Assembly (NCBI RefSeq): GCF_030149425.1
Contig: NZ_JASBRQ010000078.1
Coordinates: forward strand, 20,764-84,763
Reading direction: 5' to 3'
Origin: Maricaulis sp.
Lineage (GTDB): Bacteria > Pseudomonadota > Alphaproteobacteria > Caulobacterales > Maricaulaceae
DNA: 64,000 nucleotides
The notes below the pieces were generated by a model. The model was not told where the DNA came from. It was given only the letters and a program-made list of their open reading frames with translations, and made no database searches. Shown piece by piece: positions 1 to 64,000 of this stretch (positions are counted from its first letter, which is position 1; each line of letters begins with the position of its first letter). A program made the position numbers and the translations under genes.

Positions 1-471
1 GATCCACTGCCCTCACGCACTGAATGGATTGCTTCGATCCACGAGGCATTGAGCCATTATCGCAATGTGCTCGACCACCTCCCCAATGCCGTGCCGGTGT
101 CGCAACGGCCGGAAGTTTTCGCGGAAGAGGCCTGTTTTTACGCTCTGGAGGCGATCAAGGATTGCATCAGCCTGTCCTTCGGCTGGGATGATCTCTTTGC
201 CGGCAATCACCTCCAGGTCCTGCTTCAGAAGCGAGAAAAAGAGCATCTCCAGGCCGCCGGATGGTCGGACATGATTGAGCACAAGGCCGCGCTCAAGGCA
301 GCCGAGCTGCGGGTCTTCCGCGGTGAAGTCACGAGCGAAGCGGAAGCGGTGCAGATCTGGCGCCTGGCGCTTCGGGTCTGGGACGCGGCCTGGGCCCGTT
401 ATCGCGATTGGGCCGCGGAAGAGCTGGACGGGGCCTGCCCCTGGCTCCTCCGGGTCAATGCTTTCGTCTAG
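1..471 (+). CDS. Hypothetical protein, 5' end outside the window
   Basis: The frame is open from base 1 (reading D-P-L-P-S-R-T-E-W) to a TAG at 469-471, so the 5' end is missing; a TTG at 49 is not needed as a start. The visible 156 residues are mostly charged and helical, rich in Trp and Glu, with no signal peptide or membrane segment. I do not recognise a family. The stop lies 13 bases before the methyltransferase start, so it probably belongs to the same operon as the methyltransferase and carbamoyltransferase and may act in the same biosynthetic process; that role is inference. Confidence 0.6.
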   Translation, partial: DPLPSRTEWIASIHEALSHYRNVLDHLPNAVPVSQRPEVFAEEACFYALEAIKDCISLSFGWDDLFAGNHLQVLLQKREKEHLQAAGWSDMIEHKAALKAAELRVFRGEVTSEAEAVQIWRLALRVWDAAWARYRDWAAEELDGACPWLLRVNAFV

Positions 472-484
472 GCCGGTGCGTTCT

Positions 485-1288
485 ATGAGTGTTGACGACA
501 CCGACGTCGAGACCCGGATCGCCGATGCCTGGGACCGGATTTCATCGGCCTACCAGGACCGCTATGAAATCAGCCCGGAGCATTTCCACTACGGCCCGAT
601 GTGCCCGGACGAAAGTGAGCTCGGCCTGATCGGCGATGTCACTGGGCTACGTGTCCTCGACCTCGGCTGCGGCGGCGGGCAGAACACGATCTGGTTGGCA
701 GAACGCGGAGCGGAACAGGCTCTGGGCCTTGACCCCTCCGCCTCCCAGATCGGGTTTGCCCGCAAACTCGCCGAGAGCCGCAAAGCCAGGGCCCAGTTCG
801 CGATTGGCGACAGCCGGGCCTGCCGCGACATGCCGGGTCAATTCGATCTCGCGGTATCGATCTATGCCCTGATGTATGCCGCAGACCTGCGCGCAGCGCT
901 GACGGATATTCACCTCGCACTGGCACAAGGCGGACGCCTGGTGCTGGCCCTCGACCATCCCTGGCGGATCGCCGGCGCATGGAAGGGAGGGCAACTGATT
1001 GTCGGTGACTATTTTGCCGAGGGTTGGGACAGCTGGGATTACGATTTCCCGGAGCAGGAGGTCAGCTGCCGGCTACACCGGGTCAAGCGCCCGCTCGATG
1101 CGATCCTTACCGACTTTCTCGCTGCGGGCTTTCGCCTTGACGGCATGCTGGAGCCGCGACCGCCGGCCCGTGACGACATGTTCGCCCGCCGTTCAAAACA
1201 CGGGGAGAATTCCCCGCTCAACGTCTACAGCCGGGACAAGCTGGAACGAGTTCCCAGCACCTTGATCCTGTGGGGAAGCAAGGCATGA
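485..1288 (+). CDS. Class I SAM-dependent methyltransferase
   Basis: This 267-residue protein has the SAM-binding motif I VLDLGCGGGQNT (about residues 54-65), followed by an acidic motif II region (LGLDPSASQ), which is the Rossmann-fold methyltransferase pattern. The substrate cannot be read from the sequence. The ATG at 485 is chosen because it follows the upstream stop by 13 bases; an in-frame opening further upstream only overlaps the previous gene. Its TGA overlaps the ATG of the following carbamoyltransferase (ATGA), so the two are translationally coupled and likely modify the same small molecule. Confidence 0.85.
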   Translation: MSVDDTDVETRIADAWDRISSAYQDRYEISPEHFHYGPMCPDESELGLIGDVTGLRVLDLGCGGGQNTIWLAERGAEQALGLDPSASQIGFARKLAESRKARAQFAIGDSRACRDMPGQFDLAVSIYALMYAADLRAALTDIHLALAQGGRLVLALDHPWRIAGAWKGGQLIVGDYFAEGWDSWDYDFPEQEVSCRLHRVKRPLDAILTDFLAAGFRLDGMLEPRPPARDDMFARRSKHGENSPLNVYSRDKLERVPSTLILWGSKA

Positions 1289-2964
1289 CCGAACACCTCT
1301 TGGGCATTCACTGTTCCTATCTGGACGGCCAGTTTCTCGCCGACGGAAATTGCGCCCTGGCGAGCGATGGAGAGCTGGTATTCGCGATCGCGGAAGAGCG
1401 CGTCAGCCGGATCAAGTATGATGGCCGCTTCCAGGCCGGGCTCGCCTATCTATTGCGGCGCAAGGGTTTGCAGGCCAGCGATATCGCCGCCATTGCCGTG
1501 TCGACATTCGGATTGGAAAATCCACCCACAGCATCGGAAACGGATGCGGTCGAGCGTGTCATTCGCGATGCCTTGCCGGGCTTTCGCGGCGAAATCCGCT
1601 TGATGGGCTCGCACCATGAGGCACACGCCTATAGCGCACTGGCGCTGGCCGGGGTGACGGATGCGCTGGTCGCTGTGATCGACAATGAGGACAGCCTGCT
1701 TGCCCCGCGCACCTCCAAGGTGGTCGGCTTCAACGCAGTCGAGCGGACGAGCTACTTCCTGTGGCGCGGTAATACCCTTGAATTGGTCGCCCGCGATCAC
1801 GCCGGGCCGGGCCATGTCGGCTATGGCAAGGCTTATTCCAAACTCACCCGCTATCTCGGTTTCGGCAATTATCACGCCTCGGGGAAAACCATGGGCCTGG
1901 CTGCTTTCGGCGATCCGGCACGGTTTGGCGAGCTGACCCTGTTTGAGCGTTGCGAAAACCCGGAAACGCGCATGCGCAATAGCGCCGACGGCGTTCAGGA
2001 TGTGATCGACTGGTTTACCCAGCAGGAATGCCCGCTCCCCGAACCACGCGGCGACAAGCCGCTCCGACGGATTGACGCCGATATCGCCGCCTGGATTCAG
2101 ACCGAACTGGAGCAATCCGTCGAACACCGCATGCAGGGCCTGTGCGCCCAGCACAAACCGGTCACTGCCGCACTGGCCGGCGGGGTTGCCCTCAATTCGG
2201 TGATGAACGCCGCCCTGCGCCGGAACTTGCCAGTAAGCGATGTGTTCGTCCCGCCATCTCCGGGAGATGCCGGCCTGTCGATAGGCGCGCTGGCCTGGCT
2301 GATCCACCAGCGCCACGGCTCCTTGCCAGACTGGACACCGCAAATCGCCCTGGGCGGCCACTACAGCAATGAAGAGATATCCGACGTGCTGCAGGCACAT
2401 AACGGCATCCGCTGGGAGGCATGCGATGACCCGGCGGCCAGCGCCGCGGAGGCGATCGCAGCAGGCGCCATCATCGGTTGGCATCAGGGCGCCAGCGAAT
2501 TCGGACCTCGCTCGCTGGGTCAAAGGTCCATTCTCGCCAATCCCGGATCGCCATGGGGTCATGTCACCCTAAATGGCGCCGTCAAACACCGCGAATGGTT
2601 CAGACCCTTTGCACCGGCGGTGACGCATGAGGCCATCTCGACCTATTTCGACGACCCGCGCGGCTCGCCCTTCATGATGCAGACCTCCGGCGTAACACGA
2701 GCCGGCAGAACCCGCATCCCGGCCGCTACCCACGTCGATGACAGTGCGCGGCTGCAAAGCGTCAGCGCACAGGCCTCGCCTGACTTTCACCGCCTCCTGA
2801 CCCATCTGGGCGAAGCGACGGGAACACCGGTCTCTCTCAATACGAGCTTTAACGATAATGGCGAACCGATCGTCGAAACACCGGCGGATTCCCTGGCCAG
2901 TTTTCTGCGCATGGACTGGATCGACACGCTCTTTGTCGGCAATTGGCGCGTCCGGCGAAGCTGA
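1285..2964 (+). CDS. Carbamoyltransferase, NodU/CmcH family
   Basis: The 559-residue length and layout match NodU/CmcH/TobZ O-carbamoyltransferases, which move a carbamoyl group from carbamoyl phosphate to a hydroxyl through a carbamoyl-AMP intermediate. The N-terminal Kae1-like domain contains the metal-binding HHEAH motif near residue 112 and MGLAAFG near 207. The C-terminal YrdC-like domain contains EFGPRSLGQRSILANP, then a WFRPFAPAV segment and LNTSFN near the end. The start overlaps the methyltransferase stop. The product is probably a carbamoylated secondary metabolite or sugar, but the acceptor is unknown. A second, divergent paralogue lies at 18509-20206. Confidence 0.9.
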   Translation: MTEHLLGIHCSYLDGQFLADGNCALASDGELVFAIAEERVSRIKYDGRFQAGLAYLLRRKGLQASDIAAIAVSTFGLENPPTASETDAVERVIRDALPGFRGEIRLMGSHHEAHAYSALALAGVTDALVAVIDNEDSLLAPRTSKVVGFNAVERTSYFLWRGNTLELVARDHAGPGHVGYGKAYSKLTRYLGFGNYHASGKTMGLAAFGDPARFGELTLFERCENPETRMRNSADGVQDVIDWFTQQECPLPEPRGDKPLRRIDADIAAWIQTELEQSVEHRMQGLCAQHKPVTAALAGGVALNSVMNAALRRNLPVSDVFVPPSPGDAGLSIGALAWLIHQRHGSLPDWTPQIALGGHYSNEEISDVLQAHNGIRWEACDDPAASAAEAIAAGAIIGWHQGASEFGPRSLGQRSILANPGSPWGHVTLNGAVKHREWFRPFAPAVTHEAISTYFDDPRGSPFMMQTSGVTRAGRTRIPAATHVDDSARLQSVSAQASPDFHRLLTHLGEATGTPVSLNTSFNDNGEPIVETPADSLASFLRMDWIDTLFVGNWRVRRS

Positions 2965-2975
2965 CGACTGACGGA

Positions 2976-3770
2976 TCAACGCCGTTTGAAGTCAGGTTGG
3001 CGCTTTTGCAGGAAGGCGGCGATGCCCTCGCCGAAGTCCTCGGATGTGGCGGTCAACAGGAATTCATCGACCTCGTTCGGGTTGCGCGGGGTCTGACAGG
3101 CCTGCACCGCCCGCTTGGTCAAGCCGACGGGAAGCGGCGGCAAACGCTGCAGCCGGGCGGCCCAGCCCAGCGCTGTGGAGTGTGCTGCCCCCTGCTCAAC
3201 GCACGCATTGATCACGCCCCATTGCAACAGTGTCTGCGCGTCTACCGCGTCGCCGAACATCACCCACTCCTTGGCCAGGGCGGGCCCGATATGGTCGACC
3301 AGCCGGGGAATCGTGTCCCAGCTCAACGTGATGCCCAGAGGAACCTCCGGAAAGCGCATCATGGCGCCGGATCCGAGAATGCGGAAATCACAGGCCAGCG
3401 CCAGCGCCGCACCCGCGCCGATACAGGGACCTTCAACCGCGACGATCGTGACGGCGGACAAAGCTTCCCAGGCAGCACACATCTCCCCGCCGGCGCGGGC
3501 GATCCGGCGCAATTCCGCCTGATCTGGCGCTTCATCGCCGCGCTGCTGGAATACGCCCGCCGCAGAGAGGTCAGCACCGGCGGAAAAAAACTTCTCGGCG
3601 CCGCATAGCACGATTGCATGCCAATCAGTTTGGTCGCGGTATTGGCGCGCCAGCGCTGTCAGCTCGGCAATCATCGTCAGATCAAAACTGTTGCGCGCCG
3701 TCTCTCGATTAAGCTGAACGGTGAGCACGCCATCGGTCTCGCTGGTGTGCAGAGTTTGATAATCGGTCAT
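2976..3770 (-). CDS. Enoyl-CoA hydratase/isomerase family protein
   Basis: A crotonase-fold protein of 264 residues. It shows the oxyanion-hole pattern FFSAGADLSA and the second core motif VEGPCIGAGAALALACD. Members hydrate or isomerise acyl-CoA double bonds. I start at the second Met (3770), preceded by a weak AAAGG; an ATG at 3791 directly abuts the stop of the upstream acyl-CoA dehydrogenase and is also possible. The pairing with that dehydrogenase suggests consecutive beta-oxidation-like steps. The CoA substrate is not evident. Confidence 0.85.
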   Translation of the reverse strand: MTDYQTLHTSETDGVLTVQLNRETARNSFDLTMIAELTALARQYRDQTDWHAIVLCGAEKFFSAGADLSAAGVFQQRGDEAPDQAELRRIARAGGEMCAAWEALSAVTIVAVEGPCIGAGAALALACDFRILGSGAMMRFPEVPLGITLSWDTIPRLVDHIGPALAKEWVMFGDAVDAQTLLQWGVINACVEQGAAHSTALGWAARLQRLPPLPVGLTKRAVQACQTPRNPNEVDEFLLTATSEDFGEGIAAFLQKRQPDFKRR

Positions 3771-3791
3771 GCTGGAGCCTTTTTCACACAT

Positions 3792-5585
3792 TCAAAATGC
3801 GAAATGCGCCTCTTCGAGCGCCATTATGCTGGCGCCACCATTACCTATCGCAGCCGCATGAGCCCGCGAGCGCGGCAGGAGGTGGTTGAAATAGAAATCC
3901 GCCGATTTCAGCTTGGCCTGGTAGAAGCTGGCCCCATCCCCGCCCGCCCGGGCCTTTGACAGCGCCGCGCCGGCCGAACGGGCCCAGAAATAGGCGAGGC
4001 AGACATAGCCGGAATACATCAGGAAATCGACCGAAGCCGCACCCATTTCGTTGGCGTCGGTCGCGGCCCGTTGACTGATTTGCCTCGCAAGCGCCTGCCA
4101 TTCAGTGGTCAGCTCTGAGAGCGCACGACAGTGTTCAACCAATGCGGAGCGCACTTGCGATGTCTCTCGGAAGGCGTCGATCTCATCGCAAAACTCGCGC
4201 AGCGCTGCCCCCTGGTTGGCCAGCACCTTGCGGCCGATCAGATCGAGGCCCTGAATACCGGTGGTGCCCTCATAGAGCGTGGCGATGCGGGCATCGCGGA
4301 CATTCTGCTCCACACCCCATTCGCGGATGTATCCATGCCCGCCAAAACACTGCAAAGCGAGATTGGCCGCCTCAAAACCGGTTTCGGTGGCAAAGCCCTT
4401 GGCGATCGGGGTCAGAAGGTCGAGACGGCGCTCGGCACAGCGGCGCTGGGCATCATCAACTCCGTGCTCAACCACATCCAATTGCTGCGCCAGATAGTGC
4501 AGCATAACCCGGTTGCCCTCCGCAAAAACTTTCTGGGTCAGAAGCATTCGCCTGACATCGGGATGGACGATGATCGGGTCGGCCGGACCCTCGGGGTTTG
4601 TGGGCCCGGATAGCGACCGCATCTGCATCCGGTCTCGGGCATAGGACAGGGACTTCTGGAAGCCGAGCTCTGCGTGGGAGACGCCTTGAAACGCCGCCCG
4701 GACCCGCGATGCGTTGATAAACCGCAACATGGCGGACAGACCGCGATTGGGCTCACCGAGCATATAACCACGGGCCCGATCGAAGTGCATGACACAGGTC
4801 GCGCTGCCCTTGATGCCCATCTTGTGCTCGATCGAGCCGCAAGAAACGCCATTGGGTTCCAGCGCTTCACCTACCGGCAGCAACTTTGGCACGATGAAGA
4901 GGGAAATCCCCTTATTGCCCTCGGGCGCATAGGGTAGACGAGCCAACACCAGGTGGATGATATTCTCGGCCAGGTCATGCTCACCGCCGGTGATGAAAAT
5001 CTTGGTCCCGCTGATTACAAACTGGCCATCGTCGGCCGGCTCGGCGCGTGTCTTCAACAGCCCCAGGTCGCTACCACAATGCGGTTCGGTCAGGCACATG
5101 GTGGCATTCCAGCGCCCTTCAATGAGGGGCGGTTCGTACACCGCGCGTTGCTCTTCCGTGCCGAAAACCGCGAGCGTCTCAATGGCGCCGGCCAGCCCTC
5201 CGGTATAGAGCGTGAAAGCGATATTGGCGGAGCCTGACATCTCACCCAGGATCAGGGCCAGGGATCTCAGCAAGCCTTGGCCTCCATGGACCGGGTCACA
5301 AGCCAGCCCCGGCCATCCGGCTGCAACAAACTGGTCATAGGCGGCTTTGAAGCCAGGCGGTGTATGCACCTGCCCTCCCTCCCAGCGACAACCCTCCTCG
5401 TCTCCAGTGCGATAGAGAGGAGCAAGGACGTTTTCGCAAAAGCGGGCGTATTCACCCGTGATCGCTTCGACCAGGTCCGGGCTTGCATGGTCGGCGCCAA
5501 ACAGCCGCTCATAATGCGCCTGATAATCGCAGACTTCACTCATCGCAAAGGCGATATCTCGCAGCGGCGCCTTGTAATTGGTCAT
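3792..5585 (-). CDS. Acyl-CoA dehydrogenase, long form with C-terminal extension
   Basis: About 597 residues, longer than the usual 380-400, matching the group with an added C-terminal domain (the DmdC-like class). FAD and substrate motifs are visible: MCLTEPHCGSDLG, ISGTKIFITGGEHD, and CFGGHGYIREWGVEQ in the C-terminal catalytic domain. It would oxidise an acyl-CoA thioester and pass electrons to ETF. The second of two adjacent ATGs is preferred, preceded by GGAA. The gene leads a two-gene minus-strand operon with the hydratase and faces the TetR gene across a region holding a 23-bp imperfect palindrome. Confidence 0.88.
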   Translation of the reverse strand: MTNYKAPLRDIAFAMSEVCDYQAHYERLFGADHASPDLVEAITGEYARFCENVLAPLYRTGDEEGCRWEGGQVHTPPGFKAAYDQFVAAGWPGLACDPVHGGQGLLRSLALILGEMSGSANIAFTLYTGGLAGAIETLAVFGTEEQRAVYEPPLIEGRWNATMCLTEPHCGSDLGLLKTRAEPADDGQFVISGTKIFITGGEHDLAENIIHLVLARLPYAPEGNKGISLFIVPKLLPVGEALEPNGVSCGSIEHKMGIKGSATCVMHFDRARGYMLGEPNRGLSAMLRFINASRVRAAFQGVSHAELGFQKSLSYARDRMQMRSLSGPTNPEGPADPIIVHPDVRRMLLTQKVFAEGNRVMLHYLAQQLDVVEHGVDDAQRRCAERRLDLLTPIAKGFATETGFEAANLALQCFGGHGYIREWGVEQNVRDARIATLYEGTTGIQGLDLIGRKVLANQGAALREFCDEIDAFRETSQVRSALVEHCRALSELTTEWQALARQISQRAATDANEMGAASVDFLMYSGYVCLAYFWARSAGAALSKARAGGDGASFYQAKLKSADFYFNHLLPRSRAHAAAIGNGGASIMALEEAHFAF

Positions 5586-5640
5586 CATTTCCGGTCCGTC
5601 TGACGCTCCAATTCCCGGAGCAGGCCGGAGCCTATTCACT

Positions 5641-5663
5641 TATTTGTTTGCGTCAAGCAAATA
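5641..5663. promoter_or_regulatory. Candidate TetR operator (23-bp imperfect palindrome)
   Basis: The arms read TATTTG-T-TTG and CAA-G-CAAATA around a CGT centre, with one mismatched pair. It lies in the divergent gap between the acyl-CoA dehydrogenase (start 5585) and the TetR gene (start 5736), the usual place for an autoregulated TetR site. Binding is inferred. Confidence 0.5.
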
Positions 5664-5735
5664 GCATTCGCTTGCCTGGAAGGGGCGTGCTAGAGATCTT
5701 CCCGGGCGCACTTCTTTGGAGTGGAGACGGCGGCA

Positions 5736-6383
5736 ATGGCAATACAAGCAGGCGGTGACGCCGGGGCGGATAAGGGTCGCCAGTCGGGACGGAGATCCCA
5801 GCAGGAACGCACCGAAACATCCGATCAACGCATGCTCGATGCGGCTCGCGACATGATCCTGGCGGTCGGCACCCAGCGCACGACGCTGAAGGAAGTCGGC
5901 GAGCGCGCCGGATATAGTCGCGGGCTAGCCAATGCGCGTTTCGGTTCCAAGGACCAGTTATTCCTGCGATTGGCCGACCGGGCCCGGCAATACTGGATCA
6001 CCGCACTGGAAGACTCCCAAGGCAGCACCAACGGTCTTGCCGCACTGATCTCAAGGCTCGATGCGATTGTGGGCTTTGCCGAGGCCCAACCAGCGGAAGC
6101 CCGGGTCATGTATACGCTTTGGTTTGAGAGTGTCGGGACACCGTCTCCGATCAATGCCAGCCTGGCACGCTTCCACGAACAGGCGCGTGCCGACATCGCC
6201 GACCTGGCACGGGCTGCCGGTCTCGCCAGGTCAGAAGACGAAGCCGGGCGCTTTGCCACCCGTTTCATCGGCACGGTGTTCGGGCTCTGCTATCAGTGGC
6301 TGGTCAATGAAGAAGCGGTCGACATCGCCAGCCACATGGATGACCTGAAGCGGGACTTGCTGGACCGGGCCGGCCGGTCCTAG
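5736..6383 (+). CDS. TetR/AcrR family transcriptional regulator
   Basis: The 215-residue protein has an N-terminal TetR helix-turn-helix. MLDAARDMILAVGTQRTTL leads into the HTH core VGERAGYSRGLANARFGSK, and a ligand-binding helical domain follows. The ATG at 5736 has GGAG nine bases upstream; a GTG at 5721 is an alternative. Its position opposite the acyl-CoA dehydrogenase/hydratase operon, with a palindrome between, suggests it represses that operon in response to an acyl-CoA-type ligand. It overlaps the convergent alcohol dehydrogenase stop by four bases. Confidence 0.88.
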   Translation: MAIQAGGDAGADKGRQSGRRSQQERTETSDQRMLDAARDMILAVGTQRTTLKEVGERAGYSRGLANARFGSKDQLFLRLADRARQYWITALEDSQGSTNGLAALISRLDAIVGFAEAQPAEARVMYTLWFESVGTPSPINASLARFHEQARADIADLARAAGLARSEDEAGRFATRFIGTVFGLCYQWLVNEEAVDIASHMDDLKRDLLDRAGRS

Positions 6384-7426
6384 ACCAGCGAAGCCATATC
6401 GATGACAAAGCGATACTTCACATCGCTTTTCAGCATCCGCTCATAGGCGGTGTTGATATCGGACATGGCGATGATCTCGATATCCGAGGCGATGCCGTGC
6501 TCGGCACAAAAGTCGAGCATTTCCTGGGTCTCCGCGATCCCGCCAATCAGTGAACCCGCCAGCGAGCGGCGCTTCATGATCAGCGGCCCCATACCCGGAG
6601 AGGGGTGCGGCTCGTCCGGCAAACCGACCATGACCATCGTCCCGTCCAGCTTGAGGGCGTTGAGATAGGGGTCGAGCTTGTGCGGCGCGGCAACCGTGTT
6701 GAGGATCAGATCGAACTGACCGCGCACAGCCTTCATCTGATCGCGATCCTTGGAAATGACCACATGGCTGGCACCAAGGCGGCGCGCATCGTCGGCTTTG
6801 CCCGGCGAGGTGGTGAACAGCGTCACTTCAGCGCCCATGGCCGCCGCTATTTTCACACCCATATGGCCGAGGCCGCCGAGACCGACAATGCCGACCTTCT
6901 GACCCGGGCCCACCTTCCAGTGGCGAAGCGGGGAGTAGGTCGTGATACCGGCACACAGGAGCGGCGCTGCTGCCGCGGGATCCATCCCCTCCGGGATGCG
7001 CAGCACAAATTCCTCACGCACCACGATATGGCGGGAATAGCCGCCATAGGTCACCGAACCATCTGGCAGCACCTTGTCATAGGTGCCGGTCATGCCCTTT
7101 TCGCAATACTGTTCGAAGCCACCCTGGCAAGGCGAGCAGGACTGGCAGCTATCGACCATGCAGCCGACGCCAACCCGGTCCCCCGGCTTGAATCCCTTTA
7201 CTTCGGATCCGACAGCGCTGACGCGTCCGATGATCTCGTGTCCGGGAACAATGGGATAGGTCGTGCCGCCCCAATCATTGCGCGCCGCATGCAGGTCGGA
7301 ATGGCAGACCCCGCAATACTCGATATCGATGGCGATATCATTGGCTCGCGGGTCTCGGCGGTCGATGGCGATCGGCGCCAGCGCGCTGGTTTCCGACTGG
7401 GCTGCGTAGGCGCTGACATTCGGCAT
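6380..7426 (-). CDS. Zinc-dependent alcohol dehydrogenase, NAD(P)-dependent (CAD/YahK type)
   Basis: A 348-residue medium-chain dehydrogenase. The catalytic zinc region GVCHSDLH with a later GHEIIG, the structural zinc cysteine cluster (CxxCxxC...C around residues 93-107), and the nucleotide-binding GLGGLGHMG are all present. Members of this subgroup reduce aldehydes or oxidise primary alcohols in the cytoplasm. GGGGAAA lies about eight bases ahead of the ATG. Its start is immediately downstream of a 17-bp perfect palindrome. The physiological substrate is not evident. Confidence 0.9.
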   Translation of the reverse strand: MPNVSAYAAQSETSALAPIAIDRRDPRANDIAIDIEYCGVCHSDLHAARNDWGGTTYPIVPGHEIIGRVSAVGSEVKGFKPGDRVGVGCMVDSCQSCSPCQGGFEQYCEKGMTGTYDKVLPDGSVTYGGYSRHIVVREEFVLRIPEGMDPAAAAPLLCAGITTYSPLRHWKVGPGQKVGIVGLGGLGHMGVKIAAAMGAEVTLFTTSPGKADDARRLGASHVVISKDRDQMKAVRGQFDLILNTVAAPHKLDPYLNALKLDGTMVMVGLPDEPHPSPGMGPLIMKRRSLAGSLIGGIAETQEMLDFCAEHGIASDIEIIAMSDINTAYERMLKSDVKYRFVIDMASLV

Positions 7427-7441
7427 GATGATTTCCCCGGC

Positions 7442-7458
7442 TAAGTGTTTGACACTTA
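7442..7458. promoter_or_regulatory. 17-bp perfect palindrome upstream of the alcohol dehydrogenase
   Basis: TAAGTGT-TTG-ACACTTA, seven-base arms with a three-base centre, ends 16 bases before the dehydrogenase start. It looks like a repressor or activator site overlapping the promoter. The cognate regulator is unknown; its sequence differs from the palindrome at 5641. Confidence 0.4.
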
Positions 7459-7493
7459 TCTAGCGCAGCCGGGCGGCACAGCAAAATCGCGGC

Positions 7494-8324
7494 TCAGCCG
7501 GCCTGGGTGACCTTGACCCAATCGATCTGGATGGCAACGCCCTCGCGCTGGATCAACTCGGCCGCTGCCGCCGGCAATCCATAACCCGGCTTGTCGATCG
7601 CATTGGTCTTGCGCGGATACTCACCGCCGAGGGCGAGGTTGAGGATCATGTGTTTCGGCGTGTCGAATTTCCAGTCGCCGTAAACCCCGACCATTTCCCG
7701 TGTCACCCGGTAGATGACCCGGTCATCAATGGTGAAGATGATCTTCTCCTCATCCCACTCCACGGCATAGACATGCCAGTCGGTCGCATCGGTTTCAGGC
7801 GGGAAGAAATACTTGTTCACCAGGGGCGTATCGCCGGAATATCCGGGCCCGTGCACGGCGACGCCTGTCCAGTCCTTCTCGCCGACATATTCGAGAATAT
7901 CGATCTCGCCGGTATCCGGCCATTCGCCATTCCCCAGCAGCCAGAAGGCCGGCCAGACCCCTTCAAGCGCCGGCATGCGGACACGGGCCGCCGCCCGGCC
8001 ATGGGTGAAATCGAACTTGTCGCGCGTATCAATCCGGCCGGACACGAAATCGGTCAGCCGTCCGCTCGGTGTTTTGAAGCCGGGCTGATAGACCGTGCGC
8101 AATTCCAGCACGCCACCGCTCGCCCCGTCGACACTGCCGGCCGGCAAAAGGCGGATCGTCTCGGCGCTGTCGACATAGGCCTGGACCTCATTATTCACCC
8201 AGAAGGCGGGGCCTTCGACATTCCACTTGCTGCGATCAAGCGTCGCCGCATTGAATTCGTCCAGAAAGACAACCTTGTCATACAAGGCCGAAGCGGCAGG
8301 GTCTGAGTGGGACATGGCGGTCAT
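7494..8324 (-). CDS. Glycoside hydrolase family 16 protein
   Basis: A GH16 beta-jelly-roll glucanase of about 276 residues. The catalytic signature GEIDILEYVG carries the nucleophile and acid/base glutamates (E-x-D-x-x-E), and WPAFWLLGNGEWPDTGE precedes it. The family cleaves beta-1,3 or beta-1,4 linkages in laminarin, lichenan, agar or carrageenan; the exact glycan is not resolved here. No signal peptide follows the chosen ATG (8324), unusual for a polysaccharidase. A TTG at 8387 adds 21 residues but no convincing signal sequence. Confidence 0.85.
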   Translation of the reverse strand: MTAMSHSDPAASALYDKVVFLDEFNAATLDRSKWNVEGPAFWVNNEVQAYVDSAETIRLLPAGSVDGASGGVLELRTVYQPGFKTPSGRLTDFVSGRIDTRDKFDFTHGRAAARVRMPALEGVWPAFWLLGNGEWPDTGEIDILEYVGEKDWTGVAVHGPGYSGDTPLVNKYFFPPETDATDWHVYAVEWDEEKIIFTIDDRVIYRVTREMVGVYGDWKFDTPKHMILNLALGGEYPRKTNAIDKPGYGLPAAAAELIQREGVAIQIDWVKVTQAG

Positions 8325-8565
8325 GGCAGAGGCTCCGTCACAGCTGACCGGGCCGGCCGGGATCAATCTCGCGGCGCCCGTTAGCAATGCCGGGAAACTA
8401 GTTCGCCAGCCCCCTCGATGGCAAGGCCCCAGTGATGCCGCATGCGCGTTGGCAGGGCACTGGCGGCCCGCTGGCGGGGCTGTGGCGCAGGGCTGGCGTG
8501 GCCTCTCACCGGGGATTTTGGTGTTTTGCGATCAATCCCGATACAAGACCGACACGGAGATAATA

Positions 8566-9006
8566 ATGGCCTTCAAGGCAGACGCAGAGAAGATCAAACG
8601 CTGGCGCGAAGAACGCCATTGGTCGCAGGAACACCTGGCTGATCTGGCCGGTATCGGCCTGCGCACCGTGCAGCGAATCGAGAATGGCGAACCGGCCTCA
8701 CGCGAAACCCTGATGGCGTTGGCGGCGGCCTATAATGTCGACACCATGGCGTTATGCATCGATCCGGATGCGGAAGCGGCGCAGATCATCCAGGCGAAGA
8801 ACACCAAGGTCCGCGCGGCCCTGCGCCTGAGCTTCTGGATTCACCTGGCCAGCTTCCTGCTCGGAGCCCTCGTCTTCGCCGGGATCAGCGTCGGCGTGGG
8901 CGGATTTGTGATGTTCTGGCCGCTGGCCTGGTGGACGATGGGTCTGGCCGCTCACGGCGTTACCGTCATCATCGTCTACCTGGTGACCCGCTTTAACGAA
9001 CAATAG
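8566..9006 (+). CDS. XRE-family HTH protein with C-terminal 2TM domain
   Basis: A 146-residue protein. Residues about 8-62 form a Cro/C1-type helix-turn-helix (WSQEHLADLAGIGLRTVQRIENG), and two hydrophobic segments (about 88-110 and 118-140) form a 2TM domain. GGAG lies upstream of the ATG. Such proteins are probably membrane-tethered regulators of unknown signal. It is divergent from the GH16 gene and overlaps the convergent S41 peptidase stop by 14 bases. The roughly 240-bp divergent gap shows no motif I can defend. Confidence 0.85.
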   Translation: MAFKADAEKIKRWREERHWSQEHLADLAGIGLRTVQRIENGEPASRETLMALAAAYNVDTMALCIDPDAEAAQIIQAKNTKVRAALRLSFWIHLASFLLGALVFAGISVGVGGFVMFWPLAWWTMGLAAHGVTVIIVYLVTRFNEQ

Positions 9007-10063
9007 CTTCATCGCCATGACGTGCCTCGGCAATCAGGGCCAGAGCCCGATCCAGCGCGGCATCAGCATCGGCGGGGACATCCGGGGTGATCGGCTGGCC
9101 CTCGATGCGGCCGGTATGGCGCGAATAATAATCGGCAATCGGCAGGAAGAGCAGCATGCCGCCGGGCAGGTCGAAGGGCTGCTGGGACAGCATTTCACCT
9201 GCCGTCGCTTCCCCGACCACCTCGACCCGCCCCGCTGACTGCAGCGCTTCGACTGCCATTTCGGCGGCACTGGCGGTCTGGCCGCTGGTCAGCACATAGA
9301 CCGGTCCGCCAAACACCGCCTCGCCCGGCTGGAACCGCACCCGGATCACAGCGCGCTCGACGATATCGGCCCAGAAAGCCCGCACCGACCAGCCGGACCA
9401 GGGCTCCAGCTCCGCCAACTCGGTCGCGCCGGGAAGCTGCGCATTATGATCCGTCCAGCGGCGCGATATAAAGAAGCCAGCATCGAGCGGCTCATCGATC
9501 AGCCCCGACACGATCGGACGCATGGCAAAGGCGCCCCCCTCATTTTGCCGCAGATCGATGATCACCGCCTCCGCATCCTGTGCAGCGATGTCCCGGAAAG
9601 CGGTCTCGATAGCCGCGATCGTGTCCTGCCCCATCATGGTGTGAACGCTGAGAATGGCGGTCCGCCCGTTCCAGGACAGATCGGTGGCTTCGGCGCCGGC
9701 GTTCATGCTGTCAAAATAGGCGCTCATCGACGCTGCATCGGCGTCACTCGCGGTCAGATTGACGTGCGAGAACGGCCCATCCGCCCAGATGGCGCGGAAT
9801 CCATCGAGAAAAGCCTCACGCGAGGATGCCGTCTCTCCCAGCTCGCGCAGGGCGGTCATAGTCCGGCGATATCCCTCGCCCTCCAGCTCCTCAGCATTGA
9901 AATGATGCTCTTGGATCAGCGCTTCGATCTCTTCCACCACAGGCCGGAAATCGGATTGCGCCGATTGCGCGCTAGCGGCGGCAATCATGGCCCCCAGCCC
10001 CACCGCGGCGAGCGCGGCCTTTACGGCCGGCACCAGCATCCCAACAAGTCTTTTGAGCGGCAT
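8993..10063 (-). CDS. S41 family peptidase, exported
   Basis: A 356-residue protein with an N-terminal signal peptide (MPLKRLVGMLVPAVKAALAA..., likely cleaved after ASA). The C-terminal S41 protease core has IIDLRQNEGG and the catalytic serine context TSGQTASAAEM. No PDZ domain is obvious, so it is closer to short tricorn/retinol-binding-like S41 proteins than to CtpA. The third ATG is chosen because GAAGGAG sits at good spacing. It probably degrades or processes peptides in the periplasm; the substrate is unknown. Confidence 0.85.
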   Translation of the reverse strand: MPLKRLVGMLVPAVKAALAAVGLGAMIAAASAQSAQSDFRPVVEEIEALIQEHHFNAEELEGEGYRRTMTALRELGETASSREAFLDGFRAIWADGPFSHVNLTASDADAASMSAYFDSMNAGAEATDLSWNGRTAILSVHTMMGQDTIAAIETAFRDIAAQDAEAVIIDLRQNEGGAFAMRPIVSGLIDEPLDAGFFISRRWTDHNAQLPGATELAELEPWSGWSVRAFWADIVERAVIRVRFQPGEAVFGGPVYVLTSGQTASAAEMAVEALQSAGRVEVVGEATAGEMLSQQPFDLPGGMLLFLPIADYYSRHTGRIEGQPITPDVPADADAALDRALALIAEARHGDEAIVR

Positions 10064-10163
10064 GATCATCTCCTTCTTCGGTGTGTCGCTCGGCATCTGC
10101 CTTGCGGTCATCCCTAGAGACGCTGGGCCGGGTGTTTCGACCTGAATCGCGATTTAGAACTTT

Positions 10164-11249
10164 TTATCGGTCTGATTTTTCAGCCGCATCGGACAGCGCG
10201 GCCTTGCGGTAGGCGAGCGGTGTCGCGCCGGTTTCCTGTTTGAAGGAACGGTTGAAATTGGACTTGGTATTGAAGCCCGAGGCCAGCATGACATCGAGGA
10301 CGGTCTGATCGGCCTGCTCCGGATCGCCGAGCATCTTGCAGGCATGCTTGACGCGCAGGCTGTTGACGTAATCCGAAAAATTCCGCCCCCGGCCGGCATT
10401 GATCGCCTGCGAGACGGTGACCGGATTGACCAGGAGCTGGCGCCCGAGGCTTTTCACGGTCAGTCCCGGCCGCAAATAGGCCGCGCTGACCTCCATATGG
10501 GCATCGATCTTCTCCATCAGCTCCGCCAGGTCAGCATGGTCCGCCCGCGCCGGCGGCTGGGCGATGTCGCGGTCCTCCTGTCCGACGCCCTCGAACAATT
10601 CCGGATATTGCATCCCATGAAAGATCAGCAGGCTGACCATGGCCAAAAGGCCGGCAAACAGGACGAGCTCGACCGCGCGGCTTGCCTCGGCATACCCCAT
10701 CGCACCCAGGGCCACGCTGACGACATTCAAGGTCAGCAACCCGAATTGCACCGCGACGAGGCGCGACAGCCAATTCAGCTCGACCGGCTCGAAGTCCGCC
10801 CGGGTTTGCGCGAGGATGTAATGAAACCGGCTCAGCCGACGCCAGGTCAAAACCGCGTAGACCCCCAGGCTGATCAAGATACCCGCCGCGAGGAGGAAAA
10901 TGCTGATCGAGGTCGCCAGGGCGATCAGCGTCGCCAGTCCGGCCGGGACGGCATGCCAGAGCGACCCGATGGATATTGCGACCTGTTTTTCCGCCAGGCA
11001 GCGCCCATAAAGCCAGATCAGGGGCCCGTAGGCGTATCCCATACCGACCGCGACTGCGTTGAGCAGTCCCAGATTCACCAAGGGCCCGAGCAGGTTGATC
11101 GCCATATGGCCGGCCAGCACCAGCACCAACCCGGCCAGAAACCGGTTGGGCAGCTGAGCCAGCCGCCCGTTCAAACTCAAGAACAGAATGAACAGGGCCG
11201 ACTGGATAATGATGAAGTATTGGATCGACTGGATAAGCCCGTCCACCAT
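10164..11249 (-). CDS. AraC-family regulator with N-terminal membrane domain
   Basis: Of 361 residues, about 1-225 contain six or seven hydrophobic helices. The C-terminal about 255-350 form an AraC DNA-binding domain, with LGRQLLVNPVTVSQAINAG in the first HTH and VMLASGFNTKSNFNRSFKQ plus TGATPLAYRK in the second. This architecture suggests a membrane sensor coupled directly to DNA binding. The gene is divergent from the antiporter and upstream of the S41 peptidase; which it controls is unknown. A similar but distinct protein lies at 51786-53045. Confidence 0.88.
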   Translation of the reverse strand: MVDGLIQSIQYFIIIQSALFILFLSLNGRLAQLPNRFLAGLVLVLAGHMAINLLGPLVNLGLLNAVAVGMGYAYGPLIWLYGRCLAEKQVAISIGSLWHAVPAGLATLIALATSISIFLLAAGILISLGVYAVLTWRRLSRFHYILAQTRADFEPVELNWLSRLVAVQFGLLTLNVVSVALGAMGYAEASRAVELVLFAGLLAMVSLLIFHGMQYPELFEGVGQEDRDIAQPPARADHADLAELMEKIDAHMEVSAAYLRPGLTVKSLGRQLLVNPVTVSQAINAGRGRNFSDYVNSLRVKHACKMLGDPEQADQTVLDVMLASGFNTKSNFNRSFKQETGATPLAYRKAALSDAAEKSDR

Positions 11250-11455
11250 TCGCCTGCCCGCCTCCGTTTGACCCCGATGCAGCCTGCCGAGTTATCTAGC
11301 CGATCAGACCGCCCGGCACCACTTGCGCCGCATGCCCAAGCTCTACGCGCATCGCGTCAATCTGCGCTCTGGAAGGACATGGCCGGATGGCTCTACTGTG
11401 TTAGCGAACCTCCCTATTCTCCGTTCCCGGAGAGCTCGCCGGACAAAGGCCCGTC

Positions 11456-13066
11456 ATGGACTTCCAGTGGATCGCAATCGCCCTCGGCGACGTTGTTTGG
11501 ATCTTCATTGCCTTTGTGCTCGGCCTGCTCGCCCGCTTCGCCGGCCTGCCGCCCCTGGTCGGGTTCCTGGCCACAGGCTTCCTGCTTAACGCCTATGGCA
11601 TCGCCAGCGGCGAGATGCTGGAGAAACTCTCTGATCTGGGGATCACGCTTCTTCTCTTCACCGTCGGGCTGAAACTCAATCTGCGCACGCTGGCTCGTCC
11701 GCAGGTTTGGGCCGTGACCAGCCTGCACACCTCGGTCATCGTCGTGGCATTCGGCTTCGCCATTTATGGGCTCGCCTTGGCCGGAGTCCCCTTCCTGTCC
11801 GATCTCGATCTGCCGCGCGCCCTCCTGATCGCCTTCGCACTGAGCTTTTCCAGTACTGTCTTCGTCGTCAAAGCGCTGGAAGAACGCGGTGAGATGACAT
11901 CGATGCACGGCCGCATCGCTATCGGCATTCTGGTCATGCAGGATATCGCGGCCGTTGTCTTCCTTGCGGTCTCCACCGGCGCCCTCCCGTCAGTCTGGGC
12001 CGTTTTCATCGTCCTGCTGATCCCGCTGCGCCCGCTCCTGCACCGGCTGCTCGAACGTGTCGGCCATGGCGAACTGCTCGTACTCTACGGCTTCCTACTG
12101 GCGATGGGCGGAGCGGAATTATTCGAACTGGTAGAGATGAAGGGCGATCTGGGCGCGCTGGTGCTGGGTCTGCTGATGGCCAACCATCCCAAGGCGGACG
12201 AGCTGGCCAAGACCATGCTCAGTTTCAAGGACCTGTTCCTCTTGGGCTTCTTCCTGTCGATCGGCCTCGCCGGTCAGCCCACCCTGGAAACGCTGGCCAT
12301 CGGCGCCCTACTTGCGCCCGCAGTCCTGCTCAAATCCGCGCTGTTCTTCTATCTCCTGACCCGCTTCAAGCTGCGCGCCCGCACCGGACTGCTCGCCTCT
12401 CTCAATCTCAACACATACAGCGAATTCGGTCTTATCGTTGCGGCCATCGGCGTCGCCAATGGCTGGATCGACAATCAGTGGCTGATTGTCATAGCCATCG
12501 CCTCAGCGCTGTCCTTCGCCATGGCCGCAGCCCTGAACACGTTTGCGCACCGGCTCTACACCCGCCACCGCGATCTCTGGAAGCGACTGCAGCGCGAAGA
12601 CCTGATCACGGACGACCAGTCACTGGACACAAGGGGCGCCACGATTGCGATCATCGGCATGGGCGGCGTGGGCACGGGCGCGTTCGACAAGATGCGCGAG
12701 ATCCATGGCGATGTTGTTATCGGCATCGATATCGACCCGATTACCGCCGGCAATCAGTGTGAGATCGGCCGCAATGTGCTGCATGGCGACCCCAGCGATG
12801 CGGATTTCTGGGACCGCATCCAGGCGGCGCACAAACTCGATCTGGTGCTGCTGGCTCTGCCCAAGGTGACCACCAATCTTGCCGTCGTGCGCCAGCTGAA
12901 AATGGCCGCTTTCAGTGGTGAGATCGCGGCTATAGCCAAATTCCCCGACGAGGTCGCAGCGCTGGAAGACGCGGGCGCCGCAACCGTATTCAATATCTAC
13001 ACCGAAGCAGGAGCTGGATTTGCCGGGCATGTGATGGCTCAAAAAGGCAAGCAACCCTCCTCCTGA
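11456..13066 (+). CDS. Kef-type cation:proton antiporter with RCK/TrkA-N domain
   Basis: A 536-residue CPA2 protein. About a dozen membrane helices run from residue 10 to 370, with the family segment ALSFSSTVFVVKALEERGEM. A cytoplasmic TrkA-N Rossmann domain starts near 395 (IAIIGMGGVGTGAFDKM). It would exchange K+ (or another monovalent cation) for H+ across the inner membrane, gated by nucleotide binding. The ATG at 11456 follows an AAAGG-like stretch. It stands alone, followed by a terminator candidate. Confidence 0.88.
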   Translation: MDFQWIAIALGDVVWIFIAFVLGLLARFAGLPPLVGFLATGFLLNAYGIASGEMLEKLSDLGITLLLFTVGLKLNLRTLARPQVWAVTSLHTSVIVVAFGFAIYGLALAGVPFLSDLDLPRALLIAFALSFSSTVFVVKALEERGEMTSMHGRIAIGILVMQDIAAVVFLAVSTGALPSVWAVFIVLLIPLRPLLHRLLERVGHGELLVLYGFLLAMGGAELFELVEMKGDLGALVLGLLMANHPKADELAKTMLSFKDLFLLGFFLSIGLAGQPTLETLAIGALLAPAVLLKSALFFYLLTRFKLRARTGLLASLNLNTYSEFGLIVAAIGVANGWIDNQWLIVIAIASALSFAMAAALNTFAHRLYTRHRDLWKRLQREDLITDDQSLDTRGATIAIIGMGGVGTGAFDKMREIHGDVVIGIDIDPITAGNQCEIGRNVLHGDPSDADFWDRIQAAHKLDLVLLALPKVTTNLAVVRQLKMAAFSGEIAAIAKFPDEVAALEDAGAATVFNIYTEAGAGFAGHVMAQKGKQPSS

Positions 13067-13129
13067 CACCCCACGCCGGTTTCAAAAAACTCCTGAATTC
13101 AGAGAATTACACCTATTGCGAGCGCACCC

Positions 13130-13158
13130 GATGCGTTACTCGCATCATGCGTTTTTTT
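13130..13158 (+). terminator. Candidate rho-independent terminator after the antiporter gene
   Basis: GATGCG and CGCATC form a six-pair stem with a five-base loop; five bases later comes a run of seven T. The gap between stem and T-run makes it a weaker match than the terminator at 15368. Confidence 0.4.
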
Positions 13159-13485
13159 CTACCTATTCGCGATCTACATCTGGGAGCGGGCAGCCCGAGC
13201 GCATCACTCTCAGCGAAAAATTTTCAGAAACCCCTAAGATTTCGAGTGCTTGCACCGATTCGAAATGTCTTGAAGTTTTGAAATGAATACCCGCAACATA
13301 CTGCTTTTGCAGTATTTAAAATGAACCACGACGACCGTCGACATCTTGTCCCGGACAAATTTCCACAATCGGATTCTGTTTTCTTGACCGTGTCAGCCCG
13401 TATTCGCTGGACTTAGCCTTAAAGTTGTGAGCTGATTGGCGCGCCTTAAATACCGTTTAACGCAACCAAATTGAGGGGGAACGCC
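13159..13485 (+). promoter_or_regulatory. Long upstream region of the tail-collar operon
   Basis: This AT-richer stretch has no gene I can support. It holds a perfect inverted repeat at 13298-13315 (ATACTGC-TTTT-GCAGTAT) and ends in a strong ribosome binding site (GAGGGGGA) for the first tail-collar gene. It must contain the operon promoter, but I could not fix a -35/-10 pair. Confidence 0.4.
13298..13315. repeat. Perfect inverted repeat ahead of the tail-collar genes
   Basis: ATACTGC-TTTT-GCAGTAT, seven-base arms and a four-base loop, about 170 bases upstream of the first exported tail-collar gene. It could be an operator or an RNA hairpin. It lacks a following T-run typical of a terminator. 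Confidence 0.45.
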
Positions 13486-14100
13486 ATGTTACCAACGCTG
13501 AAACGCGCGATTGGTGGCCTTGCCATACTGCTATCAACAACCGTCGCCGCTACCACGCCAACCCAGGCTGACAGTAATCCGTATCTCGGCGACGTCATGC
13601 CGGTCGGGTTCGGGTTTTGCCCGCGTGGCTGGGCCCCAGCGGAAGGCCAGCTACTGTCGATCGCACAGTATGATGCGCTCTTCTCACTGCTGGGTACGAC
13701 CTATGGCGGCGATGGACGCTCGAGTTTTGCCCTGCCGGACCTGCGCAGCCGGGTTGTCGTCGGCGACGGACGCGCGCCGGGACTTCGCAATTGGGGCTGG
13801 GGTGCCCGATTTGGCACCGAAACCGTAACGCTGATCTCCAACAACCTGCCATCACACAGTCACTCGGTGAATTTGACCCCGGCTACGACCAATCTGTCCA
13901 ACTCCCCGGTCAATGCCATGATCTATGAGCGCAATGCGGGCGCTATCGACGGCTTCACCGATCAGCCCAATAACCTGGTGGCTATGCGTGCCGGGTCGAT
14001 CAGCAATACCGGCGGCGGTCAGTATCTCGACATCCGACAGCCGACGCTGGCCATTCACTGGTGCATTGCGCTCCAGGGCATCTATCCCTCGCGCAACTGA
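13486..14100 (+). CDS. Exported phage tail-collar (microcystin-dependent-like) protein 1
   Basis: A 204-residue protein with a signal peptide (hydrophobic stretch to about residue 27). A tail-collar/MdpB-like domain follows: YLGDVMPVGFGFCPRGW, LFSLLGTTYGGDGRSSFALPDLRSR, then LPSHSHSVNL, ending CIALQGIYPSRN. The family is known from phage tail fibres and bacterial microcystin-dependent proteins. The export signal and lack of any nearby phage gene argue for a cell-surface or secreted role. The strong AGGGGG site sets the ATG. It is first of three tandem paralogues. Confidence 0.85.
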   Translation: MLPTLKRAIGGLAILLSTTVAATTPTQADSNPYLGDVMPVGFGFCPRGWAPAEGQLLSIAQYDALFSLLGTTYGGDGRSSFALPDLRSRVVVGDGRAPGLRNWGWGARFGTETVTLISNNLPSHSHSVNLTPATTNLSNSPVNAMIYERNAGAIDGFTDQPNNLVAMRAGSISNTGGGQYLDIRQPTLAIHWCIALQGIYPSRN

Positions 14101-14126
14101 TCAGCTCGGAAACCGGAGATAAAGTT

Positions 14127-14717
14127 ATGAAACTCAAATCTGCACTTCTCGCGGCCGCGCTGATGGGCGCCGGCCTGGCCACAGCTCCGAGCGCATCGGC
14201 CCAGGAACCCTTCGTCGGTGAACTGCGCCTGTTCGGGAATAATTTCTGCCCGCGTAGTTGGGCCATGGCTCAGGGCCAGCTGCTGCCCATTGCTCAGAAC
14301 ACGGCCTTGTTCTCCTTGCTGGGAACCACCTATGGCGGCGATGGCCGCACCACTTTCGCCCTGCCGAATTTCGAAGGGCGCACACCCGTCGGCGTTGGCC
14401 GGGGCCCAGGCCTCAGCAATTACGTCTGGGGCGAACGTTCAGGTGCCGACATGCGTGTTCTAAGCAGCACGCAAATGCCGAGCCACAGCCACACGATGCG
14501 GGCATCGAACAACGTTATCGACACGCATGATGGTGCGGGTGACCTGTTCGGCGATTTCGGCGGCTTCCTGGCCTATGGCAGTAACACGAATGGCGGGCAG
14601 ATGAATAATGCCACGATCGCCAATACGGGTGGCGGCCAGTCCTTCTCGGTGCAGCAGCCGCAAATCGTCATGAACTGGTGCATCGCACTCGCTGGCGTCT
14701 ATCCGTCGCGCAACTAA
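14127..14717 (+). CDS. Exported phage tail-collar protein 2
   Basis: A 196-residue paralogue of its neighbours. A clear signal peptide (MKLKSALLAAALMGAG..., cleaved after ASA) is followed by the tail-collar core GTTYGGDGRTTFALPNFEGR, the histidine stretch MPSHSHTM and the ending CIALAGVYPSRN. The 26-base gap and GGAGA site ahead of the ATG place it in the same operon. As in its paralogues, a Cys sits in FCPRS/G near the mature N-terminus and another in WC near the C-terminus, so a disulfide is possible after export. Confidence 0.85.
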   Translation: MKLKSALLAAALMGAGLATAPSASAQEPFVGELRLFGNNFCPRSWAMAQGQLLPIAQNTALFSLLGTTYGGDGRTTFALPNFEGRTPVGVGRGPGLSNYVWGERSGADMRVLSSTQMPSHSHTMRASNNVIDTHDGAGDLFGDFGGFLAYGSNTNGGQMNNATIANTGGGQSFSVQQPQIVMNWCIALAGVYPSRN

Positions 14718-14755
14718 CCGCCACTTGTTTCGACCCAGATTGGGAGATTTTTTTC

Positions 14756-15337
14756 ATGCTTAAAGCATTAACGAGACTTTCAGTGGCCGCAGGCGCTGCC
14801 GCTACCCTCGCCGGAGCTGCACAGGCCGCTCCGGGTACGTTCCTCGGCGACATTCAGCTTGAGGGCTTCAACTTCTGTCCGCGCGGCACGCTCGAAGCTG
14901 CCGGCCAGCTTTTGCCGATCAACCAGAACCAGGCCTTGTTCTCGCTCTACGGGACCACCTATGGGGGCGATGGACGCACGACCTTTGCCTTGCCGGATCT
15001 GCGCGGCAGGGTCGCTGTGGGCTACGGTGCAGGACCGCGGCTGGGAACGCGCACGGGCGAAGAAACCCGCACGCTGACCGTCGCCAACATGCCGGCACAT
15101 AATCACCGGGTAAATACGGGCACCAGCGGCGTTGTGACCAATCCGACCAATGCTTCAATCACCGAATTGCCCGTGGGCGTGGATGTTTTCAGCGTCCCGG
15201 CCAACCCGACCGGCAGCACCATGAACAGCGCGATGATCGCCAATACGGGGGGCGGCCAAGCCTTCGATATCATCATGCCGACGCTGGCGATGAAATGGTG
15301 TGTCACCACACAGGGCACATTCCCGCCGCGCAACTAG
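14756..15337 (+). CDS. Exported phage tail-collar protein 3
   Basis: The third paralogue, 193 residues. The signal peptide ends near AAQA. The core has FNFCPRG, LFSLYGTTYGGDGRTTFALP, MPAHNH and a C-terminal WCVTTQGTFPPRN. It diverges most in the centre, where tail-collar proteins carry their variable region. GGGAGA lies upstream. It is the last gene before a strong terminator, so the three form a closed transcription unit. Confidence 0.85.
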   Translation: MLKALTRLSVAAGAAATLAGAAQAAPGTFLGDIQLEGFNFCPRGTLEAAGQLLPINQNQALFSLYGTTYGGDGRTTFALPDLRGRVAVGYGAGPRLGTRTGEETRTLTVANMPAHNHRVNTGTSGVVTNPTNASITELPVGVDVFSVPANPTGSTMNSAMIANTGGGQAFDIIMPTLAMKWCVTTQGTFPPRN

Positions 15338-15367
15338 CGCCGGGGACCATTGCCTTATGCACAAGAG

Positions 15368-15403
15368 CAGCTGCCGTCCCCAGTGACGGCAGCTGTTTCT
15401 TTT
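15368..15403 (+). terminator. Strong rho-independent terminator
   Basis: CAGCTGCCGTC and GACGGCAGCTG form an 11-pair GC-rich stem around a six-base loop, followed by TTTCTTTT. It ends the tail-collar operon 30 bases after its last stop and separates it from the acyl-AMP ligase cluster. Confidence 0.9.
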
Positions 15404-15499
15404 GACAGGAACTTAACTTGCGCCTGAACCCGCTACGATACTAGCTTTCGCAACAGGCCGTGGCGCGTTGGGGGAAGGCGTGCCCGCCCGGGGAATAAA

Positions 15500-17140
15500 A
15501 TGAGCAGTTTCATACGGCACCTTGTGGACACCGCACCGCAATCCCGGCTGGGGCAGAGCGGGGCGGCGGCCATTTCCTTCGCGGGCCGCGGCGGCGTAGT
15601 TGCGACGCAGCACACGCTGGACGACCTGCTGCAGCGTTCGGCCGGCATAGCGTCGTCCATTGTCAGCGAGATCAAAGCCGATCGCGTTGCCCTGGCCTTT
15701 CCGACAGGTATCGATTTTGTCTCGACCTTCCTGGCCTGCCTGATGGCCGGCAAGCTGGCCGTGCCGATCCCGACACCTCGGCACGGGCCGCAGAGCCAGC
15801 GCATAGCAACAATCCTGGCCAATGCGCAGACAGAAGACGTGATCTGCCAGAGCGCTGACCTGGCCGTCTTTGCGGATATGGTCAGCGCTGGCGGTGCGGG
15901 CGCCATGCGCAGCTGGGCCGTCGAGGACCTGAGCCGTTCCGGCCAGGCGACTGACATCGAGGCTCTGCCGGGCTTTGACCGCCCGGCCTCTGACCTGGTT
16001 TTCCTGCAATATACCTCCGGCTCGACACAGGACCCGACCGGGGTGGGCATCAGCAATGGCAATGCGCTGGACAATGCAGCCAAGGCGAAGCGGGCCTATC
16101 TCATGGGCTCCGAGCAGTTCGTGAACTGGATGCCGCATTTCCACGATATGGGCCTGGTAGGCGGCATACTGATACCGCTGGCCCTGGGCATGCCGAGCGT
16201 ACAGATGGCGCCCTTCAGCTTTCTGCAAAGACCGGTCGACCTGCTCAAGCTGATCGCATCCCTGCCGGAAGTGGTCTGCGGCGGCCCTGCCTTCTCCCTC
16301 AACATCCTGATGGACCGGGTGCCGCGCGATGTCGCCGATGAACTCGACCTGTCGAGCTGGCGCCGCCTGTTTTGCGGCGGCGAGCCCATTCCCGCCGGCC
16401 TGTTCGATCGTTTCCGCGCCCATTTCCGCAACGCCGGCTTCCGCCCCGAAGCGCTCTACGCCACCTATGGCATGGCAGAGACCACGCTCTATGCCGCAGG
16501 CGGCTACGTTCCGGAACCGCTCAGCGCTGGCGCGGAATTATTCGAAGCGTGCAGCCTCTCGCTCGAGGATCAGAGCCATCTGTGTATCGTCGATCCGGAC
16601 AGCGGCGAAAGCGTCGCACAAGGCGATACCGGTGAGATCTGGATGACCGGCGCCTCGATCGGCCAGGTCTTCAAGGCGGGCGAGGCGGCAGGCACGACGG
16701 GACAGGGCGAGCTCAATGGCCGCCGCTATCATCGTACCGGCGATCTCGGGAAAATCATCGGCGACCGTCTCTATGTCACCGGCCGGATCAAGGATGTTCT
16801 GATCATCAACGGCCAGAACATCATGGCCAGCGAAGTCGAGTGGGCCGCGGCGGAGTTGTCGGATGCGCTCAACCCGCTCGCCGCGGCGGCCTACCAGATG
16901 GATGACGATCAGTCCTGCTATCTCGAGATCGAGCTCAGGGGCAAAGCCGAGGCCGGCGCCGATCACAGCGCCCTTACAACGCGCATGCATGCCCGGCTGG
17001 CCAGCCAGTTCGGTATCGATTTCAAGCAAATCTGCATCCGCAAACGCGGTAGCCTGCCCCGCACGTCCAGCGGCAAGATCCAGCGCTCGCGGGTCAAACA
17101 GGATCGCGGCGCTCCCCGCCTCGAAAGCGCCCATGACTAA
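15500..17140 (+). CDS. Fatty acyl-AMP ligase (FAAL)
   Basis: A 546-residue adenylate-forming enzyme. The ATP loop YTSGSTQDPTGV lacks the usual lysine, as seen in FAALs, which make acyl-adenylates for transfer to an acyl carrier protein rather than to CoA. Other landmarks are NWMPHFHDMGL, YGMAETTLY, the hinge region HRTGDLGKIIGDRLYVTGR and the catalytic lysine in SSGKIQRSR. It lies directly ahead of a P450-like gene and an ACP, so it most likely loads that carrier. GGGGAATAAA precedes the ATG. Its stop overlaps the P450 start by eight bases. Confidence 0.9.
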   Translation: MSSFIRHLVDTAPQSRLGQSGAAAISFAGRGGVVATQHTLDDLLQRSAGIASSIVSEIKADRVALAFPTGIDFVSTFLACLMAGKLAVPIPTPRHGPQSQRIATILANAQTEDVICQSADLAVFADMVSAGGAGAMRSWAVEDLSRSGQATDIEALPGFDRPASDLVFLQYTSGSTQDPTGVGISNGNALDNAAKAKRAYLMGSEQFVNWMPHFHDMGLVGGILIPLALGMPSVQMAPFSFLQRPVDLLKLIASLPEVVCGGPAFSLNILMDRVPRDVADELDLSSWRRLFCGGEPIPAGLFDRFRAHFRNAGFRPEALYATYGMAETTLYAAGGYVPEPLSAGAELFEACSLSLEDQSHLCIVDPDSGESVAQGDTGEIWMTGASIGQVFKAGEAAGTTGQGELNGRRYHRTGDLGKIIGDRLYVTGRIKDVLIINGQNIMASEVEWAAAELSDALNPLAAAAYQMDDDQSCYLEIELRGKAEAGADHSALTTRMHARLASQFGIDFKQICIRKRGSLPRTSSGKIQRSRVKQDRGAPRLESAHD

Positions 17141-18212
17141 GCATGTCGATGTGCGCGACCCGGAGAACATCCGGCCCGCGCTGATGAGCCAGAGCCTCAG
17201 CGTCAACCGGATCGGCGATCTCTATAACGGCCTCGACCGGCAGTTCGGCGTGCCTCTCGACGCGTTTCACGACTATGTCGCGCACTCGATCTTCTTTTCC
17301 GAAGGCGAGACACACAAGACGCTGAAACGCGCCGCTTCCATGGCCAGCCGGACCAGCCTGCTCAATACCCGGGTCGACTACCGCGCCATCGCCGGCAGCA
17401 TCGCCGCCAGCCTGCCCACCGGTTCGCCCGTCAACCTCGCCGAGGCCTACAGCGCCGCCTTCGTCAATCGCGTCGTCGTCGAGGCCTATGGCCTTAACCC
17501 TCAGGCACTCGATGACTACGACCGCTGGCGCAATAATCTGGAATATCTGCTCTCGGAACTCCCGCCCTGGCGCCAGGTCAAACAGTTCAACACCTCCGCC
17601 GCCGAGCTGCATGCCTCGCTGGAAGACTGGTTTTCCCGCGAACAGGGCCGCCATCTGCGCGCATCCAGCCTGGCCGAGGCCTGTGAAGGACTGAGCTTGA
17701 GCGAGACCGCTTATGTGGGCGCGGCCCTCCTGCTCGGCGGTATCGCCACCAGCTACACGCTGAGCAATGCGCTCCATCTGGTTCTGTCCGATGCCGGGCG
17801 ATTTGCCGACTGGAAGGCGGCGTTCGCAGAGGATGCAGCCCTTGCGGCACGGAAAATGGTCGGCGTCTGCTCCGCTGTCGCCTCGGTCACCCGGCTCTGC
17901 GTGGACGAGGTGGAGATCGGCACTCACCGTTTTGATCGGGGCGACAGGGTTCGCATCCACCTGACGCCTGAGATCACACCGGCAGCGGCTTGTCCGCACG
18001 CCGCGAAGGCCAGCCATGTCGGCTTCGGCATAGGTCGACATAAATGCGTCGGGGAAATGCTCGCTTACGAGATCATCGCGGCTGGCTTGCCGGTTTTCTT
18101 CGAGCAATTCACTCACTGCGAGTTAGACGCGGAGGCGGTCGTTCGCGACCAATCCCACCCGCTCGCCCGGCTCAAAACCCTGCCGGTCGTTCTGGGCCGG
18201 GCGGACGACTGA
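17133..18212 (+). CDS. Cytochrome P450-like protein, degenerate
   Basis: This 359-residue protein has the heme-thiolate loop FGIGRHKCVG (Cys305) and a helix-C-like HKTLKR motif, identifying a P450. It is shorter than usual (about 400). At the ExxR position I read LAAR (237-240), and the I-helix reads GGIATS, without the usual acid before the threonine. Proton delivery and heme-pocket stability may therefore differ from a standard monooxygenase. It sits between the FAAL and the ACP and may act on the ACP-bound acyl chain. Whether it is an active oxygenase is open. Confidence 0.75.
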   Translation: MTKHVDVRDPENIRPALMSQSLSVNRIGDLYNGLDRQFGVPLDAFHDYVAHSIFFSEGETHKTLKRAASMASRTSLLNTRVDYRAIAGSIAASLPTGSPVNLAEAYSAAFVNRVVVEAYGLNPQALDDYDRWRNNLEYLLSELPPWRQVKQFNTSAAELHASLEDWFSREQGRHLRASSLAEACEGLSLSETAYVGAALLLGGIATSYTLSNALHLVLSDAGRFADWKAAFAEDAALAARKMVGVCSAVASVTRLCVDEVEIGTHRFDRGDRVRIHLTPEITPAAACPHAAKASHVGFGIGRHKCVGEMLAYEIIAAGLPVFFEQFTHCELDAEAVVRDQSHPLARLKTLPVVLGRADD

Positions 18213-18263
18213 CCCGGTATCACAGGCATCAAAGACATCAACACACCCAGGGGGACGTAGAGA

Positions 18264-18509
18264 ATGGGCTTGGACGAGGTAAAGGCGCAGATCGAAAAGA
18301 CGCTGGCGCAAAACACCAATATTGCAGCGGACGCCATCCGCTACGATGAGGCCATGGAGGACATCGGAATACGCTCGGCCGATGCCGTCTATATGTGCGG
18401 TGTTCTGGAAGAAACCTTCGAGATCGAGATTGATCCGTCGATGATTTTTGAGTTGGACACGCTGGGCGATTTTGCCAACGAGATCATCAAGCTAATCGGT
18501 CAAAAATAA
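18264..18509 (+). CDS. Acyl carrier protein
   Basis: An 81-residue acidic four-helix carrier. The phosphopantetheine site is Ser38 within DIGIRSADAV, a relaxed version of the DSL motif. The FAAL upstream is the likely loader, and the P450-like and carbamoyltransferase genes are the likely tailoring partners. The TAA stop shares its last A with the next ATG (TAATG), so it is translationally coupled to the carbamoyltransferase. Confidence 0.88.
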   Translation: MGLDEVKAQIEKTLAQNTNIAADAIRYDEAMEDIGIRSADAVYMCGVLEETFEIEIDPSMIFELDTLGDFANEIIKLIGQK

Positions 18510-20206
18510 TGAAATGGTATGTCGGCCTGTCCAATACCGGCCATGACCCGGCACTGGCGATCATTGATCCGGACGGCCGGGTAGCCTTTGCCGAGGCAAC
18601 GGAGCGCTTCGTCCAGGTCAAACGGGCCTGGGGCATTTTGCCGGACCTGGCCGCGCATCTCGAGCACGCCATAGCGCATGTGGATTTCGATCCGGCGCGC
18701 GACCAGATCGAAGTCTGCACCAGCTGGTCGACGACCCATAAACGGCCCAAGGACGAGCTCACCAATCCGTTGATGGCGCGTCATATGCTGGACAGCCTGT
18801 ATGATTATCAGGGCTGCCAGTTCAACAATATCGGCGCGTCCTTCCGCCTGCTCGAGCTGACCGACCAGCCGATCGAGGTGCGGCGCTTTGAACACCATGC
18901 CTGCCACGCCGCCACCGGAGTTTACTTCTCCTCTGCCGAGGACGCGGTCTGCCTCGTTATCGATGGCGAGGGCGAGACCGGCGCCATCTCGGAATATGCT
19001 GTTTCCGGCCGCCGCCTGAAACGCAGATGGCGGGCCTGGAATGCCGGCGCCAGCCTGGGTCTCTATTATGGCTGGCTGACGCTGCGCTGCGGTTTCGATG
19101 GCATCAAGGGCGAGGAATGGAAAGTGATGGGCCTGGCCGCTTTTGGCGAGGTTCGTGACGATCTCGTCGCTGAGCTGAGCCGCGTTCTGGCCTTCGAGAA
19201 CCATCGGCCGGTCAACCGCGATGATGAGGAAATCAGCGCGATACTGAGCGAGGTCGAGACCCGCATCGCCCATGCCACGCGGACACCGCAGGAACCGATC
19301 ATGCAGGCCGCTGACCTCGCCGCATCGGGACAATATGTCTACGGCCGATTTGCCGACAATCTGATCGCCGGCTGCATGAAGCACGAGCCGTCCAGCCTTA
19401 TCCTGACAGGCGGATGCGCGCTGAACTCCTCCTATAATGGCACGGTGATGCAACGCTTCGGGCTCGACCAGGTCGATATCCCGCCCTGCCCAGCTGATGA
19501 CGGCAATGCGATCGGCGCTGCCCTGCTCGCCTGGTGCGAGGACCAGGACGCGCCGATCGCCCGCTCCGACCGCTCGCCTTATCTCGGCTCATCCCCGAAC
19601 CCGGCCAAGATCGCCGCCTGCATCGAGGCGTCCGCCCCCCATTTCAAAGTCAGCGAAGCGGGAGAGAATTCTGCCAATCTGGTTGCCCGCAAACTCGCCG
19701 AGGGCCAGATCATCGGCGTGATGCGGGGCCGCGCCGAATTCGGCCCGCGCGCCCTGGGCAATCGCTCCATCCTGGCGGATCCGCGCCCGGCCGGCATGAA
19801 AGACAAGATCAACCGTCTCGTGAAAGGGCGCGAGGCCTACAGGCCTTTCGCCCCGGTGATCCCGGAAGACCGCCTCGCAGACTGGTTCGAAACCCCTCAG
19901 CCAACCCCCTATATGTCGAAAACCCTGCGCTGGCGGCCGGACAAGCTGACGCAAATCCCCGCCGTAGCACATGCCGACGACACCGGCCGGGCGCAATCGG
20001 TCACACCGGAGCTCTATCCCTGGCTGCATGATGTTCTGGTGGCCTTCGAGGCGGAAACGGGCGTCCCGATCATCCTCAATACGAGCCTGAATATTATGGG
20101 AAAACCGATCGTCCACTCGGTCGAGGACACGGTTGCCATGCTGATGACGACAGGGCTCGATGCGATCCTGCTTGGCGACACGCTGATCGAGAAAGCCTCA
20201 CGATAG
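18509..20206 (+). CDS. Carbamoyltransferase, NodU/CmcH family (second copy)
   Basis: A 565-residue O-carbamoyltransferase. It has the metal site EHHACHAA near residue 130, MGLAAFGE near 208, and the YrdC-like C-terminal block RAEFGPRALGNRSILADPR with AYRPFAPVI and LNTSLN. Its differences from the copy at 1285 (for example SLGLYYGWLT in place of GYGKAYSKLT) suggest a different acceptor. The overlapping start with the ACP gene makes a carbamoylated ACP-bound or released fatty alcohol a plausible product. Its end overlaps the convergent thioesterase-like gene by nine bases. Confidence 0.9.
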   Translation: MKWYVGLSNTGHDPALAIIDPDGRVAFAEATERFVQVKRAWGILPDLAAHLEHAIAHVDFDPARDQIEVCTSWSTTHKRPKDELTNPLMARHMLDSLYDYQGCQFNNIGASFRLLELTDQPIEVRRFEHHACHAATGVYFSSAEDAVCLVIDGEGETGAISEYAVSGRRLKRRWRAWNAGASLGLYYGWLTLRCGFDGIKGEEWKVMGLAAFGEVRDDLVAELSRVLAFENHRPVNRDDEEISAILSEVETRIAHATRTPQEPIMQAADLAASGQYVYGRFADNLIAGCMKHEPSSLILTGGCALNSSYNGTVMQRFGLDQVDIPPCPADDGNAIGAALLAWCEDQDAPIARSDRSPYLGSSPNPAKIAACIEASAPHFKVSEAGENSANLVARKLAEGQIIGVMRGRAEFGPRALGNRSILADPRPAGMKDKINRLVKGREAYRPFAPVIPEDRLADWFETPQPTPYMSKTLRWRPDKLTQIPAVAHADDTGRAQSVTPELYPWLHDVLVAFEAETGVPIILNTSLNIMGKPIVHSVEDTVAMLMTTGLDAILLGDTLIEKASR

Positions 20207-21229
20207 CCGAGGGACCACCATATCCACGCCCCGCTGGCGGGCCGCGGCGATATTGACCGGCCCGGCCCCTTCCAGCACCGGATAGAGGGTCAAATTCCAG
20301 ATTCCCGGATCCGGCGCCTGCAGGTTCAGGAGGATGGACGTTTCGTAGAGGCGTCCGGACACATCAATCAGCTCGTTTCGGGCGTCCAGACGCTCAAGAC
20401 AGTGCCAGAAGGCGTACAATTTCAGGCCTTGCGGCGTCGTCCGTCCGGTATGCTGACGCGACGACAGGCGCACCGATACGAAGATTGAGCCGGCGATCGG
20501 CTGCGACATCACATGGCCAGACAGTTCGGCGACAATATCTGACGGGTCGGGGCTGGCAGCCGGGTCCATTTTGTCGGCAATGTGCTCGGATATGATTTCA
20601 GCGAGCGCCCCAATCGTATCCGGTTCAAAATACCGGCCATGTTCGCCGGGCAAGGCACGGGCCTCAACCGACCGGAATATCGAGCCCCACGTATTCAGAA
20701 GCGCATCATCACTCAGACAGGGATTGAATTTGGCGCTCTGCTCACCATAGACCATGACCTGATCGCCGGCGAAGGGCTGCAGCGTCATGCTTTCCATGTG
20801 GAAGGCCCCGAGAACCGGGATACCGTCTACGGCGAAACACTCCTTCAGTCGTGCTGCCGTATTGGCGCCCTGGCAATTGCCGCCGATAAAGAAACGGGCA
20901 TCGGGAAAGTGCTCGCGGATCCGCTCGTAATAGATGTCAGCTATCTTGAAATCGAGGCGGGTTGACCGGTAGCCGCCACGGGCCACCATATGCCCCGACC
21001 GCAAGCCGATCAGTGGCTGCTCCGACCCCAAGGCCGCGGCCAGGCGCTCAAATTCATGGCTGGCGTTGAAACACCAGATCAAGGGCCGGCGCGTACCGGC
21101 TTCATTGGCGATATGGATCAATCCATCATCGTCAACGGCGCGGCCACTCCAATCCTGCTTGAAGTTTCTGATCACGGCCAAAGCCTTCTTCAAGGCCTTG
21201 GGTTCCAATACGGTCCGAGATTGCAACAT
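20198..21229 (-). CDS. Thioesterase-like alpha/beta hydrolase with Cys nucleophile
   Basis: A 343-residue protein resembling the thioesterase domains of NRPS/PKS systems. IWCFNASHEFERLAAALG starts the domain, and the nucleophile elbow reads FIGGNCQGAN, with Cys119 where most have Ser. The C-terminal about 130 residues form a second, unrecognised region. It is convergent with the FAAL-ACP-carbamoyltransferase genes, and its content suggests release or editing of the acyl chain. The family call rests on the fold pattern only, and a catalytic histidine was not placed. Confidence 0.65.
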   Translation of the reverse strand: MLQSRTVLEPKALKKALAVIRNFKQDWSGRAVDDDGLIHIANEAGTRRPLIWCFNASHEFERLAAALGSEQPLIGLRSGHMVARGGYRSTRLDFKIADIYYERIREHFPDARFFIGGNCQGANTAARLKECFAVDGIPVLGAFHMESMTLQPFAGDQVMVYGEQSAKFNPCLSDDALLNTWGSIFRSVEARALPGEHGRYFEPDTIGALAEIISEHIADKMDPAASPDPSDIVAELSGHVMSQPIAGSIFVSVRLSSRQHTGRTTPQGLKLYAFWHCLERLDARNELIDVSGRLYETSILLNLQAPDPGIWNLTLYPVLEGAGPVNIAAARQRGVDMVVPRLS

Positions 21230-21397
21230 AACTAGATCGTACTGAGCGCCGTCCCCTTGGCTTTTGTCACGACACGGCCCAGCCTACTGAAGCGGGCACC
21301 GGAATTGGCCACACGTAAGCGGTGAAACTGGCGTGTTTATAGCCCTATGGCAATCGCAAACTGGCAGGGCTGACGCAAGAAGAAACGATGACTGGCC

Positions 21398-22522
21398 TCA
21401 GCCCAGCAAGAGTTCCGCCAGAACCCGTTTATGGTGCGCTTCATCGCCGGTTTGCGCGCCGTGCCATATGGCGCGCCGCCGATGCAGCTGGGCGTCGCAG
21501 TCATAGGTAAAGCCAAACCCGCCATGGAACTGGATCGAGCGATCACCGGCCTGGCTATAAGCCTCCAGCGCCGCAACCTTGGCCATGCGCGTGGCGACTT
21601 CGCCTTCGCCCTGACGGTCGAAACAGTGCGCCGCGCTATATACGTGTGACCGGGCCTGCTCATACAAAACATAGGCATCGACCATGGGGTGTTTGAGCGC
21701 CTGGTAGGCCCCGATGGGTTTGCCGAACTGGGTCCGGGTGCGCAGGTAATCCAGCGTGTAATCGATCAGGGACAGATTGGCGCCGGCCATATCTGCTGCG
21801 GCCAGGAGATTACCGCTCAGCTGGATGTGCGCCAGGGTCGCTGCCGCACTTGCATCCGGCATTAAACGGTCGGCCGGCAGCTCGATCCCGTCCAGCGTCA
21901 GTTCGAAGCTCCGGCGGGTTTCATCGACAATGGTCTCGCGCCGCAGCGCCCCATCGGGAATATCCCCGGCTTCCAGCAGGACCAGAGCCGGACCGCCCTC
22001 ATGCGTCACTGACACAATAATCAAGGCGGCCTCTCCGGCATCCGCGACAAGACGCTTGCGCCCTGAAAGCGCAATCGCGTCACCGGCCGGCGCGGCCGTG
22101 GACACCGGCGCGCTGATATCCCAGTCGCTCTCGGCTTCGAGCAGGGCCAGCGTCGCCGCCTCACCGGCGGCCAGGCGCGGCAACCGGGCTTGTTTTTGCG
22201 CCTCACTACCACCACTCAGCAAGGCCTGGGCCGCCAAGGTTGTTGAGACGAAAGGCGTATTGAGCAGATAACGCCCCATGGCCTCGGCCACCGGCACCAC
22301 CTCAGCCAAGCTCAGACCGACACCCCCGTAATTTTCCGGAATGGCAATACCGAGCCAGCCCATCTCGCCGATCTCTTTCCAGATATCCGGATCGTAGCCG
22401 CGCTCATCGGTCAAAAGCGCACGCACCTTGTCGATCGGCGACCGGTCGCGGCAGAAATTCATCGCCACATCGAGGAGATCACCCTGTTCCTCGGAGAAGC
22501 CGAGTTCACCAAGCTTGTCCAT
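21398..22522 (-). CDS. Acyl-CoA dehydrogenase
   Basis: A 374-residue FAD-dependent dehydrogenase. It has the N-terminal helix segment GIAIPENYGGVGLS, and the C-terminal part carries RTQFGKPIGAYQALKH and QFHGGFGFTYD. The central beta domain is weaker than in its neighbour (LEAESDWDISAP instead of the usual TEP). It may therefore pair with the adjacent 402-residue dehydrogenase as a heteromer, as known for some steroid and terpene side-chain enzymes; that is inference. The ATG at 22522 follows AGGGG. It is the last gene of the seven-gene minus-strand operon. Confidence 0.88.
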   Translation of the reverse strand: MDKLGELGFSEEQGDLLDVAMNFCRDRSPIDKVRALLTDERGYDPDIWKEIGEMGWLGIAIPENYGGVGLSLAEVVPVAEAMGRYLLNTPFVSTTLAAQALLSGGSEAQKQARLPRLAAGEAATLALLEAESDWDISAPVSTAAPAGDAIALSGRKRLVADAGEAALIIVSVTHEGGPALVLLEAGDIPDGALRRETIVDETRRSFELTLDGIELPADRLMPDASAAATLAHIQLSGNLLAAADMAGANLSLIDYTLDYLRTRTQFGKPIGAYQALKHPMVDAYVLYEQARSHVYSAAHCFDRQGEGEVATRMAKVAALEAYSQAGDRSIQFHGGFGFTYDCDAQLHRRRAIWHGAQTGDEAHHKRVLAELLLG

Positions 22523-22531
22523 GATCAACCC

Positions 22532-23740
22532 CTATCCCTTCGGCAGGCCGAGCGCGTGCTCGGCGATAATATTGCGCTGGATTTGCGACGTGCCCCCACC
22601 GATCGTGGCGGAGAAGGCGTTGAGATAGGCACGCATCCACAAACCATCGTCGACCGCATTGGGATCGCCGACATAATAACCGCCATCCACCCCGGTTAGC
22701 GAAACTGCGAACTCGTTGATGCGCCGGGCAAATTCCGTCGTCATCAGCTTCGAGGCCAAGGGGATGCCAAAGGGTTTGTCCTGATTGAGCGGCGGCACGG
22801 CCAGGCGCTGACGGCACAGCGCGTTGGATTGGATTTCAATGATGAAATCGACCAGCTTGTCCTTGAGCACCGGATCATCGATGGCCGGTTTGCCGCCGCG
22901 TTTGACCCGGCGAGCCAGGTCGACGACGTCAAAGGCGTTCTGTTCGGTGATGATATAGCCCCCGGCCTGGCCACCACGCACGCCGCGCTCGTATTCGAGC
23001 AATTGCATGGCAAAGGTCCAGCCTTGGCCTTCCTGGCCCATCAAACCGTCCGCCGGAATGCGCGCTTCATCGAAAAAGGTCTGGGTGAACCCGTACTCGC
23101 CAGTGAGCTTTCGGATCGGCGTCGTCTCCACGCCCGGCACCCGCATCGGCGCCAGGAAGAAGCTCAGCCCGTCATATTTGCGCGGCGCATCCGGGTCTGT
23201 CCGGGCCAGAAGGATCATGTATTTGGCGTAATTGCCCTGGGTCGTCCAAATCTTCGACCCGGTGACAACATACTCATCGCCATCACGCACGGCGCGGGTC
23301 TGGGCATTGCCTAGATCGGACCCGTTTTCGGGCTCCGAGAAGCCTTGGCACCAGATATCTTCGGCCGAGAGAATGCCCTTGAGGTATTTCGACTTTTGCT
23401 CCTCGGTACCGATGTCCAGCAGCATCGGTCCGGTCCAGTTGAGACCGATCGCATTGAGCATGATCGGTGCATCATGCTTGCGCATGGCCGCGGTGGCCGC
23501 ACGCTGGAACGCCTCGTCGAGACCGCCACCGCCATAGGCCTTGGGCCAGGCCGCTCCGAGATATCCGGCCTCCCAGACCTTGTTCTGCCAGTCGCGCAGA
23601 AACTCGAATTGCTGGTCTGTACCGACTTCCATGAAGGTGAGCGGCAGGCGGAAGCCCGGGTCCTTGACGGTATTCTCCGCGAACCAGGCCTCGGCCCCGG
23701 CGGCGAATTCTGCCAATTCCTTTTGATCAACGGCGCTCAT
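22532..23740 (-). CDS. Acyl-CoA dehydrogenase
   Basis: A 402-residue enzyme with the canonical binding segment FSEPENGSDLGNAQTRA, VTGSKIWTTQGNYA in the beta domain and QRNIIAEHALGLPKG at the C-terminus. It lies nine bases ahead of the second dehydrogenase and 12 after the TIGR03084-like gene, inside the carboxylase operon. It probably oxidises a branched or terpenoid acyl-CoA intermediate, with electrons leaving through ETF. Confidence 0.9.
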   Translation of the reverse strand: MSAVDQKELAEFAAGAEAWFAENTVKDPGFRLPLTFMEVGTDQQFEFLRDWQNKVWEAGYLGAAWPKAYGGGGLDEAFQRAATAAMRKHDAPIMLNAIGLNWTGPMLLDIGTEEQKSKYLKGILSAEDIWCQGFSEPENGSDLGNAQTRAVRDGDEYVVTGSKIWTTQGNYAKYMILLARTDPDAPRKYDGLSFFLAPMRVPGVETTPIRKLTGEYGFTQTFFDEARIPADGLMGQEGQGWTFAMQLLEYERGVRGGQAGGYIITEQNAFDVVDLARRVKRGGKPAIDDPVLKDKLVDFIIEIQSNALCRQRLAVPPLNQDKPFGIPLASKLMTTEFARRINEFAVSLTGVDGGYYVGDPNAVDDGLWMRAYLNAFSATIGGGTSQIQRNIIAEHALGLPKG

Positions 23741-23752
23741 CGCCCTCTCCTC

Positions 23753-24550
23753 TTAATGCTGGCTGGTCCGGGTGAAGCGCTCACCCGGCTTGGGCGGCGT
23801 CGCTGGTGGTCCGGCAAAACACTGCGCCTTGGACATCCAGTCGGTGGCGATCTCGCCGCTCACGTTCAGCCCTGTATCTTTGACATTGCGGGTCTGGGTG
23901 ACGACTTGGCAGAAGTCTTCGGCCAGACCTTCGATCAGCCCGCTTTCGCCCGCCTCGCCATGGGTCCAGACCGCGCCGGACGGAGCGGTGAGCACGAGTT
24001 GCGGCATCGGACCGGGCGGTTCAGCGCCATGCGCCATATAGGTCCAGCGATAGGTATTGACCCCCAGCACGACGATACCGCGGATACGGTCGGCATTGGC
24101 CCGCACCACACCGAGCTCGTCGTATACCTCCTGGCCGTGGGCCCAGGTCTCCATCAGTCGCGCCGTGATGGACGAGCGCGCACTCATGCTCGGCCCGACC
24201 CATTTCAAACGCTGTTTCGGATCTGCCCCGGCAAAGGCATCGGCAAGGCTTTCCGCGCCCGCGATCCAGGCGGCCAGCAGCCCGGCCCCGCTCAACCCGT
24301 CCAGGAGCTCCGCTTCAAAAACTCGCAGCTTGCCTTCCAGCTCGATCAGGCTGGCGAATTGGCGCTCGATCTCTGCCTCATCGCTAAGCTGCAGAGCCGC
24401 CATCTTGTTCCAGACATGCAGGTGCTGGAGCACGTCATTGATACTCCAGCCCTTGAATTGGGTCGGCGCAGTGAATCGCTCCGGGTCAATCGGCTCCAGC
24501 AGGGCATGCAGAGCGCGGGACTCGGCGCGGAAATCATCAGCTTCCTGCAT
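23753..24550 (-). CDS. TIGR03084-like maleylpyruvate-isomerase/DinB-fold protein
   Basis: A 265-residue protein with the N-terminal metal-binding helical-bundle pattern (GWSINDVLQHLHVWNKMA, with a later RLMETWAHGQEV). This matches the uncharacterised TIGR03084 group related to mycothiol-dependent maleylpyruvate isomerases. Histidines in those segments would bind a metal. The GGAGG site favours the second of two adjacent ATGs, giving a short overlap with the carboxylase alpha stop. Members are often found beside acyl-CoA carboxylase and dehydrogenase genes; the reaction is unknown. Confidence 0.75.
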   Translation of the reverse strand: MQEADDFRAESRALHALLEPIDPERFTAPTQFKGWSINDVLQHLHVWNKMAALQLSDEAEIERQFASLIELEGKLRVFEAELLDGLSGAGLLAAWIAGAESLADAFAGADPKQRLKWVGPSMSARSSITARLMETWAHGQEVYDELGVVRANADRIRGIVVLGVNTYRWTYMAHGAEPPGPMPQLVLTAPSGAVWTHGEAGESGLIEGLAEDFCQVVTQTRNVKDTGLNVSGEIATDWMSKAQCFAGPPATPPKPGERFTRTSQH

Positions 24551-26531
24551 CATCAGCCTCCGTATCAATGGTCAGGATCAAATCCCCGGCCGCGAGCTGA
24601 GCGCCCTCCTGCGCCGCGACCGTCTTGACCACACCGGCGACCTCGGCGGTCAGCTGGTGCTGCATCTTCATGGCTTCCAGAACCGCCAGGGTGTCGCCGG
24701 GTTTGACCAGGTCCCCGGGCTTGGCCGACAGCGCGATCAACACCCCATGCATGGCCGCCACCAGATCGCCGCTTCCAGCCTCGGCTGACCCGCTCTCCAG
24801 CAGGGCGGCGCGGTTTTCGAAAGCAAATGCCCGGGCCCCGGCCTGCAGAAAGACCCGGCCCGGTCCATCGGGCCGCCAGACCACAAGGCGCGGCGTGTCG
24901 TCGACACTGAGACGGACCTCCCCGGGCGCGCCATCCCGCAGAACGACCCGGTGATCACTATCCGGCCCACGAACCTCGTAGACACCGTCGCCGTGCGGAA
25001 CGACCTGCAGGGTTCCGGCGCCGAAATCGGCGATCGAGGGCCGCGGCAGCGAGCTCGACCAGTCGAGCAGCTCATCGGGAATGTCGAGGGACGCAGAGCG
25101 CGCCTGATCACGCCCCGATACGCGCAGCAAGACCGCCGCAATCGCACTGTCCGCCGACGATGGCAGCACCGTATCAACACCGGTTTCGGACCAGTTTTCC
25201 GCAATAAAGGCCGTCGTGGCCGCGCCCTCGGCAAAGTCAGATCGGGTAATGGCATCGGCGAGAAAGGCCTGGTTGGTCGGGACACCGAACAGGGTGGTAC
25301 GCTCAATCGCCCCGGCCAGACGCCGCAAGGCAATCTCCCGGGTTTCACCCCAGGCCAGGATTTTCGCCACCATGGCATCGAAATAGGGCGAAACCTCTCC
25401 GCCCGTTGCGATCCCGTCATCACAGCGCACCCCCTCGCCGGCGGGCGCTTGCCAGTAAGCGATGGGACCGGTTGCGGGCTGGAAATCCTGTGCCGGATCC
25501 TCGGCATAGAGGCGGGCCTCGATGGCATGTCCCTGCAGCGCCACATCCTCCTGGGCGAGCCCCAGCGGCGCGCCTTCAGCGACGCGTAATTGCAACGCCA
25601 CCAGGTCGAGCCCCGTCACCATTTCGGTGACCGGATGCTCAACCTGCAAACGGGTATTCATTTCAAGGAAATAGAAGTTCTGCTCGGCATCGAGCAGGAA
25701 TTCCACCGTACCGGCGCCGAGATAATCGACCGCCTGCGCCGCCTGGATCGCCGCTGCTCCCATGGCCGCCCGCAGCTCCGGCGTCATCACCGGGCACGGC
25801 GCCTCCTCGAAGACTTTCTGGTGCCGGCGCTGAACCGAGCAATCGCGCTCGCCGAGATGGATGGTGTGACCCTGAGCGTCGGCGAACACCTGGATCTCGA
25901 CATGGCGTGGCCGCTCGACCAGCTTTTCCAGGATCAACTCTCCGGACCCAAAGGCGTTTTCAGCCTCCGACCGGGCCAGGGCCAGGGCCGGGGCCAGATC
26001 GGTGTCACGGTCGACCCGGCGCATCCCCCGCCCGCCACCGCCGGCGGCGGCCTTGACCATGACGGGAAATCCGATCGCCTTGGCCGCCTGGCTGAAACGC
26101 GCCGGGTCCTGGTCCTCGCCCTCATAACCGGGAATGCACGGCACACCGGCCTCGATCATCGCCCGCTTGGCCCGGGCCTTGTCGCCCATGACTTCAATGG
26201 CGTGGGCCGATGGACCGATGAAAACCAGCCCGGCGGCGGCGACAGCCTGGGCAAAGGCCGCATTCTCCGACAGGAAGCCATAGCCCGGATGAATGGCATC
26301 GGCGCCCGACCGCTTCGCGGCCGCCAGGACCGCCTCGGCATTGAGATAGCTTTCCCCGACAGGGGCCGGCCCGATACGCACCGCGGTGTCTGCGAAAGCG
26401 ACATGGGGCGCCTTGGCGTCGGCGTCGGAATAGACCGCTACCACCTGCATCCCCAATTGCCGCGCGGTCCGCATGATGCGCAGGGCGATTTCACCGCGAT
26501 TGGCGACAAGCAGGGTCTGGATATTGGCCAT
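24537..26531 (-). CDS. Acyl-CoA carboxylase alpha subunit (biotin carboxylase/BCCP)
   Basis: A 664-residue subunit. The biotin carboxylase domain (1-450) has VANRGEIALRIMRTA, the ATP-grasp loop AAAGGGGRGM and the signature EMNTRLQVEHPVTE. The C-terminal biotinyl domain carries the biotin lysine in VLEAMKMQHQ. With the neighbouring carboxyltransferase it forms a methylcrotonyl-CoA or geranyl-CoA carboxylase-type enzyme (MccA/LiuD or AtuF). The AtuA-like gene in the same operon tilts the guess toward terpenoid acyl-CoAs, but leucine breakdown cannot be excluded. Confidence 0.92.
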   Translation of the reverse strand: MANIQTLLVANRGEIALRIMRTARQLGMQVVAVYSDADAKAPHVAFADTAVRIGPAPVGESYLNAEAVLAAAKRSGADAIHPGYGFLSENAAFAQAVAAAGLVFIGPSAHAIEVMGDKARAKRAMIEAGVPCIPGYEGEDQDPARFSQAAKAIGFPVMVKAAAGGGGRGMRRVDRDTDLAPALALARSEAENAFGSGELILEKLVERPRHVEIQVFADAQGHTIHLGERDCSVQRRHQKVFEEAPCPVMTPELRAAMGAAAIQAAQAVDYLGAGTVEFLLDAEQNFYFLEMNTRLQVEHPVTEMVTGLDLVALQLRVAEGAPLGLAQEDVALQGHAIEARLYAEDPAQDFQPATGPIAYWQAPAGEGVRCDDGIATGGEVSPYFDAMVAKILAWGETREIALRRLAGAIERTTLFGVPTNQAFLADAITRSDFAEGAATTAFIAENWSETGVDTVLPSSADSAIAAVLLRVSGRDQARSASLDIPDELLDWSSSLPRPSIADFGAGTLQVVPHGDGVYEVRGPDSDHRVVLRDGAPGEVRLSVDDTPRLVVWRPDGPGRVFLQAGARAFAFENRAALLESGSAEAGSGDLVAAMHGVLIALSAKPGDLVKPGDTLAVLEAMKMQHQLTAEVAGVVKTVAAQEGAQLAAGDLILTIDTEADDAGS

Positions 26532-26533
26532 GC

Positions 26534-27352
26534 TCAGCCCTCCTCAGCCCAGCGCGGCTTGCGCTTTTCAAGGAAGGAGGCAATGCCTTCGCGGCCTTCC
26601 TCGCCGAGCAGACGACCGGCGAAATTGCGCGCCGCAGCCTCGATCTGAGCCTCGCGGTCAAGCGTTGGAAGGTCGAGGATGAGACGCTTGATATCCGCCA
26701 CCGCGCCCGGCGCACATTTGAGCACCTGACGGCGGATACCTGTTTCAATGTCGTCAAGCGCCTCGACGCCCTCAGCGACGAAGTCGGCGAGGCCGAGCGC
26801 TTCGGCACCGGAGCCGTCAAAACGGGCCGCGGTCAGCATCAGGCGCCGCCCCGTCGAATAGCCCAGCTTGCGCACGACAAAGGGCGCGATCTGCGCCGGA
26901 GTGAGCCCGATAGCGGTCTCGGTGAACGCGAAACGCGCACCGGATTCGACCAGAACCACGTCCGCACAACAGGCCAAACCCAGCCCGCCGGCCATCGCAG
27001 CCCCCTCGATCGAGGCGATCACGACCTGGGGCATGGTATCGACAAGGTCGAAAATCTCGGCGCCGGACTTCGACAGCGCAACCACGCCCTCCACCGGATC
27101 GTCGCTGGCCCCCGATTGGTGCCCGGACTGGAAAGCCTTGAGATCACCGCCAGCGCAAAAAACGCCACCGCGGCCGCGCAAGGTTATCCCGCGAACTGAC
27201 CGGTCATCACGGACATCCTGGAGCACAGCTCGCAACTCCGCCGTCAGCTCTGCGCTGAGCGCATTACGGCTGTCGGGCTGGTTGAACCAGATAGTCAGCC
27301 AGCCCTTGTCGAAGTCCAGTTCCAGCGCCTGGGTCGGCGGAAAATCTCGCAT
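26534..27352 (-). CDS. Enoyl-CoA hydratase (LiuC/AtuE-like)
   Basis: A 272-residue crotonase with the CoA/oxyanion motifs FCAGGDLKAF and IEGAAMAGGLGLACCAD. It ends in a charged helix (FLEKRKPRW) typical of the group. Between the carboxylase alpha and beta genes, it fits the hydration step after carboxylation: methylglutaconyl-CoA (LiuC) or isohexenylglutaconyl-CoA (AtuE). Intergenic gaps of two and nine bases confirm operon membership. Confidence 0.88.
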   Translation of the reverse strand: MRDFPPTQALELDFDKGWLTIWFNQPDSRNALSAELTAELRAVLQDVRDDRSVRGITLRGRGGVFCAGGDLKAFQSGHQSGASDDPVEGVVALSKSGAEIFDLVDTMPQVVIASIEGAAMAGGLGLACCADVVLVESGARFAFTETAIGLTPAQIAPFVVRKLGYSTGRRLMLTAARFDGSGAEALGLADFVAEGVEALDDIETGIRRQVLKCAPGAVADIKRLILDLPTLDREAQIEAAARNFAGRLLGEEGREGIASFLEKRKPRWAEEG

Positions 27353-27361
27353 CCTATCCCC

Positions 27362-28984
27362 CTACATCCGAGCAATGCCGAAGCTGTTCGGCCGCACCGA
27401 TCGGTGACGAGCCTCCCAGACTGTCGCCAGCAGGAAACCGAGTGCCTTGCGAGTGTCACGCGGGTCGATCATGCCGTCATCGGTCTCATGGCCGGAGGTG
27501 TAGAACGCGCCGGACTGGCCATCGAACATCTCCTTGATGAAGGCTTCCTGCTGCGCCAATTGCTCGCGATCCGGTTCCACACCGGCGGCTTTCGCAGCGC
27601 CTTCGGCAACGATCGACATCACGGTTGCGGCCTGTGCCCCACCCATCACGCCGGTCGCTGCATTGGGCCAGGAATAAACGAAATCAGGACCGAAGCCCTG
27701 GCCGCACATGCCGTAATTGCCGGCACCAAAGCTTGCACCGATCATGAAGGTCAGGCGCGGCACCTCGATATTGGTCACGGCCTGGATCATCTTCGATCCA
27801 TGCTTGATCATCCCGGCCTGCTCATACTCGGTGCCGACCATGTATCCGGTGGTGTTCTGCAGGAAGACGACCGGGGTGTCGGCCTGATCCATCAACTGCA
27901 TGAATTGCGCAGCCTTGGTCGCCCCGTCCGGGTCGATCGGCCCGTTATTGCCGATCAGGCCGCAGCGATAGCCCATGACGCTGGCCTGCATGCAGACCGT
28001 GGATACGCCATAGCGGGGTTTGAAATCGGAAAAGTCCGAGCCGTCGACAACCCGCGCCACCACCTCGCGAACATCATAAGGGATACGATAATCGACCGGG
28101 ACAATGCCGGCGATCTCGTCCGGGTCATACAGCGGTGGATCGAAGTCGCGCTGCTCGGGCCGGGGGCAGCGGCTATTCCAGCGCAGGCGCTCCACCACCT
28201 CGCGGGCCATCAGCACCGCTTCGCCATCATTCTCGGCGAGATATTCCACCAGGCCGGATGTTTCAGCATGCATGTCCGCACCGCCCAACTCGGCCTCGGT
28301 CGCGATTTCCCCGGTGGCTGCCTTGAGCAGAGGCGGTCCGGCGAGGAAGGCCTTGCCGTTTTCTTTGACGGCGATGACGTAATCGCTCATCCCGGGCATA
28401 TAGGCGCCGCCCGCGGTTGAAGACCCGTGCAAAATGGTGATGACGGGAATGCCCGCCTTGGACAGTTTTGCCTGACCGGCGAACAGGCCGCCACCGCGGA
28501 CAAACCCCTCGACCGTGTAATTGATCAGATCGCCGCCGGCGCTTTCGACCAGATGCACGAAGGGCAGTTTCTGCTCCAGCGCAATCTGCTCGGCGCGCAT
28601 GATCTTCCAACCGGTCCCGCCCATGATGGCACCGCCCTTAATGCCGCTATCATCGACCAGGATCATGCAACGCACACCGCGGATAAAACCGATCCCGGCA
28701 ATCATGGTGGAGCCGGGAATGGAGCGCTCTTCGGGCTGTTTGTCGGCCAGATATCCGGTGAGGTTGCCCAGCGACATCCAGGGCATACCCGGATCGAGCA
28801 GGCGCGCGAGGCGTTCACGCGGGGTCAGCTGGCCGCGAGCCTCGAAGCGCGGCTTGCGCTTTTCCGATATCGCCCCGGCCCGGCTGTTGAGCTCGTCCAG
28901 CTTGGCGATCAGGCCAAGCATGTCGGCCCGGTTCTTCTTGAAACTCTCCGAGCTGGTGGAGATGCGGGATTTGAAGACACTCAT
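27362..28984 (-). CDS. Acyl-CoA carboxylase beta subunit (carboxyltransferase)
   Basis: A 540-residue carboxyltransferase. Segments near the active site include HLVESAGGDLINYTVEGF, HGSSTAGGAYMPGMSD and FMIGASFGAGNYGMCG, which position biotin and the acyl-CoA. It pairs with the alpha subunit at 24537. Its ATG overlaps the AtuA-like stop (ATGA), so the two are translationally coupled, matching the atuA/atuC association. LiuB-type methylcrotonyl-CoA activity is the alternative. Confidence 0.92.
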   Translation of the reverse strand: MSVFKSRISTSSESFKKNRADMLGLIAKLDELNSRAGAISEKRKPRFEARGQLTPRERLARLLDPGMPWMSLGNLTGYLADKQPEERSIPGSTMIAGIGFIRGVRCMILVDDSGIKGGAIMGGTGWKIMRAEQIALEQKLPFVHLVESAGGDLINYTVEGFVRGGGLFAGQAKLSKAGIPVITILHGSSTAGGAYMPGMSDYVIAVKENGKAFLAGPPLLKAATGEIATEAELGGADMHAETSGLVEYLAENDGEAVLMAREVVERLRWNSRCPRPEQRDFDPPLYDPDEIAGIVPVDYRIPYDVREVVARVVDGSDFSDFKPRYGVSTVCMQASVMGYRCGLIGNNGPIDPDGATKAAQFMQLMDQADTPVVFLQNTTGYMVGTEYEQAGMIKHGSKMIQAVTNIEVPRLTFMIGASFGAGNYGMCGQGFGPDFVYSWPNAATGVMGGAQAATVMSIVAEGAAKAAGVEPDREQLAQQEAFIKEMFDGQSGAFYTSGHETDDGMIDPRDTRKALGFLLATVWEARHRSVRPNSFGIARM

Positions 28985-30762
28985 AAATAGGCCTCCGCCA
29001 GATCCGCCGGAAGCGCGACGGGGATTTGCAGCAGGATCTGGCCATAGGCCTTGCCCTGGGGATCATTACGCAGGCTGGCGACACCGCCGCCGCCGAGCAC
29101 GTCGTGAAGCAACACATTCATGGCACCGGTCCCGGGCATGAAATAGCGATCCACACCGCCCTCGAGATAATGTCCGAAGCGCGCCCGCAAGGTCTGATCG
29201 TCGAGCGCCGCCCAGATCCAGGGTGCCAGCGCCGGGTCGCGGGGCAGGACACCGATATTGGCCTTGTCTCCCTTATCCCCCGAGCGGGCCCAGGCGAGCC
29301 GGTGCAGCGGCAGCATCGTCGTGCCGGCCGCGCCAGGAGATGCCGGTTCGTAATGCGGGATATCGGTCGCGTTGATCGCCGCACCCCGCCCCATCCCCAC
29401 AACAATGGACTCGCCTTCGAAATGCACGACCGGCGTCACCTCATTGCGCGGCAGGAGGAAGGAAAACAGGCGCACCACCGGGGAGGGTTTTGGGCGGTTG
29501 CCGGAAAACCCTGAGAGCCCCGGCGGCGCTGCCAGCGCCAGGCCAATCGATTCCCGCAGCACCAGCCCGGCGGCCAGCGCGTCAGCATGTTTGACTGCCA
29601 GCTTCACCGCGACGTCCTTGGCGTCATCCCGGGTCAGAGCGTCGCCATACGCGCTGCCATCGCCGACGACTTCGATCAGGGTCTCGCTGTAATCCGGTGC
29701 GCCAAAGGCCTTCAGCTTGCGCCGTGCGCGCGCCAGGGCTGTTTCAGCAAAGCAGCGGGCTGCGCGGGCCGCCCCCTCACCGACGTAGAAAAAGGTCGAG
29801 CCGGCCCGCCAGCCATCCTGGAAGGTAACGGACACTTTGAGATGGTCTGGAGCCGCGCGCCCCTTTGTGCCCGAGACAGCGATACGGTCCGGCCCGATCT
29901 CATTCAGCTCGACCCGGGTGAAATCGCAGACCACGTCAGGCAGAATGTAGGCGCCGGGATCACCGATCTCATAGAGTATCTGCTCGCCGACCGTTGCGGT
30001 GGTAACCGCCCCGCCTGTGCCCTCGGGCTTGGTGATGACGACCGAGCCATCCGCCGAAATCTCCGCGATCGGGTAGCCGATATCGAGCAGGGTTTCCGCC
30101 AGGTCTTCCCAATCGGTATAATTCCCGCCTGTCGCCTGCGGACCGCACTCAATGATGTGGCCAGCCAAGCTGCCGGCTGCCAAACGGTCCCAGTCCTGCA
30201 AATCCCAATTGAAAGCGTGCAGGCAGGCGCCCAGCGTCACGGCACTGTCCACACCCCGCCCGGTGATGACGATATCAGCGCCGCGGCGAAGCGCTTCGGC
30301 CACGGGTGCGGCGCCAAGATAGGCATTGATCGAGGCGATCGATTTCGCATCCGGGAAGGCCTCGCCGGTGAACATCTCGACATGCCCGCTACCGGCCAGC
30401 TCTGCCGCGCGGTCCATCAGGTCATCACCGGTCACGACCGCCACCTTGAGATCGACACCAGCCTCAGCGACAGCCGCCTCGACCGCCCGGGCACAGGCGA
30501 GCGGGTTCATGCCGCCAGCGTTGGAGATGATCTTCACGCCCTGCCGGGCGATCTCGGGCAGGTTGGGTTTGAGCACAAAGTCGACGAAATCGGGTGCATA
30601 GCCTTTGCCAGGGTCCTTGGCCCGGGCCCGGGCCATGATCGACAGCGTAATCTCGGCCAGGTAATCGAACACGATATAGTCGAGACCGCCGGCCTTGAGG
30701 AATTGCGGCAGCGCCATATCGGACTCGCCCCAAAAACCGCTGGCACCGCCGATCCGGATCAT
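28981..30762 (-). CDS. Acyclic terpene utilisation AtuA family protein (DUF1446)
   Basis: This protein of about 593 residues begins IRIGGASGFWGESDMALPQ and contains DYLAEITLSIMARA, both typical of the AtuA/DUF1446 family. AtuA is required for citronellol/geranyl degradation in Pseudomonas, yet its reaction is not established. A GGDKGDKANI-like C-terminal block (ARSGDKGDKANIGV) matches a second domain seen in long forms. The ATG at 30762 abuts the conserved start of the family; GTG or ATG starts up to 30816 are possible. It is first in the seven-gene operon. Confidence 0.85.
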   Translation of the reverse strand: MIRIGGASGFWGESDMALPQFLKAGGLDYIVFDYLAEITLSIMARARAKDPGKGYAPDFVDFVLKPNLPEIARQGVKIISNAGGMNPLACARAVEAAVAEAGVDLKVAVVTGDDLMDRAAELAGSGHVEMFTGEAFPDAKSIASINAYLGAAPVAEALRRGADIVITGRGVDSAVTLGACLHAFNWDLQDWDRLAAGSLAGHIIECGPQATGGNYTDWEDLAETLLDIGYPIAEISADGSVVITKPEGTGGAVTTATVGEQILYEIGDPGAYILPDVVCDFTRVELNEIGPDRIAVSGTKGRAAPDHLKVSVTFQDGWRAGSTFFYVGEGAARAARCFAETALARARRKLKAFGAPDYSETLIEVVGDGSAYGDALTRDDAKDVAVKLAVKHADALAAGLVLRESIGLALAAPPGLSGFSGNRPKPSPVVRLFSFLLPRNEVTPVVHFEGESIVVGMGRGAAINATDIPHYEPASPGAAGTTMLPLHRLAWARSGDKGDKANIGVLPRDPALAPWIWAALDDQTLRARFGHYLEGGVDRYFMPGTGAMNVLLHDVLGGGGVASLRNDPQGKAYGQILLQIPVALPADLAEAYL

Positions 30763-30807
30763 CGCCTTTTCCGCCACCACAGCCTCCCACGCCGATTGAC
30801 AAAACAA

Positions 30808-30828
30808 TGAGATCATCTCAGCCTGAGA
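30808..30828. promoter_or_regulatory. Two overlapping 13-bp palindromes: candidate AtuR-type operator
   Basis: TGAGAT-C-ATCTCA (30808-30820) and TCTCAG-C-CTGAGA (30816-30828) are each perfect 13-bp inverted repeats with one central base, sharing a half-site. They sit in the gap between the AtuA-like operon and the divergent dehydrogenase-TetR genes. From memory, AtuR, the TetR repressor of Pseudomonas atu genes, binds 13-bp inverted repeats next to atuA. The TetR gene at 32017 is the likely binder. Confidence 0.65.
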
Positions 30829-30871
30829 CCGTCAACCGTCAATCATAGTGCAACGGCCGCAGGAGAGAGGC

Positions 30872-32014
30872 ATGGACAACCCGTTCGATACGGAAGAACG
30901 CCGCGCCTTTCGCGAGACCGTCCGGCGCTTCGTGGCCGAAGACATCACGCCCTTTGTCGATCAGTGGGACGAGCAGGGCGCAGTCCCGCAGGAACTGCAT
31001 GAGAAAGCCGGTGCGCTAGGCGCATTCGGCTTCGGCACCGAAGAAAAATGGGGCGGGCTTGGGTTTGATGATTGCTTCATGCGCGCAGCCTGGGGCGAGG
31101 AGATCGCCCAGTGCGGCGCGGGCGGTGTAGCCGCCTCACTCGGTGCCCGCTCGATTTCGATCAAGCCTATTCGTGACCTGGCCCCGGATTCGATCCGCGA
31201 ACGGGTGCTGCCTGAGATCATCTCAGGTCGTAAATCGTCCAGCCTGGCCATCACTGAACCTTCCGGCGGCTCCGATGTCGCCGGCATGCAGACCACGGCC
31301 CGGCGTGACGGCGATGATTATGTGCTCAACGGGCAGAAGACCTTCATTACCGGCGGCATGATCAGTGACTATTTCGTCGTCGGCGCGCGCACGGCACCAG
31401 GGCGGCTGGACGGTATTTCACTCTTCTTCGTCGAGGCGGATGCACCCGGATTTTCACGCACCGAGATCGACCGGAAGATGGGCTGGTGGTGCTCGGACCA
31501 GGCGACACTTTACTTCGAAGATTGCCGCATTCCGGCCAGCGCGCTGCTCGGACAAGAAAACCGCGGCTTCCTCTCCATTGTCGATAATTTCAACGGCGAG
31601 CGCATCGGCCTGATCGCCGGCATGCTGGGCGCCATGAAACTGTGCCTGAATGAGTCCATAGCGTGGGCCCGTGACCGTGAGACCTTTGGCAAGCCTCTGA
31701 TCCAACACCAGGTTATCCGGCACAAACTGGCCGAAATGTCGGCCCGCACCGATATGATAGAAGCCTATCTCAACACGATTTGCTGGCAGGTGAATGAGGG
31801 CCGCACTCCGGTCGCGGAGATTTCCAAGGCGAAATTCTCCGCATCCAAAGCGCTGGAATACTGCGCCTCCGAAGCGATGCAGATTCTCGGCGGTGCCGGA
31901 TATCTGCGCGGGCACCCGGTCGAGCGCGTCTACCGGGAAGTGAAGGTCCAGGCGATCGGCGGCGGCTCGGAAGAGATCATGCGCGACCTCGCCGCGCGCC
32001 AGATGGGCTTGTAA
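30872..32014 (+). CDS. Acyl-CoA dehydrogenase (AtuD/LiuA-like)
   Basis: A 380-residue dehydrogenase. It has the segment ITEPSGGSDVAGMQT, LNGQKTFITGG, DRETFGKPLIQHQ and the C-terminal block MQILGGAGYLRGHPVERVYREVK. This suits isovaleryl-CoA or citronellyl-CoA dehydrogenases, which form the alpha-beta double bond before carboxylation. GGAGAGAGG precedes the chosen ATG (an upstream TTG/ATG opening is less likely). It begins the rightward unit with the TetR gene and the acyl-CoA ligase. Confidence 0.9.
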   Translation: MDNPFDTEERRAFRETVRRFVAEDITPFVDQWDEQGAVPQELHEKAGALGAFGFGTEEKWGGLGFDDCFMRAAWGEEIAQCGAGGVAASLGARSISIKPIRDLAPDSIRERVLPEIISGRKSSSLAITEPSGGSDVAGMQTTARRDGDDYVLNGQKTFITGGMISDYFVVGARTAPGRLDGISLFFVEADAPGFSRTEIDRKMGWWCSDQATLYFEDCRIPASALLGQENRGFLSIVDNFNGERIGLIAGMLGAMKLCLNESIAWARDRETFGKPLIQHQVIRHKLAEMSARTDMIEAYLNTICWQVNEGRTPVAEISKAKFSASKALEYCASEAMQILGGAGYLRGHPVERVYREVKVQAIGGGSEEIMRDLAARQMGL

Positions 32015-32016
32015 GC

Positions 32017-32685
32017 ATGACAGACAGCACAAGCCGCAACAGCCGGACAACAGAACGTCGTGACGCCATTTTGAGCGCGGCGCGCGAAGTTTTCATCGAA
32101 CATGGCTTTGAGGATGCCAGGGTCGCCGAGATCGGCCGCCGCGCCGGTATCGCGGAAGGCACGGTTTATCTCTACTACAAGACCAAGACCGCCCTGATGG
32201 AAGCCGTTCTGGCGGATTTCTGGCAAGACCTGACCCAGGGCGCACGCGACACCACCGCCCGGCATAGCGCACCGCTTGAACGGCTGCGCGCGCTGGCAGA
32301 CTACCATTTGACCGGCGTTATCCGCGACCTGCCCTTCCTCGACCTCGCCGCCAAGCTGCGCAAGGCCTACAGCGTCGACCCGCAAACCCGGGACCGGCTA
32401 CGCGCCTATGTCGCCGTCTTTGATGATATCTACCAGTCCGGTGCGTCCACCGGCGTGTTCCGCGACGACCTTCCGCTGTGGATTCCGCGCGACATGTTCT
32501 ACGGCACGCTGGAATATTCCGCCCGCACCATCGCCCTGCGTGAAGCCGAACGGCCAACCGGCGTGGTGGATAATCTGATCCAGGCCTTCCAGCGCACCTA
32601 CGGTCCCGCGCCTGCAGAAAGCCTGAGCGCAGCCCTGATTGAGCGGCTGGAACGCGCGGTGGAGAAAATCGAGCCAGAGCGGTGA
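32017..32685 (+). CDS. TetR/AcrR family transcriptional regulator (AtuR-like)
   Basis: A 222-residue TetR protein. The N-terminal HTH is clear (ILSAAREVFIEHGFEDARV, then IGRRAGIAEGTVYLYYKTK), and a helical ligand domain follows. It starts two bases after the dehydrogenase stop. The 13-bp palindromes in the divergent promoter upstream make it the likely repressor of both the carboxylase operon and its own unit, released by an acyl-CoA intermediate. Confidence 0.88.
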   Translation: MTDSTSRNSRTTERRDAILSAAREVFIEHGFEDARVAEIGRRAGIAEGTVYLYYKTKTALMEAVLADFWQDLTQGARDTTARHSAPLERLRALADYHLTGVIRDLPFLDLAAKLRKAYSVDPQTRDRLRAYVAVFDDIYQSGASTGVFRDDLPLWIPRDMFYGTLEYSARTIALREAERPTGVVDNLIQAFQRTYGPAPAESLSAALIERLERAVEKIEPER

Positions 32686-32761
32686 TGATTGAACCCGCGG
32701 CAGGCCATGGGCTTGATCCGGAGACGCCGGAAAGGCTCAATGCCGCGAAGGGGAGAACAAC

Positions 32762-34375
32762 ATGTATCAAGTCGAGCTGACGCAATCCTACTTTCCAGCC
32801 CAGGGCGGACCGGAACCGGCACCGCTGACGATCGGCGCCATGTTGCGCCAATCAACAGAGCGCGCACCGGACCAGGCAGCACTGGTCGAGCTCGGCTTTG
32901 ACGGCCAGCCGGGCCGGTCCTGGAGCTATGCGCAATTGCTGGCCGAGAGCGAGCGCCTGGCCCGCGCCCTCGCTTCGCGCCATAGCGAAGGGGCCCGGAT
33001 CGCCGTTTATGCCAATAATACGCCGGAATGGGTCCTGCTCGAACTCGCCTGCGGTCTCGCCGGCATCACCCTGGTAACGGTCAATCCGGCCTACCAGCCG
33101 CGCGAGCTGAAATATGTACTCGAACAGTCCCGGTCCGAGGCGATCTATTACGTGGCCGAATTCCGCGGCAATCCGATGCAAGAGATCGCCGACAAGGTTT
33201 GTGACGAGCTTCCGGCGATCAAGCATCGCATCCTGCTGACCGATCACGCCGCCATGTATGCGGGTGAGGATACCGGCGAGCTGCGCTCACCCAGCCCGCG
33301 CGATCCGGTGCAGATCCAGTACACCTCCGGCACGACAGGCTTTCCCAAAGGGGCCTTGCTGCACCATCACGGCCTGATCCAGAACGGCTTTGATGCGATG
33401 GCCCGCGGCGGCATGCGCCAGGGCGATGTCTTCGTTCACCACATGCCGCTCTTCCACACCACAGGCTGCGCCATTCTGGTGCTCGGCGGTCTGGCGACAG
33501 GCTGCACCATGCTGCTCGCCCCGGTCTTCGATCCGGGCATGATCGTTGCGGTGATGGAACGCGAGAAAACCCGCTTTGTGCTCGGCGTACCGACCATGCT
33601 GGTTGCTCTGCTCGAGGAAGTGCGCCGCTCCGGCCGGGACGTGTCCTCGGTGGCCCACATCATGGCCGGCGGGGCCATGGTGCCACCCCAGCTCTGCCGT
33701 GACGCCAAGGAGGTGTTCGGCGCCTCGATCCAGATCGTCTACGGCCAGACGGAAACCTCTCCCGTGCTGACCCAGGCCTGGCATGATGACAGCCTGGAAG
33801 ACCTGACCGAGACCATCGGTCAGCCGGTGCAGCACACCGAGATTTCCATCCAGGACCTGCATACCGGCACCATCCTGCCGATCGGCGAACAGGGCGAGAT
33901 CTGTGCTCGCGGCTACAGTGTCATGCTCGGCTATAACGACAATCCAGAAGCGACGGCGGCGACCATCGACAAGGAGGGGTGGCTGCACACCGGTGATCTC
34001 GGGCGCATGGATGCGCGCGGCTATCTCAAGATCACCGGCCGGGTGAAGGAGATGATTATTCGCGGCGGCGAAAACCTCTTCCCGGCGGAAATCGAGAACG
34101 CCATGCTCGAACACCCCGCCATCGCCGAGATCGCCGTGGTCGGCGTGGCGGACGAAAAATGGGGCGAGCAGGTCGCCTGTTTCTTCCGCACAGGCGAGGA
34201 CACCGCTCTCAGCGCCGCCGATCTCAAGGCTTTTGTCCGCGAGCGCCTGTCACCGCAGAAGACACCGGCCTACTGGATCCAGGTTGAGGACTGGCCCCTG
34301 ACCGGCTCGGGCAAGATCCGCAAGTTCAAACTGGCCGAAAGCTTCGAGGCCGGCGAGTTTGAACCGCTGAGCTGA
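32762..34375 (+). CDS. Acyl-CoA synthetase (AMP-forming)
   Basis: A 537-residue adenylate-forming ligase with all three core motifs: YTSGTTGFPKGALL (with the lysine absent from the FAAL at 15500), YGQTETSPV, and GWLHTGDLGRMDARGYLKITGR. The catalytic lysine lies in GSGKIRKFK. It would activate a free branched or medium/long-chain acid to its CoA thioester for the dehydrogenase-carboxylase pathway next door. It lies 76 bases after the TetR gene with a plausible GGGGAGAA site. Confidence 0.9.
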   Translation: MYQVELTQSYFPAQGGPEPAPLTIGAMLRQSTERAPDQAALVELGFDGQPGRSWSYAQLLAESERLARALASRHSEGARIAVYANNTPEWVLLELACGLAGITLVTVNPAYQPRELKYVLEQSRSEAIYYVAEFRGNPMQEIADKVCDELPAIKHRILLTDHAAMYAGEDTGELRSPSPRDPVQIQYTSGTTGFPKGALLHHHGLIQNGFDAMARGGMRQGDVFVHHMPLFHTTGCAILVLGGLATGCTMLLAPVFDPGMIVAVMEREKTRFVLGVPTMLVALLEEVRRSGRDVSSVAHIMAGGAMVPPQLCRDAKEVFGASIQIVYGQTETSPVLTQAWHDDSLEDLTETIGQPVQHTEISIQDLHTGTILPIGEQGEICARGYSVMLGYNDNPEATAATIDKEGWLHTGDLGRMDARGYLKITGRVKEMIIRGGENLFPAEIENAMLEHPAIAEIAVVGVADEKWGEQVACFFRTGEDTALSAADLKAFVRERLSPQKTPAYWIQVEDWPLTGSGKIRKFKLAESFEAGEFEPLS

Positions 34376-34424
34376 CCGGCAATCACGATGCGCGGAAGGG
34401 CGGCTGACCCATTGATCTTGCTGG

Positions 34425-34450
34425 CCTGACGCGGTCAATATCGCGTCAGG
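34425..34450. promoter_or_regulatory. Perfect inverted repeat ahead of galT
   Basis: CCTGACGCG and CGCGTCAGG, nine-base arms around an eight-base AT-rich centre, end 18 bases before the galT ATG. No T-run follows, so an operator for the galactose operon is more likely than a terminator of the ligase gene. No regulator gene lies beside it. Confidence 0.45.
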
Positions 34451-34468
34451 TTCGGCAGGGGGTTGAAC

Positions 34469-35536
34469 ATGCAAAACCGGTTGGCCGGACGAGCGCGCGA
34501 TTTCTTCCGCCGCGACCACGAGAAGCGCGATGGCCGCACCCTCTCGCTCTACGGCTTCAGCCCCCATGAAGGCGAACCCGGTGAGGAATTTACCGATCCG
34601 GTCACGGCCAATGCCGAAATGCGCTACCACCCGCTGCGCCAGGAATGGACACTGTTCGCGCCGCATCGCCAGAACCGCACGTTCAAACCCTCCAAGGCCG
34701 CCAACCCGCTCGCCCCGGCCCGGCCCGGCGCACCGGTCACGGAAATCCCGTTTGCAGACTTCGAACTGGCGGTCTTCGGCAATCGCTTTCCCAGCCTGCA
34801 CCCGCAAGCGCCTGAACCCGAAGCCGCACCCTGGACCGCGCGCCCGGCCAGCGGGCACGCCGAGGTCATCGTCTATTCGCCGGAAGATGAGGGCTCACTG
34901 GCTACACTCGGACAGGACCGCCGCGTCTTGCTGGTCGAAGCGCTGATCGACCGCTACCGGCAGCATTATGAGGCCGGCGCTGCCTATGTTCTGCCGTTTG
35001 AAAACCGCGGCGAGGCAGTCGGCGTGACCCTGCACCATCCGCACGGTCAGATTTACGCCTTCCCGGAGATCCCGGCACCGCAGGCGCGCGCCGAAACCGC
35101 CTTTGCCGCCGGTTATGACCTGGAAGCCGAGCGCCGCGCATGGGGCGCGGATTATGCGGTGAGCGAAGCGGGAGGCCTCTTTGCCTATTGCCCGCCCTGG
35201 TCCCGCTTTCCCTTCGAGACCTGGCTGTCAGCAGCGTCGCGCCAGCCGGGACCATGGGCGTTTTCGGCGGAAGAGGTGGAAGGCCTGGCGCAGCTCCTCG
35301 GCGAGATGTCTGCGCGTTATGACACGCTCTTCGACCAGCCGATGCCCTATATGATGAGCTTTCAGGCCGCCCCCCGAAAGACAGCCGGCCGGTTCCAGTT
35401 CAGCGTTCAATTCTACCCGATCCTGCGTGCCGCAGGGCGGCTGAAATACCTGGCCGGCGTTGAACAATCGACCGGCATTTTCACCGTCGACATCGACCCG
35501 CTGACCGCGGCGAAATCCTTGCGCGAGGCGGGCTGA
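34469..35536 (+). CDS. galT: Galactose-1-phosphate uridylyltransferase
   Basis: A 355-residue Leloir enzyme that exchanges UMP between UDP-glucose and galactose-1-phosphate. The active-site triplet is in HHPHGQIYAFPEIP. The N-terminal part has RYHPLRQEWTLFAPHRQNR, and the C-terminal half has MPYMMSFQAAP. The ATG at 34469 follows a GGGGG site; TTG at 34463 is unlikely. The final TGATG overlaps the galactokinase start. It heads the four-gene galactoside operon. Confidence 0.95.
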   Translation: MQNRLAGRARDFFRRDHEKRDGRTLSLYGFSPHEGEPGEEFTDPVTANAEMRYHPLRQEWTLFAPHRQNRTFKPSKAANPLAPARPGAPVTEIPFADFELAVFGNRFPSLHPQAPEPEAAPWTARPASGHAEVIVYSPEDEGSLATLGQDRRVLLVEALIDRYRQHYEAGAAYVLPFENRGEAVGVTLHHPHGQIYAFPEIPAPQARAETAFAAGYDLEAERRAWGADYAVSEAGGLFAYCPPWSRFPFETWLSAASRQPGPWAFSAEEVEGLAQLLGEMSARYDTLFDQPMPYMMSFQAAPRKTAGRFQFSVQFYPILRAAGRLKYLAGVEQSTGIFTVDIDPLTAAKSLREAG

Positions 35537-36561
35537 TGGGCAGTAGCTGGACGCCCGGCCGGGTCAATCTGATCGGCGAATGGATCGATTTCAACGGCGG
35601 ACACGTGCTGCCGGCTGCCTTGCCGCTGGGCGTTACGGTGACGCTCCGCGCGGACCATGGCGAGACCGACACGGTGACATCGGCCCAGTTTGACGGCGTC
35701 AGCGACGCTGCGCTCGATGCTCCGGCCCGCGGGGATTGGGCGGACTATGTCTTCGGAGCCCTGCAGGCCGCCCGGCGACAGGGCTGGCTCGATAGCGGGG
35801 CCACGGTTTGTCTGGACAGCGACATTCCTGCTGGCGCGGGCGTCTCATCCTCGGCGGCCGTGACCGTCGGCGTGCTCAAGGCCGCAGCACCGCCCGGCAC
35901 TGATCCGACCCGTCTTGCCACCTTGGCCCGGGAGGTCGAGAACCAGTTTGTCGGCGTGCCCTGCGGGATCATGGACCAGATGGCAGTGGCCCATACCGGC
36001 CCCGGTGAAGCGCTGGCGCTGGACACGCGCAGCCTGGGCTTTGAACGCCTGCAGTTTCCGCCGGGCTGGCGCTTCGCGGTGCTTCACTCCGGCGTTGATC
36101 GCAAGCTGGCCGATGGCCGTTATAGCGCGCGCCGGGATGCCTGCCTGGCAGCGGCCAACACCCTCAAGGTCGATTATTTATGCGACGCCCAGGATCTGAC
36201 CGCACTGCCACTGGAACTCCAGCCCATAGCGCGCCACGTCATCAGCGAGAACGCGCGCACCCTCGATGCCATCACCGCACTCAAGGCGGACGATCACACG
36301 CAGTTCGGCGCCCTGATGGAGCAATCGCATGCCTCCCTGCGTGATGATTTCCGGGTCTCCACACCGGAGATCGACGCACTGGTCGCCAATGCCATCGCCG
36401 AAGGCGCCCCCGGCGCACGCCTGACCGGAGCAGGGTTTGGTGGATGCATTGTGGCCTTCCTGCCCGAAGGTGCGGATGAGACCTGGACCAGAGACCTGCT
36501 GGCCCGACACCCCAAGGCCTGGCTTGTCGCCGCGGTTGGCGGCGCAAAGGAGCGAACATGA
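35536..36561 (+). CDS. galK: Galactokinase
   Basis: A 341-residue GHMP kinase that phosphorylates galactose at C1. The GHMP glycine/serine loop is IPAGAGVSSSAAVTVG. The N-terminal galactokinase signature reads GRVNLIGEWIDFNGG, where the usual GEHTDYN has His replaced by Trp, a sugar-contact position. The C-terminal motif GARLTGAGFGGCIVA is intact. It overlaps galT by one base and the alpha-galactosidase by four, so all are co-translated. Confidence 0.93.
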   Translation: MGSSWTPGRVNLIGEWIDFNGGHVLPAALPLGVTVTLRADHGETDTVTSAQFDGVSDAALDAPARGDWADYVFGALQAARRQGWLDSGATVCLDSDIPAGAGVSSSAAVTVGVLKAAAPPGTDPTRLATLAREVENQFVGVPCGIMDQMAVAHTGPGEALALDTRSLGFERLQFPPGWRFAVLHSGVDRKLADGRYSARRDACLAAANTLKVDYLCDAQDLTALPLELQPIARHVISENARTLDAITALKADDHTQFGALMEQSHASLRDDFRVSTPEIDALVANAIAEGAPGARLTGAGFGGCIVAFLPEGADETWTRDLLARHPKAWLVAAVGGAKERT

Positions 36562-38618
36562 CCAAGTTGCAGCTGGACGGGGATATCAGCGCGGTGGTCC
36601 TGGAACAGGCCGAGACGGGCTCTGTCCACTTCAACTGGATCGCGCAAAAGGCCCTGGCCGGGATGACCCCGCCCGCGGTGTTCCAGCGCCTTCCGGCAAG
36701 TCCCGACATCCCCGCCGGGCCCAGCCTGATGCCCGAACATGGGAGCGGGTTTCACGGCATCGCCCAGATCGAGGCGCATTGCACAGCCACGCAGCGGCGC
36801 GTGCGGCTGGGCCGGCCGGTGCTTGAAGACAAAGGCAGTAGCCTATGCGTTACCGCGCGCGACGCGGCGCTCGGGATCGAGGTCGCAACCGCGTTCAGCT
36901 TCAGCGGCGATGCGCTTGTTGTGAACACCACACTCACACACACCGGCAACAGCCCGATCGATATTCGCCGAGCCGCAAGCGCCTTGCTGCCGGCACCCGA
37001 CTGGGCCGCTGAAATCATCACCCATTCGGGAGCCTGGGGCCGGGAAGGCCATGAAGAGCGGCGCAAATGGGATACCGGCCGGATCGAGCAACTCGGCCGT
37101 GGCGGACGCCCCGGTTTTGACGGCGGACCGACCCTCAGCCTCACAGAACCTGCGGGCTGCGAAATCCGGGGTCGCTGGCTCACCTTGCATCTCGCCTGGT
37201 CCGGCCCGTTCACCCTGGCCGCTGAAAGGGCGACCGATGGCAGCGCCCAGATCCTGGCGGAGCGGCGTTTTGCGCCGGGCGAGATCCGGCTCAACCCCGG
37301 TGCCAGCATGGCGCTACCGGAGGCTATGCTGGCGCTCTCCGGGACCGGCCGCAATCAGATGCGCACGACACTGAACACGGCCCTGCGCAAGACCGGCCGC
37401 ACCCTTGTCAGGCCAGTTCATTTCAACACCTGGGAAGCCCGTTATTTCGAGGTCGATGAAGCGAGCTGCATCGCCCTCGCGAAGGACGCCGCAGCGCTGG
37501 GTGCAGAGCGTTTCGTGCTTGATGATGGCTGGTTCAAGGGCCGCAGGAATGATCAGACCAGCCTGGGAGACTGGACGGTCGACACCGCCCAATTCCCCAA
37601 CGGGCTTGGCCCGCTGATCGACGCAGTCAAGACGGCGTGCATGGAGTTTGGCCTGTGGCTGGAGCCGGAAATGGTCAGCCCCGATAGCGATCTTTACCGG
37701 GCCCACCCGGACTGGGTGCTGGGCTGGCCAGACGCGCCGCTGGCGACCGGGCGCAACCAGCTGGTGCTCGACCTGGCTTTGCCGGAGGTCTGCGACCATC
37801 TTTTTACCAGCATCGCCGCGCTGCTTGATACCTATGAAATCGGCTATCTGAAATGGGACTGCAATCGCGATCTCTATCCGGCCACGCGCGACGGCGTTGA
37901 ACGTCCCGGGGCGCAAACCGAAGCGCTATACAGCCTGCTCGACCGGCTGCGGGCGGCCTATCCGGTGGAGATTGAAAGCTGCGCCAGTGGCGGCGGCCGT
38001 ATCGATGCCGGAATTGCCCGCCGGACCGACCGTTTCTGGGCCAGTGACGCGACTGATGCCATCGACCGGCTCAGGATCCAGCGCGCCGCCGGCCTCATCA
38101 TGCCGCAGGAGCGCCTCGGCTGCCATGTCGGCCCCAGCCCCAATCCGATGACCGGTCGCCAGCTCCCCATGAGCTTCCGGGTTTTGGCCGCCTTCTTCGG
38201 CCATTTCGGTATCGAGGCCGATCCGGCGCGTTTCAGCGACACCGAGCGCGCCATCCTGAAGCGCGGCATCGACCTTTACAAAGCCCATCGCCACTGGATG
38301 CATGCCGGTCAGCTCGTCATGGCCAGCGATCCGGCCGATGATCCGGACGTGCAGATCGTAATCTCGGATGATCAATCCCGGGCGCTTGTCCGCATCATGC
38401 GGACAGACACGCCGAAACGCCCGCTGCAACCGCGCTTGCGCTTGACCGGGCTCGATCATGATACCTGCTACTCCCTGGTAGAATTTGCCCTCGAGGGCGA
38501 ACCTGTTGAATGGCCATTAGGTGAATACAGCGGTCTCGGATTGATGACGGAGGGGCTTAACCTCGACCCGGGCCGAGCCTTGACCGGACGGCTGATCTAT
38601 CTCGAAAGGACAGGCTGA
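36558..38618 (+). CDS. Alpha-galactosidase, glycoside hydrolase family 36
   Basis: A 686-residue GH36 enzyme. The N-terminal beta-supersandwich domain is followed by a (beta/alpha)8 barrel with FVLDDGWFKGRRND, LWLEPEMVSPDSDLY, the nucleophile Asp in YLKWDCNRD and the acid/base Asp near ASDATDAID. No signal peptide is present, so it acts in the cytoplasm on imported alpha-galactosides such as melibiose or raffinose. It shares overlapping start and stop codons with its neighbours. Confidence 0.93.
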   Translation: MTKLQLDGDISAVVLEQAETGSVHFNWIAQKALAGMTPPAVFQRLPASPDIPAGPSLMPEHGSGFHGIAQIEAHCTATQRRVRLGRPVLEDKGSSLCVTARDAALGIEVATAFSFSGDALVVNTTLTHTGNSPIDIRRAASALLPAPDWAAEIITHSGAWGREGHEERRKWDTGRIEQLGRGGRPGFDGGPTLSLTEPAGCEIRGRWLTLHLAWSGPFTLAAERATDGSAQILAERRFAPGEIRLNPGASMALPEAMLALSGTGRNQMRTTLNTALRKTGRTLVRPVHFNTWEARYFEVDEASCIALAKDAAALGAERFVLDDGWFKGRRNDQTSLGDWTVDTAQFPNGLGPLIDAVKTACMEFGLWLEPEMVSPDSDLYRAHPDWVLGWPDAPLATGRNQLVLDLALPEVCDHLFTSIAALLDTYEIGYLKWDCNRDLYPATRDGVERPGAQTEALYSLLDRLRAAYPVEIESCASGGGRIDAGIARRTDRFWASDATDAIDRLRIQRAAGLIMPQERLGCHVGPSPNPMTGRQLPMSFRVLAAFFGHFGIEADPARFSDTERAILKRGIDLYKAHRHWMHAGQLVMASDPADDPDVQIVISDDQSRALVRIMRTDTPKRPLQPRLRLTGLDHDTCYSLVEFALEGEPVEWPLGEYSGLGLMTEGLNLDPGRALTGRLIYLERTG

Positions 38619-40558
38619 TGCGCCTCGGTGTCTGCTACTATCCCGAACACTGGCCGCGCGAACGCTGGGCCGCAGATGCCCGCCAGATGGCCGAGCTGGG
38701 CATCAGCCATGTTCGCATCGGCGAGTTTGCCTGGGCCCGCTTCGAACCGGAACCGGGACGCTATGACTGGGGCTGGTTCGATGACGCCATCGCGACCCTG
38801 CACGCCGCCGGCCTGAAACTCATCCTTGGCACCCCCACAGCGACCCCGCCGAAATGGCTGGTTGATCGCGACCCGTCCATGCTGGCGGTCGACGCCGATG
38901 GCCAGGTCCGCGGCTTTGGCTCGCGGCGGCATTATTGCTTCTCCAGCGCCAGCTATCGGGCCGAATGCCGGCGCATCGTCACGGCCATGGCGGAGCGCTA
39001 TGGCGAACATCCCGCCGTGGTGATGTGGCAAACCGACAATGAATATGGCTGTCATGACACGGTGGAGAGCTATTCCGGCAGCGCCCGTGAGGCCTTCCGC
39101 GACTGGCTGGCAGCCCGCTATGGCGGTGTCGCTACCCTCAACGCGGCCTGGGGCAATGTCTTCTGGTCGATGGCGTATCGCAGTTTCGACGAAGTCGACC
39201 CGCCTGTCGGCACCGTTACCGAACCCAACCCGTCTCATGTCGTGGATTATCAGCGCTTTTGTTCCGACCAGGTCGCCAGCTTCAATGCCGAACAAGTCGA
39301 GATATTGCGCCGGCTCAGCCCGGGGCGTGAGATCACGCACAACTTCATGGGCGCCTTCACGGCTTTTGATCATCACAAGGTCGGCGGCGATATCGATCTG
39401 GCGACATGGGACAGCTATCCGCTGGGCTTCCTCGATATGTCGCCCTTTCCTGAGGACATGAAGCAGCGCTATCTGCGCCAGGGACATCCTGACTTCCAGG
39501 CGTTTCACCACGACCTCTATCGTGGCTGTTCGGCCAAATGGGGGGTGATGGAACAACAGCCCGGTCCGGTGAACTGGGCCCCGAACAATCCGGCACCGCT
39601 CGACGGCATGGTGCGGTTATGGAGCCTTGAAGCGTTTGCTCACGGCGCTGATCTGGTGAGCTGGTTCCGCTGGCGGCAATGTCCTTACGCGCAGGAACAG
39701 ATGCATGCAGGCCTGTTGCGGGTCGATGCCGAGCCGGCTCCGGCATTCGCGGAAGCCAGGGCGGTGGCGCGCGATCTAGAAGCGATCAAGAATGAGGTAA
39801 CGAAACCCGCCCGGGTGGCGCTGATCTGGTCCTATGACGGGCAATGGATTCACCACGCCCAGCCGCAGGGCGCGGGGCTCGACCTTTTACGCCAGAGTTT
39901 TGAAACCTACGCGGTCTTGCGGCGTTTGGGCCTCGACATCGACATTGTCTCACCCAGCGCAGAGCTCGGCGATTACGGGATGATCATCCTGCCCGGCCTG
40001 CCTCATCTCCCGGATGCGCTGATGGCCAGTCTTAAATCCAGTTCTGCGCAGATCGTGGCGCTGTGCCGGACAGGGTCGAAGACGCAGAGTTTCCAGATCC
40101 CGTCGAACCTCGCTCCGGGGGCCTTGCAGGACGTGCTCGACCTCAAGGTCACACGGGTTGAGAGCCTGCGCGAGGGGATTGTTGAACCGGTCGAGATGCA
40201 CGGCGAGCAGCGGGGTGTGGAACGTTGGCGCGAAGCGGTGGAAACCACCCTGCCAGCACGGGCGCGCTATGCAGACGGCGAACCGTTCTGGATCCAGGAT
40301 GGGACGGTGTCCTATCTGGCCGGCTGGCCGCAGACGGAGCTGCTGGGGCATATCCTCGCCACGCTCGCACTTGAGGCCGGTATCGAGCTGGTGCTCACCC
40401 ATGAGGATGTACGCTTGCGCAACCTCGGCAATCTCCGTTTTGCCTTCAATTACGGGCCCGAAGCGGTCAGCCTGTCCGGCATGGCTCCGGACGGCGTCGA
40501 TTATGTCCTCGGCGGACCGGACCTGGCGCCCGCTGGCGTGGCGGCCTGGCGCATCTAG
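38618..40558 (+). CDS. Beta-galactosidase, glycoside hydrolase family 42
   Basis: A 646-residue GH42 enzyme. It begins GVCYYPEHWPRERW, with VRIGEFAWARFEP typical of the family. The acid/base Glu is in WQTDNEYGC and the nucleophile Glu in VMEQQPGPVNW. Trimerisation and C-terminal beta domains follow. It lacks a signal peptide and would hydrolyse imported beta-galactosides, feeding galactose to GalK and GalT. Its stop overlaps that of the convergent symporter. Confidence 0.93.
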   Translation: MRLGVCYYPEHWPRERWAADARQMAELGISHVRIGEFAWARFEPEPGRYDWGWFDDAIATLHAAGLKLILGTPTATPPKWLVDRDPSMLAVDADGQVRGFGSRRHYCFSSASYRAECRRIVTAMAERYGEHPAVVMWQTDNEYGCHDTVESYSGSAREAFRDWLAARYGGVATLNAAWGNVFWSMAYRSFDEVDPPVGTVTEPNPSHVVDYQRFCSDQVASFNAEQVEILRRLSPGREITHNFMGAFTAFDHHKVGGDIDLATWDSYPLGFLDMSPFPEDMKQRYLRQGHPDFQAFHHDLYRGCSAKWGVMEQQPGPVNWAPNNPAPLDGMVRLWSLEAFAHGADLVSWFRWRQCPYAQEQMHAGLLRVDAEPAPAFAEARAVARDLEAIKNEVTKPARVALIWSYDGQWIHHAQPQGAGLDLLRQSFETYAVLRRLGLDIDIVSPSAELGDYGMIILPGLPHLPDALMASLKSSSAQIVALCRTGSKTQSFQIPSNLAPGALQDVLDLKVTRVESLREGIVEPVEMHGEQRGVERWREAVETTLPARARYADGEPFWIQDGTVSYLAGWPQTELLGHILATLALEAGIELVLTHEDVRLRNLGNLRFAFNYGPEAVSLSGMAPDGVDYVLGGPDLAPAGVAAWRI

Positions 40559-41994
40559 CGCGGCAGGCCGACAAACTCTTCCCGATTGCCCAACACCAGC
40601 CGGTTGTAGACGAGCGCGATGGTGATCGAGGCAATAAGCGTGATCAGCATCAGGTGGATGTAGTGCAAGGGCGTCCACAGGAAGGTGAAACCGGCATAAA
40701 GCACCGTACCCGACAAGACGCCTGTCATGGCCGCGCCGGCACCGACATTGCGGAAGACCAGCCCGACGATAAAGGCCGACAGGATCGGCATCGACAACAG
40801 GCCGAAGAGTTGCTGCACCAGGTTGATGATGCTCTCAGCGCTTTGATAGATCGGGACCAGCGCGATCGAGCTGGCGACAAAGCCCAGCGTGATGATCATG
40901 TTCATGCGGCCGACATTCGGTGTTGAATCGAAATAGCTCTCATGAATGTCGAGCACGTAGAGCGTGGTCGAGGAGTTCAGGACCGAGTTGAAACTGGTCA
41001 GGACCGCTGCAGCAATCATGGCGGCGAAGGCGCCGGACAGCCAGGGCGGCAGCACTGCAGCGACAATCTGGCCGTAAGCCGCGTCACCGACATCGCCGAA
41101 CAGCTTGTAGGCCGCAATGCCCGGGATCACCACGATCGCCGGGACGATCAGCAAGCGGATACCGGCCGCCGCGAGCACGCCCTTCTGGGCCTCTTTCAGG
41201 CTCTTCGCCGCCATGGCACGCTGGGTAATGGTCTGATTGGTGCTCCAGTAAAAAATCTGGATGAAGATCATCCCGGTGAGCAGGGTATGCCAGGGAATGG
41301 GCGAGTCATTATCACCGACCAGGGTCAGCCGTTCGGCGGGAATGCCCGAGAAGTCAAAATCGATGGCTTTCAAGGCCAGGACCACCACCAGGACCGCGAC
41401 ACCAAGCACGCCAACGCCTGAAATCGCATCCGACACGGCGACCGCACGCAGGCCCCCGAAAACCGCATAGGCCGAGCCGATCAGCGCCAGGGGTATGGCG
41501 AAAGTGAGGATCGGCCAGTCCACTCCGAACATGGATTTGAGGAATAGCGAGCCGGTGTAGAGCATCACGGGCAGGAAGACGATGACATTGCCCGCAAGGA
41601 AGAGAAAGGCAATCAAGGCCCTGATATTCTTATCGTTATAACGCTGCCCCAGAAGCTCCGTCGTGGTCCGGCAGTTATTCTTGTAATAGATGGGTAGGAA
41701 GACAAAGGCGAGGATGATCAACCCGGCGACGGCGGCAAGCTCCCACCAGGCGAGCAGCAGCATCTGATTGCCGTTCATGCCCACAAGCTGGTCCGTCGAC
41801 AGATTGGTCAGCGTGATCGAACCCGCCACCAGGATCCAGCCCAGACTCCGGCCGGCCAGGAAATACTCGCTTTCATCGTCCGTCGCCGTCTTCTTCATCG
41901 CCGAGACCCGCCACCAGGTCAGCGCCCCGATGGCTATGGTAAGCGCAGCGAAAATACCCAGCTGCAACGGATCGAGCGCGAATGAATCGGTCAT
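40555..41994 (-). CDS. Sodium/sugar symporter, SSS family (SGLT-like)
   Basis: A 479-residue solute:sodium symporter with about 13 to 14 membrane helices. It has the SSS segments FLAGRSLGWILVAGSITLTNLS and FNSVLNSSTTLYVLDI, with FYWSTNQTITQRAMAAKS between them. The layout is close to bacterial Na+/galactose carriers. It is convergent with the galactoside operon and most likely imports galactose or galactosides. GGGGGAGA precedes the ATG. Confidence 0.9.
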   Translation of the reverse strand: MTDSFALDPLQLGIFAALTIAIGALTWWRVSAMKKTATDDESEYFLAGRSLGWILVAGSITLTNLSTDQLVGMNGNQMLLLAWWELAAVAGLIILAFVFLPIYYKNNCRTTTELLGQRYNDKNIRALIAFLFLAGNVIVFLPVMLYTGSLFLKSMFGVDWPILTFAIPLALIGSAYAVFGGLRAVAVSDAISGVGVLGVAVLVVVLALKAIDFDFSGIPAERLTLVGDNDSPIPWHTLLTGMIFIQIFYWSTNQTITQRAMAAKSLKEAQKGVLAAAGIRLLIVPAIVVIPGIAAYKLFGDVGDAAYGQIVAAVLPPWLSGAFAAMIAAAVLTSFNSVLNSSTTLYVLDIHESYFDSTPNVGRMNMIITLGFVASSIALVPIYQSAESIINLVQQLFGLLSMPILSAFIVGLVFRNVGAGAAMTGVLSGTVLYAGFTFLWTPLHYIHLMLITLIASITIALVYNRLVLGNREEFVGLPR

Positions 41995-42070
41995 GAAAAT
42001 CTCCCCCGGGCGAACCGTGGAGAATTTCCGCGCCCTTCACAAGGTGATGCAGCAAGAGATCTGTTGGGCG

Positions 42071-43228
42071 TCAGCCGGAAAACAGCCCCGCTACGGCCTG
42101 GGAAAGGGCCTGGGCAGAGGCGGGCGCGGCTTCATCTCCGACCAATTGCACGATCACCTGCCCGGAGCCCGGCCGGCACACCAGCATTTGCCCGCCATCA
42201 CCCTCAGCATAGAAGCCAATGGCCGAGCCGGCTGCGCGCCGGGCGTCCGGCAAGCCGCGGCGCCAGGTATTGTCATGCCAAAGCTCGATTGCGCCTTCAC
42301 GGCCCGAGCTCGACAGGGGCAAGAGCGCATCGGTCGCAGCGGCCAGCAATTCCTCGACGCTGTACCCGCTTCCCATCAATCCCGACATGCGTTCCAACAC
42401 GGCCTCGTCGAGAGGTGGATCGGCGCTTTTCCAGGCCCCGACGACCTCCTCATCAATGGCGAAGCGCTCATCGGCCGGGTATAGGAGCCACCACAGCAAG
42501 CCATAATCCAGACGGGTGCGATGCGGGTCATCCGCCGCCGCGGGCGGTATGGGAGTGGTGGACCGCGCGCGCCAGTCAGCCGCAAGCAAGCGCTGACCGT
42601 GCCAGTGTCCGTCCCCGTTTATCAGGCGGCCGATATCTGCCAGCGCGCGTGGCGACAGGCGGCATCCGCTCATCCCCAGAGGATTGCCGGCCAGGTCGCT
42701 CTTCCAGTCCCAATCCGAAATCTCCAGCGGATCGAACAACAGTTCGCGTACAACATCGAGGAAGGGGGCCCCGGTCACGCGGCGAACGAATTCGGGCAAG
42801 AGATTGGTCGCAGCGTTGTTGTAGGCGAAACGCTGGCCAGGCTCCTCCACAAGATCGAGATCGAGCGCAAACCCAACCACATCTCCGGACGCGAAAACGG
42901 TTTCCGAATGTGCTGTGGCGTCGAGACCGGTCGTCTGGGCCATGAGTTGGCGCAGGGTTATGCCAGCCTTGGTCGTCTGCTTCCACTCGTCAAATATGTC
43001 ACCAAGCAAAAGGTCGGCGTCACTGAGCAAGCCGGCATACTCAAGCCGGCCAAGCAGGACGGAAATCACCGACTTGGTGACAGATCTGAGGTCGAACAGA
43101 TCTGGTGCCCGCGGCGAACGCCAATCAACCACCAGTGCGTCATGCTCGAAGACGACCAGCGCGTCACACACCGGCGATGACAGGTCCTGTATGAAGGCTT
43201 CGATCTTGGAATCGCTGGGCTGAGGCAT
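42071..43228 (-). CDS. Serine hydrolase, beta-lactamase/class C-like
   Basis: A 385-residue SxxK hydrolase. The catalytic motif is RSVTKS (Ser49, Lys52), followed by YNN near residue 129 as the Tyr-x-Asn element. No export signal is seen, unlike most class C beta-lactamases, so a cytoplasmic esterase or peptidase is more likely. The ATG at 43228 is preferred to a TTG at 43264. It lies 72 bases after the unknown gene of the lanthipeptide cluster and could be a fourth member, perhaps a peptidase, but this is only positional. Confidence 0.8.
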   Translation of the reverse strand: MPQPSDSKIEAFIQDLSSPVCDALVVFEHDALVVDWRSPRAPDLFDLRSVTKSVISVLLGRLEYAGLLSDADLLLGDIFDEWKQTTKAGITLRQLMAQTTGLDATAHSETVFASGDVVGFALDLDLVEEPGQRFAYNNAATNLLPEFVRRVTGAPFLDVVRELLFDPLEISDWDWKSDLAGNPLGMSGCRLSPRALADIGRLINGDGHWHGQRLLAADWRARSTTPIPPAAADDPHRTRLDYGLLWWLLYPADERFAIDEEVVGAWKSADPPLDEAVLERMSGLMGSGYSVEELLAAATDALLPLSSSGREGAIELWHDNTWRRGLPDARRAAGSAIGFYAEGDGGQMLVCRPGSGQVIVQLVGDEAAPASAQALSQAVAGLFSG

Positions 43229-43300
43229 GGCCGATAGCTTTGCTGCCCGCTTGCAAAAGAGCAAGCTGTGAGTGTTATCGGCAGGCTTGGGGGCAGAGAG

Positions 43301-44230
43301 TCAGCCTTGCTCGATCGTCTCGCCAGTCTCGTTCTCAACCAGGCGCAGGATTCGCCGCCAGGTCATCGGTAGATCGCCGGGGCCGCCCCCCAGATATCGA
43401 GAGGCAGCGGCCAGTAATGCATCCAGCTCAGCGCCGGGCATAGCGGCGCAGAAACGCCGCACGGCCTGCGCGCGCTCGGGCAATCTGTCCGCCAAGCCCT
43501 CCCATATCGGGCGCGCATCGAGGGATAGGGTCATGGAGCGCGCACGAGCATCGGCGCAGGTGCTGACGATTTCCGACATCAACTGGTCGGTGAGGAAGAC
43601 CCGTTCATCACGCCGCAAGTCTGTCTTGGGCTCGGGATCGATCCGCGTGTCTTCACCCAGCGGCCATGGCGCGTCTTTACTCCAGCAATAATCGAGGAGC
43701 TGGTCACACAGAGCAATTGCGCCGCGATGATCCCCCAGCGCCCAGACCAGTCGGGCCACATTGCGCGCCAGATGGACGCGGCGCATGGCCACGCTGTGAT
43801 CAAATTCCAGCGCCAGTGTTCGGCAATGCCGCAAGGCGCTGAGCATCTCCTCCTTCGCCGCCTCATGATGCGCCTCGACATGCTCCACGAAACCAGCGGC
43901 GGCGGCGTGGAATGAAGCGGCACTGACCTGGCCTTCCCGGTCCTCGATCCGAGAGGCAATGAGCGCGCTGGCCTCATCGAGAAGCCCCCGGGCTCGACGG
44001 GTCTGCGCTTTGCGCGCAAACACAAGCGCCTGTTCGCGCAACTGTGTCGCTTCGTTGAGGGCTTCCATGTCCGCCCTGGACACACGGCGGGAGAGATCGG
44101 CGACATAGCGCGCACTCTGGCGCTTCTCCATATTGGCTATGCGCGGGGCCGGGCGATCTGTGCCAGCAGAATAGGCGCGACGGACCTGATCCAGCGCTGT
44201 GGCGGAAAACTGGGCGGTGAGCAGATTCAT
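43301..44230 (-). CDS. Protein of unknown function coupled to the lanthipeptide synthetase
   Basis: A 309-residue, largely helical protein with no signal peptide, membrane segment or motif I recognise. Repeated Ala/Arg/Glu-rich helices (about 55-215) look TPR-like or like a four-helix bundle. Its ATG overlaps the synthetase TGA (ATGA), so the two are translationally coupled and probably act together. Possible roles are a scaffold, a leader-binding partner or an immunity protein. It is not a transporter, peptidase or known lanthipeptide accessory enzyme by sequence. Confidence 0.75.
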   Translation of the reverse strand: MNLLTAQFSATALDQVRRAYSAGTDRPAPRIANMEKRQSARYVADLSRRVSRADMEALNEATQLREQALVFARKAQTRRARGLLDEASALIASRIEDREGQVSAASFHAAAAGFVEHVEAHHEAAKEEMLSALRHCRTLALEFDHSVAMRRVHLARNVARLVWALGDHRGAIALCDQLLDYCWSKDAPWPLGEDTRIDPEPKTDLRRDERVFLTDQLMSEIVSTCADARARSMTLSLDARPIWEGLADRLPERAQAVRRFCAAMPGAELDALLAAASRYLGGGPGDLPMTWRRILRLVENETGETIEQG

Positions 44231-46884
44231 GACCGGGCCTCCCAGAAGGCCGCGGGCAATAATAATGGCATGCTGAGATCCGAGCGATCGGCGGTCCCAG
44301 CCCGGGCCAGGGCATGGACGACACCGGCGCACCCCGTCATCAGGTCGGGCTCAAACGCGTGGGCATTCTCGACATGCCAGGCCGAGCCGCGCGACATCGG
44401 TACGGCCAGCTCGGCCAACAAGCCGGCAAAGGCGACGCCCTGCTCCTGCATGACCTCGTCGCCTAGGACGTCATGGCCTTCCAGCAGCATTTCAGACAAT
44501 CCGGCAAGGCCGTGGCACTGGCTCAGATTTGCCGGACGGATCGACGCGGGGATTGAGCGCAAGGCCGCCCTGGCCGTTCCCGCGTGGAGCGCATCACCGG
44601 TTGCGCGATAAAGGGCCAGGAAAGCCAGCGCAATGCCTGGCGCCCCATGACACCACCAGGTCCAGGCATCGCTGGTCTCCGGCGTCATCGTCCAGCTGAG
44701 CCCACTTCCGCTTGCCGTTGGCGACGCTTCGCCAAGCAGCCAGTCAGCCGCAACAAGCGCCGCGTCGAGCGATGCCTCATCCTTACGCGCAGCCGCGTGG
44801 GCGGCGAGGAAATAGACCACGCCAGCAGCCCCGTGCGCAAAACCGGTATAGCTTTGTCCTGTCATCTCGCGAACGCCTTCCGGCAGGGCCCAGCCGCCCT
44901 CATCCGCCTGCGTATCCCGCAGATGCCCGGCATAAGCATCCGCCGCCTCGATAAGCCAGGGTTCAGACAGGTGATGGCCGCACAGCAAGGCACCAACCCC
45001 CTGACCGGCACTGCCGTGCGACAGGTCTGGCCAGTTGGGCTCTGAGGTGAAGACCTGACGCAGATAGGGCTCGGTCCACGGGCCGGTTTGAATCAATCCC
45101 GCCGAAATCGCCTCGCAGATCGCGACCGCCACGCCGGCCTCCCCGAAATGCAGCCCCGGCAACTGGTCGTCGGACGTATCTTCATGAGCCAGCAGCCAGT
45201 CAACGGCGCGGTTGACCGTACCGAGAGTTTGCGACGGCGCGATCAGGCCGATACGGGCCGCGCGCGCCAGCATGTAGAGAATCCCCGCCACGCCCCGATT
45301 GGCACTGCGATAGACGCGCCAATCGACCACCGGCGCTCCCGTCGGAGTATGCGAGGCTTCCAGCGCCGGAGACAGCCACATGCCATTGTCTTCCGAACGC
45401 GCCGCGTCACCGAGCAGCCAGTGACAGCCCGCGCTTGCCTGCTCGATCAGGCGCTGGCGCGGCGGGGATTGCGGTCCAGCGGTTTGCGGCATGGCGACGG
45501 CACGATCCAATGCCGCACGCAGAGCCGCAAGGGTCGGGCGATCGGCAGGGTCGAGGGCCAGGCCTCCGGCCAGCAAGCTGCACAATTCGTCACCGGCTCC
45601 GGACAAGCGGGCCAGCCGGCGCCCGCCATCCTTTATTCCAGCGGGAAGCTGATGCCCGGCAAAACCTGTCAGCAGCGCCGCCGCAACCGCGGCGAAGGAA
45701 TAGATATCGTCCGCTATGACCGGCCATTCGCCACGCTTCTGGCCGGGAGATATGAACCCCACCGTGCCCTGACTGAACGGCGCCTCGGTAGACGCAAGGG
45801 AATGGGCAAGCTCGAGATCAATCAGCACGGCCTGACCGCCGGACATCCGGATATTGTTCGGCGTCAGATCGCGGTGAACATAACCTTGGGCGTGAAGCGC
45901 ATCGATCGCTGCCGCGGTTGCGGCCAGATCGCGCAAAAACTGCTCGCGCCCGGCGGCATCGCGCGAATGAAACGGTGTGCCGAGATAGGTGGCGAGCCCA
46001 TAGCCCTCGACCAGTTCCAGTGCGACATAAGTATCGGCGTCCTGGTCAAACAGGGCGGCCACCTGCGGCACGGCCAAATTCCCGCTCAGAGCCGCAGACA
46101 GGCCGGCCTGATGGCGCAGACGATCGCGGATATCACGGCCTTCCACGTCGGACATGCATCCTGCGCGCCCGTGTTTGAGAACCACTTTGCGCACCTGAGC
46201 CTGGGACTGCATGTCCAGCGCGAGAAAGACACTGCCCTTGGCGTGATCGGCCAGTTTTCCGGTCGGCAAAAAGCGGCCGCCGAGCAGCTGGTATTGATCT
46301 GCTGGCCTGGAGGAGGCGACGGGTTGGAAGCGCTCCGCCCCGGCTGCCCCCTCGGGAACGTTGAACGGAACCTGGTAGCGCACCAGCGGCTCATCTTCAT
46401 CGAGTGTTTCGAACAGGCCGAGCCGGTTGCGCCGCTTGCGGCCGGCGAACTCGCCGTAGCGGGCATAGACAATGGACCCGAGATGCATGTCCGTGACGAT
46501 GCTGGGACCAGTAAAGCCGCTTGTGAGGTCGAGCAGTTCAGCGACCAGGTTGGCTGGCCCGGGGTCGGCGATCTCGTCGACATAGATTGTCGCGAACTTG
46601 CCAACCTGGGTCGCTCCGAGGAGCCCTTCGTTCAACAGCCCCAGAATGCTCGGATCCGCTGCGACTTTGAACGGCACGTCAAAACGGGCGAGGCAGGGCA
46701 CGATCCGCTCCATGAGCGATTCCGCCTCGACCTGCACGGATGAGAGATGCAGTTTCCAGCCATGCGGGCGCACGGGCATTCCAACCTGGGCCCAGACCCC
46801 CATACGCTTTGCCGGGAGGCCAAGCTCAACAAGCGCATCACAATAAGTGCGCCTATCAGTTTTAGCCCCCCCTGCATCGTGCAT
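44227..46884 (-). CDS. Class III/IV lanthipeptide synthetase (lyase-kinase-LanC cyclase)
   Basis: An 885-residue three-domain enzyme. An N-terminal phospho-Ser/Thr lyase region (about 30-200, with GWKLHLSS) precedes a Ser/Thr kinase (about 210-470). The kinase has VVLKHG, the catalytic loop YVHRDLTPNN and LIDLELA in place of DFG. A LanC-like cyclase follows (about 520-885) with zinc ligands Cys745 (WWCHG) and Cys790/His791 (SQCHG). Intact zinc ligands point to class IV (LanL) more than class III (LanKC). It would phosphorylate and eliminate Ser in the upstream precursor and add Cys thiols. A GTG at 46926 is an alternative start. Confidence 0.9.
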   Translation of the reverse strand: MHDAGGAKTDRRTYCDALVELGLPAKRMGVWAQVGMPVRPHGWKLHLSSVQVEAESLMERIVPCLARFDVPFKVAADPSILGLLNEGLLGATQVGKFATIYVDEIADPGPANLVAELLDLTSGFTGPSIVTDMHLGSIVYARYGEFAGRKRRNRLGLFETLDEDEPLVRYQVPFNVPEGAAGAERFQPVASSRPADQYQLLGGRFLPTGKLADHAKGSVFLALDMQSQAQVRKVVLKHGRAGCMSDVEGRDIRDRLRHQAGLSAALSGNLAVPQVAALFDQDADTYVALELVEGYGLATYLGTPFHSRDAAGREQFLRDLAATAAAIDALHAQGYVHRDLTPNNIRMSGGQAVLIDLELAHSLASTEAPFSQGTVGFISPGQKRGEWPVIADDIYSFAAVAAALLTGFAGHQLPAGIKDGGRRLARLSGAGDELCSLLAGGLALDPADRPTLAALRAALDRAVAMPQTAGPQSPPRQRLIEQASAGCHWLLGDAARSEDNGMWLSPALEASHTPTGAPVVDWRVYRSANRGVAGILYMLARAARIGLIAPSQTLGTVNRAVDWLLAHEDTSDDQLPGLHFGEAGVAVAICEAISAGLIQTGPWTEPYLRQVFTSEPNWPDLSHGSAGQGVGALLCGHHLSEPWLIEAADAYAGHLRDTQADEGGWALPEGVREMTGQSYTGFAHGAAGVVYFLAAHAAARKDEASLDAALVAADWLLGEASPTASGSGLSWTMTPETSDAWTWWCHGAPGIALAFLALYRATGDALHAGTARAALRSIPASIRPANLSQCHGLAGLSEMLLEGHDVLGDEVMQEQGVAFAGLLAELAVPMSRGSAWHVENAHAFEPDLMTGCAGVVHALARAGTADRSDLSMPLLLPAAFWEARS

Positions 46885-46949
46885 CGGTCTCGGTCCCGCG
46901 TCGTTATGCTGCCTACTCAGCTCCACCAGAAAACGGACGAAACGCCGCT

Positions 46950-47495
46950 CTAGCGCATGAAGGCGGAGAACTCCTTGATCTCAGCCTGGATCAGCGGAAT
47001 GAGCTTCTGGGCATCGTCGATTTCCATTTCCGGCAATGGCGTCGAATACCAGTCGTCCACAGCCGCCAGCACACCGGAGGCGACACAACTGGCGATGCAG
47101 CTTGCAGCACAACTGGCCACGCAGCTGCCGCCGCAGGAGGCACCGCAGCTACCGCCGCAACTACCGCCGCAGGAGGCGCCACAGCTGGCACCGCAACTGC
47201 CACCACAACTCGCACCGCAGCTCGCACCACAACCATCGCCGTCGCTGGCGCGATGGAAATCTATCGTGATGAGATCCTTCGGATTGACCACGCTGACGAG
47301 TGCGCGCTCATTGTCATCGAGCCCCTTGAGCTCCCCCACAACAGATTGCGGGTCGGTGCTCAGCCGGAAATACAAATCCCGGTTGCTCTTCAGCTCAGTG
47401 ATCAGATTGTCCAGTCCGCTGCCCGCCGCTTCCGACATCGCCTCGGCTTGCGCGCTCGGACGCTTGGTGGTCGGCGGTTTACGTTTTGAAGCCAT
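46950..47495 (-). CDS. Lanthipeptide-type precursor with thirteen Cys-x-x-Ser repeats
   Basis: A 181-residue RiPP-like precursor. Residues 1-88 are a charged leader with a helical LDNLITELK stretch. Residues 89-140 are thirteen perfect tetrapeptides C-x-x-S, with Cys at 89, 93 and every fourth residue to 137 and Ser at 92 to 140. The x-x pairs are GA or GG in the first nine and VA, AA, IA, VA in the last four. An acidic 41-residue C-terminal tail follows, unusual for lanthipeptides. GGGGAGG lies seven bases before the ATG. The synthetase gene is immediately downstream. Modification by that enzyme is inferred; a metal-binding or structural role is the alternative. Confidence 0.88.
   Translation of the reverse strand: MASKRKPPTTKRPSAQAEAMSEAAGSGLDNLITELKSNRDLYFRLSTDPQSVVGELKGLDDNERALVSVVNPKDLITIDFHRASDGDGCGASCGASCGGSCGASCGASCGGSCGGSCGASCGGSCVASCAASCIASCVASGVLAAVDDWYSTPLPEMEIDDAQKLIPLIQAEIKEFSAFMR
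47076..47231 (-). repeat. Thirteen in-frame 12-bp repeats encoding Cys-x-x-Ser
   Basis: Thirteen consecutive 12-base units within the precursor gene. The Ser codons alternate among AGC, AGT and TCC and the Cys codons between TGC and TGT, so units are alike in protein but not in DNA. TCC cannot change to AGC or AGT in one step, which argues for selection on the amino-acid pattern over an old array. Confidence 0.9.
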
Positions 47496-47590
47496 GAGTT
47501 GTCCTCCCCTATCCCGTTACGGGTATGGCTGTGGAACTCGTACATGGGTGTGGTCTCGCCGGGCGCTGTGACACCGTCCGGCACAACCGA

Positions 47591-47618
47591 TACATACCAT
47601 AGGATTGCATTAAATCAA
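47591..47618 (-). promoter_or_regulatory. Candidate promoter of the lanthipeptide operon
   Basis: On the minus strand TTGATT (47618-47613) and TATGTA (47596-47591) are 16 bases apart, a weak sigma70-like pair about 95 bases ahead of the precursor ATG. The -35 box lies within the inverted repeat GATTGCA...TGCAATC (47603-47628), suggesting regulated access. Confidence 0.3.
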
Positions 47619-47628
47619 AACTGCAATC
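47603..47628. promoter_or_regulatory. Inverted repeat spanning the candidate -35 box
   Basis: GATTGCA and TGCAATC, seven-base perfect arms separated by 12 AT-rich bases that include the proposed -35 hexamer of the precursor gene. It is the best operator candidate for this cluster. No regulator gene is adjacent. Confidence 0.35.
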
Positions 47629-47809
47629 TTTGGTGCTTTTTGTAAAAATGGCGACCGCCTTAGCGAAACGGGAAGCTCCGCTCGTGCGCTTGGCACTGTT
47701 TCATAGGGTTCACCCCAAGCGTTGAAGCATGGCTGTTTCGACTAGCTCGAAACGCAAACGCCCTGCCCCGCTGGCTCAACCCCGCCGCAGGTCAGATCGC
47801 GGGCTGAGC

Positions 47810-48676
47810 TCAGCCCACATGCCCCTGGAATAAAAGCGCCTCAACCGCCTGGCGCCGGGGCAGGGCCGGTTGGGCTCCGGCAGTCAGGGTCGCTGCAGCT
47901 CCCGCTGCGCAGGCGAATTCGAGCGCGTCTTGGGGTGCCTGCCCCTCCAGCAGGGCGAGCGTCAGAGCGGCAACGAACGTATCACCGGCACCGGTGGCGT
48001 CATGCGGGGTGATACGTGGCGGACGGGCCTGCGCAATCTCGATACCGTCACGGAACAGGACCGCGCCGCGCGCGCCCAGCGTCAGGGCCGTCAGGCCGCC
48101 CGCGGCGAACAGGCGCTCGGTCCCGTAGAACGCGCACTCAGCCTCGTTGACTATGCACAGGTCCGCGCGTTCCAGGACGGCGGTGTCGAGGGGCTGAGCC
48201 GGAGCGAGGTTCAAACTGGTCAGACCGGCACACCGCGCCAGCGCTTCGACCAGAACCTCTACAGGTGTTTCCAGCTGGCCGATCAGGGCGCCCTCGATCC
48301 GCTCGGGCAGGTCGGCGACCGTCAATTGCGCATTGGCACCGCTGGCCACGACAATCTGATTATCGCCCTCCGGCTCGACTGCGATCATGGCCACACCGGT
48401 CGGCGTACCGGCAATGCTCCGGCAACGCGACAGGTCAACGCCCTCCGCACGCATCAGCGCGAGTGCGGCGTCGGCCTCGTCATCCTCGCCGACACAGGCA
48501 ATCAGATCGACATCTGCACCCAGGCGCCTGGCCGCGAGCGCCTGATTGGCGCCCTTGCCTCCGGGATGCTTGGCAAAGCCATCACCCAGAACCGTCTCGC
48601 CGGCGGCCGGCAGATGGGCGCAGCGCACGACGAGGTCGAGATTGACCGAACCGACAATGGTGATGTTGTGCGTCAT
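47810..48676 (-). CDS. rbsK: Ribokinase
   Basis: A 288-residue PfkB-family kinase. It has the N-terminal GSVNLDLVVR and substrate motif GGKGANQALAARRLG, and the catalytic/anion-hole signature HDATGAGDTFVAAL near the C-terminus. It phosphorylates ribose to ribose-5-phosphate. The ATG shares a base with the nucleoside hydrolase stop, so it captures the ribose released by that enzyme. The longer upstream opening has no family similarity. Confidence 0.92.
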   Translation of the reverse strand: MTHNITIVGSVNLDLVVRCAHLPAAGETVLGDGFAKHPGGKGANQALAARRLGADVDLIACVGEDDEADAALALMRAEGVDLSRCRSIAGTPTGVAMIAVEPEGDNQIVVASGANAQLTVADLPERIEGALIGQLETPVEVLVEALARCAGLTSLNLAPAQPLDTAVLERADLCIVNEAECAFYGTERLFAAGGLTALTLGARGAVLFRDGIEIAQARPPRITPHDATGAGDTFVAALTLALLEGQAPQDALEFACAAGAAATLTAGAQPALPRRQAVEALLFQGHVG

Positions 48677-49614
48677 CACAGACGCTCCATTTCTGTCACG
48701 ATCAGATCGAACAAGGCCGTGTCGCGCACCCCGGTCACCCAGTTGATCACCGGCAGGCCGTCCACTTCGCCGGGCGCATGAATGCGGGTCTGTCCGCGGG
48801 TATCGCCGGTGCTGCAATCGACATCAATGGCAACCTCACGCGTATCGAAGAGTTCCGGTGCCAGGAGATAACCGACCGTACAGGGGTCATGCAGGGCTGC
48901 GCCCTCGGCTCCGTAGACTTCCCCATAGACGCGGTTGACGTGGGCAATCATGTCCGCCGAGGTCAGGCTGGCCGCGTGATCAGCCTGGGTCAGGCGCTGC
49001 ATGCGTGACGGGGTGCAGCGAAACTGCAGCGTCGCATCGAGCCCGATCAACGTTGTCCTGCAGCCGCTTTCGAGCACCGTTTTCGCCGCATCCGGGTCAG
49101 CATAGATGTTGAACTCGGCAAACGGGGTGATATTGCCCCCGGCCTCAGACGCCCCGCCCATGATGACCACGTCACGCACCGCCGCCTTGATCGATGGATC
49201 GCGTTGCAGTGCCGTGGCGAAATTCGTCATCGGGCCGGTGATCACCAGCGTGATTGACTGAGGCTCGGCCGCCCCGAACGCGCTGCAAAGATGATCGACC
49301 GCATTGGCCGGTTCGAGTGTGCTGATCGCTGCTGGCAAGGTCGCATCGCCTAGCCCGCTGCGGCCGTGGATATGCTCGGCAAAACTCGGTTCAACCCGCA
49401 GCGGACGCTCGCAACCGGAATAGACCGGGACATGGCCGCGCCCGGCCAGCGCCAGAATGCCCAGCGCATTCCTTGCACACACATCAACCGGAACATTGCC
49501 AGCGACAACGCAGATCGACTGCAGCTCGATCCGGTCCGATGCCCCAAGGGCCACCAGCAGCGCGATGCAGTCATCGACGCCGGGATCACAATCGAGGATG
49601 ACCCGATGCGTCAT
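48676..49614 (-). CDS. Inosine-uridine preferring nucleoside hydrolase
   Basis: A 312-residue IunH-family enzyme with the calcium-binding aspartate cluster DCDPGVDDCIALLVAL at the N-terminus and FNIYADPDAAK in the middle, both hallmarks of the family. It splits ribonucleosides to base and ribose in the cytoplasm. It sits between the transporter and ribokinase genes, giving an uptake-hydrolysis-phosphorylation series. The ATG at 49614 begins the conserved family start MTHRVILDCD. Confidence 0.93.
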   Translation of the reverse strand: MTHRVILDCDPGVDDCIALLVALGASDRIELQSICVVAGNVPVDVCARNALGILALAGRGHVPVYSGCERPLRVEPSFAEHIHGRSGLGDATLPAAISTLEPANAVDHLCSAFGAAEPQSITLVITGPMTNFATALQRDPSIKAAVRDVVIMGGASEAGGNITPFAEFNIYADPDAAKTVLESGCRTTLIGLDATLQFRCTPSRMQRLTQADHAASLTSADMIAHVNRVYGEVYGAEGAALHDPCTVGYLLAPELFDTREVAIDVDCSTGDTRGQTRIHAPGEVDGLPVINWVTGVRDTALFDLIVTEMERL

Positions 49615-49618
49615 CGGA

Positions 49619-50845
49619 TCACCCGGTGAACAACATGCCGGCAATCGCCGCGCTCATCAGGTTGGCCAGCGAACCGGCCAGAACCGCGCGCAGACCAAAG
49701 CGAGCAATTTCCGGGATCCGGTCCGGGACCAGGCTGCCCAGCCCCCCGAGCAGAATGCCGACAGAGCTGAGATTGGCGAAGCCGCACAGCGCGATGGTGA
49801 GGATGGCCTGGCTGCGCGGCGAGAACTCCTCAAGGCTGCCGGACAGCGTCAGATAGGCGACGAATTCATTGATCACCAGTTTCTCGCCGACAATGGCGCC
49901 AGCCGCCTGGGCCTCCGCCACAGGAATGCTTAAAGCCATCATCAAGGGCGCCAAAAGCAGACCGAGAATGCTCTGAATGGTGACGCCTTCGACACCGAAA
50001 AGACCCCCGATCACCGCGATAAGCCCGTTCACCAGCGCAATCAGCGAAACGAAAGCGATCAGCATGGCGCCGATATTCAGCGCCAGGTGCAGGCCATCCT
50101 TGGCTCCGACAGCCGCCGCCATGACCACATTGGCATGACGCTCACGCTCCGGCGGCGCCTTGACGATATCCTGGGCCTTATCGCCCTCAGCATCTGCCGG
50201 CATGATGATGCTGGCCATGAGCAAGCCGCCCGGAGCGGCCATGAAACTGGCCGCCAGCAGGTATTCAACGCTGATCCCGATCTGGGCATAGGCCGCCAGT
50301 ACCGTACCTGCGACCGAGGCCAGACCGGAGGTCATGATGGCGAATAGCTGGGGCTTGGTAATACCGTCGAGATAGGGGCGAATGACAAGCGGGGCCTCGG
50401 TCTGGCCCACGAAAATATTGGCCGCGGCATTGAGCGAAACCACCCGGCCGGCAGACAGCAGCGTATGCAGGCCGACGCCGACAATCCGCACGATCCACTG
50501 CATCACGCCGATATGGTAGAGAACAGACATCAAGGCGGAGAAGAAGATAACCACCGGCAATACGTTGAGGGCAAAGCTGAAGCCGACGGATTCAGACACC
50601 AATGGTCCGAACACCATCTCGATACCGGCCTGGGAAAAAGCGAGCAGCTGGGTGATGCCTTCCGACATGCCGGCGAGAATGTCCCGGCCAATGGGCAGGA
50701 ACAGAACAAGCCCGCCGATCGCGACCTGCAACAACAGGGCGCTGAGCACCGTGCGCAAGCGGATTTTCCGCTTATTGGTCGAGAACACAAACGCGATCAG
50801 CAAGAGTAGAACGGCCCCCAGGCCGGCGATCATATTTGCACTCAT
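49619..50845 (-). CDS. nupC: Concentrative nucleoside transporter, NupC/CNT family
   Basis: A 408-residue carrier with about ten membrane segments. The CNT landmarks are [15 protein letters not shown] and [13 protein letters not shown], which line the nucleoside and cation sites. It imports nucleosides with H+ or Na+. It is first of the nupC-hydrolase-ribokinase set, with four bases to the hydrolase start. The thymidine kinase gene lies 76 bases upstream on the same strand. Confidence 0.93.
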
Positions 50846-50921
50846 ACGTCTATCGTCCCTTCGCCGGTCGATCCGGTCATTGTGTCGAGATTGATCTCTT
50901 CTTGTGCCACACCCGGCCGGG

Positions 50922-51548
50922 TTACTCCCCCGCCGCGCACTCCGCTTGCGCGCTGGTGTTTATCCCGCTTTGCAGCCGTTCAAGCCAGTGCTTGCGGCAC
51001 AGCGATACATAGGCGTCTTTCGACACCCCCACCTGTTGCCCCTCGGTGACCGCGTCACCGGACGGGTCGAAACGCAAATTCATCGTTGCCTTGCGGCCGC
51101 AATGGCAAACCGTGCGGACTTCGCGCAAATCATCCGCGATCGCAAGCAGTGTCGCAGCACCGTCAAACAGCTTGCCCTGGAAATCGGTGCGCAATCCGTA
51201 GCATAGAACGGGAATGCCCAGCTCATCGCCGACCCGGGCCAGCTGCCAGACCTGGTCGCGGCTGAGGAATTGAGCCTCATCGACGAAGACAGCGTCGACC
51301 CCGTGCTCCTCCCGGTAGGCTTCGATATGGGCGAAGATATTCATCTCGCCGCGATATATGTGCGCTCGGGCCCGCAGCCCGATCCGGGATTCAATCTCGC
51401 CAAAAGCGGCTGTCTTGTCCGCAGCGTGATGGGCCGACGTCCACAGCATCACCTTCATGCCGCGTTCGCCGTAATTGTGCGCGGCCTGAAGCAAGATCGC
51501 CGACTTGCCCGCATTCATTGCGCTGTAGGTGAAGTAGAGCTTACCCAT
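50922..51548 (-). CDS. tdk: Thymidine kinase (type II)
   Basis: A 208-residue type II thymidine kinase with the P-loop [16 protein letters not shown] and the Mg-binding [10 protein letters not shown]. Cysteines in VCHCGRKA and YVSLCRKHW form the zinc-binding lasso region. It phosphorylates salvaged thymidine and deoxyuridine. Its position just upstream of nupC links it to the nucleoside uptake operon. Confidence 0.95.
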
Positions 51549-51785
51549 GATCCGGTGTCGGTTTGCCTCCGGCCCTTGCCGGATACCGGCTAGCTGTGGC
51601 CTCCAGATAATCCCACGAGGCGCGGCAGATCAATCACCGCGGACGGCTGTTCAACACGTATACCGGTCTAAGCCGTTGAATCCGGCTGAAACAGACGGCG
51701 GGGTCCGGTCGGGAATCCCGGTGGTCTACGGCGTCAGCGGGATCGGAGATTGCCACGGGCCTCGATCCGTTAGACAACACAGGCA

Positions 51786-53045
51786 ATGTTCAACACGTTT
51801 TCGACAATCGCCTACGCGATCGCAGCCGGCTCGCTGGGCTTTGCGCTGTTGATGGCGATCACCAGCCCGGGTCCGCGCCGAGACCGGACCGTGTTCTTCG
51901 CCTTGCTGCTGATAGCCCTGCTCGTGCACATGCTTGGCCAGCTTCTTGTCGTGTCCGGCGCTTATGCATTGGCGCCGCACCTGGTGGGTTTTGATTTATC
52001 GATCAAGACGATCCTTGGCCCGGCAATCTTCTTCTACACCCGCGCCCTGATTTCGCCGGAACGACCACGCTTTGGCGGCCGCGACTGGTGGGCGCTGCTC
52101 GGGCCGGCGCTGGTGATTGTCATAAGCCTGCCCTTTGCCACACTGAGTGCCGAGGAGAAGCTCGCACTCGTTGACCCCGCAACCCGCAATCCGGAGCATT
52201 ATGCGATCGCCGTTTTCGTCTGCACGGCATCACTTTTCATTTTCCTGACTTTCACCGCGATCTATCTCAGCGCCGCCTTGAAGCTGCAGCACGCGCACCG
52301 GCACAAGATGATGCAGGAATTCGCCAATATCGAGCGGCGCTCGCTGGACTGGTTGCGTATGATCCTGCTCGTCTTCGCCGGCGCCTGGGTGTTTTTCACC
52401 ATCAAACAAGGGATGTGGCTGACCGGAACCTCGGTTCCGGCTTTCAATCTCGCCTTGGCCGTCACTGAGTCCCTGGCGATTGCAGCCTTCGCCTATCTCG
52501 GCTTGCGGCAGCCGCAACTCGCTTCCGATCAACCGCAGAAGGCAGATGTTCCCGCCCGGCGCCAGTTACTTTCCGAAGAACGCTTGAACCGCACCGCTTC
52601 CAAGTTGATCAACGCGCTGAACACCGATGCGCTCTATGCCGACAGCGCCTTGTCACTGCGCAAGCTGTCAGACGTTACCGGGGTCACCAAGAACCATATC
52701 TCAGAGACGCTGTCCCAGCATCTGGGGATGAATTTCTTTGATTTCGTGAACAGCCACCGGGCCGCCGAGGCCAAGCGCCTTTTGGGTCAAACCAACCTCA
52801 CCATTCTCGAGATTGGTCTTGAGGTCGGCTTCAACTCGCGGTCCACTTTCAATGCCGCTTTCAAAAAACATGTTGGAACGCCACCGAGCACCTATCGCAC
52901 GGCTCTGCGCAAGAACGGGTCAGGCGAGAGTAAAGAGCGGGAAAAGTCGCTGATATCGACGTCCGAATGGCCCCATCCGGACGACAGACCATCTAAACCG
53001 CGCCATGCACACACCCATCCGGCGATCACCGCCGGTCTGGTTTAG
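51786..53045 (+). CDS. AraC-family regulator with N-terminal membrane domain
   Basis: A 419-residue protein. Seven or so hydrophobic helices span about 1-240, and an AraC DNA-binding domain spans about 270-370 (KLSDVTGVTKNHISETLSQH, then EVGFNSRSTFNAAFKKHVG). A charged 45-residue C-terminal tail is unusual. It has the same architecture as the protein at 10164. It lies 20 bases ahead of the DUF4386 gene and may be co-transcribed. The 237-bp gap to the divergent tdk shows no clear motif. Confidence 0.87.
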   Translation: MFNTFSTIAYAIAAGSLGFALLMAITSPGPRRDRTVFFALLLIALLVHMLGQLLVVSGAYALAPHLVGFDLSIKTILGPAIFFYTRALISPERPRFGGRDWWALLGPALVIVISLPFATLSAEEKLALVDPATRNPEHYAIAVFVCTASLFIFLTFTAIYLSAALKLQHAHRHKMMQEFANIERRSLDWLRMILLVFAGAWVFFTIKQGMWLTGTSVPAFNLALAVTESLAIAAFAYLGLRQPQLASDQPQKADVPARRQLLSEERLNRTASKLINALNTDALYADSALSLRKLSDVTGVTKNHISETLSQHLGMNFFDFVNSHRAAEAKRLLGQTNLTILEIGLEVGFNSRSTFNAAFKKHVGTPPSTYRTALRKNGSGESKEREKSLISTSEWPHPDDRPSKPRHAHTHPAITAGLV

Positions 53046-53065
53046 TGTTGTTACGGGGCGCTTAA

Positions 53066-53791
53066 ATGTCTGCCATTCTCCAAAACGAAGCCACCGTCCG
53101 CCGCATGGCCCGGCTGGCCGGTCTTTCCTATGTTATCTACAGCGCGGCGGGGATCTATATGACCTTCGGGCCGCCGCCATCGATCCGGGCGCTCTCCGAA
53201 GACGCCGGGGCAACGGAGTCCCTTGCCTTCCTGTTCCGGACAGGCCTCCTGGCCGAGGCAGTGATGTATACCTTCGTCTGCGTCTCTGCTGCGGCCATGT
53301 ATGCCGTGCTGCGCTCGGTCAGCCAGGGAACGGCGCTCACCGCGGCCTTCTGCCGGCTCATTGAAGGCGCCATGGGCGCAACCTTCATTATCTTCAAATA
53401 TGCCGCCTTCACCGCAGTGATAAACCCGGACCTGATGCCGGCATTTTCCGGTGAGGAGCGGACCTCGCTGGTGATGTTGCTCCGCGATGTCTACAGCTCG
53501 ACGATCTATTTCCTGCTCATGCCGATGGCTGTAGGTGGAGTGCTCTATTTCTCCCTGTTCTTCCGCGCTCGCTTTATTCCCAGATGGCTGGCCTGCTGGG
53601 GCATGTTCACCTATCTGGTGATCGGATCAGTCGCTGCCCTCGTTATCCTGTTCCCGGCCCTGGAAGATCACATCATGCTCTTCTTCCTGCCCGGCGCGCT
53701 GTTCGAATGGGTTGTGGCCTTCTGGCTCCTCTTCGCCGGCATCAACACCCGCCACTGGATGCGCAAACAGGACGGCGCCGTGGAATCGTAG
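53066..53791 (+). CDS. DUF4386 family membrane protein
   Basis: A 241-residue inner-membrane protein with six predicted helices. The family-like N-terminus reads RMARLAGLSYVIYSAAGIY. DUF4386 proteins have no established function and often lie next to AraC membrane regulators, as here. The start is 20 bases after the regulator stop, consistent with one operon. No signal peptide or catalytic motif is seen. Confidence 0.8.
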   Translation: MSAILQNEATVRRMARLAGLSYVIYSAAGIYMTFGPPPSIRALSEDAGATESLAFLFRTGLLAEAVMYTFVCVSAAAMYAVLRSVSQGTALTAAFCRLIEGAMGATFIIFKYAAFTAVINPDLMPAFSGEERTSLVMLLRDVYSSTIYFLLMPMAVGGVLYFSLFFRARFIPRWLACWGMFTYLVIGSVAALVILFPALEDHIMLFFLPGALFEWVVAFWLLFAGINTRHWMRKQDGAVES

Positions 53792-53858
53792 CCCGCTTGC
53801 CTCGCTCTACGCTCACGATAGAAGATATGGGTATCCGTGAGCGTGGAGGGAGAGCGGG

Positions 53859-54665
53859 ATGATCATCGATGTTTGGGCCCAGCACCCGACCCTGCGCCAT
53901 AGCCAATCACCGATCTTCGACTCGCTCCGGCGCTGGACAAAAACGGAGCGGCCGACAGAGCCGCTCCCCGTTGCCGCGACACTCGCGGCGATGGATCAGG
54001 GAGCGGTCAATCTCTCCCTGATCAGCGCCTGGCAGGCCCCGGGCCACGACCTCATTTCCAATGACGAGGTCGCCGCCTTTGTGAGCGAAGCTGAGGGACG
54101 TCTGATCGGCGTCGGCTCGGTGGACATTTCCCGCCCGATGGACGCCGTCCGGGAGATCCGGCGCTGTGTCGAAGAACTCGGCTTCAAGGCTATTCGGGTG
54201 CTGCCCTGGCTGTCACAACGCGCGCCAACCGACCGGCTTTTCTACCCGGTCTATGCGGCCTGCTGCGAGCTGAACGTGCCATTTTGCACCCAGATCGGAC
54301 ATACCGGCCCACTGATGCCGTCAGAGGTCGGCCGGCCCATCTATCTCGATCAGGTGGCTCTGGATTTTCCCGAACTGGTGATCGTTGCCGGCCATATCGG
54401 TTATCCCTGGACCGAAGAGGCTATCGCCGTCGCGACCAAGCACGAAAATGTCTATATCGACACATCCGCCTATACGGCCCGCCGCTATCCGGAGGAGCTG
54501 GTGCGCTATATGAAAGCGCATGGCGCGAGCAAGGTCATGTTCGGCACCAATTACCCGATGATCAGCCCGGCCAAGGCTCTAGAGGGTCTGGACCAGCTTG
54601 AGCTCGGCGCAGAGATGACGCAACTCTTCCTGTCGGGCAATGCCAAACGGGTATTCCGTATCTAA
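53859..54665 (+). CDS. Amidohydrolase-family (PF04909-like) protein
   Basis: A 268-residue TIM-barrel protein resembling ACMSD-type amidohydrolases. Segments IGHTGP, VAGHIGYPW and MFGTNYPM fall in the expected order. The N-terminal metal motif HxH is replaced by VWAQH, and the C-terminal metal Asp (usually GSDYP) is Asn (GTNYP). Metal binding may therefore be altered or lost. GAGCGGG lies before the ATG. The substrate is unknown. Confidence 0.75.
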   Translation: MIIDVWAQHPTLRHSQSPIFDSLRRWTKTERPTEPLPVAATLAAMDQGAVNLSLISAWQAPGHDLISNDEVAAFVSEAEGRLIGVGSVDISRPMDAVREIRRCVEELGFKAIRVLPWLSQRAPTDRLFYPVYAACCELNVPFCTQIGHTGPLMPSEVGRPIYLDQVALDFPELVIVAGHIGYPWTEEAIAVATKHENVYIDTSAYTARRYPEELVRYMKAHGASKVMFGTNYPMISPAKALEGLDQLELGAEMTQLFLSGNAKRVFRI

Positions 54666-54704
54666 GCGCCCTGAGATCAGACCGGTCACTTGCCAATGCG
54701 CCGA

Positions 54705-55586
54705 CTAGTCGACGGGCTGACTCTTCCGGCCAAAGGGGAAAAGGACCGGCGTCTTCTGGCAATAGGCCTGGTATTCGGGATCCTCGCCCCATTTTTCCTT
54801 GGCCCGGTTTTCTAGCAGCGGCACACCGCTGACGCGGGTCAGCAGCAGGTAGACGAAGACCGGCGAAATCAGCACGACCCATTGCGGACCGCTCAGTACC
54901 GGGAGGGCCATTATGGCTATTCCCAGCCACAACACGATCTCACCGACATAATTCGGATGGCGCGACCAGGACCAGAGCCCGGTCGCGATAAAGCGGCCGG
55001 CATTGTCCGGGTCTTTGCGAAACGCGCTTTTCTGCGCATCGGCAACCACTTCCAGACCGAAGCCCGCAAGCCAGAGGGTCAGGCCTGCATAGAAGAACAC
55101 GCCCGGCTCGACACGGGTTTCAGTGGTAATCACCACCAGCGCACAGGCCGCGGTCAGCGTCACCCACAGCCCCTGCAGCGACCAAGTCACCAGGAAGCGG
55201 AGCGGGTTCGTCTTGATCTGATCGAAACGGCGGTCATAGCCGTCCTTCTGGATGCGCAGGAACAGAAACCCGCCCAGCCGGATTGCCCACACAGCCACCA
55301 GGGCGGCGACCACAAGGGCCCGCAAATCGAGCGGCTGCGACAGCACTGCCGCCACTCCGATAACGCTGAGATAGGTTACAGCACCGGTCAGATCGTAGAA
55401 TTTCTCGCTCCTGGCCAGCGCCGAGGGAATGAAAACCAGCCAGTTCACGCCGAAGGCAATAAGCCCGCACGCGAAGATCACCGAACACCCGGCAACACGC
55501 TCATCGCCCAGCCCTGCAACATAGGAAATGCCCAGCCCGATGAGGGCGACAATGAGGATGACAAGAAGGGTGCGGATCGATTTCAT
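54705..55586 (-). CDS. DUF1295/steroid 5-alpha-reductase-like membrane protein
   Basis: A 293-residue polytopic protein with eight or so helices. The family signature TGLWSWSRHPNYVGEIVLW lies near residue 205, followed by VSGVPLLENRAKEKWG. Related proteins include 3-oxo-5-alpha-steroid reductases and isoprenylcysteine methyltransferases, so an NADPH reductase or a methyltransferase is possible. The ATG at 55586 has GAGAGGTGA upstream; GTG at 55592 is less likely. Confidence 0.85.
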   Translation of the reverse strand: MKSIRTLLVILIVALIGLGISYVAGLGDERVAGCSVIFACGLIAFGVNWLVFIPSALARSEKFYDLTGAVTYLSVIGVAAVLSQPLDLRALVVAALVAVWAIRLGGFLFLRIQKDGYDRRFDQIKTNPLRFLVTWSLQGLWVTLTAACALVVITTETRVEPGVFFYAGLTLWLAGFGLEVVADAQKSAFRKDPDNAGRFIATGLWSWSRHPNYVGEIVLWLGIAIMALPVLSGPQWVVLISPVFVYLLLTRVSGVPLLENRAKEKWGEDPEYQAYCQKTPVLFPFGRKSQPVD

Positions 55587-55697
55587 GGTCACCTCTCGAG
55601 CGAAGCCCGTCCCAAGTTAGCGCAGTTTCAGGGCCGTTCACCCCAACCGCGCCACTAGAGATATGCGGTGAAAGCACCGGGAGGCAAATCGCCCGCG

Positions 55698-55736
55698 GCC
55701 CTGCATACCGCCTGTCCTTCAGGCGGCACACAGGGC
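55698..55736. repeat. Long imperfect hairpin between two minus-strand genes
   Basis: CCGCCTG and CAGGCGG form a seven-pair stem around a five-base loop. Outside an internal bulge, GCCCTG pairs with CAGGGC. It lies downstream of the DUF5694 gene. It has no T-run, so termination or mRNA protection is only possible, not shown. Confidence 0.35.
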
Positions 55737-55799
55737 CGGGCGCCAAAACCTCTACCGGTCATGACCCGTATACTGCGAGGCCCGAACAGGCCGGCTGGC

Positions 55800-56600
55800 C
55801 TATTGGAGGTAATCCAGCGGATCCACCAGCTCGAAGCCGGGCGCTTCATCAAAGAACTGATCCAGCAGGTATTTATGGCCGGAACCATAAACGACCAAGA
55901 TCCGGTCACCCGGCTCGGCGTGACTGGCGATGTTAGAGAAAATGATGAGATTGCGTTCCCACCAGTCACCCATATTGCGGGCGCCAACCGGATCCTCGAC
56001 ACTGCCCATCTGGGCAAGCACAAGATAGCCATTGTGAAGATCAAGCACATCCTGCGAATTCACGAAGGCCAAACGCTCGTAAACCGTGCCATTTTCCATC
56101 GCGCCCATCATATCGACGACATTGGCGTTGAAGTTCGCGAAATCAGACAGAACGCGCGTTTGCTGACTGGCCTCGGCCGCCGCGACCATGGCGGAAAAAT
56201 CCATCCCATTGCGATAATCGACAGCGTAGAGCTGCTCGTGGCCAAAACGTCCGGCCATCGCCATGCCGATCTGTTGGCTCTCGCTGGCCCGCAGTGTGTA
56301 CTCACCGGCGAGATACTCGCGATAGCGCTCGTTGAAGACGTCTTCGCGGTCCGGTGTGAGCTCGACCATGACCTTGGTAGGAGCGAAGCGCTCAAGCTGA
56401 TCAAGCACAACCGCGATTTCCGCGCGACGCGTCGGCGAGGTGTGATTGTCGACGTCAAGATTGTGCAGGTCTGCACCGCCAGAGAAGTGATAGCTTCCGA
56501 GCACCATGACTTCGATCGGAGCTTCATCCTGCGCCAGCACCGACGGAGCGCAGAACGCGAGTGAAGAGAACGCCGCCAGAGCGGTTATCGAACGCAACAT
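55800..56600 (-). CDS. Exported DUF5694 (TraB/ChaN-like) protein
   Basis: A 266-residue protein with a signal peptide (MLRSITALAAFSSLAFCAPS..., cleavage after VLA). The mature part begins VMVLGSYHFSGGADLHNLDV and contains RFAPTKVMVELTP, typical of DUF5694. A second histidine motif (VYGSGHKYLLDQFF) near the C-terminus matches the related TraB/ChaN fold, which uses paired Gly-His motifs. The biochemical role is unknown; the site is periplasmic. AAAGGA precedes the ATG. Confidence 0.82.
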   Translation of the reverse strand: MLRSITALAAFSSLAFCAPSVLAQDEAPIEVMVLGSYHFSGGADLHNLDVDNHTSPTRRAEIAVVLDQLERFAPTKVMVELTPDREDVFNERYREYLAGEYTLRASESQQIGMAMAGRFGHEQLYAVDYRNGMDFSAMVAAAEASQQTRVLSDFANFNANVVDMMGAMENGTVYERLAFVNSQDVLDLHNGYLVLAQMGSVEDPVGARNMGDWWERNLIIFSNIASHAEPGDRILVVYGSGHKYLLDQFFDEAPGFELVDPLDYLQ

Positions 56601-56834
56601 TTAGGATCCTTTCTAAAGATCTGTTGGAATGTTGCCTGTGGGATGCGCGCAATGCGGATTCCGGATGCACCCAGCCACAAAAGTTTTTTGAAATGTTGGT
56701 TCGGCCATTGATAGAACGGACCAGCCGATTAGCCCATGACGGCTCACCCTCACCTTATTGGCCGCAGGCAAGATTGAGCTTGTTTTGTGTAGTGCAGCTG
56801 AGCCGGCAGGCGGAAAACGCTACGTGCCCCACAC

Positions 56835-57956
56835 TCAGCCGAATTCAACGACGATCCCGACCCGCGCAACGGTGCGATCATAATTGAAGGCGTCGTTGGG
56901 ACTGGAGAAATCATCATGGGTGAGCGACAGGTCGAGCCAGATTTCGCGGTCTTCGGAGCGCATGAGGCGACGGTCATAGGACAGTGTGAGGCGCAGGCCG
57001 TCATTGGGCGCAACATTCTCCTCATCATTCACGATCAGGGCTGCGGGAATATTGTCGAAGGTAAAATCGCGATACTCGATCTCGGCGGAAAATCGATTGC
57101 CCCATTCCGGCATATAGCGATAGCGCAAGCGGGTACGGTGCAGTGAGGTGTCGTAATAGCCGGTGACATTGTCCTCACGCAGATCAAAGCTGTAAGCGAG
57201 GCGGATATCATGGTCTGGCCGGAAAACGTATTTCCAGCTCGCATCAATGTTGAGGTAGCTGAACTCCACGTCGGTCCCGGACAGAAAGCCGGTATCGAGC
57301 GCCCGACCGCGGCGATCATCGAACACGCGATGACCGAGCGACACCCCGATCTGGGCATCGGTAATCCGGTCTGGCCAGTAGCGCAGGCGCGCATGGGCGA
57401 AGACCTGGTCATAATCCAGATTGGACAGCCCCAATGCGGTGTAGTCCTCATAGGACCGGCTGCGGCCATCGCCCTGCAGCCGCAAAGTCCAGGCCTCCGA
57501 TAGGGTAATGTCCGCGCGGGCCCGGAACTCCATGGAACTCTGATCAAAGCGATCAGCGATATCGCTGCCGCCGAACTGACCGATCTCGCCGGTATTGCGG
57601 CTGACAAAACTGCGGTCGAGCCCGGCACCACGCACATGGAATTCGAGCTCTGCGGGCTTGCCGAAAAGCGTGGTTTCGTTCTCGTAGCCGACGGTAAGGG
57701 CATAATCCGTGCGGTTGCCGTCGGCGCTCTGGGCCGCGAGATGACCGATACGGGCGTCGAGACCAAACCCGTTGGCAAAACCGTGCTCAAACCTCAACTC
57801 GGTATCGAGAAAACCGCCTTCACGGCGATCAAACTGATCGGACAAGCGGAACGGGTTATCATCATAACCCGTCTCCAGTGTCGCGGTGATCTGGGCCGTA
57901 GCCGCGGGCGCCGCCAGGGCAAGTGCGACAAGAGAAACGGAAAGCGATCGGATCAT
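56835..57956 (-). CDS. Outer-membrane beta-barrel protein
   Basis: A 373-residue exported protein. A signal peptide (MIRSLSVSLVALALAAPAA...) is followed by alternating amphipathic strands with Tyr/Phe/Arg girdles, the pattern of an outer-membrane barrel with about 14 to 16 strands. I see no named family motif; it resembles barrels found with TPR proteins in export systems. It is last of a three-gene minus-strand operon with the TPR protein and the transglutaminase/ATP-grasp fusion, and could be the outer-membrane port of that system. Confidence 0.78.
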   Translation of the reverse strand: MIRSLSVSLVALALAAPAATAQITATLETGYDDNPFRLSDQFDRREGGFLDTELRFEHGFANGFGLDARIGHLAAQSADGNRTDYALTVGYENETTLFGKPAELEFHVRGAGLDRSFVSRNTGEIGQFGGSDIADRFDQSSMEFRARADITLSEAWTLRLQGDGRSRSYEDYTALGLSNLDYDQVFAHARLRYWPDRITDAQIGVSLGHRVFDDRRGRALDTGFLSGTDVEFSYLNIDASWKYVFRPDHDIRLAYSFDLREDNVTGYYDTSLHRTRLRYRYMPEWGNRFSAEIEYRDFTFDNIPAALIVNDEENVAPNDGLRLTLSYDRRLMRSEDREIWLDLSLTHDDFSSPNDAFNYDRTVARVGIVVEFG

Positions 57957-57995
57957 GACGGTACCTTTTTGCTGGAACCTTGGCAGGTCAAGGGA

Positions 57996-59861
57996 CTAGC
58001 CGGCATAATTAGCCAGCATTGTGGTTGCGGTTTCATTGCCGGGATCAAGGCGGAGGATGCGTTCGAGCTCCATCCGGGCATCGACCTCGCGGCTCAGGCG
58101 CATCAACGTCTCGGCGCGGCTTTGCCGGATCGAGATCAGGGCCGGCTGCAGCTCGACAAGACTGTCGAGCGTCTCCAGCGCAGCATCGAAACGCCCGGCG
58201 CGGTACTGGATATCCGCAAGAGCAGTCCCGACGCTCATATCGTCGGTGTTGAGATCATAGATGACCCGGTAGATTTGCTCAGCCCGGCCCAATTGCTGGT
58301 TTGCATCGAAAATCCCGGCGAGAGCCCGCAGCGCCCGGGTTTCGTTCGGGTGATCATCGAGATAGGCGAACAAGGTAGTAATCGCCGGCTCTGACTGGCC
58401 GACCGAATTGAGCGCTTGTGCGAATTCGATCGTCATGCGGCCGGAACGCGGCAGGAGTTGGTGGGCCCGGCGGTGCGCGCTCAGCGCCGCTTGCGGATCG
58501 GTTTGCGCGCGCGCCAGATAAAGCCAGAAGATCGGACTTTGATCATTGTTCGCGACGAGGGCTTGCAGCTCAGCGCGCGCTTCCTCTGTGCGCCCATCGC
58601 GATAAAGCTGCCTTGCGATCTGGAACCGGGTTGGCTGGAAGAAGATGGACGCGCTGGCCAGATCATCCGCGAAGCGCCGGGCATTGTCATAATCACCGAC
58701 ATCGAGATGGCCGAGAATCTGAAGAAACACATCCCGCTCCGCCAACCCATGACCGGCCTCATGGGCCCGCAGATGCCGCAGTACAGACGCGTTGGAGCCA
58801 TTGAGGATCTCTTCGAGTAATTCCGCTTGTCCCTCCTGCGCGCCGTCCAACTCCATGGAGCGAAGCGTCCGTAGAACATTGCGCGCGGCCGACGGGCGTT
58901 CGGAAACCAGCAGGTTCAGCGCCCGGCTGAGCAGCACCTCGCCATCTTGCGGCATCATGCGGCTGGCACTGCGGAAAGGCGCCAGCGCGTCATCGAAACG
59001 CCCGGTCGAGAAGAAAAACTCCGCCAGCCCTATTTCGATCAGCCCATTGCCGGGAGACAGGGCGGCAGCACGCTGAAAGGTGGCAATCACCTCATCCTGA
59101 GCGATCGCGCCGGAGCGCGCCTGGGCCTGGGCGAGGCGGCGCCATGTCGGGGCGTGCGACGGCCGAAACTCGATGGACTGCTGGAAGGCCCGCTCCGCCT
59201 GATCGAACTCGGCCAGCTCCATGTGAAGTATACCGAGAAGGGCGAAGGATTTGCCCTTTCGGCGGCCACTGGTGATTTCGACCGCTCGTTCCAGAACCGG
59301 CCGGGCAGCGCCATGCTGATCCAGCCGCATCAACAGAATGGCCAGATTGATATGCCCGGCCTGATGGTTGGGATTATTGGCGATATGGCGCTGATACGCG
59401 ATGAGCGCCGCGTCGATCTCCCCGCTTCCCTTGAGCGCTTCGGCGTAGGCAAAGGAGGCCTCGAGACCGTCGCGCTCATCCGGGCTCAGCGACCGCAGAA
59501 CAACCAGGGCTTCGGCAAACCTGTTGCGAGACGACAGAAGACGCCCGGTGAACGCGGTCATGGCCAGCCGGGCTTCCGGCGTCGCGAGCTCAAAGAGTTC
59601 AAGCTCTGACAGGGTGTCGAGCTGGAAGCTGCCGGCTGCGGTCGCAATGACCTGCCCGGTCAATGCTTCGGTTACGGCTTCGGGCAAGGCCGTTGTAATT
59701 CGGGCATCAAACTCCTGGCCATCATCGGACGACAGGGCAAAGGCCAGCAGGCTTTCATTATTCGCCCGCATCTGGTGCTCAATTCCCCAGGCCGCAGCGA
59801 TGAATGCGAGTGCGGCGATGGCCAGCGCCGGCGCGGAGGTCAGGATGCGCTTCTTATGCAT
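57996..59861 (-). CDS. Membrane-anchored TPR-repeat protein
   Basis: A 621-residue protein. A signal anchor at about 6-28 is followed by many tetratricopeptide repeats running to the C-terminus (for example INLAILLMRLDQHGAARPVL and LHMELAEFDQAERAFQQSI). This suggests a periplasmic scaffold. The ATG at 59861 overlaps the stop of the upstream fusion gene by eight bases; an upstream in-frame opening lacks an anchor. With the barrel gene 39 bases downstream it probably bridges inner- and outer-membrane parts of one apparatus. Confidence 0.85.
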   Translation of the reverse strand: MHKKRILTSAPALAIAALAFIAAAWGIEHQMRANNESLLAFALSSDDGQEFDARITTALPEAVTEALTGQVIATAAGSFQLDTLSELELFELATPEARLAMTAFTGRLLSSRNRFAEALVVLRSLSPDERDGLEASFAYAEALKGSGEIDAALIAYQRHIANNPNHQAGHINLAILLMRLDQHGAARPVLERAVEITSGRRKGKSFALLGILHMELAEFDQAERAFQQSIEFRPSHAPTWRRLAQAQARSGAIAQDEVIATFQRAAALSPGNGLIEIGLAEFFFSTGRFDDALAPFRSASRMMPQDGEVLLSRALNLLVSERPSAARNVLRTLRSMELDGAQEGQAELLEEILNGSNASVLRHLRAHEAGHGLAERDVFLQILGHLDVGDYDNARRFADDLASASIFFQPTRFQIARQLYRDGRTEEARAELQALVANNDQSPIFWLYLARAQTDPQAALSAHRRAHQLLPRSGRMTIEFAQALNSVGQSEPAITTLFAYLDDHPNETRALRALAGIFDANQQLGRAEQIYRVIYDLNTDDMSVGTALADIQYRAGRFDAALETLDSLVELQPALISIRQSRAETLMRLSREVDARMELERILRLDPGNETATTMLANYAG

Positions 59862-62292
59862 AGCGGAGCTCCTCCTGTTGCGGCGCTGCGAACAGGCCGC
59901 GTTTCTGCACATTCTGGATTTCGATACCCGGCCGCCCGTTCACTTCCAGGACCAGCGGGCCGCGGGTACGGTCGATACAGATATCCACCCCGATATAGCC
60001 TAGCGGGATAGCGTGGCTGGCATTGCGGGCGGTCATCAGGGTTTCAGCCCAGTGCGGGAGCTGAAAGCCGATCAGCGGGCAATGCGTATCGGGGTGGATG
60101 TCGACGGACTTGCCCTTCATCGAAGCGTGCGCCACCTGCCCGCTGGCCAAATCTATGGCCAGCCCGAGCGCACCCTGGTGCAAGTTCGCCTTTCCTCCTG
60201 AAAGCTGGGTCGGCATCCGCAACATCGCGGAAATGATCTTCTGCTCGTGCAGGATGACCCGCACATCGGAGAGGCCCAGCGCCGCAATCTGATCGAGGCT
60301 CTGATGCTGTCTCAACAAGGGCTCGATGAAGGCGACATCTTCCGATCCGTCCTGGGAGAAAGACCCGGCCAGAATTTCGCAAATGTGGTGGCTGATATCA
60401 TCCGCGCTGAGACGGCGCCCGCCGGGGGTCATGAAGGCATCACCCTCCCGCTCTTTGACGATCAGAATGCCATTGCCTTGCGAGCCGCGATTGGGCTTCA
60501 ACGCGAAGGCGTCAAGCAAGCCTGCGGTATGCAGCACCTCACCGAGCTGGGTGTGTGTCCGGCAAACGGCGAGGTCATCAGCGACAGGAACGCCATGCTC
60601 TCGCAGGACTGACTTACTTTGCACCTTGTCAGCGGCGAGTTCGAGAAGCTCCGGCGTATTGAGGGAATTGACCAGAGCCACATTGCGCTCATTGATGCTG
60701 AGCACCGGCCCGGAATCGAGGATGTTGCGGAAGCGGAAATACTCCAGCAAACGCATCCCGGTCCACCGCCCCGCGGCGATCTGCAAGGCCAGAACCAGCA
60801 CCAGCAATTCCGGCAACAGGGCAATCAGCCCCTGCAAGGTGACCGAGGAAAACGCAACATAACAACACGCGATCGCCACGACTGTGCCGGCGGACGACAC
60901 CAGCATGCCCCGCAAACTGCCTTCAGCGACCATGTTATGGATGCGCTCGGCCAGGAAGGAGATGATGACGATCGGGAACAGAGCCAGCACGCCGAATTCG
61001 AGTTCGGTTTCGCGCCCGAAATTGAACAACAGGACAATGAAGAGCAGCGTGACCAAGGTGATGATTGCAGCCAGACGCGGAACCTTGAGCAGCTTGTAGC
61101 GCCCGAGCCAGGCTTGCCCCAGAAATGCGAAGCCTACAACGCCTCCAAAGACCAGCGTCCCCACTACCAGCCCGGTCTGGACGCAGGCCGCAGCAACCAG
61201 CATGGGCATGAAAGTCCCAAACGTCTGGATGCCTATGACATTGCGCAGAAAAACAATGATCAGCGCCGCGATCGGAAACATCAGGAACACACCGATCATC
61301 TTTTCGTTGAGACCGGTCAGCGACATCAATTCTGCCGCGTTCAGCGTCGGCAGAGCACTGCTACGCTCTTCAAACCGGAACAGCGCGGAAGACGTCTGCT
61401 GCTCGCGGATCGAAAACCGGTAGTCGAAATTGATGTTCGAGCTGTGGGTGAACAGGGCCTCGTCACCGGTATAGAGTCGGAGGTAGTTTTCCGGCAGCGC
61501 GCCGAAATGACCATTGGTCGGATCGAACGGCACCCAGCGCCCTTCAATCAGCACCTCAACCCATTGATGCGATGTCCGCTTGGAACCGTTATTAAGCACC
61601 ACACCGCCCACAAGCCGGGCCGGAATATTGTTCAGCCGGGCCAGCGCCGCGAAAAGACGCCCCTTGCCGTTGCAACTGGCCTGCTGCAGGCGCAGCGCCG
61701 TCAGTGCATCGGTGTATCCCTTGAATGGAGCCGGAGAGATTTCCTCATAGGTATAGCTGTAGATCGCCCGCAGGACCGGGAGCAGCTCGTTGACCTGGGC
61801 TGGTGCGATGGCGGCCCAGAGCTCAGCGATCTCAGGATGTCCGACCTGAATGCCGTCGGTGGCCTGCAGGTGCATTTCCATTCCGTCCGGACGGGCCGGG
61901 ATGGTCAGGTCCTCATCCAGATCGAACCGCACGGCCTGTAGCGCGATCAGGGCTTCATAGCGGATCTCATCCACATCCTGACCGGTCCAGCGCCCGAAAC
62001 GTCCGCTCTGGTCACTACGGTCATCGAACTGCATATCGGCGGAACGAACCGCTTCCCGCAGGATTTCCTGGCGCTCGCTTGAGCGGGGCAGATAGGTAGC
62101 CACCGAAACCTCGGCGTCTTGCGCATCAAAACGCATCACCAGGCTATAGTGATACAGCGTCTCCGCCTTCAGGCGCGACAGCGTGTCCGGCGATTGGCGG
62201 AAATGCACGATAAGAAGACCCGTGCAGACCAGCACCAAAATCAGGACAGGGTTGAGCAGAGCACGCAAGGGTGCCGTCGTGAGAAATCGCAC
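59854..62292 (-). CDS. Fusion: transglutaminase-like domain, 7TM and ATP-grasp ligase
   Basis: An 812-residue membrane protein. One N-terminal helix (13-30) precedes a periplasmic transglutaminase-like domain with a full Cys207 (QASCNGKGRL), His242 (SHQWVEV), Asp257 (PFDPTNG) triad. About seven helices follow (325-530), and then a cytoplasmic ATP-grasp domain (about 535-812: LKPNRGSQGNG, LEVNGRPGIEIQN). The two halves match the 7TM 'inactive transglutaminase' and 'alpha-L-glutamate ligase-like' families, normally separate neighbouring genes. It starts at GTG and heads the operon with the TPR and barrel genes. A peptide-ligation or protein-modification role is likely but unproven. Confidence 0.85.
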   Translation of the reverse strand: MRFLTTAPLRALLNPVLILVLVCTGLLIVHFRQSPDTLSRLKAETLYHYSLVMRFDAQDAEVSVATYLPRSSERQEILREAVRSADMQFDDRSDQSGRFGRWTGQDVDEIRYEALIALQAVRFDLDEDLTIPARPDGMEMHLQATDGIQVGHPEIAELWAAIAPAQVNELLPVLRAIYSYTYEEISPAPFKGYTDALTALRLQQASCNGKGRLFAALARLNNIPARLVGGVVLNNGSKRTSHQWVEVLIEGRWVPFDPTNGHFGALPENYLRLYTGDEALFTHSSNINFDYRFSIREQQTSSALFRFEERSSALPTLNAAELMSLTGLNEKMIGVFLMFPIAALIIVFLRNVIGIQTFGTFMPMLVAAACVQTGLVVGTLVFGGVVGFAFLGQAWLGRYKLLKVPRLAAIITLVTLLFIVLLFNFGRETELEFGVLALFPIVIISFLAERIHNMVAEGSLRGMLVSSAGTVVAIACCYVAFSSVTLQGLIALLPELLVLVLALQIAAGRWTGMRLLEYFRFRNILDSGPVLSINERNVALVNSLNTPELLELAADKVQSKSVLREHGVPVADDLAVCRTHTQLGEVLHTAGLLDAFALKPNRGSQGNGILIVKEREGDAFMTPGGRRLSADDISHHICEILAGSFSQDGSEDVAFIEPLLRQHQSLDQIAALGLSDVRVILHEQKIISAMLRMPTQLSGGKANLHQGALGLAIDLASGQVAHASMKGKSVDIHPDTHCPLIGFQLPHWAETLMTARNASHAIPLGYIGVDICIDRTRGPLVLEVNGRPGIEIQNVQKRGLFAAPQQEELRYA

Positions 62293-62315
62293 GCTTCAAA
62301 ATCCCTTGTTTTTGA

Positions 62316-63071
62316 TCAGTTTTCGCGGTCGGGCGCCGGTTCACGCCACTGATTGCCGATGCGCTCAGCTTCCGCCTCGGCCGACATCGGCGCACTGGTC
62401 ATCAGCTGGTCCGCCAGCACGTCGAATATCACCGAGGTTTCTGCACTGGCGGTGCGGTAGCCGATTCCACCTGACGAAACCGCATCCTGTGTGACCACCA
62501 GAACCGTCCAGGCTGAGGCGTCACGGCAGGCCAGCGCCCTTTGACTTTGAGTGCTGACCTCCCGGCACACCCCTGTGTCCGAGGCGAAGCTGAGGGTCGG
62601 GGAAATCCCACCGACACTCGCACCGCTCGGGGTCCGCTCCAGAGCCGCATAGAGCGCGGATCCGGGTTCAACCGGTCCGGCCGGCAGACCGGCAGGGGCC
62701 CCAGACCCTGTGAGCTGCATCACCTGGGTGCCGATCAGCAGACCAAAGAGCAAAGAGGCCGCAAGGCTGGCCGGCATGGTCCAGCCGGACAGACGTGACC
62801 TCCCGGACGACAGGGTCACCACTTGCCCGGAAACGGCCGGCTCCACCTTCGCCGCGGACGCCCCCTCGACCATCGCCAGGATATGATCGGGTACGTCCTC
62901 CTCGGCGATACCGCCCAGGGTTTCGCTTAGCACCGCGTCGACATTATGCAGGCGCGCCAAACGCTCGCGCAGGCTCGCATCATCCTGCAGGGCCGTCTCG
63001 ACGGCACCGGCCGCGTCCTCGGCCAGCTCGCCATCGAGATAGGCGGATAACTGCTGATCAGTGAAGCTCAT
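62316..63071 (-). CDS. Transmembrane anti-sigma factor
   Basis: A 251-residue protein. An N-terminal acidic helical segment (LSAYLDGELAEDAAGAVETA) typical of anti-sigma domains precedes one transmembrane helix (about 96-118) and a periplasmic C-terminal domain. No zinc HxxxCxxC motif is present. It overlaps the ECF sigma gene by 14 bases, the standard coupling for a cognate sigma/anti-sigma pair. The periplasmic domain contains two Cys (in GVCREV and LACRD) that might sense redox state. Confidence 0.85.
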   Translation of the reverse strand: MSFTDQQLSAYLDGELAEDAAGAVETALQDDASLRERLARLHNVDAVLSETLGGIAEEDVPDHILAMVEGASAAKVEPAVSGQVVTLSSGRSRLSGWTMPASLAASLLFGLLIGTQVMQLTGSGAPAGLPAGPVEPGSALYAALERTPSGASVGGISPTLSFASDTGVCREVSTQSQRALACRDASAWTVLVVTQDAVSSGGIGYRTASAETSVIFDVLADQLMTSAPMSAEAEAERIGNQWREPAPDREN

Positions 63072-63582
63072 GGCTCGCCCCTTTCTGCGTCAGGACGGGG
63101 TCGTCGCCGAACTGGCCGGCAAGCGCTTTTCGTGCCCGGGCCACCCGGCTCATTACCGTGCCAACCGGCACATCCAGCGTCTGCGCTGTCTCGGCATAGC
63201 TGAAGCCTTCCACAGCAACGAGAACCAACGCTACACGCTGATCGTCCGGCAGGGCGTCAAGAGCCGCATTTACATCTCGCAGGGTGAGGCGCGCCATGGC
63301 CGAGACTTCTCCGTCTTCACCGCGCAGCTGATCGGACATTTCCTCAACTGCGACATGGGACCGGACTTTTCGGCTGCGCACCTCATCGATCCAGATATTG
63401 CGGCAAATCCGGAAGCTCCATCGCAGGAGATCCGCATTATCCGGCACGCTCCGAGTCAGCAGGCGTTCAACCACCTTCTGCAGCAGATCATCGCCCTCGG
63501 AACGATCCCCCGCCAGGGAAATTGCGAACCGCCTTAGCCGGGGCAATATGGAGATCAATTCGTCGTTCACCGCGTTGTCCAA
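63058..63582 (-). CDS. ECF-family RNA polymerase sigma factor
   Basis: A 174-residue sigma70 of the extracytoplasmic-function group. Region 2 (LLQKVVERLLTRS, then FRICRNIWIDEVRSRK) binds the -10. Region 4 (LDALPDDQRVALVLVAVEGFSYAETAQTL, with VPVGTVMSRVARARKALA) binds the -35. The start is uncertain: TTG at 63582 or GTG at 63570, and no good ribosome site precedes either. The adjacent anti-sigma and the divergent exported Glu-rich protein are the likely regulator and target. Confidence 0.88.
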   Translation of the reverse strand: MDNAVNDELISILPRLRRFAISLAGDRSEGDDLLQKVVERLLTRSVPDNADLLRWSFRICRNIWIDEVRSRKVRSHVAVEEMSDQLRGEDGEVSAMARLTLRDVNAALDALPDDQRVALVLVAVEGFSYAETAQTLDVPVGTVMSRVARARKALAGQFGDDPVLTQKGASHELH

Positions 63583-63679
63583 TTGGTCTTGTTACCGTGT
63601 TGACGTTTCAGGAGCGGTTTTATTCCATCCTGCTGTAAGTTTTTTTCAGACCGTCCTTTCCGGACCGGAGGCCAGGGCA

Positions 63680-64000
63680 ATGATGACGCAATGGTGGACC
63701 CTTGGCAGGCTGAGCTTCAAGCCCATCCTGATCGCCGGCTCGGCCCTGCTTCTCCTCAGCATTCCCCCTTTCAATCTGGACCCTTTCCGGGCGCAGGCTG
63801 CGACCGGCATCCTAAATCAGGAAAGTGATGAGGAGGAAGACGGCCTGCAGGAGGAAGAGGAAGAGGAAGAGGAAGAGGAAGAGGAAGAGGAAGAGGAAGA
63901 GGAAGAGGAAGAGGAAGAGGCCGAGGAGGAAGAGGCCGAGGAGGAAGAGGCCGAGGAGGAAGAGGCCGAGGAGGAAGAGGCCGAGGAGGAAGAGGCCGAG
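63680..64000 (+). CDS. Exported polyglutamate-tract protein, 3' end outside the window
   Basis: The frame is open to the window edge (107 codons seen). GGAGG precedes two adjacent ATGs. A signal peptide or anchor (LSFKPILIAGSALLLLSIPP) is followed by a short acidic linker and, from residue 58, a run of 23 Glu. Five EEEEA units and a further Glu follow. The function is unknown. Divergence from an ECF sigma/anti-sigma pair suggests it belongs to that regulon, perhaps as a cation-binding surface or periplasmic protein. The tract length could vary by slippage. Confidence 0.7.
   Translation, partial: MMTQWWTLGRLSFKPILIAGSALLLLSIPPFNLDPFRAQAATGILNQESDEEEDGLQEEEEEEEEEEEEEEEEEEEEEEEAEEEEAEEEEAEEEEAEEEEAEEEEAE
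63851..64000 (+). repeat. GAGGAA run and 15-bp tandem repeats coding for Glu/Ala
   Basis: From 63851 the sequence is a near-pure GAG-GAA alternation for 23 codons. Five full copies of GAGGAGGAAGAGGCC and a partial sixth follow, cut by the window end. All are in frame and encode the acidic tract. This is a coding repeat, prone to slippage. Confidence 0.9.

Follow-up and report, generated by a model that had tools for sequence, protein, structure and literature searches.

The window, a stretch of 64,000 nucleotides from a Maricaulis sp. contig, contains on its minus strand a predicted precursor peptide gene of 181 amino acids (46950..47495), with the Shine-Dalgarno-like sequence GGGGAGGA situated six bases 5' of its ATG (47502..47509, minus strand). 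The prediction draws on the open reading frame (ORF) call, on 73 homologues, and on the occurrence elsewhere of a leader recognized by a hidden Markov model (leader-HMM) together with a ladder beside LanL genes. The earlier note had described in this ORF thirteen unbroken C-x-x-S units between an 88-residue leader and a 41-residue acidic tail, and each of these parts was confirmed. The ladder core spans residues 89-140 (47076..47231, minus strand), with Cys at positions 89, 93, and every fourth residue up to 137 and none elsewhere in the protein. It is followed by the tail (residues 141-181; 46953..47075, minus strand), which contains four Asp, four Glu, two Lys, and one Arg residue and ends in EFSAFMR. 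A long conserved tail C-terminal to the core is unusual among lanthipeptides. The same note had held that the periodicity is kept in the protein, and that the core has two zones; both points were borne out. Cys codons were divided between TGC (8) and TGT (5) and Ser codons among AGC (5), AGT (5), and TCC (3), the 12-mers coding for the units were all distinct (13/13), and Tandem Repeats Finder returned only weak 12-, 24-, and 36-base repeats with 62-83% matches, so the period is maintained at the protein level. Position 2 is Gly in units 1-9, followed by Val, Ala, Ile, and Val in units 10-13.

Immediately downstream of the precursor gene, on the same strand and ahead of gene 3 and then gene 4, lies the gene for a LanL-type (class IV) lanthionine synthetase (44227..46926, minus strand; likely start ATG 46884), identified by its domains and residues. 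Its RamC_N, Pkinase, and LANC_like domains all scored above the Pfam cut-offs, and its best solved relative was 8car, with a near full-length match. Scores with the NCBIfam models were 446 bits for NF038150 (LanL) and 253 bits for NF038151 (LanKC), both under the curated cut-offs. The 650-bit cut-off of NF038150 was missed by the window synthetase and by eight other members of its branch (all nine between 446 and 551 bits), in contrast to two Streptomyces LanLs that reached 966 and 1086 bits; because this cut-off was not reached, we describe the synthetase as class IV-like and as part of a separate branch. In an alignment of 56 synthetases, which includes LanLs from outside the ladder branch, K202, D304, N309, and D321 of the kinase and H11, K38, and K61 of the lyase region were present in all 56 rows, that of the window included; we take the latter three residues to have lyase roles. 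The zinc ligands C710, C755, and H756 (P0077 numbering) were each retained in 55 of the 56 rows and are present in the window enzyme. Zinc ligands in the cyclase domain are at odds with a class III (LanKC, labionin) system, for which the expected motif is Ser-x-x-Ser-x(2-5)-Cys, as is the absence from the ladder of S-x-x-S without Cys, given that the Ser-Ser spacing is four and a Cys follows every Ser but the last. The adjacent precursor gene with both Ser/Thr and Cys in its core corresponds to class IV, and the cognate lanthipeptide synthetase that had been claimed to lie beside the precursor is thus found to be LanL-type.

Gene 3 (43301..44332, minus strand) probably starts at ATG 44230, which overlaps the stop codon of LanL. 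Neither Pfam nor NCBIfam gave a significant match for it, and a HopA1 match (E 0.021) was taken as chance. A 25% identical homologue was observed directly 3' of LanL in the alphaproteobacterial metagenome-assembled genome (MAG) locus L016. Gene 3 is a candidate for a new accessory protein of the ladder system. Gene 4 (42071..43264, minus strand) encodes a serine hydrolase of the beta-lactamase family (PF00144, E 1.2e-23) bearing the motifs S61-V-T-K64 and Y148-N-N, a candidate processing enzyme, and a 31% identical homologue is located one gene past LanL in L023.

Within the genus sample, the cluster was present in one of 19 genomes, that of the window itself, and the precursor was absent at the protein level from the 18 others. 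DNA of other genus-sample genomes matched the window up to about 42043 and again from about 47832, the one exception between these flanks being a 41-base match in a single genome. In three relatives the two flanks are found at separate places, which shows that the surroundings themselves have been rearranged; a fourth has 180 bases between its symporter and nucleoside-transporter regions, compared with 7.6 kb in the window, an interval in which the cluster lies together with two nucleoside genes. The four-gene cluster may be an acquired unit. When larger samples were searched, the leader profile, which has limited reach for window-type leaders, matched one of 398 phylum-sample genomes (the window's own, E 1.5e-4), and the synthetase at E 1e-60 likewise matched only the window's own among 385 class-sample genomes. 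A pattern scan of genome contigs with the leader alignment gave four stretches, none of which was confirmed, and no match was obtained in a plasmid collection searched with P0047 and P0050. Core-based matches in two family genomes and ten phylum-sample genomes were rejected as unrelated Cys-periodic translations, and their loci (1.6-3.2 kb) matched neither the leader-HMM nor the LanL-HMM. Elsewhere in the window, positions 13471-15334 hold three consecutive ORFs of 209-219 codons with the motifs GDV/GEL/GDI and then FCPR[GS]W or FCPRG, resembling tandem tail-collar-type proteins.

Conservation of the ladder and its leader

A protein search over 5.8 billion proteins, in which 7,989 candidates were scored, gave 76 matches. 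Three were excluded before units were counted, leaving 73 homologues: P0071, a different protein whose position 4 is often Lys; P0073, whose sequence becomes unrelated past eight units; and P0076, a different short protein. The ladder comprised 6-10 units in 29 homologues and 13-15 units in the other 44. Precursor length was 138-234 amino acids in 72 of the 73, the exception being P0070 with 100, which was also the only homologue without a tail of at least 30 residues; an FSRFxR-like C-terminus was found in 72/73 with a loose regular expression. Across the 875 units, positions 2 and 3 were variable, and position 4 was Ser in 736 units, Thr in 138, and Gly in one. Since the runs were delimited by Cys alone, position 4 provides a fair test, and a dehydrating enzyme would be expected to accept just such an exchange, limited to Ser and Thr. 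When three Legionella and three Massilia precursors were compared, the codons for the ladder Cys and Ser/Thr showed synonymous changes or none in all six pairs, with zero replacements, and the remaining codons had 9-23 replacements per pair. A Cys-every-fourth ladder kept by 73 homologues, together with synonymous-only change in relatives, argues that the window ladder is not a product of chance.

The same data bear on the idea of a metallothionein-like ladder that stays unmodified and serves in metal binding or redox chemistry, with the synthetase working on another substrate. Thirteen regularly spaced Cys would suit such a peptide, as would the negative outcome of a crude motif test for ABC-transporter-like ORFs in the window; however, Ser/Thr at position 4 in 874 of the 875 units is not needed for metal binding, and the ladder is linked to one LanL branch, which makes this explanation quite improbable.

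In the Legionella and Massilia precursors, the ladder is built from a five-unit module, e.g., CGNTCSSSCDNTCGQSCGYT, present two or three times, and because of this modular repetition a single precursor may yield several products. The corresponding loci (L018, L023, and L025, 8.6-9.8 kb; L021, L022, and L026, 8.9-9.9 kb) were observed to have two tandem precursor genes 5' of the synthetase, one encoding the two or three repeated five-unit modules and the other a more irregular Cys-rich core that ends in CG[NS]TCGDSCG[FY]T.

Of the 73 homologues, 54 carry a precomputed Pfam accession, PF27846, and many of the family are therefore grouped by Pfam already. What this accession covers may be the Cys repeat and not the leader, since the excluded P0071, whose N-terminus looks unrelated, has it as well. 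P0071 itself has 249 residues, a twin-arginine-like start, and 24 Cys-every-fourth units with mostly Ser or Lys at position 4. The Cys period is also shared with the Cys-Xaa-Xaa-Xaa repeats targeted by radical SAM enzymes (TIGR04117, TIGR04114), and the ladder could be imagined as a target of this kind, cross-linked by another enzyme: TIGR04117 matched 32 of 73 aligned proteins (best 8.5e-7) and TIGR04114 27 of 73. These matches, however, are probably due to the Cys period. In the window protein neither model matched at E 1 or better, and the modification enzyme next to it is LanL, the other cluster genes having other domains or none. The family further differs from TIGR04117 targets in its near-invariant Ser/Thr and in its partner enzyme, and we consider a radical SAM origin of the cross-links very remote.

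Most homologues share a common leader form, ...FFHDLVWNTE...LDYLSREEKAAIL..PEDLVVGL, of which the window leader is a divergent version. AlphaFold2, run with 73 sequences, predicted a helical folded part at residues 27-77 of the window leader (47265..47417, minus strand), in which the ten-residue blocks from 31 to 70 had pLDDT values of 92-95. The core of the unmodified peptide was predicted to be disordered (mostly pLDDT under 50), and the tail to form a helix with medium confidence. Fold matches of the leader were weak (Foldseek E above 1), consisting mostly of OphA-type borosin enzymes or clasp domains, the SonA leader, and Os1348, along with unrelated chains, including an ATP synthase subunit. 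NF038399 (Os1348/NHLP-clan) matched 26 of the 73 aligned proteins (the window and 72 homologues; best 2.6e-5), with no match to the window precursor, and a sequence-profile search of solved structures found no relative. As the fold matches are mostly of one kind and NF038399 is found in 26/73, the leader of the ladder family may well be NHLP-like; like the NHLP-clan leader peptides (the Os1348 family NF038399 and the SonA borosin leader), it is short and predicted to be helical. In the main text of a 2020 survey, the sole mention of an NHLP-type leader concerns class II families (PMC7268733). An FEA1 match of the window precursor (E 0.19) was taken as chance.

Linkage of the precursors to one synthetase branch

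Linkage was assessed by comparing the 34 precursor homologues whose contigs measure 4 kb or more (P0071 excluded) with two listed sets of synthetase homologues, each search having scored about 8,000 candidates and been kept to E 1e-30 or 1e-100. Among the matches listed, precursor and synthetase were found on longest contigs of identical size for 21 of the 34, and a control in which sizes were shifted by 1-200 bases both ways gave a mean of 0.22 pairs and a maximum of 2. One pair, from Paraburkholderia sp. Se-20369, was confirmed by name. The earlier note had named homologous precursors without a nearby synthetase as a result that would speak against it. On this point the outcome was mixed: the 21 pairs are in its favour, and 13 of the 34 precursors, among them P0039 on a 1.9 Mb contig, had no size-matched synthetase among the matches listed.

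The note had also proposed searching genomes for C-x-x-S ladders beside such synthetase genes, and this search was positive. When the synthetase alignment was used to scan the contigs of named genomes, 484 LanL loci were confirmed; among the best 80 of these, 11 contained an unbroken run of at least four C-x-x-[ST] units, and 13 had the leader domain, detected with the leader profile, 5' of the synthetase. These leader loci came from Massilia (3), Legionella (3), Haematobacter, Nevskia, an alphaproteobacterial MAG, a deltaproteobacterial MAG, a Bacillota MAG, Cellulomonas, and a cyanobacterium, so that 10 of the 13 in named genomes belong to Pseudomonadota. The ladder is broken in the Bacillota locus and absent from the cyanobacterial one. 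The latter holds a precursor-like ORF (L017:9182-9658) that begins like a signal peptide, contains the leader domain, and has CVCTGCC as its short core. The other 67 of the best 80 (of 484) loci had neither leader nor ladder, apart from a weak profile match in L076 (leader-HMM E 0.019), which was not counted as a leader locus as it lacks a Cys ladder. An ABC-transporter-like ORF was found in one of the 13 leader loci and in 42 of the 67 others, figures that are indicative only, given the crude motif test and the differing lengths of the loci.

A tree of 101 synthetases was built by a quick method from 79 of the 80 loci and 22 linked homologues, the window included. A single branch (SH-aLRT 100) separated all 34 leader-linked synthetases from the 67 without a leader; the linked homologues had been picked for linkage, and 12 of the 34 leader rows, those from the loci, had not, while one leader row, L024, sits on a long, unsure branch. 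The 650-residue rule for the tree was satisfied by twelve of the 13 leader loci and not by L027. In this deltaproteobacterial MAG locus the synthetase (L027:10070-12333) is split over two frames, reflecting either a sequencing error or a broken gene. Judged from these sequence comparisons, the pairing of precursor and synthetase is well supported.

Proposed mechanism and ring topology

We consider it likely that the window ORF is the precursor of a distinct class IV lanthipeptide branch, in which the adjacent LanL would dehydrate the thirteen Ser and add the thirteen Cys. The 446-bit score, the 13 of 34 unpaired precursors, the TIGR04117 matches, the unusual tail, and the quick tree with its unsure L024 row are points against this explanation. 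According to the proposed mechanism, the helical leader (residues 27-77) would dock on the synthetase, the kinase domain would phosphorylate every ladder Ser, the lyase domain would convert phosphorylated Ser to dehydroalanine, and the zinc cyclase would add Cys thiols to the dehydroalanines. Gene 4 may cut the product, which may stay in the cell or exit via an unlinked route, since the window gave no ABC-transporter-like ORF in the crude motif test.

It is conceivable that the chemistry stops short of the last step, the Ser being phosphorylated or dehydrated without cyclisation, to give a polydehydroalanine or a phosphopeptide with free thiols. Incomplete modification is reported for clusters expressed elsewhere, e.g., LanII-2E and LanII-2B (PMC9576775), but the cyclase zinc ligands are kept in 55/56 rows and the only changes at Cys codons among the relatives compared are synonymous, and we regard such an outcome as improbable.

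If cyclisation does occur, the preferred scheme is one in which Cys(i) attacks dehydroalanine(i+3) inside its own unit, producing a predicted ladder of thirteen four-residue rings in series. The Ser/Thr of the last unit is kept in 72 of the 73 homologues and that of the second-last in all 73, two Ser/Thr are available within 12 residues N-terminal to the ladder in only 28 of 73, and a Ser/Thr immediately precedes the first ladder Cys in 9 of 73. By conservation, the retention of the last Ser/Thr and the few leaders that offer two Ser/Thr favour the in-unit, Cys-first ring. On the other hand, in most lanthipeptide bridges the partner of a Cys is an earlier Ser/Thr at a distance of at least three residues, as described in a 2024 survey (PMC11251773), and the forward Ser-before-Cys rule given there reproduces 92 of 100 characterised lanthipeptides, a fit that speaks against the in-unit ring. 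When applied to the window ladder, the forward rule yields interlocked Ser(n)-Cys(n+2) rings, in which the first two Cys and the last two Ser lack a ladder partner.

This alternative retains the same chemistry and competes with the in-unit scheme, not with the pairing of precursor and synthetase. It would give the window peptide eleven rings of six-residue span, all interlocked, and either two Cys and two dehydroalanines would remain unpaired or the first two Cys would be joined to Ser/Thr of the leader. Besides the general rule, it is favoured by S84 and T77, both within 12 residues of the ladder in the window leader. It does not, however, explain why the Ser/Thr of the last unit, not needed under it, is so widely kept, most homologues do not offer the two upstream Ser/Thr, and the overlaps reported or predicted in the 2024 survey (PMC11251773) number no more than five. 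We therefore view forward topology as less likely than not. The in-unit scheme extends to a broader proposal, that a separate LanL lineage builds polythioether ladders with 13-15 four-residue in-unit rings formed in the reverse direction, which would be the most densely cross-linked ribosomal peptides known; we put this forward tentatively, at somewhat short of an even chance.

Relation to known lanthipeptides

The characterised class IV members venezuelin, globisporin, and SflA (PMC9576775, PMC12328550) resemble the system described here in having a three-domain synthetase beside a Ser/Cys precursor. The ladder synthetases differ in forming a separate tree branch with lower NF038150 scores, and the ladder precursors in their greater length, their conserved leader, their 6-15 units, and, except in P0070, their long tail. 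In the sources consulted, precursor lengths are given as 29-100 residues (PMC11251773), and the 2020 survey discarded precursor ORFs above 120 residues (PMC7268733); most ladder precursors exceed both figures and would be missed by the latter limit. Geobacillin I and elgicin, with seven rings, are comparable in having many thioether rings per chain, seven being the maximum stated for known lanthipeptides in the 2024 survey (PMC11251773); in contrast, the window ladder offers thirteen predicted rings and its relatives up to fifteen.

The ladder was not described in the literature searched, which covered open main texts; in it, ladder strings matched only one unrelated DNA paper, and there was no mention of PF27846. 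From the sequence evidence, we conclude that the ladder systems form a genuine and conserved branch among the class IV-like lanthipeptides, undescribed in the literature searched, and the best reading is a new class IV lanthipeptide lineage with the densest predicted thioether cross-linking. A 2022 study produced class IV products from Chondromyces and Streptomyces clusters (PMC9576775), and a 2025 review gives class IV as known only from Actinobacteria and Firmicutes (PMC12328550); the branch described here belongs, in named genomes, mostly to Pseudomonadota. If the ladder closes, the record of seven rings would be nearly doubled, and the family would offer a test of how a single synthetase works along a repeat. 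It would also provide a rigid repeat scaffold whose length already ranges from 6 to 15 units, and it would make directly testable a question posed in the 2024 survey, namely whether it is synthesis or use that limits the number of rings (PMC11251773).
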